Shown here one piece after another: positions 1-64,000 of a stretch of 64,000 nucleotides of DNA. The notes below the pieces were generated by a model that was not told where the DNA came from, did not search any database, and saw only the letters and a program-made list of their open reading frames with translations. This stretch comes from Prescottella equi (lineage in GTDB: Bacteria; Actinomycetota; Actinomycetes; Mycobacteriales; Mycobacteriaceae), in the NCBI RefSeq assembly GCF_020171745.1, contig NZ_JAIVAH010000004.1:1-64000 (forward strand), read 5' to 3'. Position numbers and translations under genes: made by a program. Every line of letters starts with the position of its first letter. Position 1 is the first letter of the stretch.

Positions 1-22
1 GCCCGTGCAGACACGCACGGGC
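1..22. terminator. Hairpin at window edge
   Basis: Perfect 8-bp stem (1-8 with 15-22) around a 6-nt loop. It reads as the 3' end of a transcription terminator belonging to a gene left of the window. Its polarity cannot be decided from here. Confidence 0.5.
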
Positions 23-356
23 CCACGGCGTTTGTGGTGCCAGGCTTCGACCCGACGGAAAATAGGCACAATTCGTAATATCGCCCCATTTGCCCCGAAC
101 GTTACAGACTTAGAATTTGTTGCACTTGTTCCCGCCCAGTCAGCGGTCGAACAACCGCGCTACACGCACTCAAAGAGCGCGAATGGTACGTCACTGATTC
201 CCGGAATCGACCGCTTTCACGAATTTCTGAAATCGCCACAAAACATACCAACTGATTGCTAGCGTCACACCCGTCACGAGTCGGACGACTCGCGGACAGA
301 CCGCGCACCGCTCGAGTAGCGGGAAGCGCAGACCGCACTGACGCAAGGAGATTCAC
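23..356. other. Non-coding region upstream of the small-peptide pair
   Basis: About 330 bases with no convincing gene. Composition is clearly less GC-rich than the surroundings between about 60 and 260. The only firm signal is a good ribosome binding site, AAGGAG at 345-350, in front of the peptide gene at 357. It probably holds the promoter and control region for the two small peptides. The short open frames here lack the codon bias seen in neighbouring genes. Confidence 0.6.
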
Positions 357-464
357 ATGGGATCGCTCGATACCGCGTTCGACAATTCCTCTGCCGCCCT
401 GGACGGCCTACTCACCGCCGTCAAGGCCCTGTTCTCGGGCATCTTCGGCAGCCTCGACAGCTGA
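357..464 (+). CDS. Small peptide 1 (35 aa), possible cell-wall channel subunit
   Basis: A 35-residue peptide beginning MGSLDTAF, with ATG six bases after AAGGAG. It has no Cys and no signal peptide. The middle and C-terminal part (LLTAVKALFSGIFGSL) can form an amphipathic helix, and acidic residues sit near both ends. It is followed within 112 bases by a second small gene whose product also starts MGS(I)ETA. Paired, signal-less, amphipathic peptides of 40-60 residues are known in Corynebacterium as PorA/PorH, O-mycoloylated outer-membrane channel subunits. The similarity here is of size, pairing and chemistry only, so function is inference. The gene itself is well supported by the ribosome site and sister gene. 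Confidence 0.65.
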   Translation: MGSLDTAFDNSSAALDGLLTAVKALFSGIFGSLDS

Positions 465-504
465 AACCCGATCGCGTCCGCCGAGTCGTAATCTCGGCGA
501 CCAT

Positions 505-519
505 GCTCCCCTAGGGAGC
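505..519. other. Small inverted repeat between the peptide genes
   Basis: GCTCCC-CTA-GGGAGC, a perfect 6-bp stem with a 3-nt loop in the 111-base gap between the two peptide genes. It could tune read-through or act as an mRNA processing site. No U-tract follows, so a full terminator is unlikely. Confidence 0.4.
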
Positions 520-575
520 ACCCCCTCAGTTCGCAGGCCGAAGATGCGGTCCTGCACCAATTTCGGAGGTTCAAC

Positions 576-725
576 ATGGGTTCCATCGAGACCGCTATCC
601 AGATTCCGCTCGGCAGCGCCGACGCCGCCCTCGCCGGCATCATCAACTCGGTGACGGTTGTCGTCAGCGGCATCGGCACGCTGTTCGGCGAGGCGCTCGG
701 CAGCGTCAGCAGCATCAGCGGCTAG
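576..725 (+). CDS. Small peptide 2 (49 aa), partner of peptide 1
   Basis: A 49-residue peptide starting MGSIETAIQIPLG, with GGAGG at 565-569 just upstream of the ATG. It has no Cys, Lys, Arg or signal peptide and is acidic. The stretch AALAGIINSVTVVVSGIGTLFG is strongly hydrophobic with regularly spaced Gly and Ser, so it could span or line a membrane. The C-terminus is rich in Ser, possible acylation sites. The N-terminus mirrors peptide 1, which suggests an ancient duplication and a two-component assembly. A terminator directly follows, so the pair forms its own transcription unit. A PorA/PorH-like channel is a hypothesis; secreted amphipathic peptides of another kind are the alternative. 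Confidence 0.65.
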   Translation: MGSIETAIQIPLGSADAALAGIINSVTVVVSGIGTLFGEALGSVSSISG

Positions 726-743
726 AACGCAGCTCTCGACGAG

Positions 744-769
744 GGCCCGCGCGGATCACCGCGCGGGCC
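744..769. terminator. Strong bidirectional terminator
   Basis: Perfect 11-bp GC-rich stem (744-754 with 759-769) with loop ATCA, between the peptide operon and the convergent YyaL-type gene that ends at 778. It can serve both strands. Confidence 0.8.
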
Positions 770-777
770 TTCGCTCG

Positions 778-2811
778 TCAGAGCTCCCGGAGCAGTTCCC
801 GCAGACCGTCGACCTCGGTCACCGGCCGATCGCACACGAAGCCCCGGCATACGTAGGCCGCGGGCGCCCCGTCGATCTGCGGCCGGTCCGCCAGCAGCGG
901 CGTCGAATCCGCCCGTCCCGCAACCACGACCGCCCCGCCGGGCGCGAGAACCCGTGCCTGCCTGGACAGCTCGGACGGCGCGTTCTCCGACACCGCGATC
1001 TGCATGGGTCCACGCACGAACGCTTCGGCCACGGCCAGCCAGTGCCCCGCGGATCGCGGCGCACGCTGCAGGGCCACCGCGGCACGATCCAACGAATCCG
1101 CCGCGGCGTCCGCATACTTCGCCGACCGATCGGCGTCCACCAGGCAGGAGGCCGTGAGCAGCGCCTCCGTCGTCACCGACGCACCGGACGGCGTCGCCCC
1201 GTCGAGCGGATCGCGTGGCCGCGTCACCAGCGTCTCGGCGTCGTCGGCAGTGTCGAACCAGCTTCCCGGCTCGTCGGGATCGGCGAAGTGCTCGATCGCG
1301 GCGTCCAGCAAGCCCGTTGCCGCGTCCAGCCACTCGACCGTGCCGGTCGCCTGGTGCAGTGCCAGCAGGCCCGTCGCCAGTGCCCCGTGGTCCTCGAGAA
1401 TGCCGACCGGCTCCCCCACCAACCCGCCGAGCGACGCGCGCCGCAGCCGGCCATCCACGAGGTGCGTGGACAGCACCATGTGCGCGCATTCCTCGGCGGC
1501 CTCGACCCAGTCACCACGTCCGAGCGCGGCGCCGGCCTCGGCGAGGGCGGTGATCGCCAGCCCGTTCCAGGCGGTGACGACCTTGTCGTCCCGCCCGGGC
1601 TGCGGGCGCCGGGTCCGCGCAGCGAGCAGGCGCGACCGGACATCGGCCAGCCGATCCGCGTCCGCCGGAGCCGGATCGACTGGCAACTGCAGCACCGAGG
1701 TGCCACGTTCGAAGGTGCCCGCGTCCGTGACCGCGAACATCTCGGCAGCCCACGGCCCGTCGCCGTCTCCCACGACGTCGACAATCTGCTGTGGCGTCCA
1801 CGCGTAGGTGAGGCCCTCCTCGCCGTCGGTGTCGGCGTCGAGCGCCGACGCGAACGCACCCGACGCGGTCCGCAGATCCCGGAGCAGGAAGTCGACGGTC
1901 TCCTCGGCCACCCGGTGCGCCAGCGGCGAACCGGTCCGGCGGGCGAGGTGCGCGTAGAACCGCACCAGCAGCGCATTGTCGTAGAGCATCTTCTCGAAGT
2001 GCGGCACCACCCACTCGGCGTCCACCGAGTAGCGGGCGAAGCCGCCACCGAGCTGGTCGTAGATGCCACCGCGCGCCATCGCCTCCGCGGTGCGCTCGAC
2101 GGTACGGAGCGTCGGTTCGGCCGACGTGCGCTCGTACGACCGCAGGAGCCCCTCGAGCAGCATCGACGGCGGGAACTTCGGCGCCCCGCCGAACCCGCCG
2201 CGGTCGCGGTCCTCCTCGCGCAGCACGCTCGCGACGGCACCCGACAGCAGCGGGACGTCGATCGGCGCGCCGCCGACGGGCAGCGCGCCGCTGCTGCGCC
2301 GCAGCTCCTTCACCACCGACGCGGCCGCGTCGTCGACGTCACCCCGACGACCCCGCCACGTGTCGGTGACGGCGTGGAGCAGCTGCGTGAACGACGGCAT
2401 CCCGCCGCGCGGTTCCTTCGGGTAGTAGGTGCCGCAGTAGAACGGTGAGCCGTCGTGGGTGAGGAAGCAGGTCATGGGCCAGCCGCCCTGCCCCGTCATC
2501 GCGACCGTGGCGTTCATGTAGACGGCGTCGAGGTCGGGCCGTTCCTCGCGGTCCACCTTGATGCACACGAAGTGCTCGTTCATGACCGCCGCGGTCGCGT
2601 CATCCTCGAACGACTCGTGCGCCATGACGTGGCACCAGTGGCACGCCGCGTAGCCGATCGACAGCAGGATCGGGACGTCACGCTCCCGCGCCCACGCCAG
2701 CGCCTCCGGCCCCCACTGGTGCCAGTGCACCGGGTTGTCGGCGTGCTGACGCAGATACGGGCTGGTCGCGTCGCCGAGCGTGTTGCGGTCACGTGCCCCC
2801 GGCGCGGTCAC
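778..2811 (-). CDS. YyaL/DUF255-type thioredoxin-domain protein
   Basis: 677 residues, the usual size for the YyaL (SSP411-like) family. The N-terminal thioredoxin-like domain opens with the family signature SPYLRQHADNPVHW (residues 17-30) and contains CHWCHVM at 57-63, a CxxC redox-type motif. The rest is an alpha/alpha-barrel resembling glycoside-processing enzymes (LLYDNALL). The biochemical role of the family is not established. It starts with GTG after AGGA. It is the last gene of a mca-led minus-strand operon, with 7 bases between it and the small membrane protein, as in Mycobacterium, which suggests a link to thiol or redox metabolism. Confidence 0.9.
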   Translation of the reverse strand: MTAPGARDRNTLGDATSPYLRQHADNPVHWHQWGPEALAWARERDVPILLSIGYAACHWCHVMAHESFEDDATAAVMNEHFVCIKVDREERPDLDAVYMNATVAMTGQGGWPMTCFLTHDGSPFYCGTYYPKEPRGGMPSFTQLLHAVTDTWRGRRGDVDDAAASVVKELRRSSGALPVGGAPIDVPLLSGAVASVLREEDRDRGGFGGAPKFPPSMLLEGLLRSYERTSAEPTLRTVERTAEAMARGGIYDQLGGGFARYSVDAEWVVPHFEKMLYDNALLVRFYAHLARRTGSPLAHRVAEETVDFLLRDLRTASGAFASALDADTDGEEGLTYAWTPQQIVDVVGDGDGPWAAEMFAVTDAGTFERGTSVLQLPVDPAPADADRLADVRSRLLAARTRRPQPGRDDKVVTAWNGLAITALAEAGAALGRGDWVEAAEECAHMVLSTHLVDGRLRRASLGGLVGEPVGILEDHGALATGLLALHQATGTVEWLDAATGLLDAAIEHFADPDEPGSWFDTADDAETLVTRPRDPLDGATPSGASVTTEALLTASCLVDADRSAKYADAAADSLDRAAVALQRAPRSAGHWLAVAEAFVRGPMQIAVSENAPSELSRQARVLAPGGAVVVAGRADSTPLLADRPQIDGAPAAYVCRGFVCDRPVTEVDGLRELLREL

Positions 2812-2818
2812 GAGTGTC

Positions 2819-3154
2819 CTAGCTCGCCGGCTTCGCGGGCGGGTCCTGCTCGGTCCCCGGATCCCCGGACTTGTGCCCGGCCGTCTGCTGCGGCTCGGTC
2901 ACCTCGGCGATCGTCGCGGCGCCCCGGTCGGTGCCCTCGTCCGCGGCCTGATCGGCCTCGGGGTGCTCCGGCTGGAACGTGTCCGGCAGCTTCTTGAGCT
3001 GCTTGTTCATCGAACGGATCAACAGGACCGTGCCGACCAGCAGCGCCACGACGAGCACCAGACCGAGCGGTGACGCCTTGCCGAACTCCGGCCCCTGCGG
3101 GCTGCTCGGGGTGCTGGTTCCCTGAGCGAGGATCTCCCACGCCAACGTCGTCAT
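2819..3154 (-). CDS. Small membrane protein downstream of mca
   Basis: 111 residues. One transmembrane segment (about residues 28-46, LGLVLVVALLVGTVLLI) is followed by a charged cytoplasmic-type tail rich in Glu, Pro and Gln. The chosen start is the ATG overlapping the mca stop (TGATG); a GTG three bases upstream is equally possible. The same small protein sits between mca and the thioredoxin-domain gene in mycobacteria. Function is unknown; it may anchor or regulate the neighbouring thiol enzymes. Confidence 0.85.
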   Translation of the reverse strand: MTTLAWEILAQGTSTPSSPQGPEFGKASPLGLVLVVALLVGTVLLIRSMNKQLKKLPDTFQPEHPEADQAADEGTDRGAATIAEVTEPQQTAGHKSGDPGTEQDPPAKPAS

Positions 3155-4032
3155 CACTGCTGCTCATCCTTCACGATGCCCGCGAACAAATCGTTCTCCG
3201 GGATTGCGGTGTGTACCCGGGTCTTCGCCAACTCGAACTCTTCGGTCGGCCAGATCTTCTGCTGGATGTCGAGCGGCACCGCGAAGAAGGACCCGTTGGG
3301 ATCGATCTGGGTCGCATGGGCGCGCAGGGCGTCGTCGCGCTGCGGGAAGTAGTCGCCGCACTCGATCTGCGTGGTGACCCGGGCCATCAGATCGCCCTGT
3401 TCGGTCTTCCACTTCTTGAGCCACTCGGCCATCGGGAATTCCTCACCGCGGCGCTCGTACTCCTCCTGGAACTGGACCAGGCGCTTCCGGATGAACCCGT
3501 GCGAGTAGTAGACCTTCTGCACCTCCCACGGCTCGCCGGCGTCCGGGAACTGCTCCGGATCCCCGGCCGCGTCGTAGGCGGCCATCGACACCTCGTGGCA
3601 CTTGATGTGGTCCGGGTGCGGGTAGCCGCCGTTCTCGTCGTACGTGGTCATCACGTGCGGACGGAACTCGCGGATCACCTTGACCAGTGCCTCGGTGGGA
3701 ATCTCGAGCGGTTCGAGCGCGAAGCATCCCTCGGGCAGCGGCGGCTTGGGATCGCCCTCCGGCAGGCCGGAGTCGACGAACCCGAGCCACGTCTGCCGCA
3801 CCCCCAGGATGCGGGCGGCCTCGGCCATCTCCTCCTGCCGCACCTCGGTCATCCGCTCCCGGATGCCCGGCACGTCCATCGCCGGGTTGAGGATGTCGCC
3901 CCGCTCACCACCGGTGAGGGTCACCACGAGGACCTCGTTGCCCTCCGCGGCGTAGCGAGCCATCGTCGCAGCACCCTTGCTCGACTCGTCGTCGGGATGG
4001 GCATGTACGGCCATGAGTCGGAATCCGCTCAC
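3154..4032 (-). CDS. mca: Mycothiol S-conjugate amidase Mca
   Basis: 292 residues from GTG 4032, matching the family length. It begins [17 protein letters not shown]; the AHPDDE motif supplies the zinc ligands and catalytic Asp of the MshB/Mca LmbE-like fold. Further motifs are [13 protein letters not shown] (third zinc ligand) and [14 protein letters not shown]. The enzyme cleaves mycothiol S-conjugates to mercapturic acids and GlcN-inositol, detoxifying electrophiles and antibiotics in the cytosol. In-frame GTGs at 4044 and 4062 would add 4 or 10 residues. I chose 4032 because GAGGTG lies at a good distance and family N-termini begin there. It leads the operon with the next two genes. Confidence 0.95.
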
Positions 4033-4235
4033 GTGTGTCTTCACCTCAGCTTCGCGTGTCACCGTCGTGGCGTGTCACCTGCAGTGTCCGACCGCTACCA
4101 CTCGCGGGGCGCCGTCGTCCTTCCCCTATAGTTCCACCTGGCACATACGACCGTCTGTCGTACCCCCGCTACGCGCGGTAAACGGCGACTCCGACGGCCG
4201 CGCACAGCCCCCTTGACCGACGGCGCGAGAGCAGA

Positions 4236-4664
4236 GTGATGAGCAGTACCCCATCCCCGGACCGCTACGGAACCGCCCGACGACGGTCGGGTCCGCTGCC
4301 GTGGGGCAAGCTGCTGATGACCGGCCTCGTCGTTCTCGCCGGCATCGGAATCGCGTACATCGGCTACACGAAGTTCGCGGTCAAGGACGTCGAGGGCAAG
4401 CAGATCGCGTTCGACATCGTCGACGACCGGACCATGAACATCCAGTTCACCGTGACGCGCGACAACCCGTCCGAGCCCGCGGTCTGCATCATCCGAACCC
4501 GGTCCAAGGACGGCTCGGAGACCGGCCGCCGTGAGGTGTACGTCGGCCCGTCGGATTCGGACACCGTCGAGATCACCGCCCCGGTCTACGCCTCCAAGCC
4601 GCCCGCTATGGGCGATCTGTACGGATGCAGCACGACCGTTCCGGACTACCTTCACGCGGGCTGA
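4236..4664 (+). CDS. DUF4307 membrane protein
   Basis: 142 residues: a short Arg-rich cytoplasmic head, one transmembrane helix (about 28-47, LMTGLVVLAGIGIAYIGY) and an extracytoplasmic beta-rich domain with two Cys (about 90 and 135) that could form a disulfide. This is the DUF4307 family, found next to greA in mycobacteria. GTG 4236 and ATG 4239 are both possible starts. It is divergent from mca and ends in a hairpin before greA. Role unknown. Confidence 0.88.
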   Translation: MMSSTPSPDRYGTARRRSGPLPWGKLLMTGLVVLAGIGIAYIGYTKFAVKDVEGKQIAFDIVDDRTMNIQFTVTRDNPSEPAVCIIRTRSKDGSETGRREVYVGPSDSDTVEITAPVYASKPPAMGDLYGCSTTVPDYLHAG

Positions 4665-4669
4665 ACGGG

Positions 4670-4699
4670 CGACCGATCGGTCTTCGTTCCGATCGGTCG
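4670..4699 (+). terminator. Terminator of the DUF4307 gene
   Basis: Perfect 11-bp stem (4670-4680 with 4689-4699) and 8-nt loop, five bases after the stop codon and followed by AAAA. Each arm contains the palindrome CCGATCGG, so an alternative fold or a regulator binding site is also possible. Confidence 0.7.
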
Positions 4700-4715
4700 A
4701 AAACCCTCATCGTGC

Positions 4716-4754
4716 TAAAATAAGTCGATACACGGTTCCACTCGGAACCGTGTA
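4716..4754 (+). promoter_or_regulatory. Probable greA promoter with 5' hairpin
   Basis: TAAAAT at 4716-4721 is a good -10 hexamer; no clear -35 is visible. A transcript starting near 4728 would begin with a perfect 11-bp hairpin (4729-4739 with 4744-4754, 4-nt loop) and carry a leader of about 180 bases before greA. The hairpin may stabilise the mRNA or act as an attenuator. Confidence 0.45.
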
Positions 4755-4910
4755 TTGCTGCATTGACGGCAGGACGAGTCTGCTCACGCGGTGGGCGTAC
4801 CCGGGGGATTTCGCCACGGACTAGAGCCGGCCTGCCCGTTGATCGCTGCTGTTCGCAGCGATCTGCCGAGGGAGTCCACCCGGACTTCAACTACAAGGGA
4901 GTGATCGAGA

Positions 4911-5405
4911 ATGACCGAGACCCAGGTGACCTGGCTTACTCAGGAGTCTCACGACAGGCTCAAGAATGAGCTCGACCAGCTCATCGCCAATCGTCCGGTC
5001 ATTGCCGCCGAGATCAACGAGCGTCGCGAAGAGGGCGACCTCAAGGAGAACGGTGGCTACCACGCCGCTCGCGAGGAGCAGGGCCAGCAGGAGGCGCGCA
5101 TCCGCCAGCTGCAGGAGCTGCTGAACAACGCGAAGGTCGGCGAGGCCCCCACGCAGTCCGGTGTCGCGCTGCCCGGCTCGGTCGTCAAGGTCTACTACGA
5201 CGGTGACGAGTCCGACACCGAGACGTTCCTCATCGCGACCCGCGAAGAGGGCGCCCGCGACAACAAGCTCGAGGTCTACTCCCCCAACTCGCCGCTCGGT
5301 GGCGCGCTGCTGAACGCGAAGGTCGGCGAGACCCGCGAGTACACCCTGCCCAACGGCAGCCTGATGAAGGTCACGCTCATCAGCGCGGAGCCGTACCACG
5401 GCTGA
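4911..5405 (+). CDS. greA: Transcription elongation factor GreA
   Basis: 164 residues, typical length. The N-terminal coiled-coil begins [17 protein letters not shown] and carries at its tip the acidic residues that deliver Mg2+ to the RNA polymerase active site ([21 protein letters not shown]). The C-terminal FKBP-like domain ends [13 protein letters not shown]. GreA induces transcript cleavage in backtracked RNA polymerase. ATG follows AAGGGAG at 4896-4902. It is monocistronic, between a long leader and a terminator. Confidence 0.97.
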
Positions 5406-5425
5406 TCAAGCCGCGAACACCGACG

Positions 5426-5459
5426 AACCCCGGCCCGAGCCTCCGCTCGGACCGGGGTT
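5426..5459. terminator. Terminator between convergent greA and SEC-C gene
   Basis: A long hairpin: AACCCCGG...CCGGGGTT as the outer stem and CCGAGC...GCTCGG as the inner stem with a CTCC loop. It lies 21 bases after the greA stop and faces the minus-strand gene ending at 5497. Confidence 0.8.
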
Positions 5460-5496
5460 CGCTCGTTCCCGGGGTTCGGTCGTTCCCGGGGCTCGG

Positions 5497-7368
5497 TCAG
5501 TTCAGAACGTCGATGACGTCCTCGGGTTCGACGGCGTCGCCGGTCAGCACGGCGAGCACCGCGTCCCGCTGATCCGGGGTGACCGGTTCGGCGCCACCGA
5601 GGACCTGCGTCCGCTCCCCGGTCGGCACGACCCGCGCGCACAGCAGATCTCCGACGGCCCATCCACCGTCCTCGACGACGGCCGTCTCGTCGGTGCCGAG
5701 ATCCCGCAGCGTCGCAGTCGTCCCGTCGACCACCGTCACCTCGTGCACCGACCGCCGCACCTGCAGCCAGCGGTCGGCCAGTGCGCGTTCGTCCGCCGGC
5801 AGCAGGACCCCACGCCGGGCGACGAACAGTTGGAACAGGCCGCCCTCGAACAGTGCGGTGTCGATCACGAGCGGCTCGTCGAACGCCCGCGCAACGGCCT
5901 CGTCATCGTCCCAGTGCGCGGCCCGACGCTGCGCCAGCCCCAGAACCAGGTCGAACAGCATCGTCGACTGCGCGTACAGCGTCGCCTTCTCGTACAACCA
6001 GTGCGCGCGGTCGTCGAGCGTGGCGTCGGCTTTGCCGAGGTGACACGCCTTGTACTTGCGTCCCGACCCACACCAGCACTGGTCGTTGCGGCCGAGTTCG
6101 GGATGCTCGGTGGGCGCGAACCGCGTCAGCACGTGGTGCAGACGTTCGTCCCGGCCGCCCTCGATGCGCCCGAGCAGCGACAGCCCCCGCTGCGCGTCGC
6201 CGCGATCGGACGCGATCTGAGCCAGCTCGAACAGCGCCGGCGTCCACTCCTCGTCCATCGCCGCTGCGTCCGCGAAGTGGCGTTCCGCCTCCAACACGTC
6301 ACCCAGGGTGTCCGCGGCCATCCCGGCCAGCCAGTGACCCGACGCCTTGGCTCGCCTCGGTCCTCTGCCGGACACCGCGAGTGCTGTCGTGTACAGCGCG
6401 GGGATGTAGTCGTCCTCGACCGCGTTGACCAGATCGAGCGCGGCGGCAGCTGCAGCCGGATCCTCGAGTCCGACAAAGGAATCCGCATCTTCACCGACCC
6501 GGCCACGGACCTCGTCGAGACCGAGCTCGTCGTCGTGCACGATGCCGACCAGCTGGACCAACGACACCACCGCGGCCGCCTCGTCCGGGTGCAACTCGTG
6601 GTCGCGTCCGACCAGCGCGACGTGAGACGCGAGGCGGTGTGCGTCGAAATCGAACCCGCGCGCCGCGACATAGTCGCCCTCGCGGTCGTAGCCCGCGGCC
6701 TCGATCAGCTCTCCGAGCGGCACCGTCGGCGCCGTGAACAGGGCATCGTCGTCCGCAAGCAGCTGCCAGGCAACGGTTTCCAGGTTGTCGGCACTGTCCA
6801 CGCCGACGATCCCGGCGAGCCGGTCGGCCATGCCAGGAGTCTCGACGAGATCGGCTCCGACCGAGGACAATTCGAGCGTCCCACCGGAACCGACCGTCAC
6901 CGCGACCACATCCCCGGACGAATAGCCCTGCAGTGCTTCGGATCCGAACAGAAGTCCGGCGCCGTCCGGGAAGTCCTCGTCCGCGATCCCGAGTGCCACG
7001 ATCTCGTCGGCGTCGTAGTCCGAGAACAGGACCCGGACCGGACCGTCGTCGTGAGCCATCGCCAGCAACACCAGCGGTGCCAGATCGGGGTCGGCGTGCA
7101 GCAGTCCCGACGCGACTTCGCCGTCCGACAGTCGATGGGTGAACACCCGGCCTTCCAGCAGCGTGTCCAGGACGGCATTGCGGCCGTCCGCGAGCAGCAC
7201 CACCTGGGGATGGTCGAGCAGTTCGACGAGCTCGGTCATCTCCTGTACCGAACCGTGTCCGGCATCGACGAGTCGACGCGTCCAGTCCTCGTTGGTCGAC
7301 GGGCCGCACTCACGCAGGTCGGCGATGGCAGCGGAGGTCAGGTCACGGGGATCGGGCGTCGCACTCAC
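5497..7368 (-). CDS. Large SEC-C motif protein, function unknown
   Basis: 623 residues starting at GTG 7368. It carries one clear SEC-C zinc-binding motif, CWCGSGRKYKACH, near residues 430-441. The region before it is acidic and helical with tetratricopeptide-like repeats (GHWLAGMAADTLGDVLEAE, LFELAQIASDRGDAQ). SEC-C motifs occur at the C-terminus of SecA and in many proteins that bind chaperones or nucleic acids. Here the motif is internal, with about 180 residues following. It starts ten bases before the end of the NlpC/P60 gene on the same strand, so co-transcription is likely. I do not recognise a specific function. Confidence 0.85.
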   Translation of the reverse strand: MSATPDPRDLTSAAIADLRECGPSTNEDWTRRLVDAGHGSVQEMTELVELLDHPQVVLLADGRNAVLDTLLEGRVFTHRLSDGEVASGLLHADPDLAPLVLLAMAHDDGPVRVLFSDYDADEIVALGIADEDFPDGAGLLFGSEALQGYSSGDVVAVTVGSGGTLELSSVGADLVETPGMADRLAGIVGVDSADNLETVAWQLLADDDALFTAPTVPLGELIEAAGYDREGDYVAARGFDFDAHRLASHVALVGRDHELHPDEAAAVVSLVQLVGIVHDDELGLDEVRGRVGEDADSFVGLEDPAAAAAALDLVNAVEDDYIPALYTTALAVSGRGPRRAKASGHWLAGMAADTLGDVLEAERHFADAAAMDEEWTPALFELAQIASDRGDAQRGLSLLGRIEGGRDERLHHVLTRFAPTEHPELGRNDQCWCGSGRKYKACHLGKADATLDDRAHWLYEKATLYAQSTMLFDLVLGLAQRRAAHWDDDEAVARAFDEPLVIDTALFEGGLFQLFVARRGVLLPADERALADRWLQVRRSVHEVTVVDGTTATLRDLGTDETAVVEDGGWAVGDLLCARVVPTGERTQVLGGAEPVTPDQRDAVLAVLTGDAVEPEDVIDVLN

Positions 7369-7378
7369 CCTCGTGATC

Positions 7379-8743
7379 CTAGGCCAGCACCCGGCGCGCC
7401 TTCATCCCGTCGAAGACCGGGCCGATCTTGACCACGTCGCCGAACGTCGGCGCGTGCACCATCATGCCGTTGCCCATGTAGATGCCGACGTGTCCGGGGC
7501 CGCCCGCCTGCCAGTTGCCGAACACCAGGTCACCCGGCTGCGCGGCGGCCATCGGGATCTCGGTTCCGACGGCCCACTGCGTCTCCGACGTCCGCGGCAG
7601 CGCCACCTTGCCACCGCTGGCGGCGAAGATGGCGTACGACGTCAGCCCCGAGCAGTCGAAGCCGCCCGCCGTGGGACCGGTGATGTTGCCGCCACCCCAC
7701 ACGTACGGCAGGCCCAGGTACCGCATCGCGAGTTGGACGATGGCGCCGCCGATCCCGGTGGTGGGCAGGTTGATGTCGAGATTGAAGTTCGCGAACGGCG
7801 AGAGCAGTTGCTCGAACTGCCCCTCCGACGCCCGGATCTTCTGGATGTACGGACCGCTCTGGTCGGCGGCGTCGTCGGCGCCCGACGGCACCCCGCCCGC
7901 CTTACGGACCGCGCGGGTACCCGCGTTGAAGGCGGCCAGCGCGAGGTCGAGGGTGTCGCCCTGGACGAGCCCGTCATTCTTCCACGCCTCGACCTGAGCG
8001 TAGTTGTCGCACAACATGTGTCCGGCCGCCATGACGGAGTCGGCGACCCCGAGGATGTCGGCGTTGCCGTCACCGTCGGCGTCCTTGCCGTACTTGGCCC
8101 ACTCGCTCGGCATGAACTTGGCCGGTCCGCGTCCGCCCGCGAGCGACACCGGCGCCGTGGGGCCGTACCGGAAGTCGTTCTCCACCGAGAACAGTGCCGC
8201 GAGCGTGGGCGCCTTCACGCCGCCACAGATCTCGCCGGCCTGACGCAGCCACGGCGCGAACACCGCGATCGCGCCGACCTGGCCGAGATTGGTGGTGGGC
8301 AGGATCGCCGGCAGCGTCGGCAACGTGAGGCTGCCGATCCCGGGCAGGGTGATCGCGGGGGCCGCAACCGGGGCAGTGTCCGCGACCGTGGCCGGCGCGG
8401 ACACGACGGGCGCGGGAGCCGCGGCCACCGGCGGGGCGGGCTCGGGCGCAGCAGGTTCCGGCGCGGGCGCCGCCGCGGTGGACGGATCCGGCACGGGAGG
8501 CTTCGGGGCTTCGAGAGCGGGGATGGCCCGGACGAGATCGGTGGCCGCCTGCTGCCGCATCTCCGGCGGGAGCAGCGCGACGATGCTGTTGACCGGCTCG
8601 ACGAGCTGCGGCGCGGACTGCAGGGCGGCCGGTACTTGTTGCGTCTCGGGAGCTTGATCGGGTGTTGCATTCGCAACGGCTGGGAACGCGACACCTGTTA
8701 CTGCTGCGACAGCCACAACGGCGGCTGCGGGCTCCCATTTCAT
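7379..8743 (-). CDS. Secreted NlpC/P60 peptidoglycan hydrolase with transglycosylase-like domain
   Basis: 454 residues. It has an N-terminal signal peptide (VVAVAAVTGVAFPAVANA) and a Pro/Ala-rich linker to about residue 165. A lysozyme-like domain follows (about 180-290, ALFSVENDF and a DADGDGNADILG calcium-loop-like motif). The C-terminal NlpC/P60 domain has the catalytic Cys in DCSGLTSYA (about 363) and His in GHVGIYMG (about 418). It should cut both glycan and peptide bonds of peptidoglycan outside the cell, like RipA-type enzymes plus a lytic transglycosylase. ATG follows AGGAG. Secretion and cell-wall action are well supported; the exact bond is inferred. Confidence 0.93.
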   Translation of the reverse strand: MKWEPAAAVVAVAAVTGVAFPAVANATPDQAPETQQVPAALQSAPQLVEPVNSIVALLPPEMRQQAATDLVRAIPALEAPKPPVPDPSTAAAPAPEPAAPEPAPPVAAAPAPVVSAPATVADTAPVAAPAITLPGIGSLTLPTLPAILPTTNLGQVGAIAVFAPWLRQAGEICGGVKAPTLAALFSVENDFRYGPTAPVSLAGGRGPAKFMPSEWAKYGKDADGDGNADILGVADSVMAAGHMLCDNYAQVEAWKNDGLVQGDTLDLALAAFNAGTRAVRKAGGVPSGADDAADQSGPYIQKIRASEGQFEQLLSPFANFNLDINLPTTGIGGAIVQLAMRYLGLPYVWGGGNITGPTAGGFDCSGLTSYAIFAASGGKVALPRTSETQWAVGTEIPMAAAQPGDLVFGNWQAGGPGHVGIYMGNGMMVHAPTFGDVVKIGPVFDGMKARRVLA

Positions 8744-8828
8744 ACACCGCTCCTGGGGTCGTACTTGATCCGAGGACTCACGGTAACGGGCAAACCGACT
8801 GCCGCGGGTGGGATTCAGGAAACCCTCA

Positions 8829-8890
8829 GCGTTTCGCGCACTTGTCGTCGAACGGCGTGGGCCGGATGCGACGACAAGTGCGCGAAACGC
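8829..8890. repeat. Perfect 22-bp inverted repeat, likely terminator
   Basis: Arms 8829-8850 and 8869-8890 are exactly complementary over 22 bases, with an 18-base spacer. The arm core is CGCGCACTTGTCGTCG. It lies 16 bases beyond the metB stop, between two minus-strand genes, so it can terminate metB transcription. The perfect match and long arms are beyond what termination needs, which hints at a conserved repeat element or a protein-binding site. Confidence 0.8.
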
Positions 8891-8905
8891 GGGATCAGGG
8901 GCGGA

Positions 8906-10060
8906 TCAGCCGAGCGCCTGCTCGACGTCGGCGAGCAGGTCCGCCGCGTCCTCGATACCGACCGACAGACGCACCAGGTCCTCGGGAACCTCGAGCGCGG
9001 ACCCGGCCGTCGACGCGTGCGTCATCGCACCCGGGTGCTCGATCAGCGACTCGACGCCGCCGAGCGACTCGGCGAGCGTGAAGATCTGTGTGCGCGCGCA
9101 GAAGTCGAGCGCCGCCTGACGGCCGCCCTTCAACCGCACCGAGATCATGCCGCCGAACCGGCGCATCTGCTTGGCCGCCACCGCATGGCCCGGATGCGAC
9201 TCGAGACCCGGGTAGATGACCTGAGCGATCGCCGAGTGCCCGGTGAGCAGGTCGACGATCTTCTCGGCGTTGTCGCTGTGCCGCTCCATGCGCAGCGCGA
9301 GCGTCTTGATGCCGCGCATCGTGAGGAACGCGTCGAACGGGCCCGGCACCGCGCCGGCGCCGTTCTGCAGGAACGCGAACTTGGTGTCGAGTTCCTCGTC
9401 GTTCGTCACGAGCGCGCCACCGACGACGTCGGAGTGTCCGCCGATGTACTTGGTCGTCGAGTGCAGCGCGATGTCGGCGCCCAACTGCAGCGGCTGCTGC
9501 AGGTACGGCGACGCGAACGTGTTGTCCACCACCAGCTTCGCGCCGGCGGCGCGCGCCACCTCGGAGATCGCGGCGATGTCACCGATGTTGAGCAGCGGGT
9601 TGGTCGGGGTCTCGACCCACACCAGCTTCGTGTTCGGCCGGATCGCGGCGCGGACGGCATCGACGTCGGACACCGCCGCCGGGGTGTACTCGATTCCCCA
9701 CTGTGTGAAGACCTTGTCGATCAGCCGGAACGTGCCGCCGTAGGCGTCGTTCGGGATCACCAGGTGGTCGCCGGGGCGCAGCAGCGACCGCAGCACGCAG
9801 TCCGTCGCCGCCATGCCCGAGCCGAAGGCCCGCCCGAACGTGCCCGATTCGAGCGCCGCGAGGTTGGCTTCGAGCGGACGACGCGTCGGGTTGCCGGTGC
9901 GCGCGTACTCGAACCCGCCGCGCATGCCGCCGACGCCGTCCTGCGCGAACGTGGAGCTGGCGTAGATCGGGACATTGACCGCACCGGTCTGCGGATCCGG
10001 CTCGTAACCGGCGTGGATGGCCCTGGTGGAGAAACCGCTGGAGATTCCCTGCTCACTCAT
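8906..10060 (-). CDS. metB: Cystathionine gamma-synthase MetB
   Basis: 384 residues of the Cys/Met-metabolism PLP enzyme family. Diagnostic motifs are STRAIHAGYEPDPQTGAVN at the N-terminus, GDHLVIPNDAYGGT, VDNTFASPYLQ and HSTTKYIGGHSD, with the PLP lysine near residue 204. It condenses an activated homoserine with cysteine to cystathionine, or acts as a gamma-lyase in the reverse route. With cbs 700 bases away it gives a transsulfuration pair, as in mycobacteria where metB and cbs are near neighbours. A cystathionine gamma-lyase role cannot be excluded by sequence reading alone. Confidence 0.93.
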   Translation of the reverse strand: MSEQGISSGFSTRAIHAGYEPDPQTGAVNVPIYASSTFAQDGVGGMRGGFEYARTGNPTRRPLEANLAALESGTFGRAFGSGMAATDCVLRSLLRPGDHLVIPNDAYGGTFRLIDKVFTQWGIEYTPAAVSDVDAVRAAIRPNTKLVWVETPTNPLLNIGDIAAISEVARAAGAKLVVDNTFASPYLQQPLQLGADIALHSTTKYIGGHSDVVGGALVTNDEELDTKFAFLQNGAGAVPGPFDAFLTMRGIKTLALRMERHSDNAEKIVDLLTGHSAIAQVIYPGLESHPGHAVAAKQMRRFGGMISVRLKGGRQAALDFCARTQIFTLAESLGGVESLIEHPGAMTHASTAGSALEVPEDLVRLSVGIEDAADLLADVEQALG

Positions 10061-10099
10061 GGCGACCAGCCTAGCGACCGGCGGCCGAGTGTCCTCGGC

Positions 10100-10696
10100 T
10101 CAGCCCGCGATTACCTTGCCGACGGCCACCAGAACCTCCGTCATCTGCTGGCGTGTCATCTGTTCGCCACCCCCGGTGTGGACGGACACCAACACACCCG
10201 GCATCGCGAGCGCGAGGTCACCCGTACCGAGGGGATCGGAGATGAACCCGCCCAGGCGCGTCGCGGCCGACGATTCGACGAGCTGTTCCGGCTTCGATTT
10301 CGCCAGGTACTCCTGGGTCCGGGACAGCTCGTCGGCGCTCTTGTCCGACACCCCCATGGCGACCGCGAAATCGTCCGCGCCCGTCTTCCCGTCCTTCATG
10401 AAGAAACACATCGTCGCGCCGCCGGCCCCGGGCTTGGCCGGGGCCGGGTCGAGCGCGTAGCGCCGCACCACTCCGGCGACGGCCGATCCGATGTCCGCGC
10501 ACGGCGGCACACCGCCCACGCTCGACGGCGCTTTCGGTGCCCCCGTCGTTAGTGCCCCCGTCGTTGGTGCCCCACTCGATGGTGTCGCGATGCTCTGCGC
10601 TCGCGGCGTCCCCTCGACCGCTCCCCCGCATGCCGCTCCCGTGACCACCACTGCCGCCAGACATGCGGCAGCCCCCACTGCTCTCCCCCAATGCAT
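10100..10696 (-). CDS. Probable secreted lipoprotein, unknown function
   Basis: 198 residues. The signal peptide ends in a lipobox-like VTGAAC (Cys at about 23), followed by a Thr/Ser/Pro-rich linker that contains a TTGA(L/P) repeat. The globular domain has two Cys (CADIGS and MCFFMKDG), likely a disulfide, and ends VLVAVGKVIAG. It resembles the many actinobacterial lipoproteins of DUF3558-like build, but I cannot assign a family. It lies on the same strand between cbs and metB. The ribosome site before ATG 10696 is weak. Confidence 0.75.
   Translation of the reverse strand: MHWGRAVGAAACLAAVVVTGAACGGAVEGTPRAQSIATPSSGAPTTGALTTGAPKAPSSVGGVPPCADIGSAVAGVVRRYALDPAPAKPGAGGATMCFFMKDGKTGADDFAVAMGVSDKSADELSRTQEYLAKSKPEQLVESSAATRLGGFISDPLGTGDLALAMPGVLVSVHTGGGEQMTRQQMTEVLVAVGKVIAG
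10537..10573. repeat. 15-bp tandem repeat in the lipoprotein linker
   Basis: Two 15-base copies (10537-10551, 10552-10566) plus a partial third, differing at one base. They encode the TTGA(L/P) repeat of the linker. The period is a multiple of three, so copy changes would alter linker length without breaking the frame. Confidence 0.75.
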
Positions 10697-10774
10697 GGCG
10701 CCGAGCGTAACCGACCCCCCGAAACGACGAATTCCCGGTGGGCGTCCACCGGGAATCCGTCACGATTCGGGCAA

Positions 10775-12157
10775 TCAGGCTCCCGCGCTGAGGAACCCGA
10801 GCAGGTCGTGGCGGGTGATGACGCCGACGGGCTTGCCGTCGTCGACGACCATGAGCGCGTCGGTCTCGCCGAGCGCCTTGGTGGCCGACGACACCGGCTC
10901 GTGCGCGCCGATCAGCGGGAACGGCTTGCTCATGTGCTTCTCGACCGGGTCGGCGAGGGCCGCGCGGCCCTCGAACACAGCGCTCAGCAGATCGCGCTCG
11001 GACACGCTGCCCGCGACCTCGCCGGCCATGACCGGCGGTTCGGCGCCGACGACCGGCATCTGGGAGACGCCGTACTCGCGGAGGATCTCGATCGCGTCGC
11101 GCAGCGTCTCGGACGGGTGTGTGTGGACCAGGTCCGGCAGTTCACCGGACTTGCCGCGCAGCACGTCGCCGACGGTCCGCTCGCTGGTGTCGCCGTCGAG
11201 CGGGGTACGCAGGAAGCCGTACGACGCCATCCACTCGTCGTTGAAGATCTTCGACAGGTAGCCACGGCCGCCGTCGGGCAGCAGCACGACGACGACGGCA
11301 TCCGGGTCGCGTTCGGCGACCTTGAGCGCCGCGACGACGGCCATGCCGCACGAACCGCCGACCAGCAGGCCCTCCTCGCGGGCGAGGCGCCGGGTCATCT
11401 CGAAGGAGTCGGCGTCGGAGACGGCGATGATCTCGTCCGGCACGGACGGGTCGTACGCGGAGGGCCAGAAGTCCTCACCGACACCCTCGACGAGGTACGG
11501 CCGGCCGGTGCCGCCCGAGTAGACCGAGCCCTCGGGATCGGCGCCGATGACCTTGACCTTGCCGCCCGAGATCTCCTTGAGGTAGCGGCCGGTGCCGGTG
11601 ATGGTGCCGCCCGTGCCGACGCCGGCGACGAAGTGCGTCACCTTGCCGTCGGTGTCCCGCCAGATCTCGGGGCCGGTGGTCTCGTAGTGGCTGTCGGGTC
11701 CGCCCGGGTTGGCGTACTGGTTGGGCTTCCAGGCGCCCGGGATCTCCTTCACCAGACGGTCGGAGACGTTGTAGTAGCTGTCCGGGTGCTCGGGCGCGAC
11801 CGCGGTGGGGCACACCACGACCTCGGCACCGTACGCGCGCAGGACGTTGCGCTTGTCCTCGCTGACCTTGTCGGGGCAGACGAACACGCACTTGTAGCCA
11901 CGCTTCTGCGCGACCAGGGCCAGGCCGACGCCGGTGTTGCCGGACGTGGGCTCGACGATGGTGCCACCCGGCTTCAGCTCGCCCGACGCCTCGGCGGCGT
12001 CGATCATCTTGACCGCGATGCGGTCCTTCGAGCTACCGCCCGGATTGAGGTACTCGACCTTCGCCGCGACCAGGCCGGAGTTCGCGCCGACGACCGAGGA
12101 CAGCTTGACCAGAGGTGTGTTGCCGATGAGATCGACGACATGATCCGCGATGCGCAT
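10775..12157 (-). CDS. cbs: Cystathionine beta-synthase
   Basis: 460 residues. The PLP fold has the lysine in GGSSKDR (K44), the phosphate-binding loop SGNTGVG (about 70-76) and a GTGGTITGTGRYLKE motif. Two CBS regulatory domains follow (about 335-455, ending VITRHDLLGFLSAG). The enzyme joins serine and homocysteine to cystathionine, the first step of reverse transsulfuration towards cysteine. Length and domain order match mycobacterial Cbs. It reads divergently from the SGNH hydrolase gene, with 141 bases between them. Confidence 0.95.
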   Translation of the reverse strand: MRIADHVVDLIGNTPLVKLSSVVGANSGLVAAKVEYLNPGGSSKDRIAVKMIDAAEASGELKPGGTIVEPTSGNTGVGLALVAQKRGYKCVFVCPDKVSEDKRNVLRAYGAEVVVCPTAVAPEHPDSYYNVSDRLVKEIPGAWKPNQYANPGGPDSHYETTGPEIWRDTDGKVTHFVAGVGTGGTITGTGRYLKEISGGKVKVIGADPEGSVYSGGTGRPYLVEGVGEDFWPSAYDPSVPDEIIAVSDADSFEMTRRLAREEGLLVGGSCGMAVVAALKVAERDPDAVVVVLLPDGGRGYLSKIFNDEWMASYGFLRTPLDGDTSERTVGDVLRGKSGELPDLVHTHPSETLRDAIEILREYGVSQMPVVGAEPPVMAGEVAGSVSERDLLSAVFEGRAALADPVEKHMSKPFPLIGAHEPVSSATKALGETDALMVVDDGKPVGVITRHDLLGFLSAGA

Positions 12158-12298
12158 GCCCCCATGTTTCCAGATCGAATTCGGACACGTGCCGCGAAGG
12201 GGGCATTACCTGCGCCGACGGTTCCCGGAGTCGTCGACTCCAGCTTGTCGAGGCGACTAGATTCAGGAGTCCGACGCGCTTCTCGGAGGGTGAGTCCG

Positions 12299-13276
12299 AT
12301 GGACCGGTGGCGGACGGCTGCGAAGGCAGGGACGGCTGCCCTGCTGGCGGGCTCCGGTGCGGGTACCGCCTCCTGGGCCGCCTACACGTATCTCGTGTGG
12401 CAGGCCGGGCTCGCGCGGGGTCAGATCGTCCCGACCCGCCGGTGGCCCCCGGAGGCCGACGGCGTCTACACCGCCGGGTGTGCGCACCCCGAGCGGTGGC
12501 GCCGCGGCACCGACGTCGACCTGCACCTGATGTTGTTCGGCGACTCGACCGCGGCCGGACTGGGCTGCGACCTCGCCGAGGAGGTCCCCGGTGTCCTGCT
12601 GGCCCGCGACCTCGCCGACCGCACCGGAGCCCGGATCCGGCTCAGCACCAAGGCGCTCTCGGGAGCCACGTCGCGCGGTCTCGCCGGACAGGTCGACGCG
12701 ATGCTGGTCGCCGGTCCCGCACCCGACGCCGCGGTGATCATGATCGGCGCCAACGACGTCACGGCCGGGATGCCGCTGCGCGGTTCCGCCCGGCGCCTCG
12801 GCAGGGTGGTGTCACGGCTGCGGGACGCCGGCGCCGTCGTGGTCGTCGGCACGTGCCCCGATCTGGGGGTGATCACCGCGATCCCGCAACCGCTGCGGGC
12901 CCTCGCCCACGGCTGGGGGATGCAGTTGGCGCGACTGCAGGCCGCGGCCACCCGAGCGAGCGGTGGCCATCCCGTCCCGATCGGCCGTCTGCTCGCGTCC
13001 CGATTCCTCGAGGACCCCACGACGATGCTGTCCGACGACCACTACCACCCGTCCGCGGCGGGCTACCGCCTGGCCGCCGAACGCCTCGCTCCGGCCCTGA
13101 TGCGGGCTCTCGCTGAGTGGGACGGACCTTCGTCACGCGGCCGCCCCGAACACGTTCCAGAAGCCGGTTCGTTCTCGCAGGTCGACGCCCCGGCACCCCC
13201 TGGAAACATGCTTCGAGACCCGCTCCGGACACCGTTCGGGAGACGGCGAGGTGGTGATGCCGCCCCGGCAACGTAA
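12299..13276 (+). CDS. SGNH/GDSL-type hydrolase
   Basis: 325 residues from ATG 12299, nine bases after GGAGG; GTG 12290 would add three residues. The N-terminus has an uncleaved-anchor-like hydrophobic segment (about 10-33). The catalytic Ser is in FGDSTAAGLG (Ser83), the oxyanion Asn in GANDVT (about 150) and the catalytic Asp-His in DDHYHPS (about 247). An esterase or acyltransferase acting at or outside the membrane is expected; the substrate is unknown. It precedes a thiolase gene by 38 bases, an order also found in mycobacteria. Confidence 0.9.
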   Translation: MDRWRTAAKAGTAALLAGSGAGTASWAAYTYLVWQAGLARGQIVPTRRWPPEADGVYTAGCAHPERWRRGTDVDLHLMLFGDSTAAGLGCDLAEEVPGVLLARDLADRTGARIRLSTKALSGATSRGLAGQVDAMLVAGPAPDAAVIMIGANDVTAGMPLRGSARRLGRVVSRLRDAGAVVVVGTCPDLGVITAIPQPLRALAHGWGMQLARLQAAATRASGGHPVPIGRLLASRFLEDPTTMLSDDHYHPSAAGYRLAAERLAPALMRALAEWDGPSSRGRPEHVPEAGSFSQVDAPAPPGNMLRDPLRTPFGRRRGGDAAPAT

Positions 13277-13314
13277 GTTCAAGGGCGAAGAGACCACCGT
13301 ACGAAGGAGTTTCC

Positions 13315-14532
13315 ATGCCCGAGGCAGTCATTGTCTCCGTTGCCCGCTCGCCCATCGGCCGCGCCGTCAAGGGCTCGCTGGCCAGCATGCGCCCGGACGA
13401 TCTGGCAGCTCAGATGGTTGCCGCGGCGATCGCCAAGGTTCCCGAGCTCGATCCCACCGAGATCGACGACCTGATGCTGGGCAGCGGTCTGCCCGGTGGC
13501 AAGGCCGGCTTCAACATGGGTCGCATCGTCGCCATCAAGCTCGGCTACGACACCCTCCCCGGCACCACGATCACCCGCTACTGCTCGTCGTCGTTGCAGA
13601 CCACCCGTATGGCACTGCACGCGATCAAGGCCGGCGAGGGTGACGTGTTCATCTCCGCCGGTGTCGAGTCGGTGTCGAGCTTCGCGGCCGGCAACTCGGA
13701 CTCGCTGCCGGACACGAAGAACCCGTTCTTCGCCGAGGCCATGGAGCGCACCGCCGTCGCCGCACAGGGTGGCGTGCAGTGGAGCGACCCGCGTGAGAAC
13801 GGCATCGTCCCCGACGCGTACATCGCGATGGGCCAGACCGCCGAGAACGTCGCGCAGCTGACCGGCATCACCCGCGAGGACCAGGACCGCTGGGGCGTCC
13901 GCTCGCAGAACCGCGCGGAGGAGGCCATCAAGGCCGGCTTCTTCGAGCGTGAGATCACCCCGGTCACCCTGGCCGACGGCACCGTCGTCAGCACCGACGA
14001 CGGCCCGCGTGCCGGCGTCACCTACGAGGCCGTCAGCCAGCTGAAGCCGGTCTTCCGCCCCGACGGCACCATCAACGCCGGCAACTGCTGCCCGCTCAAC
14101 GACGGTGCTGCCGCGCTCGTCATCATGAGCGACACCAAGGCCAAGGCGCTGGGCCTGACCCCGCTCGCGCGCGTCGTGTCGACCGCCGTCTCCGGCCTGT
14201 CCCCCGAGATCATGGGCCTGGGCCCGATCGAGGCCACCAAGAAGGCGCTCGCCCTCGCCGGCAAGTCGGTCAGCGACATCGACCTGTTCGAGATCAACGA
14301 GGCCTTCGCGGTGCAGGTGCTGGGCTCGGCCCGCGCGCTGAACATCGACGAGGACAAGCTGAACGTCTCCGGTGGCTCCATCGCCATCGGCCACCCGTTC
14401 GGTATGACCGGCGCCCGCATCACCGCGACGCTGCTCAACAACCTGCAGACGTACGACAAGCAGTTCGGTGTCGAGACCATGTGTGTCGGCGGCGGCCAGG
14501 GCATGGCGATGGTGCTCGAGCGCCTGAGCTGA
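13315..14532 (+). CDS. Acetyl-CoA acyltransferase (thiolase, FadA3-like)
   Basis: 405 residues of the thiolase II family. The nucleophilic Cys is in RYCSSSLQ (C90), the His in IAIGHPFGMTG (about 361) and the second catalytic Cys in CVGGGQG (about 390). It cleaves 3-ketoacyl-CoA with CoA in fatty-acid beta-oxidation, or condenses acetyl-CoA. A strong GAAGGAG precedes ATG 13315. It ends in a 16-bp terminator. Confidence 0.94.
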   Translation: MPEAVIVSVARSPIGRAVKGSLASMRPDDLAAQMVAAAIAKVPELDPTEIDDLMLGSGLPGGKAGFNMGRIVAIKLGYDTLPGTTITRYCSSSLQTTRMALHAIKAGEGDVFISAGVESVSSFAAGNSDSLPDTKNPFFAEAMERTAVAAQGGVQWSDPRENGIVPDAYIAMGQTAENVAQLTGITREDQDRWGVRSQNRAEEAIKAGFFEREITPVTLADGTVVSTDDGPRAGVTYEAVSQLKPVFRPDGTINAGNCCPLNDGAAALVIMSDTKAKALGLTPLARVVSTAVSGLSPEIMGLGPIEATKKALALAGKSVSDIDLFEINEAFAVQVLGSARALNIDEDKLNVSGGSIAIGHPFGMTGARITATLLNNLQTYDKQFGVETMCVGGGQGMAMVLERLS

Positions 14533-14549
14533 TCCTCAGCTGAACCGCG

Positions 14550-14585
14550 AACGGGCGGCCACCGCAGATGCGGTGGCCGCCCGTT
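14550..14585. terminator. 16-bp bidirectional terminator
   Basis: Perfect stem 14550-14565 with 14570-14585, loop AGAT, then TTCGTC. It separates the convergent thiolase and BAX-inhibitor-like genes and can stop transcription from both sides. Confidence 0.9.
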
Positions 14586-14600
14586 TCGTCTGGCGCGAGA

Positions 14601-15446
14601 CTAGTCGTTGTTGAAGTAGCTCAGCAGGCGCAGGATCTCGACGTACAGCCAGACCAGGGTGACGGTCAGGCCGAGGGCGACGCCCCACGCGGCCTTCTCC
14701 GGCGCCTGGGCGCGGATCAGCTGGTCGGCAGCGTCGAAGTCCAGCAGGAAGCTGAACGCGGCGAGCGCGATGCAGACGAGGCTGAAGACGATCGCGACCG
14801 TGCCGCCGTCGCGCAGGCCGAAGCCGCCGTCGGTGAAGAAGCTGGCGATCAGGTTGCCGATCATGAGGACCATGACGCCGATGAGGCCGCCGATGATCAT
14901 GCGGGTCAGGCGCGGCGTGACGCGGATGGCGCCGGTCTTGTAGACGACCAGCATGCCGAAGAACACGCCGAACGTGCCGAGGATGGCCTGGCCGATCAGG
15001 GCCGAGCCGCCGACACCACCGAATTCGACCTCGGTGAACATGAACGACAGCGCGCCGAGGAACACGCCCTCACACGCGGCGTAGGCGAGCACGATCGCCG
15101 GGTTGTCCATCTTGCGGCCGAACGACGCGACCATCACCAGCACGAAGCCGATGAGACCGCCACCGATGACGAACGGGGCCGCGAGGTCGGTGTTTCCGTC
15201 GACGAGGAAGTACGAGATGATCGCCGACACGGTGAGCACACCGAGCGTGATCGCGGTCTTGGTGACGACGTCGTCGATCGTCATCGCCCGCTGCGTGGTC
15301 TGCTGGTACTGCTCGGGAGCGCCGTACTGCTGGCCGTACTCCTGGGTGACCTGCGCGGCACCTGCCTGCGCCGATCCGAACGTGGCGTAGCCCGTGCCCT
15401 CCTGTTTGGGCAGGTTCTTGAACACCGGGTTGCTGGTGGTGCGCAC
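14601..15446 (-). CDS. BAX inhibitor-1/YccA-type membrane protein
   Basis: 281 residues from GTG 15446 with GAAGGG nine bases upstream; ATG 15455 is an alternative. A Gln/Gly/Tyr-rich cytoplasmic head (about 1-60) is followed by about seven transmembrane helices typical of the BI-1-like superfamily, ending VTLVWLYVEILRLLSYFNND. Acidic residues in the last helices fit the family's pH-sensitive ion-leak site. Role in actinobacteria is unknown; membrane or calcium homeostasis is the family-level guess. Confidence 0.88.
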   Translation of the reverse strand: MRTTSNPVFKNLPKQEGTGYATFGSAQAGAAQVTQEYGQQYGAPEQYQQTTQRAMTIDDVVTKTAITLGVLTVSAIISYFLVDGNTDLAAPFVIGGGLIGFVLVMVASFGRKMDNPAIVLAYAACEGVFLGALSFMFTEVEFGGVGGSALIGQAILGTFGVFFGMLVVYKTGAIRVTPRLTRMIIGGLIGVMVLMIGNLIASFFTDGGFGLRDGGTVAIVFSLVCIALAAFSFLLDFDAADQLIRAQAPEKAAWGVALGLTVTLVWLYVEILRLLSYFNND

Positions 15447-15690
15447 CGTGCACATCCCTTCTCGTGGTCGTCTGTCGAGCGGGTCGGGCTCGAGTTCGGC
15501 CGGGTTCGACCGGCGTCGTTGTCCATAGAACGCACCGCACGGGAGGGAAAGTTCCCACACCACGAAGATGACTTGGACAATTCGGACCTTACCGGGCGCG
15601 CGCAATCACGTGCCATCCGAGCGCCTGATCAACCGTATCGTCGACGACCACAATCCAGCGCGAATTGGCGATCCGGAACAGAATGAAGTC

Positions 15691-16038
15691 ATGGGCATCG
15701 AAGAAGGACCAGACGACACTCTGGACGTCAGCGAGAGCCTCGATTCGGACGAGGTCCGCAACCAGGACGGCGACGACGTCGTGGATCCGCCGGACCACTG
15801 GAGCGAGGCGGACCGGTTCGGCACCACCCTGCGCGAGGCCGAGCAGGGCGAGAGCCTCGACCAGCGACTTGCCGAGGAGGAACCCGACGTGCCGCCGTCC
15901 GGTGGCGAACGTGAGTACGCCGAGGACCCCGACGAACTCCAGGGGGCCGAGATCATCGACGGCGTCATCGTCGAGGACGTCGGCCTGCATCACGGACAGG
16001 TCGACGGCGATGAGGCGGGCGGCGGACCCGTCCAGTAG
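15691..16038 (+). CDS. DUF5709-like acidic protein
   Basis: 115 residues, very acidic (about one third Asp/Glu), with no hydrophobic segment and so cytosolic. It starts ATG 15691 behind GAATGAAG. Segments such as PPDHWSEADRFGTT and EIIDGVIVEDVGLHHG fit the DUF5709 family of actinobacteria, which has no known function. The open frame extends upstream, but codon use there is poorer and no ribosome site supports an earlier start. It converges with the RsmC-like gene three bases away. Confidence 0.8.
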   Translation: MGIEEGPDDTLDVSESLDSDEVRNQDGDDVVDPPDHWSEADRFGTTLREAEQGESLDQRLAEEEPDVPPSGGEREYAEDPDELQGAEIIDGVIVEDVGLHHGQVDGDEAGGGPVQ

Positions 16039-16041
16039 CGG

Positions 16042-17178
16042 CTACACTGCGCGCACGGACCGCGTGACGGTGAACTTCGGGTTGCGCCCGGCCACCTCCG
16101 TGCGGCCCACCGCGCGCGTCAACGCGCTCTTGTATTCCAGATGCGAGTTGAACACGGTCCACATCTCGCCGCCGGGGCGCAGGACGCGTCCGGCCTCGGT
16201 GAACATCTTCGTCGCAGCTCCGGTATGAACCGCAGCGCCCACATGGAACGGCGGGTTGCAGACGATCAGGTCGACGCTGGCATCCGGTAGAGACTTCATG
16301 GCGTCGTCGCGAAGTCCGCGCACCCGGTCGCCGACACCCGCGGCACGGGCGGTCGCCTCTGCGGACGCGACCGCTGCAGCGGACTGGTCGGTCGCGACGA
16401 CCTCGATCTCGGGGCGCCACGACGCGAGGGCGACGGCCAGGATGCCGGTGCCGCAGCCGAGGTCCACCGCGGATCGTGCGTCGGGCATCGCGCGCGGCAT
16501 GAACTCGAGCAGGTAGCGGGTGCCGATGTCGAGCTTGGTGCCGGCGAATACCGCACCGTGCGCGAAGACGTCGAGGTCCAGTTCGTCGAGATACCCGGAG
16601 ATCGGGAACCGCGCTTCCGGAGAGATCTCCCGCGGCGTGTCCGCGATCAGCACGCGCGACTTCTGCCGACCGCGGCTGGCGCGGACGTTGACGAAGGACC
16701 GGGCCAGCACCTCGTTCATCGTCTGGGTGATGTGCTTCTCGCGTCCGCCGGCGAACACGACCACGTCGGGATCGGCGTGGCGCGCGACGGCGTCGGCGAT
16801 CTCGTCGAGTTCGTCGAGGCTGCGGGGCAGCTGCAGCAGAACGACACGGGCTCCGACCAACAGCTCCTCGCCCAGGCCGCACGATCGGTAGCTGCCGGAC
16901 AGTTCGAACGTGGACGCATTGTTCGCGAGCGCACGTTCCCCGGTGATCGAATCCTGATGCACCCGGATCCCGGTCGCCCCGAACCGCACCGCGGCGCCCA
17001 GCGTGAGCGCGCCGTAGTGATCACCGATCACGGACACCGACCCCGCCGGAGCCGACGTCAGGGCCTCCGCCGCCTCGTCGAGGATCAACCGGTCCGCTGC
17101 GTCGACGGCGAACAGGTTGGGGGCCTCGACGTCAGGGAATCGGCGCATGAGGCTGAACAGGTTTTCGGCGGAGAGCAT
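16042..17178 (-). CDS. RsmC/RlmG-like rRNA methyltransferase
   Basis: 378 residues from ATG 17178. A degenerate N-terminal methyltransferase-like half is followed by the active C-terminal half, with the SAM-binding motif VDLGCGTGILAVALA and the N6/N2-guanine methyltransferase motif NPPFHVGAAVH. Both halves together are typical of RsmC (16S rRNA m2G1207) and RlmG. The protein should methylate a guanine in ribosomal RNA; which one is not decided here. The minus-strand frame stays open upstream into the SDR promoter region, but the N-terminus MLSAENLFSLMRRFPD is a natural start. Confidence 0.85.
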   Translation of the reverse strand: MLSAENLFSLMRRFPDVEAPNLFAVDAADRLILDEAAEALTSAPAGSVSVIGDHYGALTLGAAVRFGATGIRVHQDSITGERALANNASTFELSGSYRSCGLGEELLVGARVVLLQLPRSLDELDEIADAVARHADPDVVVFAGGREKHITQTMNEVLARSFVNVRASRGRQKSRVLIADTPREISPEARFPISGYLDELDLDVFAHGAVFAGTKLDIGTRYLLEFMPRAMPDARSAVDLGCGTGILAVALASWRPEIEVVATDQSAAAVASAEATARAAGVGDRVRGLRDDAMKSLPDASVDLIVCNPPFHVGAAVHTGAATKMFTEAGRVLRPGGEMWTVFNSHLEYKSALTRAVGRTEVAGRNPKFTVTRSVRAV

Positions 17179-17272
17179 GAGGACAAGTGTCCTCGACGGC
17201 GGGAAGGGCGCGGCCGTCGGCCCGACAGGCCCACACTGGTATCGGATGGGGACACCCGACGAAGGGATCACC

Positions 17273-18070
17273 ATGAACCGGCTGGTCGACAAGAAGGTCG
17301 TGATCACCGGCGCCGCGAGCGGCATCGGACGGGCGGCAGCGGGCCTGATGGCCGCCGAGGGCGCGCGCGTGCTGATCGCCGACCTCGACGCGGACGCCGC
17401 AGGTGAGGCGGCCGAGCAGATCGGACTCGAGGGCGGGCGTGCCGTGGGCATCGCGGTCGACGTGATGGACGAGAAGTCGGTGGCCGCGATGATCGATCGG
17501 GCGGTCGCGGAGTTCGGCGGGCTCGACGTCCTGTGCAATCACGTTGGCGGCAGCAATCCGCGCACCGACCTGGATCTGCTCCGAATGGACCTGGCCGAGT
17601 GGGACCGGGCGATGGCACTCAACGCGCGCAGCACCGTCGTCGCGTCCCGCCTGGCACTGCCGCACCTGATCGAGGCGGGTGGCGGGTCGATCGTCAACAC
17701 CGTGTCGGTCGCGGGCCTGACCGGCGACGTGCTGCAGTGCGCGTACGGGGCCTCGAAGGCGGCGGTGATCCGCCTGACCCAGTACGTCGCCACCCAGTAC
17801 GGCCGGCACAACGTGCGCTGCAACGCCATCGCGCCCGGCGCGATCATGACGCCCGCCCTGCGCGACAACCTGCCGTCGGACGTCATTGCGGACATCCGCG
17901 ATCACAACGCCCTGGACCTCATCGGCGAACCCGACGACATCGGTTGGGCGATGGTGTATCTCGCGTCCGACGAATCGCGCTACATGAGCGGGCAGACGCT
18001 CGTGCTCGACGGCGGCCTCACCGCGCAGAGCCCGATCGCGGCGAGCCGCCGCGTGCTGCTCGACGACTGA
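17273..18070 (+). CDS. Short-chain dehydrogenase/reductase
   Basis: 265 residues. The Rossmann NAD(P) motif is TGAASGIG (about 13-20), and Asp in DLDAD after strand two favours NAD(H). The active site is Ser in NTVSVAG and Tyr-x-x-x-Lys in YGASKAA. The C-terminus has the usual YMSGQTLVLDGG. The structural NNAG motif is replaced by NHVGG, a known but less common variant. The substrate is unknown. ATG 17273 follows GAAGGGA. The neighbouring hydrolase is convergent and ends three bases away. Confidence 0.92.
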   Translation: MNRLVDKKVVITGAASGIGRAAAGLMAAEGARVLIADLDADAAGEAAEQIGLEGGRAVGIAVDVMDEKSVAAMIDRAVAEFGGLDVLCNHVGGSNPRTDLDLLRMDLAEWDRAMALNARSTVVASRLALPHLIEAGGGSIVNTVSVAGLTGDVLQCAYGASKAAVIRLTQYVATQYGRHNVRCNAIAPGAIMTPALRDNLPSDVIADIRDHNALDLIGEPDDIGWAMVYLASDESRYMSGQTLVLDGGLTAQSPIAASRRVLLDD

Positions 18071-18073
18071 CCG

Positions 18074-19129
18074 TCAGGCGTCGACGCGCTCGCCGAGGAA
18101 CGCGTCGACGTGCCGCCACGTGGTGTCCCTCGCACCGGGGCCGGCGAGCAGGCCCAGGTGGCTGCCGGGTGCCGTCTCGAACCGAACCGACGGCGAACCG
18201 GTCAGGACGTCGACGATCGCGCCGACCGAGTCGGCGGTCGCGATGACATCGCCGGTGCCGCCGACCGCGAGCACCGGAACGGCCAGTTCGGCGAGCTTGA
18301 TCGTCCTGCCGCCCAGGGTGATCCGGCCGTCGCGCAGACCGTTGCCGAGCACCAACTCCTCGGCCATCTGATAGAACAGGCGCGCCGGGTAGCCGGGCAT
18401 CTCGGCCATGAACCGGTCGATGGCCTCCATCCGCGCCAGGGTCTCGGTGTCGTGCAGGTTGTTCGCGATGAACCACGGCTTGAGCAACTCCCGCTGCGGC
18501 GCGGTGGCCCGGTAGGCGATCTGGACCAGCGGCGCCGGCAGCCCGCCCATCAGTCGCGTCAGTTCGGTGACGGGGCGGTGCCCGGTGACCCGGCCGACGG
18601 TCTGCGCGACGGCCATCGTCGGGATCAACGAGTAGTCGATCGGCGTGCCGAGCGCGGTGACCGACGCGATCGGCAGGTCCGGATGCGCCGACGCGGTGAG
18701 CAGCGAGATGGTTCCGCCGAGGCTCCAGCCGACGACGTCGACGGGGACGCCGCCGTGCAGGGCGCTCACCCGCCGCAGCGCGCCCGGGACGATGTCGTCG
18801 ATCCAGTCCTCGAACCCGAGGTTCCGGTCGGCGTAGCCGATGGTCCCGTAGTCGACGACGTACGGCGTGTGCCCGGAGTCGGCGAGGTGCGCGACGAGCG
18901 ACTGCCCGGGGCGCAGGTCGTAGCAGTGGCGCGGAACCGCGAGCGGCGGCACCAGCAGTACCGGCGCCCCGGTGCTGCGGACCCCGTAGCGGTGCAGGTC
19001 CCGATGCGGTTCGCGATGCACCAGCACGGACGGCGTCCGCTCCACCGGCGCGACGCCGCCTCCGAACGTCAGCCCCCACGCATTGCGCAGCGACGTGTTC
19101 AGCCGCGATCCCCAGTTCGATTCCCGCAC
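18074..19129 (-). CDS. PhaC-like alpha/beta-hydrolase
   Basis: 351 residues. The N-terminal half resembles class III PHA synthases (VLLVPPLAVPRHCYDLRPGQSLV) and the nucleophile elbow is GWSLGG (Ser136). PHA synthases use Cys at that position, so this is more likely a hydrolase or acyltransferase than a polymerase. The likely Asp (GGTGDVIAT) and His (PGSHLGLLAG) complete the triad. GTG 19129 follows AGGGGAGA. Its substrate, probably a hydroxyacyl ester or thioester, is not evident. Confidence 0.85.
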   Translation of the reverse strand: MRESNWGSRLNTSLRNAWGLTFGGGVAPVERTPSVLVHREPHRDLHRYGVRSTGAPVLLVPPLAVPRHCYDLRPGQSLVAHLADSGHTPYVVDYGTIGYADRNLGFEDWIDDIVPGALRRVSALHGGVPVDVVGWSLGGTISLLTASAHPDLPIASVTALGTPIDYSLIPTMAVAQTVGRVTGHRPVTELTRLMGGLPAPLVQIAYRATAPQRELLKPWFIANNLHDTETLARMEAIDRFMAEMPGYPARLFYQMAEELVLGNGLRDGRITLGGRTIKLAELAVPVLAVGGTGDVIATADSVGAIVDVLTGSPSVRFETAPGSHLGLLAGPGARDTTWRHVDAFLGERVDA

Positions 19130-19170
19130 GACTCTCCCCTGCCCTGTCGACCTTCTTGCGGGAATCTTAC

Positions 19171-20265
19171 TCAGGAGTCAGTTGAGGTGCGCACCAGGCG
19201 GTTCGCCCGCAGGCTCGCGTGCGTGGGCGCCTCCGGCACGTGCGCGGGACGCATCGCGTCCATCTCGCGCCGGAGCACCGGCACGACCTCCTCGCCGAGC
19301 AGGTCGAGCTGCTCGAGGACGGTCTTCAGCGGCAGACCGGCATGATCCATGAGGAACAGCTGACGCTGGTAGTCGCCGAAGCTCTCCCGGAACGTGAGGG
19401 TCTTGTCGATGACCTCCTGCGGGCTGCCGACGGTCAGCGGCGTCTGCTCGGTGAACTCCTCGAGCGACGGGCCGTGGCCGTAGACGGGCGCGTTGTCGAA
19501 GTAGGGGCGGAACTCGCGGACGGCGTCCTGCGAGTTCTTCCGCATGAACACCTGCCCACCGAGTCCGACGATCGCCTGGTCGGCCGAGCCGTGCCCGTAG
19601 TGCTCGTAGCGCCGGCGATACAGGTCGATCAGCTGGATGAAGTGTTCCTTGGGCCAGAAGATGTTGTTCGCGAAGAAGCCGTCGCCGTAGTACGCGGCCT
19701 GCTCGGCGATCTCGGGACTGCGAATCGAGCCGTGCCACACGAACGGCGGGACGTCGTCGAGCGGACGGGGCGTCGACGTGAAGCCCTGCAGCGGGGTGCG
19801 GAAACGCCCCTGCCAGTTCACGACGTCCTCGCGCCACAGCTTGTGCAGCAGGGCGTAGTTCTCGATCGCCAGCGGGATGCCCTCGCGGATGTCCTTGCCG
19901 AACCACGGATAGACGGGCCCGGTGTTGCCGCGGCCCAGCATGAGGTCGACCCGACCGTCGGCCAGGTGCTGGAGCATCGCGAAGTCCTCGGCGATCTTCA
20001 CCGGATCGTTGGTGGTGATGAGCGTCGTCGACGTCGAGAGCACGATGCGCTCGGTGCGCGCGGCGATGTAGCCGAGCATCGTCGTCGGCGACGACGGCAC
20101 GAACGGCGGATTGTGGTGCTCACCTGTGGCGAACACGTCGAGGCCCACCTCCTCGGCCTTCTCCGCGATCGCGACCATCGCCTTGATTCGCTCGGCCTCG
20201 GTCGGGGTCCGACCGGTCGTGGGGTCCGCGGTCACGTCGCCGACGGTGAAGATTCCGAACTGCAT
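19171..20265 (-). CDS. LLM-class flavin-dependent oxidoreductase
   Basis: 364 residues of the bacterial luciferase-like monooxygenase fold. It starts MQFGIFTVGDVT, with family motifs ATGEHHNPPF, LMLGRGNTG and VWHGSIRSPEIAEQAAYYGDGFFANN. It would use reduced FMN (or F420) to oxidise a small organic molecule; the substrate is unknown. It is divergent from the AidB-like dehydrogenase gene. The shared 161-base gap contains an AT-rich stretch (about 20278-20302), rare in this region, which may hold one or both promoters. Confidence 0.9.
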   Translation of the reverse strand: MQFGIFTVGDVTADPTTGRTPTEAERIKAMVAIAEKAEEVGLDVFATGEHHNPPFVPSSPTTMLGYIAARTERIVLSTSTTLITTNDPVKIAEDFAMLQHLADGRVDLMLGRGNTGPVYPWFGKDIREGIPLAIENYALLHKLWREDVVNWQGRFRTPLQGFTSTPRPLDDVPPFVWHGSIRSPEIAEQAAYYGDGFFANNIFWPKEHFIQLIDLYRRRYEHYGHGSADQAIVGLGGQVFMRKNSQDAVREFRPYFDNAPVYGHGPSLEEFTEQTPLTVGSPQEVIDKTLTFRESFGDYQRQLFLMDHAGLPLKTVLEQLDLLGEEVVPVLRREMDAMRPAHVPEAPTHASLRANRLVRTSTDS

Positions 20266-20426
20266 GCCCTACCTCCAAAGTATTTCAAGTTTCAACTATA
20301 TGCCACGAACCGGGGCGCCACGCGGAATATTCCGCGCACGTCCTTGACGTTTCAGCCTTGACGTTCCCGCCGAACCGTCATTGACTGCAGTCGAGGATCA
20401 CCGCCACCACCACTGCAGGGGGTCGT

Positions 20427-22064
20427 ATGAGGGTCACGCACGAGGTCACCAACCAGGTTCCGCCGCTGATCGACTACGACGCCGCCGACTATCCGCCACT
20501 GCTCGAGGCCCTGCAGCGGGAGGGCGCGCACCATGCGCTCGACGAGGTGCATCGCGTCGGACGGCTCGCCGGCGGTTCCGAGGCCCAGGCGCTCGGCGAC
20601 CTGGCCGAGGCTCATCCCCCGGTCCTGCGGACCCACGACCGCTACGGCAACCGGATCGACGAGGTCGAGTACGACCCCGCCTACCACCAGCTGATGGACA
20701 CCGCGGTGGAGCTGGGCCTGCACGGCGCCCCGTGGGCGGATCCCCGGCCGCAGGCGCACCTGATCCGCGCCGCCAAGAACGCGGTGTGGGGGCAGGTCGA
20801 CGCCGGGCACGGCTGCCCGATCTCGATGACGTACGCCGTCGTCCCCGCACTGCGCCACAATCCGGAACTGGCCCTGCAGTACGAACCGCTGCTCACCGCC
20901 AGGGTGTACGACCCCGAACTGCGCGCCCCGCTCACCAAGCCGGGACTGATCGCCGGCATGTCCATGACCGAGAAGCAGGGCGGCTCCGACGTCCGCGCCG
21001 GCACCACCCGAGCCGTCCCGCAACCGGACGGCTCGTACCTGATCACCGGGCACAAGTGGTTCACGTCGGCGCCGATGTCGGACATCTTCCTGGTCTTGGC
21101 GCAGGCACCCGGCGGGCTCACGTGCTTCCTGCTCCCCCGCGTCCTGCCCGACGGCAGCCGCAACGCGATGTTCCTGCAGCGACTCAAGGACAAGCTCGGC
21201 AACCACTCCAACGCGAGCAGCGAGGTGGAGTACGACGAGGCCGTGGCATGGCGGGTGGGCGACGAGGGTCGCGGGGTCCGCACCATCATCGAGATGGTCA
21301 ACATGACCCGCCTCGACTGCACGATCGGCACCGCGACCGGCATGCGCGTCGGCGTCATGCAGGCCACCCACCACGCGGCGCACCGCAGCGCCTTCGGCGC
21401 GCACCTGATCGACCAGCCGCTGATGCGGAACGTGCTCGCGGACCTCGCCGTCGAGTCGGAGGCGGCGACCACCGTTGCGATGTGGCTCGCGGCGCTCACC
21501 GACCGCGCCGACAACGGCGATCCGCAGGCGTCGACCCTGCGCCGCGTCGCGCTCGCGGTGAGCAAGTACTACGTGTGCAAGCGTGGGCCGGTGCACGCCG
21601 CGGAGGCTCTGGAATGCCTGGGCGGGAACGGCTACGTCGAGGAGTCGCGGATGCCGCGGCTGTACCGGGAGGCGCCGCTGCTGTCGGTGTGGGAAGGCTC
21701 GGGCAACGTCGCGGCGCTCGACGTGCTGCGCGCAATGGCCCGTCAGCCCGAGTCGGTCGAGGCCTTCTTCGACGAACTCGACGACAGCGCGGGCGGCGAT
21801 CACCGACTCGACACGGCGGTCGAAAAGCTGAAGGGAGCGTTCACGGACGTCGCCAGCCTCGAGCATCGCGCCCGCAGCGTGGTGGGCGAGATGGCCCTCG
21901 CGCTGCAGGGTGCGCTGCTGGTCCGGCACGGGCACCCGGCGGTCGCCGACGCGTTCTGCGCGAGCCGGCTGTCCGGCGAGTGGGGAACCGTGTTCGGCAC
22001 GCTGCCGACCGGCCTCGATCTGACGTCGATCATCGACCGCGCAACCCCCAAGGTCGGATCCTGA
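20427..22064 (+). CDS. AidB-like acyl-CoA dehydrogenase
   Basis: 545 residues, longer than standard acyl-CoA dehydrogenases (about 380) and matching AidB. Motifs: MSMTEKQGGSDVRAGTTRA, GHKWFTSAPMSDIFLVLAQ, and the AidB-type C-terminal ALECLGGNGYVEESRMP and LLSVWEGSGNVAALD. It binds FAD. AidB proteins protect DNA from alkylation and bind DNA, while dehydrogenase activity is weak, so either role is possible here. ATG 20427. The SRPBCC gene 97 bases downstream may be co-transcribed. Confidence 0.9.
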   Translation: MRVTHEVTNQVPPLIDYDAADYPPLLEALQREGAHHALDEVHRVGRLAGGSEAQALGDLAEAHPPVLRTHDRYGNRIDEVEYDPAYHQLMDTAVELGLHGAPWADPRPQAHLIRAAKNAVWGQVDAGHGCPISMTYAVVPALRHNPELALQYEPLLTARVYDPELRAPLTKPGLIAGMSMTEKQGGSDVRAGTTRAVPQPDGSYLITGHKWFTSAPMSDIFLVLAQAPGGLTCFLLPRVLPDGSRNAMFLQRLKDKLGNHSNASSEVEYDEAVAWRVGDEGRGVRTIIEMVNMTRLDCTIGTATGMRVGVMQATHHAAHRSAFGAHLIDQPLMRNVLADLAVESEAATTVAMWLAALTDRADNGDPQASTLRRVALAVSKYYVCKRGPVHAAEALECLGGNGYVEESRMPRLYREAPLLSVWEGSGNVAALDVLRAMARQPESVEAFFDELDDSAGGDHRLDTAVEKLKGAFTDVASLEHRARSVVGEMALALQGALLVRHGHPAVADAFCASRLSGEWGTVFGTLPTGLDLTSIIDRATPKVGS

Positions 22065-22161
22065 GGGAAATCGGTGTGCGGCGCACGTGTCGATTCGCAG
22101 GCGGCCGTGCGTCATGTCGGTAAAGGGGCTCGGCCCCACCATCCGACGAAGGAGAACCGCC

Positions 22162-22668
22162 ATGTCCCGTCCCTCTCCCGTGGCCGTTTCGGTGAGCAAG
22201 GAGATCCCTGCCCGGCCGGGCACGCTGTACGACCTGATCAGCGACATCACCCGGATGGGTGTCTACAGTCCGGAGACCGTGTCAGCGCACTGGCTCGACG
22301 GGGCCACCAGCCCGCACGTCGGGGCGAGATTCCAGGGCGACAACCGGATCGGCCGTGCCCGCTGGTCGACGAAGCCGGAGGTGGTCACCGCCGACCGTGG
22401 GCGGTGCTTCGCGTTCCGCGTGCCGGGCCGGTCGGGCGCCCTGTGGACGTACAGTTTCGAGTCCGCCGGGGACGGCACCCTCGTGACCGAGTCTATGCAG
22501 CAGGGGGTGCCGTCACCGTTGCTCGTCCGGATCATCCAACGCTGGAGCGGGGTGACCGATCGGGCCGAGCACCTGCGTCGGGGAATGACGACCACCCTCG
22601 ACCGACTGGGCGACGACGCCGTCACGCTCGAACGTCGGGCGCAGAGCACTCCCCCAGACGCCGAGTGA
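22162..22668 (+). CDS. SRPBCC-family protein (polyketide cyclase/START-like)
   Basis: 168 residues. It has the helix-grip fold beginning VAVSVSKEIPARPGTLYDLISDITRMG, a lipid- or polyketide-binding cavity family (polyketide_cyc2). GAAGGAG at 22148-22154 decides the start at ATG 22162. Its last 47 bases overlap the tail of the convergent sigma-factor gene. Ligand unknown. Confidence 0.88.
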   Translation: MSRPSPVAVSVSKEIPARPGTLYDLISDITRMGVYSPETVSAHWLDGATSPHVGARFQGDNRIGRARWSTKPEVVTADRGRCFAFRVPGRSGALWTYSFESAGDGTLVTESMQQGVPSPLLVRIIQRWSGVTDRAEHLRRGMTTTLDRLGDDAVTLERRAQSTPPDAE

Positions 22669-23887
22669 GATGACGCCTTTCTGCGTCGTTGTCGGTGAGG
22701 GCGCGCGCGGCATCGAACGCGTCGCGTGCGCCCGCCGCATCGCCCGCCCGCACGAGCAGTTCCGCGCGGGCCGCATGGAACAGGTGGTACCGCTCGAGTC
22801 CGACGATCCGGTCGATCATCTCGATGGCGGGGGCCGGACCGCGCACCATCGAGACCGCGACTGCATGATTGAGTGCCACCACCGGCGAGTCCGTCATCTC
22901 GGCGAGCTGTCGATACGACCGTTCGATCCCATTCCAGTCCGTGTCGGCGGACGACGGTGCATTCGCATGGTGGGCGGCGATGATCGCCTGCACCTGATAC
23001 CGCCCCGGCCGCATCCGGGTGAGTGCCCGCAGGAGGATCCTGTTCCCCCGCGCGATCATGGACTTGTCCCACAGCGACCTGTCCTGGTCGCCGAGCAACA
23101 CCAGTTCACCGGTCGCGTCGACGCGGGTCCCCTGACGTGCCCGCGAGAATAGTTGCAGCGCAATCAAGCCCTCCACCTCGGGGTGGTCGGGCACCGCTTC
23201 GGCCGCCGCCTCCGTCAACCGGACGGCCTCGTCCACCAGATCGATACGGACCGGGTCCGCGTGCGCGCTCCGGGAGAGATAGCCCTCGTTGAAGATCAGA
23301 TAGAGCACCTGCAACAGTGCATCGAGTCGCTCGTCGATGTTCTCGGGTAGCGCGAGCGGAATCCCGGCATCCCGAATCTTCCGCTTCGCCCTTGTGATTC
23401 GCTGCGCGAGGGTGGCTTTCGGAACAAGGTAGGCCGACGCGATCTCGTCGGTCCCGAGTCCACCCGCCAAGCGCAGGGTGAGCGCGACCTGGGTGTCGAG
23501 ATCCAGCGCAGGATGACAGCACAGCAGCATCAGGCGCAGGTGTTCGTCACCGACGGCGCTTCCGGAGTCGGTGATCAGCGACGCACGCACCTCCTGTGGC
23601 TCACCCTCGAAGGTCAGCTCGCGCGCTGCCGCCATCGTTCGACGATGCGCGCTCGCCGCCCGCCTGATCCGATCCACCGCCTTGTTGCGCGCGACGGTCA
23701 GCAACCACGCCGACGGATTGCCGGGAATCCCCTTCTCCGGCCACGTTTCGGCCGCCTGCGCGAGCGCGTCCTGCACGGAGTCGTCGGCCAGATCGAGATC
23801 GCCGGTGCGGCTCGCGAGGAGCGCGACGATACGTCCGCCCTCCTCACGAGCCAGCCGGGTCAGAGCCGCGTCGACGTCGCGGTTCAC
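22622..23887 (-). CDS. ECF42-type sigma factor with C-terminal TPR-like extension
   Basis: 421 residues, twice the size of a plain ECF sigma factor. Region 2 is at about 20-80 (DLADDSVQDALAQAAETWP, NPSAWLLTVARNKAVDRIRR), region 4 at about 115-170 (GLGTDEIASAYLVPKATLAQRITRAKRKIR), then about 240 residues of helical repeats (PVVALNHAVAVSMVRGPAP, LVRAGDAAGARDAFDAA). This build and the adjacent YCII-domain gene define ECF group 42, where the extension takes the place of an anti-sigma factor. It starts at GTG 23887, 13 bases after the YCII gene. It probably transcribes its own operon; the signal is unknown. Confidence 0.92.
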   Translation of the reverse strand: MNRDVDAALTRLAREEGGRIVALLASRTGDLDLADDSVQDALAQAAETWPEKGIPGNPSAWLLTVARNKAVDRIRRAASAHRRTMAAARELTFEGEPQEVRASLITDSGSAVGDEHLRLMLLCCHPALDLDTQVALTLRLAGGLGTDEIASAYLVPKATLAQRITRAKRKIRDAGIPLALPENIDERLDALLQVLYLIFNEGYLSRSAHADPVRIDLVDEAVRLTEAAAEAVPDHPEVEGLIALQLFSRARQGTRVDATGELVLLGDQDRSLWDKSMIARGNRILLRALTRMRPGRYQVQAIIAAHHANAPSSADTDWNGIERSYRQLAEMTDSPVVALNHAVAVSMVRGPAPAIEMIDRIVGLERYHLFHAARAELLVRAGDAAGARDAFDAARALTDNDAERRHLTRRLGECSAPDVRA

Positions 23888-23900
23888 TTGCGACCGATCG

Positions 23901-24263
23901 TCATCCGGCGTCGGGCCGGAACGCCACCGGCCGAACCTCGATGTGGGCGTTCGGCACCGGCACGTCGGACGCGAGCCGCAATGCCTCGTCCAGATCGGCC
24001 GCCGCGATCAGGTAGAAGCCGCCGAGTTGTTCCTTGGTTTCGACGAACGGCCCATCGGTCACCGCGGAGACGCCCCCGTCGACCCGTCGCAACGTGGTGG
24101 CCGTCGACGTCGGCTGCAGGTTGGCGCCGGCAACCCAGTGTCCGCCATCGATGAGCTTCTGGTTGTAGGCGAACCAGTCGTTCATCATCCGATCGAACGC
24201 CTCCGTGCCGGGCGCCGGCGACTCCTGCGTCTCGTCGCTGTGGATGAGGATCATGTACTCCAT
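23901..24263 (-). CDS. YCII/DGPF-domain protein paired with the sigma factor
   Basis: 120 residues from ATG 24263, eight bases after GAAGGAG. It begins MEYMILIHSDETQ and contains the DGPFVETKEQLGGFYLIAA core of the DGPF/YCII family, a dimeric alpha/beta-barrel with a His-Asp pair in some members. It is the standard partner of ECF42 sigma factors and precedes it in the same operon. It might sense or process a small molecule; no activity is proven. Confidence 0.92.
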   Translation of the reverse strand: MEYMILIHSDETQESPAPGTEAFDRMMNDWFAYNQKLIDGGHWVAGANLQPTSTATTLRRVDGGVSAVTDGPFVETKEQLGGFYLIAAADLDEALRLASDVPVPNAHIEVRPVAFRPDAG

Positions 24264-24367
24264 GCCACGCTCTCCTTCGAGTGGTCCGGACGCAGCCCTT
24301 CGCGTGCATCCTGCCCCAATGACGCATCGCATGGCCGAAATCGACAGCGACGCGTCATAGTGGAGGC

Positions 24368-24709
24368 ATGAGCGATGAATTCGACGCATTGCCCGCAGTG
24401 AACCCCAATCCCGACCTCCGCCGTTACGAGATCCGAGTCGGCGACGCGACGGCCGGGTTCACCCAGTTCGTCGACAGCGGTGACCAGCGCATCTTCTTCC
24501 ACACCGAGATCGAGGAACGCTTCGCGGGGAGGGGTCTGGCCGGGACGCTGATCCGGTCGGCGCTCGACGATACCGTCGCGCACGGCAAGCGCATCGTGCC
24601 GATCTGCCCGTTCGTCGCGGGCTTCCTCGACAAGCACGACGACTTCAAGGGGTTCGTCGACGCCGTCACACCGGCCGCGCAGCAAGCGGTCATCGATTCG
24701 CGACACTGA
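24368..24709 (+). CDS. GNAT-fold protein of the YjdJ type
   Basis: 113 residues. It has the small GCN5-like fold with the acetyl-CoA loop in ERFAGRGLAGTLIRSALD and the end motif IVPICPFVAGFLDKHDDFKGFVD. This COG2388-type minimal acetyltransferase family is widespread and of unknown substrate. It is divergent from the YCII/sigma operon and ends in a very strong terminator. Confidence 0.9.
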   Translation: MSDEFDALPAVNPNPDLRRYEIRVGDATAGFTQFVDSGDQRIFFHTEIEERFAGRGLAGTLIRSALDDTVAHGKRIVPICPFVAGFLDKHDDFKGFVDAVTPAAQQAVIDSRH

Positions 24710-24727
24710 CCGCCCTCCTCGAACGCG

Positions 24728-24762
24728 ACAGGCCCCACTCCCGTGCCGGGAGTGGGGCCTGT
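24728..24762. terminator. 16-bp bidirectional terminator
   Basis: Perfect 16-bp stem (24728-24743 with 24747-24762) and a 3-nt loop TGC, followed by CGTCCT. It serves the GNAT gene and the convergent cold-shock gene. Confidence 0.92.
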
Positions 24763-24799
24763 GTCGTCCTGACCTCGCCCTATTCAGGCGACAAGCGGA

Positions 24800-25003
24800 T
24801 CAGAGCGCGGTGATGTTGGTGGCCTGGGGGCCCTTGGCGCCCTGGCCCAGATCGTAGGACACGCGCTGGTTCTCCTCCAGGCTGCGGAAGCCGCCGCCCT
24901 GGATCTCCGAGTAGTGCGCGAACACGTCGGCGCTGCCGTCCTCGGGAGCGATGAAGCCGAAGCCCTTTTCAGCGTTGAACCACTTGACGGTGCCGTTTGC
25001 CAT
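24800..25003 (-). CDS. cspA: Cold-shock protein CspA-type
   Basis: 67 residues, the standard length. RNP1 KGFGFI and RNP2 VFAHYSEI lie on the OB-fold, preceded by [14 protein letters not shown]. It binds single-stranded RNA and DNA and works as an RNA chaperone. AGGAG precedes ATG 25003. The gene is preceded by about 160 bases without another gene, leaving room for the long, temperature-sensitive 5' leader that csp mRNAs often have; this was not folded. Confidence 0.96.
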
Positions 25004-25163
25004 TTCGTACTCCTCTTGCTTGCCGATCACGAATCGCCGATGTTCGAGCGACCCGGGCCGGTACTGCCGAAAGCGATACCCGAAGAGGAGATCTGTCCCC
25101 CACAACTAAGGAATTGTGCGCGCCTGAACGCGGACACAAGACACTTTGACCACATTGAGTCAA

Positions 25164-25616
25164 TCACACTCGGGTCGCGAAGTCGACGCGTTTCGGATCA
25201 CGTTGTTGGACAGCAGCTTCTCCAGACCGGCCTCGCGCCCTGCCGACGCACCCTGCAGACGCGGCGACATGGCGAACCCCACGGTCCGTCCGACGGTGCT
25301 CACGGCCGAGCCGACGGATCTCGCGAAGCCAGAAGTGCGCAGCGAGCGTGACCTGCGTGTTCGCATCCGCCTCACGCGACCCACCGTCGACGACGGCGAC
25401 GAGCGCCTCGGCGAGGGCGGCGATCCTGAGATTGTTCTCCTGCGAGTGCCGCAACAGTCGTTCCGACGCAAGATCGCCGTCACACCGATAGAGAATGCCG
25501 ACGATCTCCAGCGCGCGGGCACGGACCGCCGCAGATCCGTCGCGCAGGGTTGCGCGAGGCACTCCTGCAGATGCCGGACGGTCCGCGTCCGGCGAAGAGA
25601 TGAAGTTGTATTGCAT
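25164..25616 (-). CDS. Small ANTAR-domain protein
   Basis: 150 residues from ATG 25616, with GAAGGA seven bases upstream. Residues about 33-78 (RALEIVGILYRCDGDLASER, then HSQENNLRIAALAEALV) match the ANTAR RNA-binding domain used in antitermination. No receiver or GAF domain precedes it, so it is an orphan ANTAR protein. The last 70 residues are Arg-rich and show poorer coding character. Another minus-strand frame stays open there too, so a frameshift or a shorter original end is possible. Confidence 0.6.
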   Translation of the reverse strand: MQYNFISSPDADRPASAGVPRATLRDGSAAVRARALEIVGILYRCDGDLASERLLRHSQENNLRIAALAEALVAVVDGGSREADANTQVTLAAHFWLREIRRLGREHRRTDRGVRHVAASAGCVGRARGRSGEAAVQQRDPKRVDFATRV

Positions 25617-26104
25617 GAGAATTCCTTCGTGGCCGTCGCGAGTTCACCTCGGCGACAACACGTATCGACGCAGCCGCGCCTGTGGTTGAGATGTGTCGGT
25701 CGACGATCGGCTCGACCTGCGAGCACTCGACCGATGAGTTCGTGGAGAGGTCAGGGTTTCGACGCTTCGTCAGCGGCGGCGGCTCAGGACCGAATTTCCG
25801 AGCCGGCACGCCACTCGAATGGCGCACCTGACCCCACCACTGTACGCGACCGACCCGCAGAGCGACATTCCATAATCCCGCGGACAGCGAACCGCCGATA
25901 CAGTTCGAACGAATTCATCACCACGACAGAATGATTGGCGACCACGGCGGGGCTGCGAGGTTCGGAACGGAACAGACATCGGATGTGGCATCGGTCTCGA
26001 TTCGCTGGAATGACCACCGACGAACACCTATCGTCGAACGAACGACGTCGACCCACGAGGAACCGTCGAAACACCACAGTCCACACACATGACTGAGGAA
26101 TACA
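25617..26104. other. Gene-poor region upstream of the ANTAR gene
   Basis: About 490 bases with GC content below the surrounding genes and no frame with good codon bias. Open frames on both strands here lack ribosome sites or recognisable motifs. It presumably carries the divergent promoters of the ANTAR gene and the small gene at 26105. No palindrome of note was found by eye. Confidence 0.55.
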
Positions 26105-26392
26105 TTGCCGCACAGAATCGAACCCCGCACCGAAGTGAGTCCCGAGTACGTCGGGCCCAATTTCCTCACTTCGCAGTTGCCGCCGTCGAGCCGTCCCGGG
26201 CACACCTCCTGCCACGTGGAGGCCGACGAACCCGCCCGCGCGCGTCGTCGCCCCGGCAAGCTCGCGCTCGCCGCGTCCGCCGGCCTGCTTCCCGCAGTGG
26301 TCGACATGGCCGTGACCGGCACACCGACCGAGGGCATCGTCGTCGGCGGCCTGTCAGCCCTCGCGGTAGGAGTCGCTGCGGTCGCGATCTGA
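26105..26392 (+). CDS. Small hypothetical membrane protein (95 aa)
   Basis: Starts at TTG 26105, eight bases after GAGGA. The first half is polar. The last 45 residues (from RRRPGKLALAASAGLLP to VAAVAI) form one or two hydrophobic Gly/Ala/Val-rich segments, probably membrane-inserted. Third codon positions in this half are strongly G/C, as in real genes of this genome; the N-terminal half is less clear, so the true start may be internal. No family recognised. Confidence 0.45.
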   Translation: MPHRIEPRTEVSPEYVGPNFLTSQLPPSSRPGHTSCHVEADEPARARRRPGKLALAASAGLLPAVVDMAVTGTPTEGIVVGGLSALAVGVAAVAI

Positions 26393-26542
26393 CCCCCGCC
26401 GTCCGCCGCGACTCGCGACCTTCTCCAGCACAGCCTCGGTCGATAGCATGGGAAGAGCGCCGCAACGGGCTGCGTCCGGACCGCTATCGGCGGGCCCACG
26501 CGAGCACGAGGGGCCCTGCGGTCATGCCGAAAGGATCGACCG

Positions 26543-26776
26543 ATGACGCAGGAGCAAATTCAAGCCTCCACATCCGGATGGCGCACGCTGGCAAGGACTT
26601 TCGTTGCAGCCACCTTTTTGATCGCGCCGCTGGGGATACCGACGGCGACAGCCGACACGGTGACCGCCGCGAGCGATCTCCCCGCGGTCGCTGCCGCGCA
26701 GTCCGGTCCGGACCGAACCGCACCGTGCCGACGGTGGCAGAACCCCAACGCCTACGGACACTGGCACTGCCGATGA
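26543..26776 (+). CDS. Small secreted peptide with a two-Cys tail
   Basis: 77 residues. A signal peptide runs to about 37 (TFVAATFLIAPLGIPTATA), leaving a mature peptide of about 40 residues that ends CRRWQNPNAYGHWHCR. The two Cys can form a single loop rich in aromatic and His residues, which could bind metal. ATG 26543 follows AAAGGA. Not recognised as a known family; metal binding, signalling or bacteriocin-like roles are open guesses. Confidence 0.65.
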   Translation: MTQEQIQASTSGWRTLARTFVAATFLIAPLGIPTATADTVTAASDLPAVAAAQSGPDRTAPCRRWQNPNAYGHWHCR

Positions 26777-26880
26777 AGTGAGCGAGTACGCGTCGGCGAC
26801 GGTGGCGGAAGGTCCCGCCCACCGGAAGTCCGGTGGACGGGATCCCCGATGCCATGTGCCGTCGGACGGCGGGACGGAGG

Positions 26881-26954
26881 TGCCCCCAGTGGGACTCGAA
26901 CCCACACTCGGCGGATTTTAAGTCCGCTGCCTCTGCCAATTGGGCTATGGGGGC
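26881..26954 (-). tRNA. tRNA-Leu (anticodon UAA), short variable arm
   Basis: 74 bases. Acceptor stem GCCCCCA/TGGGGGC (7 bp), anticodon stem GCGGA/TCCGC with loop CTTAAAA (anticodon TAA), variable loop of only five bases (CGAGT), T-arm GTGGG-TTCGAGT-CCCAC, discriminator A; CCA is not encoded. The D-stem is three clean pairs with a C/A mismatch. Leucine tRNAs normally have a long variable arm, so this class I shape is odd. A tRNA-Leu gene sits in the same place, next to ppx, in mycobacteria. Confidence 0.85.
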
Positions 26955-27031
26955 CCACCACCGGCCCGACTCCGGTGGCCACGACAGTGGAAACCAAGGA
27001 ACAGTGTAGGCGGCACAAACAGTGAGCTAAT

Positions 27032-27988
27032 TCACGACCCGCCCAGCAGGACAGACATTGCAATTCCGTCCAAGATGTCGTGCTCGCTGACCACCAGTTC
27101 GTCGATGCCGGCGCGCCGCGCGAGTTCGTCGGCGAGGACCGTGGTCACGATGGCGCCGCCGCCGATCACGTCCACCCGTCCCGGGTGCATCGGCCCGAGC
27201 GCGGCGCGCTCGTCGTGCGTCATGGAAACCAGCCGGTTGGCGACGTCGTGCAGCTGTCCGACCGTGAGCCGCGAGAGGTGGACCCGCTCGGGGTCGTACT
27301 CGGGCAGGTCCTGCGCGACCGCCGACAGCGTCGTCATGGTGCCGGCGACGCCGACCCAGGTGCGGGCCTGCTCGACCGGTACCCGCGCGAAGGCCTGAGC
27401 CAGGCGCTCGGACGCGAATTCGCGGGCGGCGTCGATCTGCGCGCCGGTGGGCGGGTCGTCGTGCAGGCAGCGTTCGGTGACCCGCACACACCCGACGTCG
27501 GTGGAGTACGCGGCGTGGACACCGGTGTCGTCGCCGAGCACCACCTCGGTGGACCCGCCACCGAGGTCCACGACCACGAACGGGCCCTCGGACGCGTCGA
27601 GTTCGCCGACGGCGCCGGAGAACGACAGGCGCGCCTCCTCGTCGCCGGTGATGACCTCGGCCTCGGCGCCGGGGATCACCGCGCCGAGGATCTCGCGGGT
27701 CATCGCGAAGAAGTCCTCACGATTGGACGCGTCGCGCGTGGCCGACGTGGCGACCATGCGCACCGCGGTGGCGCCGGTGTCACGGATGATCTCGGCGTAC
27801 TCGCTCAACGCGACCCGCGTCCGCTCGATGGCCTCGGGCGCGAACGCTCCGGTCGCGTCCACTCCCTGCCCGAGGCGCACGATCCGCATCAGCCGGGTGA
27901 CGTCGGTGAGGCGACCGTTCTCGTCGGCGTCCGCGACGAGCAGACGGATCGAGTTGGTGCCGCAGTCGATCGCGGCAACCCGAGTCAC
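27032..27988 (-). CDS. Exopolyphosphatase/pppGpp phosphatase (Ppx/GppA family)
   Basis: 318 residues, the short actinobacterial form lacking the C-terminal helical domains of E. coli Ppx. The ASKHA phosphate loops are AAIDCGTNSIRLLV and VVVDLGGGSTEVVLG. It splits phosphate from polyphosphate or from pppGpp/ppGpp, linking to stringent control. GTG 27988 overlaps the DUF501 stop by four bases (GTGA), so translation is coupled. It is the last gene of the eno-divIC-DUF501-ppx run. Confidence 0.93.
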   Translation of the reverse strand: MTRVAAIDCGTNSIRLLVADADENGRLTDVTRLMRIVRLGQGVDATGAFAPEAIERTRVALSEYAEIIRDTGATAVRMVATSATRDASNREDFFAMTREILGAVIPGAEAEVITGDEEARLSFSGAVGELDASEGPFVVVDLGGGSTEVVLGDDTGVHAAYSTDVGCVRVTERCLHDDPPTGAQIDAAREFASERLAQAFARVPVEQARTWVGVAGTMTTLSAVAQDLPEYDPERVHLSRLTVGQLHDVANRLVSMTHDERAALGPMHPGRVDVIGGGAIVTTVLADELARRAGIDELVVSEHDILDGIAMSVLLGGS

Positions 27989-28521
27989 TCGTCGTCTCCG
28001 GCGGCGGCCGGTCCCTGGTACTCGGGCCAGTCGGCGGGAATGGCCGTGCCGCGCAGCTTGCCACGCGCGGCGAGCGAGACGGACTCGTCACCGAACGGGT
28101 TGACGCCCGGCCCCTTCGCGAGCGAGTGCGCCATCAGAACGTGCAGGCACTTCACCCGGTCCGGCATGCCTCCACCGGTGAAATCCGTTCCCAGGGAATC
28201 GATCTCGTTGCGCTCCGCGAGGTACGACTCGTGTGCGGCGCGGTAGGCGGCGGCGAGTTCCGGGTCGGTGCCCAGACGCTCGGTCATCTCGCGCATCACA
28301 CCGGCCGACTCCTGACGGCTGGCCTCGGCGGTCAGGCGCGGGTCGGTCAGGTAGTAGAGGGTGGGGAACGGCGTGCCGTCCGGCAACCGGGGGGCGGTCT
28401 TCACCACACCGGGCCGGCCGTCCGGGCTGCGGTACGCGATCTCGAGCACGCCCCGCGGGACACGACCCAGCTGGGCCTCCACGGCATCGAGGTCTTCCTG
28501 GGGGACGGACGATTCGCTCAC
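27985..28521 (-). CDS. DUF501 protein
   Basis: 178 residues from GTG 28521. Family signatures: LGRVPRGVLEIAYRSPDG, LPDGTPFPTLYYLTDPRLTAEASR and MPDRVKCLHVLMAHSLAKGPGVNPFGDE, with a conserved Cys-His. The function of DUF501 is unknown; it is always found with divIC and ppx in actinobacteria. It overlaps both neighbours by four bases, a tight translational chain. Confidence 0.93.
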   Translation of the reverse strand: MSESSVPQEDLDAVEAQLGRVPRGVLEIAYRSPDGRPGVVKTAPRLPDGTPFPTLYYLTDPRLTAEASRQESAGVMREMTERLGTDPELAAAYRAAHESYLAERNEIDSLGTDFTGGGMPDRVKCLHVLMAHSLAKGPGVNPFGDESVSLAARGKLRGTAIPADWPEYQGPAAAGDDE

Positions 28522-29240
28522 CCGGTGGGTACTCCTGGTTCTTCTGGTGCGGGTGCCGGCACCACGGGGGCCACCGGCGGTGTCTCTGTTTCGGCCTCGG
28601 CGACGGGTGCGGGTTCGGTGAGCCGCTGCCACAGATCGCTGTGCCAGGCGCCCGTGGAGGGCGGCGGCGGTGGTGCATCCTTCTTCGGCGGTTGCCAGTC
28701 GCCGGGCAACTGCACCTTGTAGGGCGTCTCGCCGGGACGGACCAGGCCGAGCCGCTCGCGGCCCTGCGCCGCGATCCACGCCGGATCCTCGATCTGTTCC
28801 TTCTGACGGCGCAGCTGGTCCAGTTGCTGCTCGAGTGCCACCTGCTCGGACGCGAGGCGATCGGCCTCCGCGCGCTGCGTGAGGTAGGTGCGCAACGGCA
28901 TCGCGAGGGTGAGCGCGAGAGCGCAGACCACGACGCCGAGGATGACCGCGCGTCCGGTCGACAGCCCGAAGAATGTGCGCTCGGGCGGCGCCGACCGGCG
29001 TCCCGCGCCCGCTCGTGCAGAGCGGACGCGGGAGCCGGTGGCCTGGCCGTCGGATCCGGTCGTGTCGCCGTCGGCATCGAGCGGGCTCGATGCGTCCGGG
29101 GCGACCCGACCGGTCGCGGTAGCGGTGCCGGCACGGTTCCGGCGGGGCCTGCGAGAGCCCTGCCCGGTCCCGGCACCGTGGCGCTCGGGGCGTCCTCCCG
29201 GGGAGGGACGACCCGACCGCGACCTACCGCGCTGACTCAT
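28518..29240 (-). CDS. DivIC/FtsB-type septum formation protein
   Basis: 240 residues. A long basic, disordered cytoplasmic head (about 1-95) precedes one transmembrane helix (about 99-118, VILGVVVCALALTLAMPL), a coiled coil (EADRLASEQVALEQQLDQLRRQKEQI) with the WIAAQGRERLGLVRPGE motif, and a Pro-rich tail. It belongs to the FtsB/DivIC family of the divisome subcomplex with FtsL and FtsQ. It lies eight bases after eno. Confidence 0.9.
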   Translation of the reverse strand: MSQRGRSRSGRPSPGGRPERHGAGTGQGSRRPRRNRAGTATATGRVAPDASSPLDADGDTTGSDGQATGSRVRSARAGAGRRSAPPERTFFGLSTGRAVILGVVVCALALTLAMPLRTYLTQRAEADRLASEQVALEQQLDQLRRQKEQIEDPAWIAAQGRERLGLVRPGETPYKVQLPGDWQPPKKDAPPPPPSTGAWHSDLWQRLTEPAPVAEAETETPPVAPVVPAPAPEEPGVPTG

Positions 29241-29248
29241 CTACGTGC

Positions 29249-31577
<2,329 letters not shown>

Positions 31578-31699
31578 CCAGAACCGTACGGTCGCGACGC
31601 GTACCGAATCGGGACCAAAGCCCCATTCCAGACAAAAAGAACCTGGTCAGGGCCGGTTTCAGACCGAGCTTAGGGGATGCTACTTTCGGCGTGGCCGTT

Positions 31700-31718
31700 C
31701 GAGGTTTGGCTTGCCTTC
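31700..31718. promoter_or_regulatory. Possible IdeR/DtxR iron box ahead of efeU
   Basis: The 19 bases starting CGAGGTTTGGCTTGCC match 12 of 19 positions of the mycobacterial iron-box consensus, including the AGGTT-GGCT-CCT core. It lies 40 bases upstream of efeU, just downstream of TACTTT (31681-31686), a possible -10, where bound regulator could block transcription. Seen by eye only. Confidence 0.4.
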
Positions 31719-31757
31719 GTCGCCCGCGCCGCCCCGACTCGTAGCAGGAGCACAAGA

Positions 31758-32669
31758 GTGTCAGTCCTCGCCGCCGGCACCGCCGCGCCGTCCATCGCAA
31801 CCCAGTTGTTCGGCAGTGGCCTGATCGGTGTGCGCGAGGGGCTCGAGACCGGCATCGTCGTGATGATCCTGGTCGCCTTCCTGGTCAAGTCCGAGCGGCG
31901 CGACGCACTCAAATGGGTGTGGGTTGGCGTCGGCGCGGCCGTCGCGATGGTCGTCGCGATCTTCGTCGGCATCCACTTCGGCACCTCCACCGTCACCGGC
32001 ATGGCCGCCGAACTCATCAGCGGACTCGCGTCGCTCGTCGCCGTTGCGATCGTCACCGCGATGGTCCTGTGGATGCGCACCGCGGCGGCATCGATATCGG
32101 GACACCTGCGCGCCGGACTCGATCGCGCGCTGGCGATCGGCCCGGTGGCCGTCGCAACCATGGCGTTCTTCGCCGTCGGCCGCGAGGGCGTCGAAACCGC
32201 GCTGCTGCTCGTCGGCTACGCCGAGAACGCCGCCGGCAGCGCGTGGCCGCTCGTCGGCCTGCTGCTCGGCATCGCGGTCGCCGCCGTCCTGACCGTGCTG
32301 CTGTACGTCGGCGCCGTCCGGATCGACTTCGCCCGCTTCTTCCGCTACACCGGTGCCTTCCTCGTGGTCGTCGCGGCCGGGATCCTCGCGTACGGAGTCC
32401 GGGCACTGCAGATCGCCGGGTGGCTGCCCGGCGGATCGACGCTCGCGTTCGACATCTCGTCCGTGTTCGACACCTCCAGCTGGTACGGCACCGTCCTGCA
32501 GGGCATCTTCAACTTCCGTCCCGATCCGACCGTCCTCCAGGCGGTTGCCTGGGTGGCGTACCTCGTGATCGTGATGCCACTGTTCCTGCGCCCGGTGAAG
32601 CCGAAGGCCACTGCACCGCATACCGATCCGACGCCGACCGGCGATCCCGAACTCAACGCTTCCCGATGA
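31758..32669 (+). CDS. efeU: EfeU, FTR1-type iron permease
   Basis: 303 residues from GTG 31758, with GCAGGAG upstream; the longer frame lacks a ribosome site. About seven transmembrane helices carry two Fe-binding REGxE motifs, REGLETGIV (about 26) and REGVETALL (about 144). It transports ferric iron made by or delivered from EfeO/EfeB. Its stop overlaps the efeO start (ATGA). Confidence 0.95.
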   Translation: MSVLAAGTAAPSIATQLFGSGLIGVREGLETGIVVMILVAFLVKSERRDALKWVWVGVGAAVAMVVAIFVGIHFGTSTVTGMAAELISGLASLVAVAIVTAMVLWMRTAAASISGHLRAGLDRALAIGPVAVATMAFFAVGREGVETALLLVGYAENAAGSAWPLVGLLLGIAVAAVLTVLLYVGAVRIDFARFFRYTGAFLVVVAAGILAYGVRALQIAGWLPGGSTLAFDISSVFDTSSWYGTVLQGIFNFRPDPTVLQAVAWVAYLVIVMPLFLRPVKPKATAPHTDPTPTGDPELNASR

Positions 32670-33826
32670 CAGTCACCCGAAAGGTTCCGCTCGTGCGTCG
32701 TACCACCTCCGCGCTCGCCCTGCTCGCGATCGCTCCCCTCGCCCTCGCGGCGTGCACGTCCAAGTCGCCCGCGGACGCCGAGGCGATCACGGTGACCGCC
32801 ACCGACACCACGTGTGACATCTCGGGGAACTCGGCGGAGACCGGCAACACCACGTTCTCCATCACCAACAACGGGTCGAAGGTCACCGAGTTCTACGTCT
32901 TCGGTGCCGGCGATCGCGTGATGGGCGAGGTCGAGAACGTAGGACCGGGTCTGACCCGTCAGCTCATCGTCAACCTCGCCGAGTCCGGGACCTACCACAC
33001 CGCGTGCAAGCCTGGCATGGTCGGCAACGGCATCCGGGCCGAGTTCGTCGTCACCGGCGACTCGGTGGCCGCGACCGACCAGGACGGCCGCCTCACCGAG
33101 GCCGCCGCCGGGTACAAGCGTTACGTCGACAGCCAGCTCACCGCGCTGCAGGAGACCGTCGCCACGTTCGTCGCGTCGATCAAGGCCGGCGACATCGCCG
33201 CCGCGAAGGCCCAGTACCCGCTGACCCGCACGTACTACGAGCGCATCGAGCCCATCGCCGAGAGCTTCCCCGACGACCTCGACCCGCGCATCGACCTGCG
33301 CGAGGTCGACGTCGAGCCGGGCTGGAACTGGACCGGCTTCCACCGGCTCGAGAAGGACCTGTGGGTTCAGGGCCTGCAGCCCGACACCAACGCGATCGCC
33401 GACCAGCTCGTCGCCGACATCCAGGAGCTCGCCGACGGTGTCGCGGCCCCGGACTTCGTCGTCGACCCGATCCAGGTGGCCGGCGGCGCCCAGACGCTGC
33501 TCGACGAGATCGCGCGCACCAAGATCACCGGCGAGGAGGACATCTTCTCGCACACCGACCTGTACGACTTCCAGGCCAACGCCGACGGCTCGCAGGCCGC
33601 GATCGCGTCGCTGCGCCCGATCCTCGACGACCGCAACCCGGAACTGGCCGCGCGCATCGACCAGCGTTTCGCCGACCTCGACGCCGAACTCGCGCAGTTC
33701 CGTCAGGGCGACGGGTTCGTCTCCTACGAGACCGTGACCGAGCCGCAGCGTCAGGCGCTGTCCCAGAAGATCGACGCGTTGTCCGCCGAAGTGAGCCAGG
33801 TGCAGGGTGTCGTCGCAGGACAGTAA
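32666..33826 (+). CDS. efeO: EfeO, iron-binding lipoprotein
   Basis: 386 residues. The signal peptide has lipobox LALAAC (Cys about 29), then a cupredoxin-like domain (about 40-130) and an M75-type helical domain containing the HxxE metal motif FHRLEKDLW. It presents iron to EfeU at the outer face of the membrane. ATG 32666 overlaps the efeU stop; GTG 32693, right before the signal peptide proper, is a plausible alternative start. Confidence 0.95.
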   Translation: MTVTRKVPLVRRTTSALALLAIAPLALAACTSKSPADAEAITVTATDTTCDISGNSAETGNTTFSITNNGSKVTEFYVFGAGDRVMGEVENVGPGLTRQLIVNLAESGTYHTACKPGMVGNGIRAEFVVTGDSVAATDQDGRLTEAAAGYKRYVDSQLTALQETVATFVASIKAGDIAAAKAQYPLTRTYYERIEPIAESFPDDLDPRIDLREVDVEPGWNWTGFHRLEKDLWVQGLQPDTNAIADQLVADIQELADGVAAPDFVVDPIQVAGGAQTLLDEIARTKITGEEDIFSHTDLYDFQANADGSQAAIASLRPILDDRNPELAARIDQRFADLDAELAQFRQGDGFVSYETVTEPQRQALSQKIDALSAEVSQVQGVVAGQ

Positions 33827-35120
33827 TCCCCAGAGCAGTAACCAGCAGGACGGCGACAGCCGGCCCGAGCCACGTCCGGGCCTGTCCCGACGGCGCCTCT
33901 TCGGCGCCGTCGGGGCGGGCGCGGTGTTGGCCGGCGCGGGCGTCGCGGTGGGCCGTCTGACGGCCCCCGAGGCGTCTGCGTCGACCTCCGAGGTGGTGCC
34001 GTTCCGCGGCGCCAATCAGGCCGGAATCGTCACGGCCGCACAGGATCGCATGCACTTCGTCGCGTTCGACGTCATCACCGACTCGCGCGACGAACTGGTG
34101 GCGATGCTGAAGAAGTGGACCGAGATGGCCGCGCGGATGACCGCCGGCGAGGAGGCCGCCGAGGACGGCGCGATCGGCGCGGGCGAGTACAAGCCGCCCA
34201 CCGATACCGGCGAGGCCCTGGACCTGCACGCGTCGAAGCTGACGCTCACGATCGGGTTCGGACCGTCGCTGTTCGAGGCGAGCGGCAAGGACCGCTTCGG
34301 GATCGCCGACAAGAAGCCGGCAGCGTTGACCGACCTTCCCAAGTTCACCGGTGACGCGCTCGAACCCGCCCGCTCAGGCGGCGACATCGCGATCCAGGCC
34401 TGCGCCGACGACCCCCAGGTCGCGGTGCACGCGGTGCGCAACCTGGCCCGTGTCGGCTTCGGCGTGGTGGCGGTGCGCTGGTCGCAGCTCGGGTTCGGCC
34501 GCACGTCGTCGACGTCGACGAGCCAGACGACGCCGCGAAACCTGTTCGGGTTCAAGGACGGAACGCGCAACATCAAGGCCGAGGATCCATCGGCGCTGTC
34601 GGAGTTCGTGTGGGTGGACCCGCAGGACGACCAGGCGTGGATGGCGGGCGGCTCGTACCTGGTGGCCCGACGCATCCGCATGCTGATCGAGCCGTGGGAT
34701 CGCACCACGCTGCACGAGCAGGAGCGGGTGTTCGGACGCAGCAAGGGCAGCGGCGCACCGCTGGGCCGCAAGGACGAGTTCGACGACCTGCAGCTCGACG
34801 CCAAGGGGGCGGGCGGCAAGCCCGTGATCGACAAGGACGCGCACGTGCGCCTGGCGTCGGCAGAGGAGCTGAACGGCATCCAGATCCTGCGTCGCGGCTA
34901 CAACTTCACCGACGGCACAGACGGTTTCGGGCATCTCGACGCCGGACTGTTCTTCATCGCGTACTGCCGCGATCCGCAGAAGCAATTCGTGCCGATGCAG
35001 CAGAACCTCGCCCGCAACGATGCACTGAACGAGTACATCAAGCACGTCGGCTCCGCGGTCTTCGCGGTGCCGCCGGGTGTCGGCGAGGGTGACTACTGGG
35101 GGTCGACGCTGTTCAGCTGA
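33807..35120 (+). CDS. efeB: EfeB, Tat-exported DyP-type peroxidase
   Basis: 437 residues. The twin-arginine signal SRRRLFGAVGAGAVLAGAGVAVG shows export in folded, haem-loaded form. DyP motif FGFKDGTRN supplies the distal Asp, GGSYLVARRIRMLIEPWDR the distal Arg region, and DAHVRLA the likely haem-ligating His. EfeB is thought to oxidise Fe(II) or take iron from haem for EfeO/EfeU. The start GTG 33807 lies 20 bases inside efeO, supporting coupled translation. Confidence 0.95.
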   Translation: MSSQDSNPQSSNQQDGDSRPEPRPGLSRRRLFGAVGAGAVLAGAGVAVGRLTAPEASASTSEVVPFRGANQAGIVTAAQDRMHFVAFDVITDSRDELVAMLKKWTEMAARMTAGEEAAEDGAIGAGEYKPPTDTGEALDLHASKLTLTIGFGPSLFEASGKDRFGIADKKPAALTDLPKFTGDALEPARSGGDIAIQACADDPQVAVHAVRNLARVGFGVVAVRWSQLGFGRTSSTSTSQTTPRNLFGFKDGTRNIKAEDPSALSEFVWVDPQDDQAWMAGGSYLVARRIRMLIEPWDRTTLHEQERVFGRSKGSGAPLGRKDEFDDLQLDAKGAGGKPVIDKDAHVRLASAEELNGIQILRRGYNFTDGTDGFGHLDAGLFFIAYCRDPQKQFVPMQQNLARNDALNEYIKHVGSAVFAVPPGVGEGDYWGSTLFS

Positions 35121-35226
35121 GCCGGACCTGCCCACGCCGGCGGAGGAATGTCTCGGTATGGACTGCAAGTGGTCCCGATTCGCCCCACTGTGTCCGCATC
35201 GACCGCTTCGGGTAGAAGGGGGGCAC

Positions 35227-35376
35227 ATGCAGAGCCAGTTCGACGAACTCGCCGATCTCTACGAGGGAACGGCCGGCCGGCCGTTCCGGAAGCACCTGGA
35301 GATCCCCAACGTGCTGGCCACGCTCGGGGACCGGGAAGGACGTGATGTCCTCGACTTCGGCTGCGGCAATGGGATT
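35227..35376 (+). pseudogene. 5' remnant of a SAM-dependent methyltransferase
   Basis: Begins with AAGGGGG and ATG 35227 (MQSQFDELADLYEG) and runs through the SAM-binding motif VLDFGCGNGI, then changes abruptly into the transposase fragment on the other strand. Only about 50 of the usual 230-260 residues remain. Upstream signals look intact, so the gene was functional until cut by the rearrangement at about 35376. The frame runs on for 22 foreign codons to a stop at 35445. Confidence 0.85.
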
Positions 35377-35455
35377 CTGCCATGGGCAGTGCGGTTTGAT
35401 GAACTTCTGACGGATGCCATGCTCGGCGCAGACCGGACGCAATGACCACCGGTTC
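35375..35455 (-). pseudogene. IS481-type transposase fragment, 3' part
   Basis: The minus strand encodes VCAEHGIRQKFIKPHCPWQN, the segment just before the catalytic Glu region (…PWQNGKVER) of IS481-family DDE transposases. The match stops exactly where the methyltransferase remnant begins. The downstream catalytic Glu and C-terminus are missing. Confidence 0.8.
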
Positions 35456-35480
35456 GGACTACGAGAAAGAGCTGTAAAAG

Positions 35481-35984
35481 ATGCGAGCAGATATCGAACG
35501 CGCTGCCCAGGCGGTGCGCGCGGCCGCTGAGTTCGACTGGACGTGGACCGTCAATGACCTGCCGCCGTTCTGCGGTCAGGTCGGCTGGCAGGTCTGCGGC
35601 CTCGATGAGCAGTTTCCAGCAGCGGTGACCAATTTCGAAGTCAATCGCCCGGATGTGTCGGTGTCCGTCGCGGACATATCGACAACCGACTTGTCGCGAG
35701 CGATCGATAATATCTCCTTCCGTGCCAGTGATGTGGTTCTCGGTCGGAGCGACTTGGAGCCGGAGCTGGATGAAGTGTTCGATGCACTCGTGCAGCGGAT
35801 GTTCGAACTGCTCGGGCAGCGGCCCACGGATTGGTGGATCGAACCGTCCCGCGGCCTGCGCTGGGACCTTCCGGGCGTGGTGGTGAGGGCCAAGATCGGT
35901 GTCTCATCGGTCTGGGTGTATCTGGTCAGTCCTGCGTACCAGCAATGGTGCGACGAAATCGAGCAGAGCGCCGAAGATGAGTAG
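35481..35984 (+). CDS. DUF6301-like protein inside a transposase scar
   Basis: 167 residues, acidic, no signal peptide or membrane segment. It begins MRADIERAAQAVRAAAEFDWTW; Trp- and Asp-rich motifs (RPTDWWIEPSRGLRWDLPGVVV, VWVYLVSPAYQQWCDE) resemble the DUF6301 family of Nocardia/Rhodococcus, often near secreted polymorphic toxins and suspected to be immunity-like. That assignment is from memory and needs a profile search. ATG 35481 follows GAAAGAG. Pieces of one IS481-type transposase lie 26 bases before and 19 bases after it, both on the minus strand. No toxin gene is adjacent. Confidence 0.8.
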   Translation: MRADIERAAQAVRAAAEFDWTWTVNDLPPFCGQVGWQVCGLDEQFPAAVTNFEVNRPDVSVSVADISTTDLSRAIDNISFRASDVVLGRSDLEPELDEVFDALVQRMFELLGQRPTDWWIEPSRGLRWDLPGVVVRAKIGVSSVWVYLVSPAYQQWCDEIEQSAEDE

Positions 35985-36002
35985 ACGTGAGGTCGGTTGA
36001 GG

Positions 36003-36131
36003 CAGGTGGCGCCTTTCTCGTCCGGCAGGACCTCCGAGTAGGCGAGCCTGGAATGGTCGTCGACGAGCGAGTGAACGTAGTCGAATCCAACCTTTGTCGA
36101 GTAGTCCCGCTCCCGGTGCTCGTCTCGGGAG
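36003..36131 (-). pseudogene. IS481-type transposase fragment, middle part
   Basis: The minus strand encodes VGFDYVHSLVDDHSRLAYSE followed by VLPDEKGATC, the block around the second catalytic Asp of IS481-type transposases. It is preceded by RDEHRERDYSTK. The N-terminal domain is missing upstream. Compared with full-length family members, roughly 40-50 residues are missing between this piece and the piece at 35375-35455. The DUF6301-like gene lies in their place. Confidence 0.85.
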
Positions 36132-36296
36132 CCGGGTACATCTAGAAGGGACTTGTTGCGCGGCTACTGGGAAAGGCCGCATGCATCGATCCTGAACTGC
36201 CGCAAGCCGTGACGTCCGGACCCTGCTGATAGAGTCCTCGCCATGGATATCGAGGTCGACAGAATCTAGCCACCGGACTGCCGGTGGCGTTGCCGA

Positions 36297-36415
36297 TCAG
36301 GCGCGGATCGCGCCTCGGTTGACGACCCATGCCCTTTTCCGGGCCAACCCCGGCATGTCCGCCTTCGCGCCGATCACGCTTCCCGTGTGCACAGCGATGC
36401 CGCCCTTGCCGGACT
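36297..36415 (-). pseudogene. Coding remnant of unknown protein
   Basis: Between an in-frame TAG (about 36411-36413) and the TGA at 36297-36299 the minus strand reads SGKGGIAVHTGSVIGAKADM, then PGLARKRAWVVNRGAIRA. The clean protein-like composition suggests the 3' end of a real gene cut off upstream. No family recognised. It lies in the 370 bases between the transposase scar and the ABC-F gene, which otherwise hold nothing clear. Confidence 0.4.
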
Positions 36416-36500
36416 ACACATATCTGTCCCGGTGACCTCTCGTGATCGGTCGTTCCCTCGACCCTGCGCATCAGCAACTTCACGAAAGGGACGGCAACAC

Positions 36501-38111
36501 ATGAGTGCCTCCGCAATCACTTTGAGAGACATCACCTTCGAATGGCCCGACGGCACCGTCGCGCTCGACCGCGTCAGCGGCACCTTCACCACGGGCCGCA
36601 CCGGACTCGTCGGCCGGAACGGAGCCGGCAAGTCCACGCTGCTCCGACTGATCGCAGGGCTGCTGCGGCCCGCGTCGGGGCGTATCGACACGGTCGGCGA
36701 GGTGGGCTACCTGCCTCAGACGCTGACCGCCCGCAAGGACTCGACCGTCGCCGAACTCCTGGGCATCGACAGGATCGTCGAAGCCCTCCGGGCCATCGAG
36801 TCCGGAGACCCCGATCCGCGCCACTTCGACACCGTCGGCGACGACTGGGACATCGAGGCGCGCGCCGACGAGGCACTGCACGAGATCGGGTTCACCACAG
36901 TCGATCTCGATCGCCGAGTCGACACGCTCTCCGGAGGTGAGGCCATGCTCATCGCCATAACCGGCCTCCGAATCCGGCGCACCCCGGTCACCCTGCTCGA
37001 CGAGCCGACCAACAACCTCGACCGGCCCACGCGCGCACGTCTCGCGCAGATGATCGACAACTGGACCGGAACACTCGTCGTCGTCAGCCACGACCTGGAA
37101 CTGCTCGAACACATGGACGCCACCGCAGAGTTGTACGACAGCCGGATCGAGGTGTTCGGCGGTCCGTACAGCGCGTGGAAGGAACATCGAGAACAAGAAC
37201 AGGCGGCCGCCGTGCAGGCTGCGCGCTCGGCCGACCAGGCACTCAAGGTCGAGAAGCGCCAGAGGATCGAAGCCGAGACGAAGCTGGCCCGCCGGGAACG
37301 GACGGCGAAGAAGACCCAGCGAGACGGCGGTATCCCGAAGATCTTGGCCGGCAATCGTGCGAGCAAGGCGCAGGCTTCCGCGGGGGCCATGCGCTCGACA
37401 CTCGACGACAAGGTCGAGAGCGCCAGGGCCGCAGCCGATGCCGCAGCCAGACGAGTCCGGGAAGACGAGCACATCCATCTCACACTGCCCGACCCGGACG
37501 TGCCACGGAGTCGACGCATCGCCGAGTTCCAGGACGGGGAGCGCACCATCGTCGTCCAGGGGCCGGAACGAGTCGCGCTCGTCGGCCCCAACGGCGCCGG
37601 CAAATCGACGCTCGTCGAGCATCTCCTCCGGGGCACCGTCGGCGACTCGGGCCGGGTGCGCGGAACGCTGCTCACCGAGCAGGTCGGCTATCTCCCACAG
37701 CGCCTCGACAATCTCGACGACGATCTGAGCGCACTCGAGAACGTGCAGGAAGTCGCACCCGGAACATCCACTGGGGACATCCGGAATCAGCTTGCCCGCT
37801 TGTTGATCCGCGGCAGCGCCGCAGATCGCGCGGTCGCGACGCTGTCGGGCGGCGAGCGCTTCCGGGTCTCACTCGCCAAGCTGCTGCTGGCAGACCCACC
37901 CGCGCAGCTGTTGATCCTCGACGAGCCGACGAACAATCTCGACATCAACAGCGTCGAGCAACTCGCGGAGGCGCTCGACGCCTACCGGGGCGCGATGATC
38001 GTCGTCAGCCACGACTACGAGTTCCTGCGCAAGATCGGCATCGACGTGACGTTGGAACTGGGCGAGAACGGTCGTATCGCAAAGCACCACAACGACTCCC
38101 CCGGTCGATAG
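36501..38111 (+). CDS. ABC-F ATPase (ribosome-associated, possible resistance factor)
   Basis: 536 residues with two ABC domains and no membrane segment. Walker A GRNGAGKST (about 39) and GPNGAGKST (about 362), signatures LSGGE and LSGGERFRVSLAKLL, Walker B/ABC-F motif DEPTNNLD twice. The linker (about 225-300) is charged and helical (EHREQEQAAAVQAAR), typical of the P-site-reaching interdomain arm. ABC-F proteins act on stalled or drug-bound ribosomes. It sits right beside the recombination scar and converges on mazG. Antibiotic specificity is not readable. Confidence 0.93.
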   Translation: MSASAITLRDITFEWPDGTVALDRVSGTFTTGRTGLVGRNGAGKSTLLRLIAGLLRPASGRIDTVGEVGYLPQTLTARKDSTVAELLGIDRIVEALRAIESGDPDPRHFDTVGDDWDIEARADEALHEIGFTTVDLDRRVDTLSGGEAMLIAITGLRIRRTPVTLLDEPTNNLDRPTRARLAQMIDNWTGTLVVVSHDLELLEHMDATAELYDSRIEVFGGPYSAWKEHREQEQAAAVQAARSADQALKVEKRQRIEAETKLARRERTAKKTQRDGGIPKILAGNRASKAQASAGAMRSTLDDKVESARAAADAAARRVREDEHIHLTLPDPDVPRSRRIAEFQDGERTIVVQGPERVALVGPNGAGKSTLVEHLLRGTVGDSGRVRGTLLTEQVGYLPQRLDNLDDDLSALENVQEVAPGTSTGDIRNQLARLLIRGSAADRAVATLSGGERFRVSLAKLLLADPPAQLLILDEPTNNLDINSVEQLAEALDAYRGAMIVVSHDYEFLRKIGIDVTLELGENGRIAKHHNDSPGR

Positions 38112-38115
38112 GAGA

Positions 38116-38802
38116 TCAGCGACTCCAGTAGGTACGCCAGTCGTCCGCCCCGAGTCCGCCCCACGCGACCCCGGCCGCGTGCGCGGCGGACTCGGCGGCC
38201 CGGATCCGCGCGACGAATCGCAGAGCGGCCTTGCGTAGTTCGTCCTCGGCGCTGTCGGGACCGCCCAGCCGCACCACCCGCAGGTCGTCGGGCACCAGCT
38301 CGTCCGGCAGTCCGGCCTTGCGGGCCCGCGAGATCACCTTCTCGGCGAGCGCCAGGGCGGGCTGTTGCAGCGCGATGCCGTCGATGCAGGATTCGCGCGC
38401 CTTCTCGGCCGCCTTCCGCACCTCCCACGCGCGTTCCTGCTCGGCGATGTCCACCGGGCCCACGATGTCGTCGGCCAGGTGCGGACTGCGGTGGGCCAGC
38501 TTGGTCACGAGCGTGGCGGCCACGTCGTCGACCGTGAACTCACCGGCGGCCTCCGCGATCCGGGAGTGGAACAGTACCTGCAGCAACAGGTCTCCGAGTT
38601 CCTCCCGAATCGCGACGGGATCGCCCGACTGGATCGCGTCGAGCAGTTCGTACGTTTCCTCGAGCAGGTACGGACGCAACGAGTCGTGGGTCTGCGTCAC
38701 CTCCCAGCCGCCGAAACCCCACAGCTTGTCCATCACCTCCACGGCCTCGACGACGGCGTCGCCCGCGCGCCAATCGCCCTGACGCTCCTCGCCGGCACTC
38801 AT
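38116..38802 (-). CDS. mazG: MazG nucleoside triphosphate pyrophosphohydrolase
   Basis: 228 residues from ATG 38802. The MazG signature is EETYELLDAIQSGDP then REELGDLLLQVLFHSRIAEA, giving the EExxE Mg2+ site. One MazG domain is clear and the C-terminal part is degenerate, as in mycobacterial MazG. It hydrolyses (d)NTPs, including oxidised ones, to NMPs. It begins five bases after mfd, so it is co-transcribed with the repair factor. Confidence 0.94.
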   Translation of the reverse strand: MSAGEERQGDWRAGDAVVEAVEVMDKLWGFGGWEVTQTHDSLRPYLLEETYELLDAIQSGDPVAIREELGDLLLQVLFHSRIAEAAGEFTVDDVAATLVTKLAHRSPHLADDIVGPVDIAEQERAWEVRKAAEKARESCIDGIALQQPALALAEKVISRARKAGLPDELVPDDLRVVRLGGPDSAEDELRKAALRFVARIRAAESAAHAAGVAWGGLGADDWRTYWSR

Positions 38803-38807
38803 CCGCG

Positions 38808-41800
38808 TCAGACCCCTGCCTGCACACCCGTGGGGGTGCGCACGTCGACCGAGTCCGCCGCCTTGCCGTCCATCGCGAGGAGGAAGTTCGCGATGTACTG
38901 CAGCAGTTCCACGTCGCGCACCCGCTCGGCACCGACGCCACCGGAACCGGCCCGCGGCAGCGGCATCTGCACCATCCCCGTGGTCGCCCGGTACTGCGCG
39001 CTCGAGTACATCCGCTTGAGCCGCAACTGCTTCGAGTCCGGCAACTGCATCGGCGAGATCTTGAGCTGGGTGCCGGTGACGGCCACCTCCTCGATGCCGT
39101 ACTCGCGGCACAGCAGGCGGAGCTTGGCGACCGACACCAGCCGGCCCACCTCCTCCGGGAGCGGGCCGTACCGGTCGACGAGTTCCTCGACCACCGCGGC
39201 GATCGCCTCGGTGTCGGCCGCGGCGGCGAGCTTGCGGTAGCCCTCGAGCCGCAGCCGGTCGCTCGTGACGTAGTCGGGCGGAATGTGCGCGTCGACCGGC
39301 AGATCGATCCGCACCTCCTTGACCTCCGGTTCGGTCGTGACGGGCCGGCCGTCGGCCACCGCGCGGTACGCCTCGACCGCCTCTCCGACCAGACGCACAT
39401 ACAGGTCGAAGCCGACGCCCGCGACGTGACCGGACTGCTCCGCGCCCAACACGTTTCCGGCACCGCGGATCTCGAGGTCCTTCATCGCGACGGCCATGCC
39501 GGCGCCGAGATCCGAGTTCTGCGAGATCGTGGCGAGACGGTCGTATGCGGTCTCGGTCAGCGGCTTCTCCGGCGGATACAGGAAGTACGCGTACCCGCGC
39601 TCGCGGCTGCGGCCGACGCGCCCGCGCAACTGGTGCAGCTGTGACAGACCCAGCGAATCGGCGCGCTCGACGATGAGGGTGTTGGCGTTCGAGATGTCGA
39701 GGCCGGTCTCGATGATCGTGGTGCAGACGAGGACGTCGAACTCCCGCTCCCAGAAGCCCTGCACCGTCTTCTCGAGGGTGTCCTCGTTCATCTGGCCGTG
39801 CGCGACGACGACCCGCGCCTCCGGGACCAGTTCCCGAATCCGCTTGGCGGCCTTGTCGATCGAGCTGACCCGGTTGTGGACGTAGAACACCTGGCCGTCG
39901 CGCAGCAGTTCGCGGCGGATCGCCGCCGCCACCTGCTTGTCCGCGTACCCGCCGACGTACGTGAGGATCGGGTGCCGCTCCTCGGGCGGGGTGAGAATGG
40001 TCGACATCTCGCGGATGCCGGCCATGCTCATCTCGAGGGTTCGTGGGATCGGGGTGGCCGACATGGTGAGCACGTCGACGTGGGTGCGCAGCGCCTTGAT
40101 GTGTTCCTTGTGTTCGACGCCGAACCGCTGTTCCTCGTCGACGATGACCAGGCCGAGGTCCTTCCAGCGGACTCCGGTCTGCAGCAGGCGGTGGGTACCG
40201 ACGACGACATCGATCTCGCCGTCGGCCAGCTGCGCGATGATCTCCTTGGATTCGGCCGCGTCGGTGAAGCGGGACAGCCCCCGCACCTTCACCGGGAAGT
40301 TCGCCATCCGCTCGGAGAAGGTCTGCAGGTGCTGCTGTGCGAGCAGCGTCGTGGGCACCAGCACCGCGACCTGCTTGCCGTCCTGCACGGCCTTGAAGGC
40401 CGCACGGACCGCGACCTCGGTCTTGCCGTACCCGACGTCGCCGATCACGACGCGGTCCATCGGGACCGGCTTCTCCATGTCGGCCTTCACCTCGTCGATG
40501 ACGGTCAACTGGTCGTGGGTCTCGGTGAACGCGAACGCGTCCTCCATCTCCTTCTGCCACGGGGTGTCCGGGCCGAAGGCGTGGCCGGGCGCCGCCTGGC
40601 GGGCGGCGTACAGCTGCACCAGCTCGCCGGCGATCTCGCGGACTGCCTTGCGTGCCTTACGTTTCGTGTTCTGCCAGTCCGAGCCGCCGAGCTTGGACAG
40701 CGCGGGCATCTCGCCGCCGACGTAGCGCGAGAGCTGATCGAGCGACTCCATCGGCACGAACAGCCGGTCTCCCGGATGGCCACGCTTGCTGGCGGCGTAC
40801 TCGATGACGAGGTACTCGCGACGGGCGCCGCCGATGGTGCGCTCGACCATCTCGACGAACCGGCCGATGCCGTGCTGGTCGTGCACCACCATGTCGCCGG
40901 CGGTGAGCGCGAGCGGATCGACCTGGTTGCGCCGCTTGGCCGGCATCTTCTTGCCGTCACCGGCGGCGGCCACCCGGTTGCCGGTCAGGTCGGACTCGGT
41001 GACGATCACCAACCCCGGAATCCCGGCTGCATCGTCGCCCGGCAGGACCAGGCCCTCGTGCAGGGATCCGCGCAGGACCTGGACCAGGCCGCGGGCCGGT
41101 TCGGCGCCCGGCGCGAGTTCGCCGGCCGGGACGTCGGCCTCCTTGAGCCGCTCGAGCACGCGGTGCGCCGTGCCCGAACCGGCGACGACGACCACCGCGC
41201 GACCCCCGGTGGTCACGTGCGCCCGCAGATTCGCGAACAGCATCGACAGCATCTCTTCGGAGCCGCGCACCTCGGGCGCCGACTGCACCGGCAGGACCAG
41301 TTCGTCCTCGCTGCCCGAGGCCAGCGGGCTGATCGTCCACCACGGACGGCCCTGCGCCTCGGCGTTCTCCCGCACCTGCCGCAGCGATCGGTAGGCGGAC
41401 GCCCCGAGGTCGATGCCGCCGCCGAGGACCGACGTGTCGATGGGGGCGGCCCCGCCGATCGACGCCGCCGTCCACGACGCCTCCAGGAACTCCTGCCCGG
41501 TGCGCACGAGGTCGGTGGCGCGGGTGCGGATCTTCTCCGGATCGCACAGCAGCACATGGGTCTCGCGCGGCAGCACCTCGGTCAGCAGTTGCAGCTCGCC
41601 CGGCTGCAGCAGCGGCAGCAGCGCCTCCATGCCCTCGACCGGAATGCCGGCCGAGAGCTTGTCGAGCATCTCGACGAGGGCCGCGTCGGCGGGGTTCTCG
41701 GTCGCGAGCTGCGCGGCGCGGTCGCGCACCGCCTCGGTGAGCAGCAGTTCGCGGCACGGCGGCGCGACGACGGTGGTGAGCTCGAGTTCCGGCAGCGACC

Positions 41801-42494
41801 GCTGATCGGCGACCGAGAACGCGCGCAACTCGGTGACCTCGTCGCCCCAGAACTCGACGCGCACGGGATGGTCGGACGTGGGCGGGAAGACGTCGAGGAT
41901 GCCACCGCGCACCGCGAATTCGCCGCGCTTGCCCACCATGTCCACGCGGGTGTACGCGAGTTCGGCGAGCCGCGAGATCAGTCCGCCGAAGTCGTGCTCG
42001 GATCCCATCCGCAGGACGACCGGTTCGATGTCCCCGAGCCCGGGCGCCATCGGCTGCACGAGCGAGCGCACGGTTGTGACGATCACCTGTAGCGGCGGCC
42101 CGTAGGCGGCGTCGTCGGGACACGCGAGGCGCCGCAGCACCTGCAGGCGGCGGCCGACGGTGTCGGCGCTCGGCGAGAGCCGCTCGTGCGGCAGCGTCTC
42201 CCACGACGGGAACTGTGCGACACCGTCACCGATGACCTCGCGCAGTTCGGTGGTGAGGTCGTCGGCCTCACGACCGGTCGCGGTGACCAGCAGCAGCTGG
42301 GTCCGGCCGGCGAGGGCCGCGGCGACGAACGGACGCGCCGCGACCGGGGCGACGATGTCGACACCGGTCCGCCCGACGCTGTCCTGCACCCGGCCGATCG
42401 CGCCGTCCGCGAGCGCGGTCGACACGAGACCGGCGAGTGGCGTGGCTGCGGCGACAGGGGCCGAAGAGTTATCTGAAGAGGACACGGAAGACAA
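38808..42494 (-). CDS. mfd: Transcription-repair coupling factor Mfd
   Basis: 1228 residues, full length. The UvrB-homology N-terminus ([41 protein letters not shown]) is followed by the RNA-polymerase-interaction domain ([20 protein letters not shown]) and the translocase motor: Walker [32 protein letters not shown] and [18 protein letters not shown]. It removes stalled RNA polymerase at DNA lesions and recruits UvrA. The TTG start at 42494 has AGGAG eight bases upstream; GTG 42485 is the alternative. Confidence 0.97.
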
Positions 42495-42591
42495 CGACGG
42501 CGCTCCTGATGTCGTGAAATGCAGACCGTTCGATTCTAGGCGTGCCGACCGACACCGGGCCGGGGCACCCGGCGCCGCCCCACGGACTTCG

Positions 42592-43236
42592 TCACTCTCC
42601 GAGCTGCGGGTCGGCCTCGAGATTGGTCAGGCCGTTCCAGCACAGGTTCACCAGGTGCGCGGCGACGACCTCCTTGGAAGGGGTGCGGTCGTCGAGCCAC
42701 CACGTGGCGGTGGTCGCGACCATCCCGACGAGGGCCTGCGCGTACAGCGGCGCGAGTTCCGGATCGAATCCGCGGCGGGCGAAGTCTCCGGCGAGGATGT
42801 GACCGACCTGCCGGACGGCCTCGTTGAGCAGGCTCGAGTAGGTGCCGTCGTCGGCGGCGACCGGAGAGTCCCGGACCAGGATCCGGAAGCCGTCGGTGCG
42901 TTCCTCGACGTACGTGAGCAGCGCCAGCGCGACCCGTTCGACCCGGATGCGGGAACGGTTCTGGGTGAGCGACGACGTGATCATCTCGAGCAGTTTCGAC
43001 ATCTCACGATCGACGACGACGGCGTACAGGCCTTCCTTCCCACCGAAGTGCTCGTAGACGACAGGCTTGGACACCTGCGCACGCGCCGCGATCTCCTCGA
43101 TCGAGGCGGCCTCGTAGCCGCGTTCGGCGAACAGCGCCCGGCCGATCTCGATCAACTGCTCACGGCGCTGAGTTCCCGTCATCCGCGTCCGGGGCGCACG
43201 CTCGGCGGTCTGAGGTTCCCGCGATGGTCGTGACAC
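42592..43236 (-). CDS. TetR-family regulator
   Basis: 214 residues from GTG 43236 (AAAGGA about ten bases upstream); ATG 43182 would remove 18 residues. The TetR N-terminal helix-turn-helix is [20 protein letters not shown]...[28 protein letters not shown]. The C-terminal ligand domain is not specific. The same gene precedes mfd in mycobacteria. Target genes are unknown; autoregulation is likely. Confidence 0.92.
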
Positions 43237-43401
43237 TGGGGTCACCGTCCTTTCCGACACGCCGCGTCGAACGCATTCGGCGCTGGTAGAGGCCACCCTA
43301 TCGCCCGGTCGCCGAGGAATTTCTCCAGCGGTTCGACGCACGGCGCGTCGGCATGCGAGGATCGTTCCCGCGTATCCGGGCGTCGACCCGGCGCGCGGTA
43401 A

Positions 43402-43472
43402 TCCGCCGTAGTGTAATGGCAGCACCTCTGATTTTGGTTCAGATAGTTCAGGTTCGAGTCCTGGCGGCGGAG
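43402..43472 (+). tRNA. tRNA-Gln (anticodon UUG)
   Basis: 71 bases. Acceptor TCCGCCG/CGGCGGA, anticodon stem TCTGA/TCAGA with loop TTTTGGT (anticodon TTG), T-arm CAGG-TTCGAGT-CCTG, discriminator G. CCA is not encoded. It sits between the TetR gene and glmU, as in mycobacteria. Confidence 0.95.
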
Positions 43473-43737
43473 CCCTTCCGGCACAGTTCACCCCCCACCC
43501 ACGTGCTGTGATCCTTCACACAGCTTGCAGACCGGTCGGTTCGAAGCTGTTACTCCCCCGTTAACTTCCGAGCCTGTTCGCGGGCACCCGAACGGTTCGC
43601 CGGACACCCGGACCAACGCGCGGTTAATCTCGGGCACGTTGCCTCCGCGGGTGCGACTCGCGATATTCTCTTTCGGAACGTGCGCGACCGTCGGGCCGCG
43701 CGAGCGGCTAAGCGTAGATCGACTTCGAGGGAGCTTC

Positions 43738-45207
43738 ATGCCACCGCAGACCGCCGTCATCGTCCTTGCTGCCGGTGCCGGGACGCGAATGCGGTCGAAG
43801 ACCCCCAAGGTGCTGCACACCCTGGCCGGGCGCTCGATGCTCTCGCACTCACTGCATGCCGCGTCCGGCATCGAACCCACCGAACTGGTCACCGTGATCG
43901 GCCACGATCGGGACGCCGTCGGCGCCGCGGTGGACGAGGTCGCCAAGGATCTGGGGCGCGCCGTCGCCACCGCCGTCCAGCACGAGCAGAACGGCACCGG
44001 CCACGCCGTCGGCTGCGGACTGACCGCACTCCCCGACGACTTCGACGGCACCGTGCTCGTCACCGCCGCCGACGTCCCCCTCCTCGACAGCGACACGCTG
44101 CACGCCCTCATCGCGACGCACACCGCCGCTCCCGCGGCCGCGGTGACCGTGCTCACCTCCACGGCAGCGGATCCCACCGGGTACGGCCGGATCCTGCGGA
44201 CCACCGACGGCGAGGTCGCCGCGATCGTGGAGCAGGCCGATGCCACCGAGGCGCAGCGCGCGATCACCGAGGTCAACTCCGGCGTGTACGCGTTCGACGC
44301 CGCGACCCTGCGCGGCGCACTGTCGTCGCTGAGCGCCGACAACGCCCAGGGCGAGCTGTACCTGACCGACGTGATCGCGATCGCCCGGGCCGCCGGGAAA
44401 ACCGTTCGCGCGCAGCACATCGTCGACGACCTGCTCGTCGCCGGCGCCAACGACCGCGTCCAACTCGCCACCCTCGCAGCCGAACTCAACCGCCGCATCC
44501 TCGAGCGCCACATGCGCGCCGGAGTCACCGTCGAGGATCCGTCCAGCACGTGGATCGACGTCGACGTGACGATGGAGCGGGACGTGACGCTGCGCCCGGG
44601 CGTGCAGTTGCGCGGCTCGACCCACGTCGCCGAGGACGCCGTCGTCGGGCCCGACACCACGCTCACCGACGTCACCGTCGGCGCGGGCGCGTCGGTGATC
44701 CGCACGCACGGCGAATCCGCCGAGATCGGACCGGATGCCACCGTCGGCCCGTACACGTACCTGCGGCCCGGCACGGTCCTCGGCGAATCCGGCAAGCTCG
44801 GCGCGTTCGTGGAGACGAAGAACGCCGACATCGGGGCGCACTCCAAGGTGCCGCACCTGACGTACGTCGGCGATGCGACCGTGGGCGAACACAGCAACAT
44901 CGGAGCATCCAGTGTGTTCGTCAACTACGACGGAGTGAACAAGAGCCGGACCGTCGTCGGTTCGCATGTTCGCACCGGATCCGACACCATGTTCGTCGCC
45001 CCGGTCCGCGTCGGCGACGGCGCGTACACGGGTGCAGGCACCGTCCTGCGCAACGACGTGCCACCGGGGGCGCTCGCCGTCTCGGGTGGCAAGCAACGAA
45101 ACATCGAGGGCTGGGTCGAGCGCAACCGACCCGGCACTCCCGCTGCCGACGCAGCGGCTCGAGCAGCCCAGCAAGATACCGATCCGAAGGATGGCGAAGA
45201 CCAGTGA
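43738..45207 (+). CDS. glmU: GlmU, bifunctional UDP-GlcNAc synthesis enzyme
   Basis: 489 residues. The N-terminal uridyltransferase has [18 protein letters not shown]; the C-terminal left-handed beta-helix acetyltransferase has repeated hexapeptides and [23 protein letters not shown]. It acetylates GlcN-1-P and couples it to UTP, feeding peptidoglycan and mycothiol synthesis. ATG 43738 lies after GAGGGAG. It overlaps prs by four bases (GTGA). Confidence 0.97.
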
Positions 45208-46184
45208 GCGCGATATCCAGCGACGTGCAGAAGAACTTGATGCTCTTCTCGGGCCGCGCACACCCCGAGTTGGCCGAGCAGGTGGCCAAGGAACTGGACA
45301 TCCAGGTCACGCCGCAGACGGCTCGTGACTTCGCGAACGGCGAGATCTTCGTCCGGTTCGAGGAGTCGGTCCGTGGATCGGACGCGTTCGTGCTCCAGAG
45401 CCACCCGGCTCCGCTGAACCAGTGGATCATGGAGCAGCTGATCATGATCGACGCGCTCAAGCGTGGATCGGCCAAGCGCATCACGGCTGTGCTGCCCTTC
45501 TACCCGTACGCCCGTCAGGACAAGAAGCACCGCGGCCGCGAGCCCATCTCGGCCCGCCTGATCGCCGACCTGCTCAAGACGGCCGGTGCCGACCGCATCA
45601 TCACCGTCGACCTGCACACAGATCAGATCCAGGGCTTCTTCGACGGCCCGGTCGACCACATGCACGCGCTCGGTCAGCTCGCGCAGTACGTCCGTGAGAA
45701 CTACGGCACCGAGAACATCTGCGTCGTCTCCCCCGACGCCGGTCGCGTGAAGGTCGCCGAGAAGTGGGCCGACGCCCTCGACGGCGCGCCGCTCGCGTTC
45801 GTCCACAAGACTCGCGACCCGCTGGTCCCGAACCAGGTCAAGTCCAACCGCGTCGTCGGTGACGTGAGCGGCCGCACCTGCGTGCTGATCGACGACATGA
45901 TCGACACCGGCGGCACGATCGCCGGTGCGGTCGAGGTGCTCAAGAACGCCGGCGCCGGCGACGTCATCATCGCGACCACGCACGGCGTGTTCTCGGATCC
46001 GGCCGCCGAGCGCCTCGCGAACTGCGGCGCCAAGGAGGTCATCGCGACCAACACGCTGCCGATTCCGGAGGAGAAGCGCTTCCCGACGCTGACGGTGCTC
46101 TCGATCGCACCGCTGCTGGCGCGCACCATCCAGGAGGTCTTCGAGAACGGTTCGGTGACCTCGCTCTTCAACGGCATCGCCTAG
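45204..46184 (+). CDS. prs: Ribose-phosphate pyrophosphokinase (PRPP synthetase)
   Basis: 326 residues. Motifs: [40 protein letters not shown], the Mg-binding [17 protein letters not shown] and the PRPP loop [13 protein letters not shown]. It makes PRPP for nucleotides, His, Trp and arabinan precursors. GTG 45204 overlaps the glmU stop. It ends in a very strong terminator. Confidence 0.98.
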
Positions 46185-46192
46185 ACGCTGTC

Positions 46193-46239
46193 CTACGCCC
46201 GTGCCCGGTTCGCCCTTCGCGGACCGGGCACGGGCGTAG
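46193..46239. terminator. 17-bp terminator after prs
   Basis: Perfect 17-bp stem (46193-46209 with 46223-46239) with a 13-nt loop, nine bases after the prs stop. The right arm ends at 46239, one base into a possible GTG start of the next gene, which argues for the later GTG start at 46251. Confidence 0.92.
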
Positions 46240-46250
46240 TGTTTCCAAGT

Positions 46251-46886
46251 GTGTTCACCGGATTCCCGACGACCGCACTGGACTTCTACGAGGACCTCGA
46301 GGCCGACAACAGCAAGGCCTGGTGGGCGTCCCACAAGTCCGTCTACGACACGGACGTTCGTGCCCCCATGGTCGACCTGCTGGCCACGCTCGAACCCGAA
46401 TTCGGGCCGGGCAAGGTCTTTCGGCCCTATCGCGACGTCCGGTTCTCGAAGGACAAGTCCCCCTACAAGACCCATCAGGGCGGGTTCGTCGAGTCGTGTC
46501 CCGGCGTCGGCTTCTACGCCCAGATCGACGCGTCGGGACTGTTCGTCGCCGGCGGCCACTACGCACACACCCCCGAGCAACTCGCGCGCTATCGCGAGGC
46601 CGTGGACGACGACCGCCGCGGGCGTGCTCTGGAGCGGTTGGTTCGCAAGCTCGGGAAGGCTGGATTCGAGATCGGTGGCGACCGTCTGGCCACCCGCCCG
46701 CGCGGGGTCTCGCCGGATCATCCGCGCATCGAACTGATGCGGCACCGGTCGCTCACGGCAGGGTTGAACTACGGCTGTCCGGACTGGCTCGGCACACCCG
46801 AGGCGGTCGACGAGATCCGGTCCGCGTGGCGTTCGATGCGGCCGCTCGTAGAGTGGTTCACAGACGTTTTCGATGCTCGCGACTGA
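46251..46886 (+). CDS. DUF2461 protein
   Basis: 211 residues from GTG 46251 (MFTGFPTTALDFYEDLEADN), the usual start of the family. Motifs: FRPYRDVRFSKDKSPYKTHQGGF and GFYAQIDASGLFVAGG. DUF2461 proteins are cytosolic and of unknown function. The ribosome site is weak; GTG 46239 lies at the end of the terminator stem and is unlikely. Confidence 0.88.
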   Translation: MFTGFPTTALDFYEDLEADNSKAWWASHKSVYDTDVRAPMVDLLATLEPEFGPGKVFRPYRDVRFSKDKSPYKTHQGGFVESCPGVGFYAQIDASGLFVAGGHYAHTPEQLARYREAVDDDRRGRALERLVRKLGKAGFEIGGDRLATRPRGVSPDHPRIELMRHRSLTAGLNYGCPDWLGTPEAVDEIRSAWRSMRPLVEWFTDVFDARD

Positions 46887-47038
46887 CGCACCCGGCGGAT
46901 CTCACCGGAGCGGAGAACTCGTGTGCCACAAGACTTTGCCGACGTCGAGCGCTCTTGAACATGAGTTTGGTCACGCGCGCACAGAAAATTGGACCTCGGT
47001 GTAGCCGGGCGCGAACGGGTGCCCTATTCTGGCTCGTC

Positions 47039-47719
47039 GTGATCGACGCGCAGACCCTGCAGAACCCCGCCGCCGCCTCTGTTGTTCCGAACCCCCAGCC
47101 GGTTCGCCGTTGGACTCCCGGGTCGTGCGTGTGGTGCGGAAGCGATGATTCGATCGAGGAGTTCCGCAACGAGCCCCGGTGCGGCGTGTGCCGCGAGCAC
47201 GAGACCGTGATCGACGAGGCCCGCAAGTTCATGGGAATGTACGGCCTGCGCCCCATCGGTGGCACCCTCCAGTCGGACGACGAGGAAGAGCGCGAGTGGC
47301 GCGTCAATGCCCGCGACGCCCGCGCGGCCCTCAACGGGATTCGTCTGCCCGAGCCCCCGGACCCGGCCCTCGTCCGCAAGTCGATGCGCCCCAAGGCCGC
47401 TCGTATCGTGAAGGCGTTCGAGGCGGAGTCCGCTCCGGCCCGCAAGGCGCCGTCCGCGCGTCCGCGCACCACGTCGGGACCCGCGCCGACCCCCACCGCC
47501 GCTGTGGCCCCCGCGAAGAAGCTCGACGTCGCGGCCCTCGAGGAGCGCGTCACCGGCCTGCTCGATCAGCTCACCAAGGTCGATTCGCAAATCGCGCTGG
47601 CCGAGGCCGCTCAGGGCCTGGCTGCCCGCGCGCGCCTCAACGATCTCAACGGGCAGAAGGCCACCATCCTGCGCACGCTCGCGGCGCTGGAGAAGGCCCG
47701 CCGCAGCGCCGGGGCGTAA
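47039..47719 (+). CDS. Zinc-ribbon protein of unknown function
   Basis: 226 residues from GTG 47039. Near the N-terminus CVWCGSDD and CGVCREH (about 30-55) form a four-Cys zinc-ribbon-like module. Then comes a helical, Lys/Arg-rich middle (SMRPKAARIVKAFEAES), a Pro/Thr-rich linker and a C-terminal coiled coil (LEERVTGLLDQLTKVDSQIALAEAAQGLAARARLNDL in part). This layout suggests nucleic-acid or protein binding. No family recognised. The GNAT gene starts 12 bases downstream, so they share an mRNA. Confidence 0.8.
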   Translation: MIDAQTLQNPAAASVVPNPQPVRRWTPGSCVWCGSDDSIEEFRNEPRCGVCREHETVIDEARKFMGMYGLRPIGGTLQSDDEEEREWRVNARDARAALNGIRLPEPPDPALVRKSMRPKAARIVKAFEAESAPARKAPSARPRTTSGPAPTPTAAVAPAKKLDVAALEERVTGLLDQLTKVDSQIALAEAAQGLAARARLNDLNGQKATILRTLAALEKARRSAGA

Positions 47720-47731
47720 GGCTTCCTCGAC

Positions 47732-48220
47732 ATGCTGATCCGCGACGCCGCCGAGAGCGACCTGCCCGGGATCCTCGAGATCCACAACGAGGCGATCGCC
47801 AACTCGACGGCGATCTGGGACGAGACGCTCGCCGATCTGGACGAGCGTCGCCGTTGGCTCGACGACCGTCGGGCCAACGGCTACCCGGTCCTCGTCGCCG
47901 ATGTCGACGGCGCGGTCGCGGGGTACGCGTCGTACGGGGTGTGGCGAGCCAAGAGCGGCTACCGGCACACCGTCGAGAACTCGGTGTACGTCCACGTCGA
48001 CTACCACCGCCGGGGCATCGCGACCGCGCTCATGACGGAGCTGATCGAGCGGGCCCGCACCGGCGGGATCCACGTGATCGTCGCCAGCGTCGAATCGACC
48101 AACGCCACGTCGATCGCCCTGCACGAGCGGTTCGGGTTCCGGATCGTCGCCCAGATGCCCGAGGTGGGCCGCAAGTTCGGCCGCTGGCTGGACATGACGT
48201 ACCTGCAGCTGACCCTGTAG
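47732..48220 (+). CDS. GNAT acetyltransferase, phosphinothricin-acetyltransferase-like
   Basis: 162 residues. Starts MLIRDAAESDLPGILEIHNEAIANSTAIWDE (in part typical of the Pat/MnaT group), with the acetyl-CoA loop VHVDYHRRGIATALMTELIE and NATSIALHERFGF. It likely N-acetylates an amino-acid analogue such as phosphinothricin or methionine sulfone; the physiological substrate is unknown. It converges with egtD. Confidence 0.92.
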   Translation: MLIRDAAESDLPGILEIHNEAIANSTAIWDETLADLDERRRWLDDRRANGYPVLVADVDGAVAGYASYGVWRAKSGYRHTVENSVYVHVDYHRRGIATALMTELIERARTGGIHVIVASVESTNATSIALHERFGFRIVAQMPEVGRKFGRWLDMTYLQLTL

Positions 48221-48232
48221 GCACCGGGCCCG

Positions 48233-49204
48233 TCAGCGGCGTTGGGCGCACACGAGCGCGAATCGCTGGTCGTCGTCGGTCCACGTCCGGATGTCCTCGA
48301 ACCCCGCGGCGACGAGTTCCGCGCTGATCCCGCTCAGCCGGAACTTGGCCGAGATCTCGGTCCGCATCTGCTCGCCGGCCGCGAACGGCACCGTCAGACC
48401 GAGATCCGCCACGCGCACGGTCATGGCCGTGGTGGCCTCGAGTCGCATCTCGATCCACTCGTCGACCGGATCCCACACGGCGACGTGACGGAAGCCGTCC
48501 AGATCGAAATCGGCGCCCAATTGTTTGTTCAACACCGACAGCACGTTGAGGTCGAACTGCGCGGTTACACCGTCCGCGTCGTCGTACGCCGGGACCAGCA
48601 CCCGGGGATCGGTGACCAGCGCGACGCCGAGCAGCAGGTGCTCCCCCGACTCGAGCACGGCGGCGATCTCGGCGAGGAACTCACGGCGTTCGTCGGGAAC
48701 GAGGTTGCCCAGCGTGCCGCCGAGGAAGGCGATCATCCGACTGCCGCCGCCGGGCAGGTACTGCAGCGACTGGGTGAAGTCGCCCACCACCCCGTGCACG
48801 TCGATCTCCGGGAACTCCGCGGCGATCCTTCGGGTCGCATCACGCAGCGCGCTCTCCGACACGTCCTGCGGCACGTACTTCTCCAGCGTCCCGCGTGCAC
48901 CGAGTTCGTGCAGCAGCAGGCGCGACTTCTCCGAGGAACCCGATCCGAGTTCGACGAGGATCTGCGGCATCGCGACGGCAGCGATCTCGCGCGCGTGCTC
49001 CTCGAGCAGCGCCCGTTCGGTGCGCGTCGGGTAGTACTCCGGAAGGCGCGTGATCCGCTCGAAAAGTTCGCTGCCGCGCGCGTCGTAGAACCACTTCGGC
49101 GGCAGCCACTTGGGCGTCGCGGTGAGCCCACGTTCGGCGTCCGCCCGCAGCCCGGCGTTCAACTGTTCGGGCGTGATGTGGACTTCCAGGGTCGGTGCTC
49201 GCAT
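48233..49204 (-). CDS. egtD: EgtD, histidine betaine (hercynine) synthase
   Basis: 323 residues from ATG 49204 (GGAG upstream), matching known EgtD length. The SAM motif is VELGSGSSEKSRLLL; family signatures are TATPKWLPPKWFYDARGSELFE, LPEYYPTRTERALL and MIAFLGGTLGNL. It trimethylates histidine, the first step of ergothioneine synthesis. GTG 49270, overlapping the egtC stop, would add 22 residues and cannot be excluded. Confidence 0.95.
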   Translation of the reverse strand: MRAPTLEVHITPEQLNAGLRADAERGLTATPKWLPPKWFYDARGSELFERITRLPEYYPTRTERALLEEHAREIAAVAMPQILVELGSGSSEKSRLLLHELGARGTLEKYVPQDVSESALRDATRRIAAEFPEIDVHGVVGDFTQSLQYLPGGGSRMIAFLGGTLGNLVPDERREFLAEIAAVLESGEHLLLGVALVTDPRVLVPAYDDADGVTAQFDLNVLSVLNKQLGADFDLDGFRHVAVWDPVDEWIEMRLEATTAMTVRVADLGLTVPFAAGEQMRTEISAKFRLSGISAELVAAGFEDIRTWTDDDQRFALVCAQRR

Positions 49205-49266
49205 ACCTCTCCGATCTCCGTGGTTGTTCTCGCGGGTTGTTCTCGCGTCGAGTTCACAGGCGGTGC

Positions 49267-49995
49267 TCACAGGGGCGTGACGATCAGATGCCCCGGCCGG
49301 GCCGTCACGATGTGTCCGTCCGGGATCTCCTTCCAGAGGTGGTTGTGGTCGAAGGGTTCGGAACTGAGCACGGCGCGGTCGTCATCCACCAGCGCCGACA
49401 ACGAGTGGTCCCACGTGGTCGCCCACATCTGGTTCCCGTCACCGAGCAGCATGTTCAACCGCGACCCGGGTGCCGCCTCCGCGACCGCGGCGGTCACCCG
49501 CATCAGCGCCACCTCCGGGCTGTTGTCCCTGAGGGCGTGCCGAACCAGCAGCCACAGGAGCGCCGAGTCGGTGGGCGTCTCCAGGCCCAACAGGTCGAGC
49601 ATCGGCAGACCCGCAGCGAGGCCCGTCATCGACTCGGGCCACTGCTCGATCCGACCGTTGTGGCTGAACGCCCAGTGCCCCGAGACGAACGGCGCACACG
49701 CACTACGTTCGACGGGCATGCCCACGGTCGCGGAGCGGACGGCGGCCATCACCGCATGCGAGCGGACCTTCGAGAGCATCTCCGGCAGAGCCGGATCCGA
49801 CCAGATCGGCATCGCGCACCGATACCGTGACAGGGTCGATCCCCACCACGCGGCGCCGTAGCCGTCGGCATTGATGGTCCCGCCGCCACGCATGTCCCGC
49901 GGCGACCACGACTGCCGCAGCAGCGAGAACTCCCCCGCCGCGATCACCTCGCGCACCGAACGGGCGGGCCCGAGGTAGCCCAGGTGCCTGCACAT
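49267..49995 (-). CDS. egtC: EgtC, glutamine amidotransferase-like hydrolase
   Basis: 242 residues. It starts MCRHLGYLG; Cys2 becomes the N-terminal nucleophile of the Ntn-hydrolase fold after Met removal. GWAFSHNG-type motif is present as GHWAFSHNGRIEQWPE. It removes glutamate from the gamma-glutamyl-hercynylcysteine sulfoxide made by EgtB. Its ATG overlaps the egtB stop by one base (TGATG). Confidence 0.95.
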   Translation of the reverse strand: MCRHLGYLGPARSVREVIAAGEFSLLRQSWSPRDMRGGGTINADGYGAAWWGSTLSRYRCAMPIWSDPALPEMLSKVRSHAVMAAVRSATVGMPVERSACAPFVSGHWAFSHNGRIEQWPESMTGLAAGLPMLDLLGLETPTDSALLWLLVRHALRDNSPEVALMRVTAAVAEAAPGSRLNMLLGDGNQMWATTWDHSLSALVDDDRAVLSSEPFDHNHLWKEIPDGHIVTARPGHLIVTPL

Positions 49996-51287
49996 CACAG
50001 GTCCCTGGCACAGCGGAAGCCCGCAAAGATCTGCCGGCGGATCGGGTGATCCCAGTTCCGGAACGTTCCCCGGCAGGCCACCGGGTCGGTGCCGAACGAT
50101 CCACCCCGCAGCACGCGGTAGTCGCCGTCGAAGAACACCTCCGAGTACTCGCGGTACGGGAATGCCTCGAACCCGGGATAACCGGTGAACCGCGACGACG
50201 TCCACTCCCAGACGTCCCCGATCAGCTGGCGTACCCCGAGCGGCGACTGTCCGTCGGGGTACGACCCCACCGGGGCCGCGGCGAGGTGGCGTTGCCCCAG
50301 ATTGGCGCGGGTTCGGTCGGGTTCGTCGTCACCCCAGGGGAATCGGCGCGACCGGCCACTCGCCGGATGCCAGCGAGCCGCCTTCTCCCATTCGGCCTCG
50401 GTGGGCAGTCGCTTGCCGGCCCAGCGCGCGTAGGCATCGGCCTCGAACCAGCACACGTGCATGACCGGTTCGTCGGCCGGCACGGGTTCGAGCACCCCGA
50501 AACGGTGCCGCCACCACCGACCGCTGCCGTCACCGGTCCAGAACTGCGGAGCCTCGAGGCCCGATTCGCGACTGTGCAGCCAGCCCCGTTCACTCCACAG
50601 TTCACGGCGCCGGTATCCGCCGTCGTCGATGAACTCCGCATACTCCGCGTTGCTGACCGGCACGGTGTCGATCGCGAACTCCGGAACGTGCACGCGGTGC
50701 GCGGGCCGCTCGTTGTCGAGCGCCCACGGATCATCCGACGTTCCCATCGTGAATTCGCCTGCGGGAATCACGGTCTCACGATCGGCAACGGGCGCCACCG
50801 CCCTCGGGACGTCCGGCGCGGTCAGCAGCGCCTGACCCTTCCGGAGTTGGTGGGTGGCGAGCATCGTCTCGTCGTGCTGCTGCTCGTGCTGCGCGATCAT
50901 CGCGAAGGCGAACCCGTCGTGTTCGAGCCGGCGTCCACGGAACCTGCTCGCGTCCAGCACGTCCCACATCTTGTCCCGCACCTGACCGACGTATTTCCGG
51001 GCCTCGTCGGGCCCCAGGAGCGGCAGCGTCGGGCGGGTGGAGCGGGCGTGCTTGAAGGCGTCGTACAGATCGTCGATGTCGCGGCGGACCGGGTCACGCC
51101 CGCCGACATCGCGGATCAACCAGAGTTCCTCCTGGTTGCCGATGTGCGCGAGATCCCAGACGAGCGGGCTCATCAGCGGCGAATGCTGGGCGATCAGATC
51201 CGAGTCGTCGACGCAGTCCGTGAGTGTGTGGCTGCGATGCCTTGCCCTCAGCAACGCGGATTCCAACTGCTCGCGAAGACCGGTCAC
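49995..51287 (-). CDS. egtB: EgtB, iron-dependent hercynine sulfoxide synthase
   Basis: 430 residues from GTG 51287. The N-terminal DinB-like domain holds the three iron ligands His48 (WDLAHIGNQEE), His134 and His138 (AQHEQQHDETM), very close to the positions known in characterised EgtB. The C-terminal formylglycine-generating-enzyme-like domain has CWFEADAYARWAGKRLPTEAEWE and GDVWEWTSSRF. It joins gamma-glutamylcysteine to hercynine with O2. It overlaps egtA (GTGA) and egtC. Confidence 0.97.
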   Translation of the reverse strand: MTGLREQLESALLRARHRSHTLTDCVDDSDLIAQHSPLMSPLVWDLAHIGNQEELWLIRDVGGRDPVRRDIDDLYDAFKHARSTRPTLPLLGPDEARKYVGQVRDKMWDVLDASRFRGRRLEHDGFAFAMIAQHEQQHDETMLATHQLRKGQALLTAPDVPRAVAPVADRETVIPAGEFTMGTSDDPWALDNERPAHRVHVPEFAIDTVPVSNAEYAEFIDDGGYRRRELWSERGWLHSRESGLEAPQFWTGDGSGRWWRHRFGVLEPVPADEPVMHVCWFEADAYARWAGKRLPTEAEWEKAARWHPASGRSRRFPWGDDEPDRTRANLGQRHLAAAPVGSYPDGQSPLGVRQLIGDVWEWTSSRFTGYPGFEAFPYREYSEVFFDGDYRVLRGGSFGTDPVACRGTFRNWDHPIRRQIFAGFRCARDL

Positions 51288-52522
51288 GACCTCTCCCCCA
51301 TCGGATTCATCCCCCGCCGACACCGCGCCGATCCCGCACCCAGCCCCGCGGCCAACCGGGGATCCGGCGCCAAGTCGGCCGCCAGTTCCATCAGTTCCGC
51401 TGCGGTGCTCCGTAACTCGCCGTCCGCGAGCCCGTGCCGGGCCGCATCGACCCACCGCCCCCGGGTTTTCCCGGCGACTGCGGTCGCGGCGTCGACTGCC
51501 TCCCCCGACACCAGCAACGCCTCGAGCGCGGCGATCGGCAGCCGCCACTGATCGTCCGGCTGGGTGTCGAAGTACCGCACCTCCAGGTGCCCCACGGCCC
51601 GCACCGCGGGGAACACCGTCGTCAGGTGGTAGTCGAGGTCGTCGGCCGTCGGACGGCGGCCGATCTCGTCGTCGAGCGCGCCGTCGACCCAGTCCGCGAA
51701 CGTCGCGCCGGGCGGTGCCGTCCAGCACGGTCCGTCACGGCGCACGCACAGCAGCGGGACGTCGAGCACCCAGCGCGCGTAGTCGCCGACCGGATCGGCC
51801 GAGAACGCCGCGGATTCGGGTGGGCCGATCGTGCGGGACCGATCGAGCTCGAACCACGTCCGCATCCGCTGCGACACCCAGTCCCCCGCTGGTATCCCCT
51901 CCAGCCGCGGTGAGCACGCGAACGCCGCGATCAGGGCCGGGCCGACGGCCTGCAGCAGGTTCCAGCGTCGAGCGACGTCGGCGACGTCCTCGCCGGCGTC
52001 GACACTCACCTGCACGGCGGCGGTGTTGCACATCATGAGCTTGCCGAACGGGCCGATCTCCTCGAAGCGCTCCTCCATCGCCCGATACCGCGGCAACTGG
52101 AGCAGGCGCCGCGCGGTGCGCCGGGAATCGGCCGCATGCGCGTGCGCGGTGATGGATCGGGTCGCGAGCAGCGCGCGGAGGGTTCGTTCGTCGGAGGCGA
52201 GGGCTGCGCAGAGGGCGACGGCACTGTCGCGAGGCGCACTGGAGAGTTCGATCTGACCGCCTGGTTCGACGGTGACGAGGCTGCCGGAGGGGAGCGGGCG
52301 CGCGGGAGAATCGGGAGCGAGAGATTTCGGGGCGTGAGGCCCGAGAGCTGCGGCGATGGTGGCGAGGTCGGGACGGTCGGACGAGGATCCGTCGTGGTGG
52401 GTGAGCCATTCGAGTTCGGCACCGATCAGCCTCGGCGGCCCCAGCTTGAAGCAGACTCCGCCGACGTAGGACTCGGCTGCTGGGCGCGAGGTGAAACCGG
52501 TGGACTCGACTGCGACAACCAT
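51284..52522 (-). CDS. egtA: EgtA, glutamate-cysteine ligase
   Basis: 412 residues from ATG 52522, after GAGGGGAGGA. Family motifs: LIGAELEWLTHH near the N-terminus, GGQIELSSAP, MMCNTAAVQVSVDAGED and HLEVRYFD. It makes gamma-glutamylcysteine, the sulfur donor for EgtB; free gamma-glutamylcysteine is otherwise rare in mycothiol producers. First gene of the minus-strand egtABCD operon. Confidence 0.96.
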   Translation of the reverse strand: MVVAVESTGFTSRPAAESYVGGVCFKLGPPRLIGAELEWLTHHDGSSSDRPDLATIAAALGPHAPKSLAPDSPARPLPSGSLVTVEPGGQIELSSAPRDSAVALCAALASDERTLRALLATRSITAHAHAADSRRTARRLLQLPRYRAMEERFEEIGPFGKLMMCNTAAVQVSVDAGEDVADVARRWNLLQAVGPALIAAFACSPRLEGIPAGDWVSQRMRTWFELDRSRTIGPPESAAFSADPVGDYARWVLDVPLLCVRRDGPCWTAPPGATFADWVDGALDDEIGRRPTADDLDYHLTTVFPAVRAVGHLEVRYFDTQPDDQWRLPIAALEALLVSGEAVDAATAVAGKTRGRWVDAARHGLADGELRSTAAELMELAADLAPDPRLAAGLGAGSARCRRGMNPMGERS

Positions 52523-52609
52523 GCCATCCTCCCCTCGGGAGCGGTCGAGTGTCCTTCTCGAGGGTAGAGCCCACTCCCTGTCGTGGCTACCGATCGGGAG
52601 GAATAGCCG
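52523..52609. promoter_or_regulatory. Divergent egtA/egtE control region
   Basis: Only 87 bases separate the two divergent starts, so both promoters and any operator must lie here or inside the genes. Ribosome sites are GAGGGGAGGA for egtA and GGGAGGAATA for egtE. No convincing -10 hexamer was recognised. Confidence 0.5.
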
Positions 52610-53785
52610 ATGCTCGATCTCGAACGCCTCCGGCTCGACACACCGGGTTGTCTGGAAAGAGTGTTTCTCGACAGCGCGGGGTCGTCGCTGCCACCGCAAC
52701 CGGTGCTCGCGACCGTGATCGGGCATCTCCGCCGCGAGGCCGAGGTCGGCGGATATGTCGCGGCCGCCGAGCGGGCGGACGACCTCGCCGCCGTGCGCGA
52801 TTCGATCGCGCGCCTGATCGGCGCCTCCGCGCCGGAGATCGCGCTCGTCGACAGCGCCACCCGCGCGTGGTGCGACTTCTTCACGTCGATACCGCTGGGT
52901 CCGGGCGACCGGGTGCTGCTCTCACAGGTGGAGTACGCGAGCAATGCGATCACCGCCCTGCACCGCGCGCAGGAGACCGGGGCGGTCGTCGACGTGGTCC
53001 CCAGCGACCCGACCGGCCGGATCGACCTGGACGCTCTCGAAGCGATGCTCGACGACCGCGTCAAGCTCGTATCGCTCGTGCACGTGCCCACCAACGGCGG
53101 ACTGGTCAACCCGGTGCGCGAGGTAGTCGAGCTGGCGCACCGGCACGGAGCGCTGGTCCTGCTCGACGCCTGCCAGTCGATCGGCCAGATCCCCATCGAC
53201 GTCGGCGAACTCGGCGTCGACGCCCTCTCCGCGACCGGACGCAAGTGGCTCCGCGGCCCCCGCGGCACGGGATTCCTGTACCTCCGGGGGGACCTCACCC
53301 GGGAGTTGAAGCCTGCGGCGATGGATCTCCATGGGGCACAGTGGTTGTCACCCACCGAATACCTACCCGCCGCGGACGCGTCCCGCTTCGAACTGTGGGA
53401 ATGCGACGTGGCCGCCCGGCTCGGCCTGGGCGTGGCCGTCGAATACCTGATGAGCATCGGGATCGACTACGCGGCAAGCAGAATCGCCACCAGCGCCGAA
53501 CAAATCCGGGGCGAGTTGGACGCACTGCCCGGGGTGCGGGTCCACGATCTCGGGACCGACCACTGCGGCATCGTGACCTTCACGATCGACGGCGAGGAAC
53601 CGGCGAGCATTCGAGACCGATTGGCGGACAGCCGGATAACGGTGACCGTGAGCGGAAGGTCGTCGACACTGCTCGACATGAGCGCCCGCGGACTCGACGC
53701 CGTCGTGCGGGCGTCGCCGCACTACTTCGTCTCCGACGGCGACCTGGCACGGTTCGTCGAGGCCGTTGCTCAGCTGACCCCCTAG
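52610..53785 (+). CDS. egtE: EgtE, PLP-dependent C-S lyase
   Basis: 391 residues of the class V aminotransferase fold. Motifs: VFLDSAGSSLPPQPVLA, LVHVPTNGGLVNPVREV, and the PLP lysine in SATGRKWLRGPRGTGFLYL. It cleaves the hercynylcysteine sulfoxide to release ergothioneine. Context with egtA-D makes this assignment firm; by sequence alone it could pass as a cysteine desulfurase. Unlike the single-strand clusters of mycobacteria, it reads away from egtA. Confidence 0.93.
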   Translation: MLDLERLRLDTPGCLERVFLDSAGSSLPPQPVLATVIGHLRREAEVGGYVAAAERADDLAAVRDSIARLIGASAPEIALVDSATRAWCDFFTSIPLGPGDRVLLSQVEYASNAITALHRAQETGAVVDVVPSDPTGRIDLDALEAMLDDRVKLVSLVHVPTNGGLVNPVREVVELAHRHGALVLLDACQSIGQIPIDVGELGVDALSATGRKWLRGPRGTGFLYLRGDLTRELKPAAMDLHGAQWLSPTEYLPAADASRFELWECDVAARLGLGVAVEYLMSIGIDYAASRIATSAEQIRGELDALPGVRVHDLGTDHCGIVTFTIDGEEPASIRDRLADSRITVTVSGRSSTLLDMSARGLDAVVRASPHYFVSDGDLARFVEAVAQLTP

Positions 53786-53886
53786 TAACAATTCGGACAC
53801 CTAATTCGCAAAGCTCACTTCTTGCCGACCAACCGACTGGTATCTATTTGTCCGGCATGTACCAATCACTGGGGAGGAATTGAGTT

Positions 53887-54408
53887 ATGCGACGTACCAA
53901 GGCTGCCGTTCTCGGGGCGGGCATCATCGCGTCGGCGCTCCTGCTGGCCGGATGCAACGACGACGGCGACACGACCTCCGAGACGACGACCACCACACCG
54001 TCCTCGACGACCACCGCACCGAGCACCACAACCGGGGCGCCGACCAGCCCGTCCGGCGAGGCCGGAGGCGCGGGTGCCGCATCCGGGGGATCCGGCACCG
54101 GCACGGGCGGCGGCTCCCGCCCGGCGGCGGGAACTGCGGGCGGCGGCAACATCCAGGCACCGGCTCCCGGGGCACCCGCGCCCGCGCCGGCACCTGCCCC
54201 CGGCGGCGACCAGCCCGCACCCCCGAACCCGGAGACGCCCGCCAACGGGGACCCCGAGAAGCCGGAGGACCCGAAGGACGGGACGGAGAATCCGGGAGAG
54301 AACCCCGACGACACCAAGCCCAAGGACGAGACGGCGCCCGGCGACGGCTCCGGCGGCGAGGCCGGAGACAAGGAGACCGGCGGCAACCCCGAGAAGCCGA
54401 ACAATTGA
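53887..54408 (+). CDS. Low-complexity lipoprotein
   Basis: 173 residues. Signal peptide with lipobox LLAGC (Cys about 23). The mature part is almost entirely Thr/Ser/Pro/Gly/Ala then Pro/Glu/Asp/Lys and no folded domain is visible, so it is a lipid-anchored, disordered wall-spanning or spacer protein. ATG 53887 follows GAGGAATTGAGTT. Function unknown. Confidence 0.8.
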   Translation: MRRTKAAVLGAGIIASALLLAGCNDDGDTTSETTTTTPSSTTTAPSTTTGAPTSPSGEAGGAGAASGGSGTGTGGGSRPAAGTAGGGNIQAPAPGAPAPAPAPAPGGDQPAPPNPETPANGDPEKPEDPKDGTENPGENPDDTKPKDETAPGDGSGGEAGDKETGGNPEKPNN

Positions 54409-54413
54409 CACAG

Positions 54414-54466
54414 GCGCGGTGCGGCCATCCCCGTGCGGGATTGCCAGCGGGATCGCCGCACCGCGC
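54414..54466. terminator. Two-tier hairpin after the lipoprotein gene
   Basis: Outer 12-bp perfect stem (54414-54425 with 54455-54466) enclosing a smaller hairpin with ATCCC/GGGAT arms. It lies six bases after the stop codon. Likely terminator; the branched shape is unusual. Confidence 0.7.
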
Positions 54467-54506
54467 ACCCTCTCCGGCTCCTCCGCAACCGGCAAACCAC
54501 AAAGTT

Positions 54507-54527
54507 CGTTCCCGCTGGGCGGGAACG
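54507..54527. terminator. Second hairpin upstream of the flavoprotein gene
   Basis: Perfect 9-bp stem (54507-54515 with 54519-54527), 3-nt loop. Its T-poor flank makes strong termination uncertain; it may back up the hairpin at 54414 or insulate the next promoter. Confidence 0.55.
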
Positions 54528-54543
54528 GTATGACGCCACACTT

Positions 54544-54572
54544 TTGACACGTGTAAATGATCTGTGTCACAT
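54544..54572 (+). promoter_or_regulatory. Promoter with inverted-repeat operator for the flavoprotein gene
   Basis: A consensus -35 TTGACA (54544-54549) is spaced 17 bases from a weak -10 TCACAT. An inverted repeat TGACAC/GTGTCA (54545-54550, 54564-54569) lies exactly over the promoter, and ACACGTGT (54547-54554) is an 8-bp palindrome. This looks like a repressor-controlled promoter; the regulator is unknown and not adjacent. Confidence 0.5.
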
Positions 54573-54600
54573 CTTTGTTTGCTTGTGAGAGGACATTCAA

Positions 54601-56076
54601 ATGGCCGAGGCCACACCGATCCGCCCGATTCCCGTAGATCAGATCACCGAATGGGCCTACGAGGCCGATGTCGTCGTCGCCGGGTTCGGTGTCGCGGGCG
54701 CGTCTGCCGCGGTCGGCGCGGCGCAGAACGGCGCCGACGTCCTGGTGCTCGAGCGCACCGGCGGCTGGGGCGGCGCCGCAGCGATGGCCGGCGGCTTCAT
54801 CTACATGGGCGGCGGCACCCCGCTACAGAAGGCGTGCGGGTTCGAGGACACCGTCGACAACATGAAGGCCTTCATGAAGGCCGCCCTCGGCCCGGGCACC
54901 GACGATGCCAAGATCGACGCCTACTGCGAGGGCAGCGTCGACCACTACCACTGGCTGGTCGACGAGTGCGGCGTCCCGTTCAAGATGTCCTTCTGGGGCG
55001 AGCCGGGCTGGGAGCCGCCGGGCGACGACGGCCTGCAGTACACCGGCGGCGAGAACGCGGCGCCGTTCAACGCGACCATCCCGCCCGCACCGCGCGGCCA
55101 CGTCCCGCAGATGCAGGACAAGCACGTCAGCTCCGAGAAGGGCGGCGGCTACATGCTCATGAAGCCGCTCACCGACAAGGCCGCCGAACTCGGCGTCCGC
55201 TCCGCATACGACATGCGCGTGCAGGCCCTGATCGTCGACGCGGACGGCCGCGTCGTCGGCGTCCAGGCCAAGCAGTACGGCAAGGACGTCGCCGTCCGTG
55301 CCCGCAAGGGTGTCGTGCTCGCGACCGGCAGCTTCGCCTACAACGACACGATGCTCGAGGCGTTCGCGCCGCGCCTGATCGGCCGCCCGGCCGCCTCCAT
55401 CGAGGAGCACGACGGCCGCGCGATCCGCATGGCGCAGGCACTCGGCGCCGACCTCGCCCACATGGACGCCACCGAGGTCGCGTACTTCTGCGATCCGCAG
55501 CAGTTCATCCGCGGCATCCTGGTCAACGGCCGTGGACAGCGCTACATCAACGAGGACACCTACCCGGGCCGCGTCGGCCAGGCCACGCTGATCGAGAACC
55601 ACAACCAGTCGTTCCTCATCATCGACGAGGAGGCGTACGAGGAGAGCCTGACGACGCCGACGTCGAGCCCGCAGTTGCGCCACCAGCCCAAGTGGGTCGC
55701 CGAGACCGTCGAGGAGCTCGAGGCCGAGATGGGCCTGCCCGCCGGCGCCCTGCAGGCCACGGTCGACGTCTACAACCGTCACGCCGAGAACGGCGAGGAT
55801 CCCCTGTTCGGCAAGAAGACCGAGTGGGTCAAGCCGATCGGTTCCCCCGTCGCCGCGATCGACCTGCGCGGCATGACCGGCGGCTTCACCCTCGGCGGCC
55901 TGCGCACCAACACCGACTCCGAGGTGCTGCACGTCTCCGGTGAGCCGATCCCCGGCCTGTTCGCGGCCGGCCGCTGCACCTCCGGCGTCTGCGCCGGTGG
56001 CTACGCGTCGGGCACGTCGCTCGGCGACGGCAGCTTCTTCGGCCGTCGCGCCGGCATCAGCGCTGCCAAGGCCTGA
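54601..56076 (+). CDS. FAD-dependent dehydrogenase, KstD/fumarate-reductase family
   Basis: 491 residues. The dinucleotide-binding motif is VVVAGFGVAGASAAVGAAQNG (in part GxGxxG-like), and the FAD C-terminal motif is GLFAAGRCTSGVCAGGYASGTSLGDGSFFGRRAG. The middle (KGVVLATGSFAYNDTM) fits the flavoprotein family of 3-ketosteroid dehydrogenases and fumarate reductases. Substrate unknown; a steroid- or enone-type molecule is likely for Rhodococcus. GAGAGGA precedes ATG 54601. Confidence 0.9.
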   Translation: MAEATPIRPIPVDQITEWAYEADVVVAGFGVAGASAAVGAAQNGADVLVLERTGGWGGAAAMAGGFIYMGGGTPLQKACGFEDTVDNMKAFMKAALGPGTDDAKIDAYCEGSVDHYHWLVDECGVPFKMSFWGEPGWEPPGDDGLQYTGGENAAPFNATIPPAPRGHVPQMQDKHVSSEKGGGYMLMKPLTDKAAELGVRSAYDMRVQALIVDADGRVVGVQAKQYGKDVAVRARKGVVLATGSFAYNDTMLEAFAPRLIGRPAASIEEHDGRAIRMAQALGADLAHMDATEVAYFCDPQQFIRGILVNGRGQRYINEDTYPGRVGQATLIENHNQSFLIIDEEAYEESLTTPTSSPQLRHQPKWVAETVEELEAEMGLPAGALQATVDVYNRHAENGEDPLFGKKTEWVKPIGSPVAAIDLRGMTGGFTLGGLRTNTDSEVLHVSGEPIPGLFAAGRCTSGVCAGGYASGTSLGDGSFFGRRAGISAAKA

Positions 56077-56334
56077 CGCACAGCTGTAGTCCGTATCGGG
56101 CCCGGTCGGCGCATCTCGCGTCGACCGGGCCCGATTCACTTCCGCGTGACCATCCGGTAGACTGCTTCGAGTTGTCTCGGCGAGGGAGATTCGCGCATTG
56201 CGCTGAATCACCGTGATCGACGCGGCCACGGCTTCGTTAGAGCAGTTTGCTCCGGCCGTCGCGCCTTTCCGCCCCTCGTCGCGACGAACGACCGTCAACG
56301 AATATCTCACGTGAGTTGTAGGAGCCGTTTCACC

Positions 56335-56931
56335 ATGTCTGACGACAACAAGCTCGTAGCCTCTGTCCGTTCCGAGTTCGGCAAGGGCGCTGCCCGCCGC
56401 GCACGCCGCGACGGGCAGGTCCCCGCGGTCCTGTACGGCCACGGCACCGACCCGCAGCACCTGAACCTCCCGGCTCGTGACTTCGCCGCCATCCTGCGCG
56501 CGCACGGCACCAACGTCGTCATCAACCTGGACATCGACGGCAAGGATCAGCTGGCGCTGACCAAGTCGGTCGTCGTCCACCCGATCCGTCGCCACATCGA
56601 GCACGCCGACCTGCTGATCGTCAAGAAGGGCGAGAAGGTCGCGGTCGAGGTTCCGATCGTCGTCACCGGCACCGCCGCTCCGGGCGCGCTGGTCACCGAG
56701 GAGACCACCACGATCAAGCTCGAGGTCGAGGCCCTGCACATCCCCGAGTCCGTCGAGGTCTCGGTCGAGGGCGCCGAGGTCGGCACCCAGATCCTGGCCG
56801 GCGCGGTTGCGCTGCCCAAGGGTGCGACGCTGGCCGACGACGCCGAGCTGCTGCTCGTGAACGTCGTCGCCGCTCAGGCTGCCGAGCCTGCCGCCGAGGA
56901 GACCGAGGCTGCTGCCGAGGCCGAGGCCTGA
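56335..56931 (+). CDS. rplY: 50S ribosomal protein L25/general stress protein Ctc
   Basis: 198 residues, the long Ctc form: L25 domain ([28 protein letters not shown]) plus the C-terminal TL5-type domain and an Ala/Glu-rich tail. It binds 5S rRNA. GGAG at 56319-56323 precedes ATG 56335. It is followed by pth 113 bases downstream, a widely kept pair, although a hairpin lies between them. The 258 bases upstream carry no other gene. Confidence 0.96.
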
Positions 56932-56951
56932 TCAGCTCCACGCTGAACATC

Positions 56952-56991
56952 CAGCGGCGCGTCGATCCCGTTCGGGTTCGACGCGCCGCTG
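56952..56991 (+). terminator. 14-bp hairpin between rplY and pth
   Basis: Perfect 14-bp stem (56952-56965 with 56978-56991) and a 12-nt loop, followed by TTGT. It should reduce read-through from rplY to pth, so pth likely has its own promoter or is expressed by partial read-through. Confidence 0.75.
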
Positions 56992-56993
56992 TT

Positions 56994-57020
56994 GTATGAG
57001 CACCGGCCGTATGAGCACCG
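56994..57020 (+). repeat. Tandem 12-bp direct repeat upstream of pth
   Basis: GTATGAGCACCG occurs twice, 15 bases apart (56994-57005, 57009-57020), just before the pth ribosome site. It may be a local duplication within the pth leader. Confidence 0.7.
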
Positions 57021-57044
57021 TCGCATCGAAAGGACTCCCGAGCA

Positions 57045-57623
57045 GTGAGTGACGACACCGGCACCGCAGTGGTCGTCGGTCTGGGCAATCCGGGACCGCA
57101 GTACGAGAAGACCCGCCACAACATCGGTTTCATGGTGGCCGACGTCCTCGCCGGGCGCGTGGGCGGAAAGTTCAGCGCCCACAAGCGCAGCGGCGCCGAG
57201 ATCGTGCAGACTCGGCTCGTCGGTCGGCAGGTGATCCTCGCCAAGCCCCGCTCGTACATGAACCTGTCGGGTGGCGCGGTGTCCGGGCTGGCCCGCTTCT
57301 TCTCCGTGAAGCCGGAGAACATCGTCGTCATCCACGACGAACTCGACCTCGACTTCGGCACCATCCGGTTGAAGCAGGGCGGCGGCGAGGGCGGCCACAA
57401 CGGCCTCCGCTCGATCTCGCAGTCCCTCGGCACCAAGGACTACCTGCGCACCCGCGTCGGCATCGGCCGCCCGCCGGGCCGGCAGGACCCCGCCGACTAC
57501 GTGCTCAAGCCGTTCTCGACCGTCGAACGCAAGGAACTCGACCTCGTCTGCGAGGAGGCCGCGGACGCAGTGGAACTGGTGCTGCAGCTCGGACTCGAGG
57601 CGGCGCAGAACCGGCTGCACTGA
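57045..57623 (+). CDS. pth: Peptidyl-tRNA hydrolase
   Basis: 192 residues. Motifs: [21 protein letters not shown] with the catalytic His, [24 protein letters not shown] and [13 protein letters not shown]. It frees tRNA from prematurely released peptides. GTG 57045 follows AAAGGA. Convergent with the HNH gene. Confidence 0.97.
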
Positions 57624-57648
57624 GGTGGCGCACGCGGGTTTCCGGCCC

Positions 57649-59238
57649 TCAGAACGGCGGATCCTCTTCGGCTGCAATGCCGGTCGATGCGGTTGCCGCT
57701 TTGCCGGTATGCCGCGGTGCGTGTCCCCGACGTCTGCGTTGGCGTGGCGGGATCAGGCTTTCGAGTAGGTAGTCGAGATCGCCCTCCGCGGCCGAATAGT
57801 TCAGCTTGGCAATGGTTCGGCCGTCAGTGAGTCGCGCGAGCAGTTCGCTGCCGACGCCGGCACGAAGATCGTCGCCACGAGATCCGTCGACGAACATCCC
57901 CTGCGGTTCGGTGATCGTGATCCGGCCCGTGGGGTCGGACCATTCCAACCGCCCCTGCCCGATCTGGCGGACGATCCAGTAGCCGAGAGTCTTGAGCCGG
58001 TGGTGTTTTCGACACAGGCAGGCCAGATTCGACTCGGCTGTGAGCCCACCACGAGACGCGTCGTCGTGGTCGAATGGAATCGTATGGTCGAGGTCGCACG
58101 ACGCTGCCGGGGTTGCGCAGTTCGGAAAGCGGCACACGCCGTCCCTGGTTCGCACGATCTCCGCCAGTCGGCCGGTCGGCCGATACGTCAATTCCTGCAG
58201 TCGTTTCCGGGTTCGCGATGCGACCTGCTCCGGGGATTGCCGGGGCGCCGGGAGGCTTCGCCCTATGCCGAGAATCGAACCGGCATCGGTGGCGAGCTCG
58301 GCCCGATCTGCGTCGGACAACGTCAGGACCTGCTTCCACGTTGCATCGGCAGCCAGTTCGCGTGCCAGGTCCGCATCGATCGGACCGTAGCCCGACAGGT
58401 AGCCGGGTGCGTCGTCGAGGCCGAGCAGGGTCGAAGCACTGACCCCGACATGCACGTGAACCGCCACACCGGGTGTTCCGGTGGCATCGAGACCGGTTCG
58501 GGCCGTGCAGTTGTCGAAACCACACCGGCACTCGAGGTGCGCGTGGCCGGAGGCGAGTGCCACCAGCGCGTCGGCCCGCCGTTGCGGGTACGTGCGGGGA
58601 TCACGGGCACACACGTCGAAACTCATCGCGCGTAACCTGCCGGCGAGGATCTGGCCACCTTCCGCCGGGAGCAGCCCGTCGACCTGAGCCATGGCGTCCT
58701 CACGCGCAATGACTCGCACGTCTCGATCTGCGACGGCGTGGCGGCGGCGCTCGCGCGCACCCTCGGGATCGAGACGAGCGATGAGGCGTCGGGCACGAGC
58801 CCTGAGTCCGGTGGTGCTGACACGTTCCGCGCCGTCGAGCAGCCTGCGCTCGATGTCGGCGAGCACGTCGTCCGAGACATTCGCCAGGGCCTCGGAGAGC
58901 GCGTGTGCCTTCGCGAGATCGATCCGGCCGCACGCGAACGCGGCCCGGACCTGATGCAGTCGCCAGCGCAGGTCGCAGCCGAGGCCGATCATCCGCTGGG
59001 CAGCCGCCTCGGTGAGGCCGAGGACACCGGCAACCTCCACGTGCGCGAACTCCCCGTGATGAGCCTCGTTGCGGCCGGCCCGCGCATCCTCCTCACAACG
59101 CATGACGAACAGGTCCGTCACCTGGTCGATTTCGAGAAACTGCTCGCCCGCGATCCGCGTATGACGGGCGACGAGCGCCTCGGACAACGCGGACAACCCC
59201 TCGTCCGCCGTCGCGATCGACACCCCTTTATCGAACAT
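57649..59238 (-). CDS. DUF222/13E12-type protein with HNH endonuclease domain
   Basis: 529 residues from ATG 59238. DUF222 region (about 30-300: MIGLGCDLRWRLHQVRAAFACGRIDLAKAHAL) and a C-terminal HNH domain: VCRFPNCATPAASCDLDHTIPFDHDD...NLACLCRKHHRLKTL, with DH and CxxC-like zinc ligands. These proteins are multicopy in mycolate actinomycetes; an endonuclease role is presumed. A -10 TATAGT ends seven bases before the ATG, so the transcript is probably leaderless. The frame stays open to 59337, but no ribosome site supports that. Confidence 0.9.
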   Translation of the reverse strand: MFDKGVSIATADEGLSALSEALVARHTRIAGEQFLEIDQVTDLFVMRCEEDARAGRNEAHHGEFAHVEVAGVLGLTEAAAQRMIGLGCDLRWRLHQVRAAFACGRIDLAKAHALSEALANVSDDVLADIERRLLDGAERVSTTGLRARARRLIARLDPEGARERRRHAVADRDVRVIAREDAMAQVDGLLPAEGGQILAGRLRAMSFDVCARDPRTYPQRRADALVALASGHAHLECRCGFDNCTARTGLDATGTPGVAVHVHVGVSASTLLGLDDAPGYLSGYGPIDADLARELAADATWKQVLTLSDADRAELATDAGSILGIGRSLPAPRQSPEQVASRTRKRLQELTYRPTGRLAEIVRTRDGVCRFPNCATPAASCDLDHTIPFDHDDASRGGLTAESNLACLCRKHHRLKTLGYWIVRQIGQGRLEWSDPTGRITITEPQGMFVDGSRGDDLRAGVGSELLARLTDGRTIAKLNYSAAEGDLDYLLESLIPPRQRRRRGHAPRHTGKAATASTGIAAEEDPPF

Positions 59239-59244
59239 ATTTTC

Positions 59245-59254
59245 GACTATAGTC
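59245..59254. promoter_or_regulatory. Palindromic bidirectional -10 element
   Basis: GACTATAGTC is a perfect 10-bp palindrome that gives TATAGT on both strands. On the minus strand it lies seven bases before the HNH gene start. On the plus strand it could start a leader of about 115 bases for the RNase H-like gene. No good -35 is seen on either side. Confidence 0.5.
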
Positions 59255-59376
59255 TCGGCCGCCGACAAGAATGTGTGGAATCCCGAGAGCCGTCCATCGG
59301 GTGCACGCGAGCCGGCGATGTCAGACCCTTCGTGCATCGTGGCGAGCGTTCACCCCACCAGTGCGAAGGAGCGCCG

Positions 59377-60243
59377 TTGCTCGCAGTCATCCACATCCGC
59401 CGAAATCAGGGCGCCCGAGCCGAACTCGTCCGCGCAGTCGCCGCGTGGCGCACCGGCGGCGTTACCGAGAGCCGACTGTTCACGTACGGCGATGCGAGCG
59501 ATGCGTCCTACTACGGCGCGGGTCTCGACGCCTTCGCCCAACTCCTGGAGATCTCGGTCGCCAGATCGCAGTCACTCGTTCTCCATGTCACCGACAACAG
59601 GCTGCGCAACGAGATCTGTGCGGTCGTCGAGGCGTTCCCGTCGGTGACGGTCGTAGGCGTGGCCCGCGGCGCGATCATGGAGCTCACGCTCGCGGCGCTC
59701 GACGTACTGGACTCCGACGACCGTGATCGTCTCGTGGCGTACGAGGCACGTGAATGCGAACGGATAGCCGCGCTTCCTGAACTGACGGTCGCCACCGACG
59801 CTTCCAAGTCACGCCGCCGGGGAGTCGGCGTGGCCTGCGTGAGCGAGGAGGGCACTCGGCACCAGAAGGTGTTTTCGAACGTCAAGACCGTGTCTGCCGG
59901 CGAACTTCTCGCCATCGAACTCGCGGTCGACCGGTTCACCAACCGTCGGCTGCACATCCTCACCGACAGCCAGGCTGCACTGCAGCATCTCGGAGTCATG
60001 CGCTCCGACCGTCCGTTGGCACGCGACGGCGAGGCCAACGCGGTGGCGGACCGGATCCGGCACTCGCTGATCGGCCGGGAAGTGCGATTCTCCTGGGTGC
60101 GCGGGCACAGCGGTCACCTGCTGAACGAGACCGCCGACCGACTGGCCGTGGCTGCCCGACGCGCATACGAGGCCGGCATTCCCACCGAGGCCCGGCGCGC
60201 CATCGCCGAGCAGATCGTCGAACCGCTGCTCACCGCAGCCTGA
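59377..60243 (+). CDS. RNase H-like protein with a novel N-terminal domain
   Basis: 288 residues from TTG 59377, six bases after GAAGGA. Residues about 1-130 form an alpha/beta domain I do not recognise. About 133-275 is RNase HI-like: VATDASKSRRRGVGVACV (first Asp), SAGELLAIELAV (Glu), ILTDSQAALQHL (Asp), WVRGHSGHLLNETADRLAVAARR (His and last Asp). All catalytic acids are present, so nuclease activity on RNA:DNA hybrids is plausible. It is divergent from the HNH gene. Confidence 0.88.
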   Translation: MLAVIHIRRNQGARAELVRAVAAWRTGGVTESRLFTYGDASDASYYGAGLDAFAQLLEISVARSQSLVLHVTDNRLRNEICAVVEAFPSVTVVGVARGAIMELTLAALDVLDSDDRDRLVAYEARECERIAALPELTVATDASKSRRRGVGVACVSEEGTRHQKVFSNVKTVSAGELLAIELAVDRFTNRRLHILTDSQAALQHLGVMRSDRPLARDGEANAVADRIRHSLIGREVRFSWVRGHSGHLLNETADRLAVAARRAYEAGIPTEARRAIAEQIVEPLLTAA

Positions 60244-60244
60244 C

Positions 60245-61102
60245 TCAGGACACGAGCGCACCGCGAAGGAGACGGTCGACGGCCCGCCCGTCGGCCAACT
60301 CCGGACGGTCCTCCGGATGCTCGAGGTAGTAACGGAGGAACCAGTACAGCGGTACCGCCCCGACGTCGAACTGGTCGGCCTTGATGGTGATCGTGGTCGG
60401 CGACTTCAGCGCACTCGCAAAGGGACCGCGGTAGTGCCTATCCGACTTCGGCTGCGAACCGTCAGCCGTGACCATGCTGATCATGGAATGACGAGGACCG
60501 CCGCTCATACTGAACGGCTCCAGTTTGTCGATCCGATCCCACTCGACCGACTGCGACTCTGTTGTGCTCCGCACGATCACTTCGACGGGTGTGCAGATGA
60601 CCTGCGGACGCCGGATTCGACCGGCGAGGACGCAGGACAAATACGCGACCAGGTAGGCGCCCATTGCTCCGACGACATACGGGAACACACGCCCCTGCCC
60701 CGCCGTCATCGGAAATTCGTATGCCCGCGTGAACATTCCGATCGAGAACGCGAGGCATGCCCAACAGGCCGCTACGAGGTAAGTCATGAGCGTCCACCGT
60801 GCCCACCGACTTCGAGTGAAGGCGACTCCGCCCTCATTGAAGTGGACTGCGCGCGCTGGGGGCACCGACCTCATCCGCGCGCGAATCATGTCGGGGGCGT
60901 TCATGATCATCGCAGTTGCCGCGACAGCAGCCGGGAAGTAGAACAACCCGTAGACGTATCTGCCCTCGACGGTCGCAACGACTGCTTGGTAACCCCACAG
61001 GATCGCGAAGAATCCGAAGAAGACGACAGCGAGTCCGCCGAGCCACCGCTTGTCCCGAGATTGCGCCCAAGCAGCGGGAACCTGCCGGTATTCGGCGTCC
61101 AT
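60245..61102 (-). CDS. Four-helix membrane protein with PH-like tail
   Basis: 285 residues from ATG 61102. Transmembrane segments at about 21-40, 45-67, 105-130 and 142-165 are followed by a soluble C-terminal domain with a possible PH-like beta fold (CTPVEVIVRSTTESQSVEWDRIDKLEPF). Its ATG overlaps the end of the decayed gene upstream (TGATGG), so the two were translated together. GTG 61111 or TTG 61108 are alternative starts. Function unknown; the fusion of membrane helices and a PH-like domain is common near ESX-type genes in Nocardia/Rhodococcus, by recollection only. Confidence 0.82.
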   Translation of the reverse strand: MDAEYRQVPAAWAQSRDKRWLGGLAVVFFGFFAILWGYQAVVATVEGRYVYGLFYFPAAVAATAMIMNAPDMIRARMRSVPPARAVHFNEGGVAFTRSRWARWTLMTYLVAACWACLAFSIGMFTRAYEFPMTAGQGRVFPYVVGAMGAYLVAYLSCVLAGRIRRPQVICTPVEVIVRSTTESQSVEWDRIDKLEPFSMSGGPRHSMISMVTADGSQPKSDRHYRGPFASALKSPTTITIKADQFDVGAVPLYWFLRYYLEHPEDRPELADGRAVDRLLRGALVS

Positions 61103-61418
61103 CAGCAACACACGGCCTTTCCGACTTCCGAGCCCAGCCAGCCGAACACCTACGAACCGGCTACCGAGCCGCCCCCTGCCGCAACAGGAAACCCGGTCAT
61201 CGCTCCCGCAGCTCCGCCTGCCCAACCACCGGCGGTCCCCGCAACCCCCGCTATCGCGGCCTGACACTTCGCCTCCGCAGAATCCGCGGAGTAGACGTCG
61301 TACAACGCCGTCCTGACCCGGACGTGATCGGTTCGCCCAGATCCGTGGCCGCGATGGTGTCCGAGGCCGCAGCCGTCTCCTGCGTGAACGCACGCAGAAC
61401 CGCCTGGTCCACCAGCAT
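61102..61418 (-). pseudogene. Decayed WXG100-sized gene with glycine-rich tail
   Basis: Starting at ATG 61418 (AGGGGGA upstream) one frame reads [20 protein letters not shown] and on to ATDLGEP. A frame change near 61325 leads into [20 protein letters not shown], then a Gly/Ala-rich segment (GVAGTAGGWAGGAAGAM) and, after an in-frame TAG at 61150-61152, FGWLGSEVGKAV before the TGA that overlaps the next gene's ATG. The total of about 105 codons is the size of WXG100/ESX-type substrates. Helical N-half and glycine-zipper C-half fit a secreted or membrane-active protein. The double lesion suggests a pseudogene, or two sequence errors. Confidence 0.6.
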
Positions 61419-61517
61419 CGAACAGAATCCCCCTGCGTCGAATCCCCCACCGTCCGGCCCCCTGCCGATCGGTTCGGCCAGGATCGCACAGCCCCCGATA
61501 CGGGGCAAACTCGTCCG

Positions 61518-63146
61518 TCAGAGCAGCCCGATCGAACTCGACCGCCGCAGCTTGCCCGACGACGTCTTGGGCAGCGAGCCGGGACCGAGGACGGCGACGG
61601 TGCGGGGCCGGACACCTACCTCGGCGACGACGGCGTGCGCGACCTCGCGCTCGATCCGCTTGACCTCATCGGCGTCGTCGATTGCGTTGGTCTCCACGGC
61701 AACTGCGAAGCTCTCGCGCTTGTCACCGGCGTCGAGGCGGATCGCGACGGCGTTGCCGGGACGCACGCCCGAGACGGATCCGGCGGCACGTTCGATGTCG
61801 GTGGGATAGATGTTGCGGCCGCCCATGATGATGACGTCCTTGGCGCGCCCGCACACGACGACAAGGTCGTCCTCGGTGAAGTAGCCGATATCGCCGGTGT
61901 TGATCCAGCCGTCCGCGTCCTGCGTCGCAACGGGCCCGTCGACCGTGAGATAGCCTGGGGTGACAGACTTTCCGCGCAATTCGATCACACCGACCGCCCG
62001 CCGCGGCAATTCCAGCCCGTCCCGCGCGACGACGCGTCCTTCGAGGCCCGGCACGAGTGGTCCGAGTGTTGCCAACGCGCGCGCGTTGCCACGGGTGGAG
62101 CGGACCGCGAGTCCACCGGCCTCGAGCAGGTCCGGGTCCACCCGGTCGACAATGAGGCCCTGCCCCGGTTCGGGCACCGAGACCGCAAGCGTCACTTCGG
62201 CCATCCCATAGGTCGGCGCGAGCGCGAGCGGGTCCAGACCGAACCGGGCGCCCGCGTCGGCGAGCGCGACCATCGTGTCCGGGTCGACCGGCTCGGCACC
62301 GTTGAGCAGGACCCGCATCGACGACAGGTCGTACTCCCCCACCGGCGCCTGCGTGAGCCGCCGGGCAAGCAGGGAGTACGCGAAGTTCGGTGCCGCGGTG
62401 ACGGTTCCGCGGTACTTCCCCATCAGCTCGGCCCACAGCAACGGGGTCCGGAGGAAGTCGAGCGGCGTGATGTGGACGGTGGTGGCACCGATCTGCATCG
62501 GGACGGTGAGGAACCCGATCATCCCCATGTCGTGGAACAGCGGCAGCCAGCTGATCATCACGTCGCGGTCGGAACTGAACTTGACCCGGTCGATCATCGC
62601 GTACGCATTGGCGTAGAAGTTTCCGTGCGTCAGTTGCACAGCCTTGGGCGATCCGGTGGAGCCGGAGGTCAACTGCTGCAACGCGATATCGGACTCGGAG
62701 GTCGGGGCGGGGTCGATCTCGTCGCCCTCCCGCATCGTCTCGATCGTCACGACGTCGATGCCGCGCTCGACGAGAAGTGGCACCGCCGCCTCGAACGGCG
62801 CGCCGACGACGACGGCCGCGGCGGAGATCATCCGGATGATCGCCTCGGTGTCCTGTGCCCACACCTGCAGATCGGTGCGCGGGGTGGGCTGGTGCAGCAT
62901 CGTCACCGATCCGCCGCGCATCCAGATCGCCTGACAGGCAGGTGCGATGTCGACGGGCATCCCGGCGAGGACGCCGATCGCGTCGCCGTGCCCGATTCCC
63001 GCGTTCGCGAGTGCGCCGGCCATCCGGCGGGCAATGCCGTGGACCTCGCCCCAGGTCTGACGGATCGGGGCGTCCGGTTCACCCGTGATCAGGGCCTGCG
63101 AACTGGTCGCGGCGGTGGCGTACATCTCGTCGGTGAACATACTCAT
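61518..63146 (-). CDS. Fatty acyl-AMP ligase/acyl-CoA ligase (FadD family)
   Basis: 542 residues from ATG 63146 (GGAG at a good distance). The ANL enzyme motifs are [18 protein letters not shown] (P-loop), [19 protein letters not shown] (acyl-adenylate site typical of fatty acyl-AMP ligases), [11 protein letters not shown], and [21 protein letters not shown]-terminal lysine in [10 protein letters not shown]. It activates a fatty acid as acyl-AMP for lipid or polyketide assembly. CoA-ligase activity cannot be excluded. Confidence 0.92.
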
Positions 63147-63314
63147 GGAAGCTCCTGCAAGCTCCTGCCGGTCCTGTGCGGACACTACGGCGGACACTAC
63201 GACTGCGCGGCCGACCCCCGACACGAATATCCGCAAGCGGTGCCGACCTGTTACTCCGGCGCACGCCCCGAGTACCCTGGTAGCGGCCCCGATTCCCTTC
63301 TGAGAGGTTCACCG

Positions 63315-64000
63315 TTGACCAGCGCGCCCGACTCGGCCGAGATCACGACCGCCGAGAAGGCGTCGACCACCGCACCCAAGAACCTCTCGAACGAGGCGGG
63401 TCGACGACGGACATTCGCCGTCATCTCCCACCCCGACGCCGGTAAGTCGACGTTGACCGAGGCCCTCGCGCTGCACGCGAAGATGATCTCGGAGGCCGGC
63501 GCCGTGCACGGCAAGGCCGGCCGCAAGTCGACGGTCTCCGACTGGATGGAGATGGAGAAGGCCCGCGGCATCTCGGTGTCGTCGACGGCCCTCCAGTTCA
63601 ACTACCACTCGGACGAGACGCCCGACGACCAGATCAACGTCGTCAACCTCGTCGACACCCCGGGTCACTCCGACTTCTCCGAGGACACGTACCGCGTCCT
63701 CACCGCGGTCGACGCCGCCGTCATGCTCATCGACGCCGCGAAGGGTCTCGAGCCGCAGACCCTCAAGCTGTTCCAGGTGTGCCGCCACCGCGGCATCCCC
63801 GTCATCACCGTGATCAACAAGTGGGACCGCCCGGGCCGCACACCGCTGGAACTGCTCGACGAGATCGACGAGCGCATCGGCCTCACCCCCACGCCGCTGT
63901 ACTGGCCGGTCGGCATCGCGGGTGATTTCCGCGGTCTCCTCCGGCGCGGTGAGGACGGCGTCGCGAGCGAGTACATCCGGTTCACCCGCACCGCGGGCGG
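63315..64000 (+). CDS. prfC: Peptide chain release factor 3 (5' part)
   Basis: First 228 residues of a protein of about 530; the rest lies beyond the window. TTG 63315 has GAGAGG six bases upstream. GTPase motifs: P-loop [12 protein letters not shown], switch [29 protein letters not shown] (G3) and NKWDR (G4). RF3 recycles RF1/RF2 from the ribosome after termination. It is divergent from the FadD gene. Confidence 0.96.

Follow-up and report, generated by a model that had tools for sequence, protein, structure and literature searches.

Introduction

Both orphan immunity genes and polymorphic toxins carried by prophages have been established before, as passages in four reports indicate (PMC5361080, PMC10470768, PMC9934374, PMC5576092). 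In Mycobacterium abscessus, prophages are described as carrying a polymorphic toxin together with an immunity gene, and these cassettes are exchanged among prophages (PMC9934374, in part). The orphan immunity arrays of the Vibrio cholerae T6SS consist of immunity genes retained after effector displacement, for which part of the same literature proposes illegitimate recombination (PMC5361080). The acquired interbacterial defence clusters of Bacteroidales, with their Tde/Tdi system, provide orphan immunity to a nuclease on mobile elements, and sections of the report describe assays of the protection (PMC10470768). Temperate phages also encode MuF toxins, mostly with a small gene downstream, according to portions of a further study (PMC5576092).

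The locus described here lies in a 5.49-Mb draft genome of Prescottella equi comprising 46 contigs. The stretch that was analysed, hereafter the window, is the first 64,000 bases of a 441-kb contig. It contains a gene of the DUF6301 family that, judging from its homologues in related genomes, is probably an orphan immunity gene to a polymorphic toxin with a PD-(D/E)xK-like end, captured into an IS481 element within a methyltransferase gene. A literature search found no paper naming DUF6301 or PF19818, and the tailocin literature on Rhodococcus or Nocardia appeared unrelated, as judged from its listing.

An intact DUF6301 gene within an interrupted methyltransferase gene

The DUF6301 gene (35481-35984, plus strand) is 504 bp long and encodes a predicted orphan immunity protein of 167 aa, here called type 1, which shares 92.8% aa identity with a toxin-linked homologue in genome G009. 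The product matched the PF19818 (DUF6301) profile over positions 1-137 of 137 with 89.6 bits (E = 2.5e-25), far above the cut-off of 27.2, which bears out the family assignment made for this intact gene in the first-pass annotation. An AAAGAG motif precedes the intact frame. The captured unit (35454-36002, plus strand), recognised by DNA matches to plasmids and to the genomes G007, G008 and G009, comprises the gene, ca. 27 bp on its 5' side with a likely ribosome-binding site, and 18 bp on its 3' side. The measured distances to the adjoining IS481 pieces are 27 bases on the left and 18 on the right, so that the gaps of 26 and 19 bases given at first were near-correct. A simple sigma-70 scan of 35050-36500, with a model not built for actinobacteria, found no promoter and no terminator. 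A truncated methyltransferase frame on the same strand stops 35 bp 5' of the gene. Just upstream of the locus, at 31677-35120, lie three genes with the look of an iron-uptake operon, which we take to be of the EfeUOB type (FTR1-like permease, EfeO-like protein and DyP-type peroxidase).

The unit is flanked by two minus-strand pieces of an IS481 transposase. Piece 1, from the C-terminal side (35375-35453), is identical in 67 of 79 bases (BLAST E 5e-21), and piece 2, from the N-terminal side (36003-36121), in 101 of 119 bases (BLAST E 1e-34) to L109, an intact IS481 copy in the same-genus genome G007. Both are colinear with L109 on one strand at 85% identity overall. They stem from one element type rather than from different elements and stand in the right order on the same strand, as the first-pass annotation had proposed. 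Its estimate of 40-50 missing transposase residues was too high, as the 89 bp of L109 absent from the window between the two pieces correspond to approximately 30 residues. NF033577 matched a 60-aa fragment of piece 2 with 27.4 bits (E = 2.2e-6), under the 224-bit cut-off as expected of debris, and matched piece 1 alone weakly (E = 0.13). A 15-bp tip of the terminal inverted repeat, with CTAG (approximately 36131-36145, minus strand), matches the repeat next to the IS481 transposases in L026, L027, L109 and L110 and is only a few bases away from methyltransferase DNA. Neither piece was found a second time in the same draft genome. A composite transposon of two IS481 copies is less likely, given that the pieces do not overlap and only 89 bp are missing.

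The 5' part of the truncated SAM-methyltransferase gene, with the frame running on into IS481, occupies 35227-35445 (plus strand; homologous to 35375, stop codon at 35443-35445). Its 3' remnant resumes at 36150-36235 (plus strand, end approximate), where it matches locus L089 of G002 from 2709 on. Methyltransf_23 scored only 16.5 bits on the truncated gene, below the cut-off. When the locus was compared with other genomes, as had been suggested, the gene without the insert was intact in the same-genus genomes G002 and G010, with open frames of 246 and 247 aa, respectively. Relative to G002, 774 bp of the window (35376-36149) replace 529 bp of the methyltransferase gene. In G001, G004, G006 and G009, the two flanks almost meet with no methyltransferase match between them, and in G003 and G007 the matches at the locus are partial or weaker. 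The junctions overlap by a base or so at most, and no target duplication was seen around the insertion. Parts of a study on IS481 in Pseudomonas fluorescens describe a copy that arrived at a rearrangement without target duplication and count adjacent deletions among the usual causes of such absence (PMC11708052).

Copies of the unit and their breakpoints

The unit recurs at the DNA level in other contexts. Segments from 35445, 35454 or 35457 to 36003 matched eight Rhodococcus and Prescottella equi plasmid records at approximately 94%–95% identity; these matches begin at query position 346, 355 or 358 and end at 904 (one at 905). The unit is also present in G007, G008 and G009, that is, in 4 of 14 genus genomes with the source genome included, and at two loci each in R. 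qingshengii IEGM 1359 and Rhodococcus sp. BP22. One IMG/VR contig carries a homologue with 90% aa identity. On four conjugative plasmids of Prescottella equi (L078 2037-2540, L079, L025 and L080), the homologue adjoins a Fic gene. The copy on plas2 (L025) is intact, and a full-length gene is annotated in both the plas2 and the pWY records; in pVAPA1216 the frame is interrupted by a stop codon, and in NC_014247 it is split into two pieces and annotated short.

Aligned by BLAST and by eye, the copies break off at approximately −22, −25, −37, −44, −92 and then −173 to −314 on the left, and at approximately +19, +29, +74, +79, +120 and +157 on the right. Common right ends were found for the window and qingA29 (+19) and for NJ530, DN22 and IEGMa (+79), and few copies are stripped as far as that of the window. 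Inspection by eye gave no sign of terminal repeats of the unit. The stop of the eight plasmid matches at nearly one base had raised the idea of a cassette with its own ends, which was rejected as the aligned flanks vary in their breakpoints. The repeat TAGRTGTACCCGGC was likewise dropped as an attachment site of such a cassette, as it is found beside ordinary IS481 transposases too. It occurs 6 times in 114,356 bases (15 loci), each time within 220 bp of a DUF6301 gene, compared with 1.25 occurrences per set in base shuffles of about that length; NJ530, DN22 and IEGMa have one junction in common, and the count therefore represents approximately three independent events. The CTAG/CCAG position, where IS481 ends abut other copies, seems to be an insertion hot spot behind the immunity gene.

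Two further arrangements were observed around these sites. In L029, L030, L031, L034 and L035, an IS element, presumably IS1380-like, seems to begin at CTAG/CCAG approximately 79 bp past the DUF6301 stop. In L032 (ca. 5577-5612), an apparent IS481 shrunk to its two tips (ca. 28 bp) lies between two CTAG sites and adjoins the immunity gene.

A predicted nuclease toxin directly upstream of DUF6301

A toxin in relatives, which the first-pass annotation had proposed to look for, was found in predicted form in G009 and G007, where a homologue of the window gene (91.6%–92.8% aa identity) lies directly 3', on the same strand, of a gene of 868 aa and 1019 aa, respectively. The upstream products combine a proline-rich N-terminal part, a hydrophobic stretch, a repeat region (G007) and a C-terminal region with GTHDIVAVKNGEVMVIEAKGG. 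The best Pfam candidate is Hjc, a Holliday-junction resolvase, and this family (PF01870) scored 17.1 bits in the G007 toxin and 13.9 in that of G009, with a cut-off of 21.1. Among eight toxins searched, Pfam revealed no toxin domain above the cut-off, and Hjc was absent from six; a PDB profile search returned nothing meaningful. All eight align over a core whose catalytic pattern we take to be PD-(D/E)xK, with D151 and K166 invariant in the expected order of D then (E/D)xK. The same eight have a common C-terminal tail past the core with a conserved SL motif, and this tail past the nuclease-like core could be a docking or export signal.

A search from the toxin side (P0003, 401 family genomes) yielded matches in 9 genomes, corresponding to 11 loci. 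Seven of these include the nuclease-like region and have sequence on the downstream side, three (G008 at 1.0 Mb, BP22 and IEGM 1359) retain the toxin tail only, and one (G372) lies at a contig end. DUF6301 was directly 3' in 10 of the 10 scorable loci; the query was blind to DUF6301, yet nine of these loci had an earlier DUF6301 match and only G294:C1 was new. At loci with the nuclease-like region, DUF6301 lay within ca. 100 bp 3' of the toxin-like protein in all 11 that could be scored (G009, G007, two in G294, two in G166, two in G075, L171, L172 and the slot of G008; G372 runs off its contig), a tally that mixes ascertainments, as L171, L172, the second G075 locus and the G008 slot came from the DUF6301 side or from fetched regions. 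The adjacency extends to Nocardia. A similar tail, often (D/N)(Q/E)S(L/M) and then a beta-like stretch, was observed at the toxin ends in L083, L081, L157, L160, L159, L161, L162, L166, L171, L172 and L201.

The reverse view was weaker. DUF6301 was present in 23 of 397 order genomes, and a PD-(D/E)xK-like protein was identified by eye just upstream in 2 of 33 other DUF6301 loci (L045 and L128), with 1.5-kb flanks for 22 of the 33. The proteins upstream of DUF6301 in the Nocardia loci L116, L118 and L141 had no Pfam match. Because few of the other loci show a toxin upstream and these neighbours lack a Pfam match, the DUF6301 family may have roles beyond toxin immunity. In L116, L117, L118 and L141, DUF6301 stands behind a proline-rich protein, in at least two cases with a gene of ca. 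94-97 aa in between. The upstream proteins at these four loci perhaps represent another toxin class or another function.

One slot with several alleles in a phage-tail island

In G009, G007 and the viral contig G1073, the toxin-DUF6301 pair is located between an amidase-type endolysin and a siphophage tail module, and beyond the endolysin follow an XRE-like regulator and an M78 metalloprotease (the G007 side was covered only in part). The tail module comprises a tail terminator, a major tail protein, chaperones, minor tail proteins, Sipho_Gp37 and fibres. A PHROGs scan of 17 ORFs of the G007 and G009 islands (small ORFs partly) gave matches for 14 and none for 3. The best matches were to regulator, metallo-protease, endolysin, and tail terminator and other tail families, with one 116-aa product assigned to phrog_240 ‘head protein’; two fibre genes had a lower-ranked match to a ‘head and packaging’ family. 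Genes for a capsid, portal, terminase or integrase were not seen in this set of 17.

The slot is occupied by different alleles. G008 has the same island, with most genes 86%–98% identical to those of G009, and its slot holds a 1006-aa toxin with a different C-terminal end and a different DUF6301 type; G1073 carries a third toxin-DUF6301 allele. Between G008 and G1073, the toxins share 71% identity across 549 aa of the N-terminal part, whereas their C-terminal ends differ and the DUF6301 proteins are only 39% identical. In G007 and G009, the toxins agree in the C-terminal part (80% over 460 aa), with DUF6301 proteins that are 92% identical. Therefore, the DUF6301 type follows the toxin end.

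In the Nocardia genomes G166 and G294, most tail genes show 80%–93% identity and the fibres approximately 40%, and toxin and immunity genes are at the island's other end. The stretches covered around four of the toxin loci (one in G294, one in G166 and two in G075) contained no query tail genes, and in the viral contig G1072 the tail genes are ca. 20 kb from the toxin. The link between toxin and tail island is thus frequent and not universal. The tape-measure-like gene encodes just 132 aa and is 93%–97% conserved in the islands of G007, G008, G009 and G1073 (L174 909-1304, L081 14515-14910, L194 14866-15261 and L201 16639-17034), and Nocardia G166 and G294 have a gap of 1.5-1.7 kb at this position. 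This raises the question of whether the tails are perhaps very short or the tape measure has been replaced. In the viral contig locus L171 (3624-5285), a displaced toxin tail and then two more DUF6301-like genes lie behind a complete toxin-immunity pair, an arrangement that may represent a sequential displacement array.

Matched orphans in the source genome and decapitated pairs elsewhere

The source genome contains three DUF6301 genes, namely the window gene and a tandem pair, C7a and C7b (C7:150791-151975), whose neighbours look by eye like housekeeping genes. Each matches a different slot allele: the window gene that of G009 (92.8%), C7a that of G008 (92.3% over 156 aa) and C7b that of G1073 (83.7% over 153 aa), although the three are mutually only 33%–43% identical. 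Given that C7b reads on to 229 aa compared with 166 aa in its G1073 match, its 3' end may be disturbed. Neither the type-1 toxin query nor the eight-toxin profile (A2) found a toxin in this genome, and type-2 and type-3 toxins were not found in 162,308 bases of it. Its only Sipho_Gp37 is 41% identical to that of the island and belongs to a different element. The genome seems to be without island and toxin, yet it has one immunity gene per slot allele. Across the genus, DUF6301 was found in 5 of 14 genomes, three of which have the island (Gp37 at least 94% identical), and G006 has a weaker Gp37. G008 also has a type-1 orphan, and G009 also has type-2-like ones.

Among 72,556 plasmid records, DUF6301 was found in 13 (limit 1e-2), in 12 of them over at least 80% of its length, and no type-1 toxin was found in these records (limit 1e-5). 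The type-2 toxin is represented on plasmids by its last 40 residues alone, adjoining DUF6301 (NZ_CP133191.1 2701-3360 and NZ_CP034154.1 49962-50659), and these loci are decapitated pairs. The type-1 orphans of IEGM 1359, BP22 and G008 also retain toxin tails. The type-1 frames are intact in 13 of 14 copies, with an internal stop in one; approximately 4% of random changes are expected to be stops. The copies differ by 77 amino-acid and 54 other changes, for which the neutral expectation is 0.704:0.255, and constraint is moderate (roughly half neutral). Because of this moderate constraint, and because synonymous changes cluster too, the hypervariable codons provide weak evidence for coevolution.

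Proposed mechanism and alternative explanations

The family, the adjacency, the allele matching, the undetected toxin and the structure of the insertion are observed features of this system, and the following course of events could account for them. DUF6301, at least in this branch, would be the immunity protein of a polymorphic toxin with a PD-(D/E)xK-like C-terminal part of predicted nuclease activity, and in relatives the two would form one of at least three toxin-immunity alleles per slot in a headless phage-tail island. An IS481 copy would first have sat in the methyltransferase gene and lost its C-terminal side along with 529 bp of the host gene. Illegitimate repair or recombination, an exact route that we infer, might then have put the DUF6301 unit in the place of 89 bp of transposase sequence. 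Capture by recombination fits because the breakpoints differ around one open frame and the gene that holds the block is intact in other genomes. The captured copy would thereby have been stripped to scarcely more than the frame and its ribosome-binding site, and its expression may depend on transcription from the methyltransferase promoter on the same strand. The protein most likely binds the C-terminal nuclease domain of an incoming toxin and blocks it, and this putative neutralisation would protect its bearer from island-bearing relatives. Delivery of the toxin by a tail particle is speculative. Colicins are released by lysis, and such release would fit the gene set equally well.

The gene might owe its immunity character to ancestry alone and have been fixed by chance together with the decayed IS481, as a silent passenger that is neither expressed nor selected. 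This is possible, though we doubt it. The scan of 35050-36500 found no promoter-like site (with a model not made for actinobacteria) and only ca. 27 bp of upstream sequence are retained, but the window frame is intact, the AAAGAG motif stands before it, and a truncated gene on the same strand ends 35 bp upstream. Similarly, an internal stop in one of 14 type-1 copies, the split copy in NC_014247 and the moderate constraint would suit a passenger, while 13 of 14 copies are intact and three matched orphan types occur within one genome. We consider it improbable that DUF6301 is a chaperone or loading adaptor of the toxin in place of an immunity protein: it has spread on plasmids without the whole toxin, its type tracks the C-terminus of the toxin and not the N-terminal part, and DUF6301 genes stand in tandem.

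Two other explanations appear very unlikely. A mobile cassette bounded by ends of its own, moved through site-specific recombination or by a trans-acting transposase, would agree with ca. 94% DNA identity across many contexts and with several coinciding right ends; the left and right ends are nevertheless variable, no unit repeats were noticed by eye, and the coincidences are accounted for by shared ancestry and by IS481 or IS1380 elements ending at one CTAG. Three IMG/VR contigs with DUF6301, as well as the tail islands and prophage-like contigs, would be in keeping with a phage-defence or prophage regulatory gene that has no tie to toxin neutralisation, which is scarcely credible for a gene that has no PADLOC match, follows the toxin at all 11 scorable toxin loci and matches the toxin ends by type. 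The predicted immunity function is well supported by genomic context. The original proposal of an orphan immunity gene captured by recombination is supported by the homologue behind a predicted toxin in G007 and G009 and by the lack of a detected toxin in the source genome.

A broader and tentative view, which we would not put forward as the probable one, is that headless non-contractile tail particles of Rhodococcus-Nocardia relatives carry swappable nuclease toxins, with DUF6301 genes as the dispersed antidotes. The source genome would then hold an orphan set against at least three alleles of one slot, and plasmids, some of them conjugative, would trade single antidote genes.

Significance and comparison with known systems

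The assignment of DUF6301, its toxin, the common slot and the matched orphan set seem to be new. Our results suggest what DUF6301, a domain of unknown function, may do and which protein may be its physical partner. They also predict the toxin that each of the three stray genes would block, and these genes and toxins constitute a natural three-by-three cross-protection set. An antidote gene can apparently persist as a bare reading frame at scattered sites on plasmids and chromosomes and in a dead insertion sequence. Should the toxin be delivered by the tail island, this would be a Gram-positive, non-contractile counterpart of cargo-carrying injection particles. F-type tailocins consist of a regulator, lysis genes and siphophage tail genes without capsid or terminase. 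The islands described here may resemble F-type tailocins in gene set, and they differ from them by the toxin-immunity slot and the 132-aa tape-measure-like gene.

Compared with MuF toxins, which parts of the published account place in the DNA-packaging module, the toxin here adjoins lysis and tail genes, and packaging genes were not seen (PMC5576092). The likeness to the M. abscessus prophage cassettes, as far as passages of that report describe them, consists in a prophage-borne toxin with an immunity gene and in swapping (PMC9934374). The M. abscessus toxins are described there as typically having an N-terminal WXG-100 motif and a separate WXG100 gene, whereas the eight toxins here gave no such Pfam match (PMC9934374, in part). 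Some loci here also lie in apparently headless tail islands, and the matched orphans are dispersed, in contrast to the cassettes in those passages (PMC9934374). In the Bacteroidales Tde/Tdi system, sections of the report indicate an Ntox15 toxin family delivered by a T6SS; the predicted DUF6301 system has another toxin family (PMC10470768). The V. cholerae arrays, in the portions of the study that describe them, are situated inside secretion clusters, whereas the immunity genes here are single genes scattered on plasmids, on chromosomes and within IS481 (PMC5361080).
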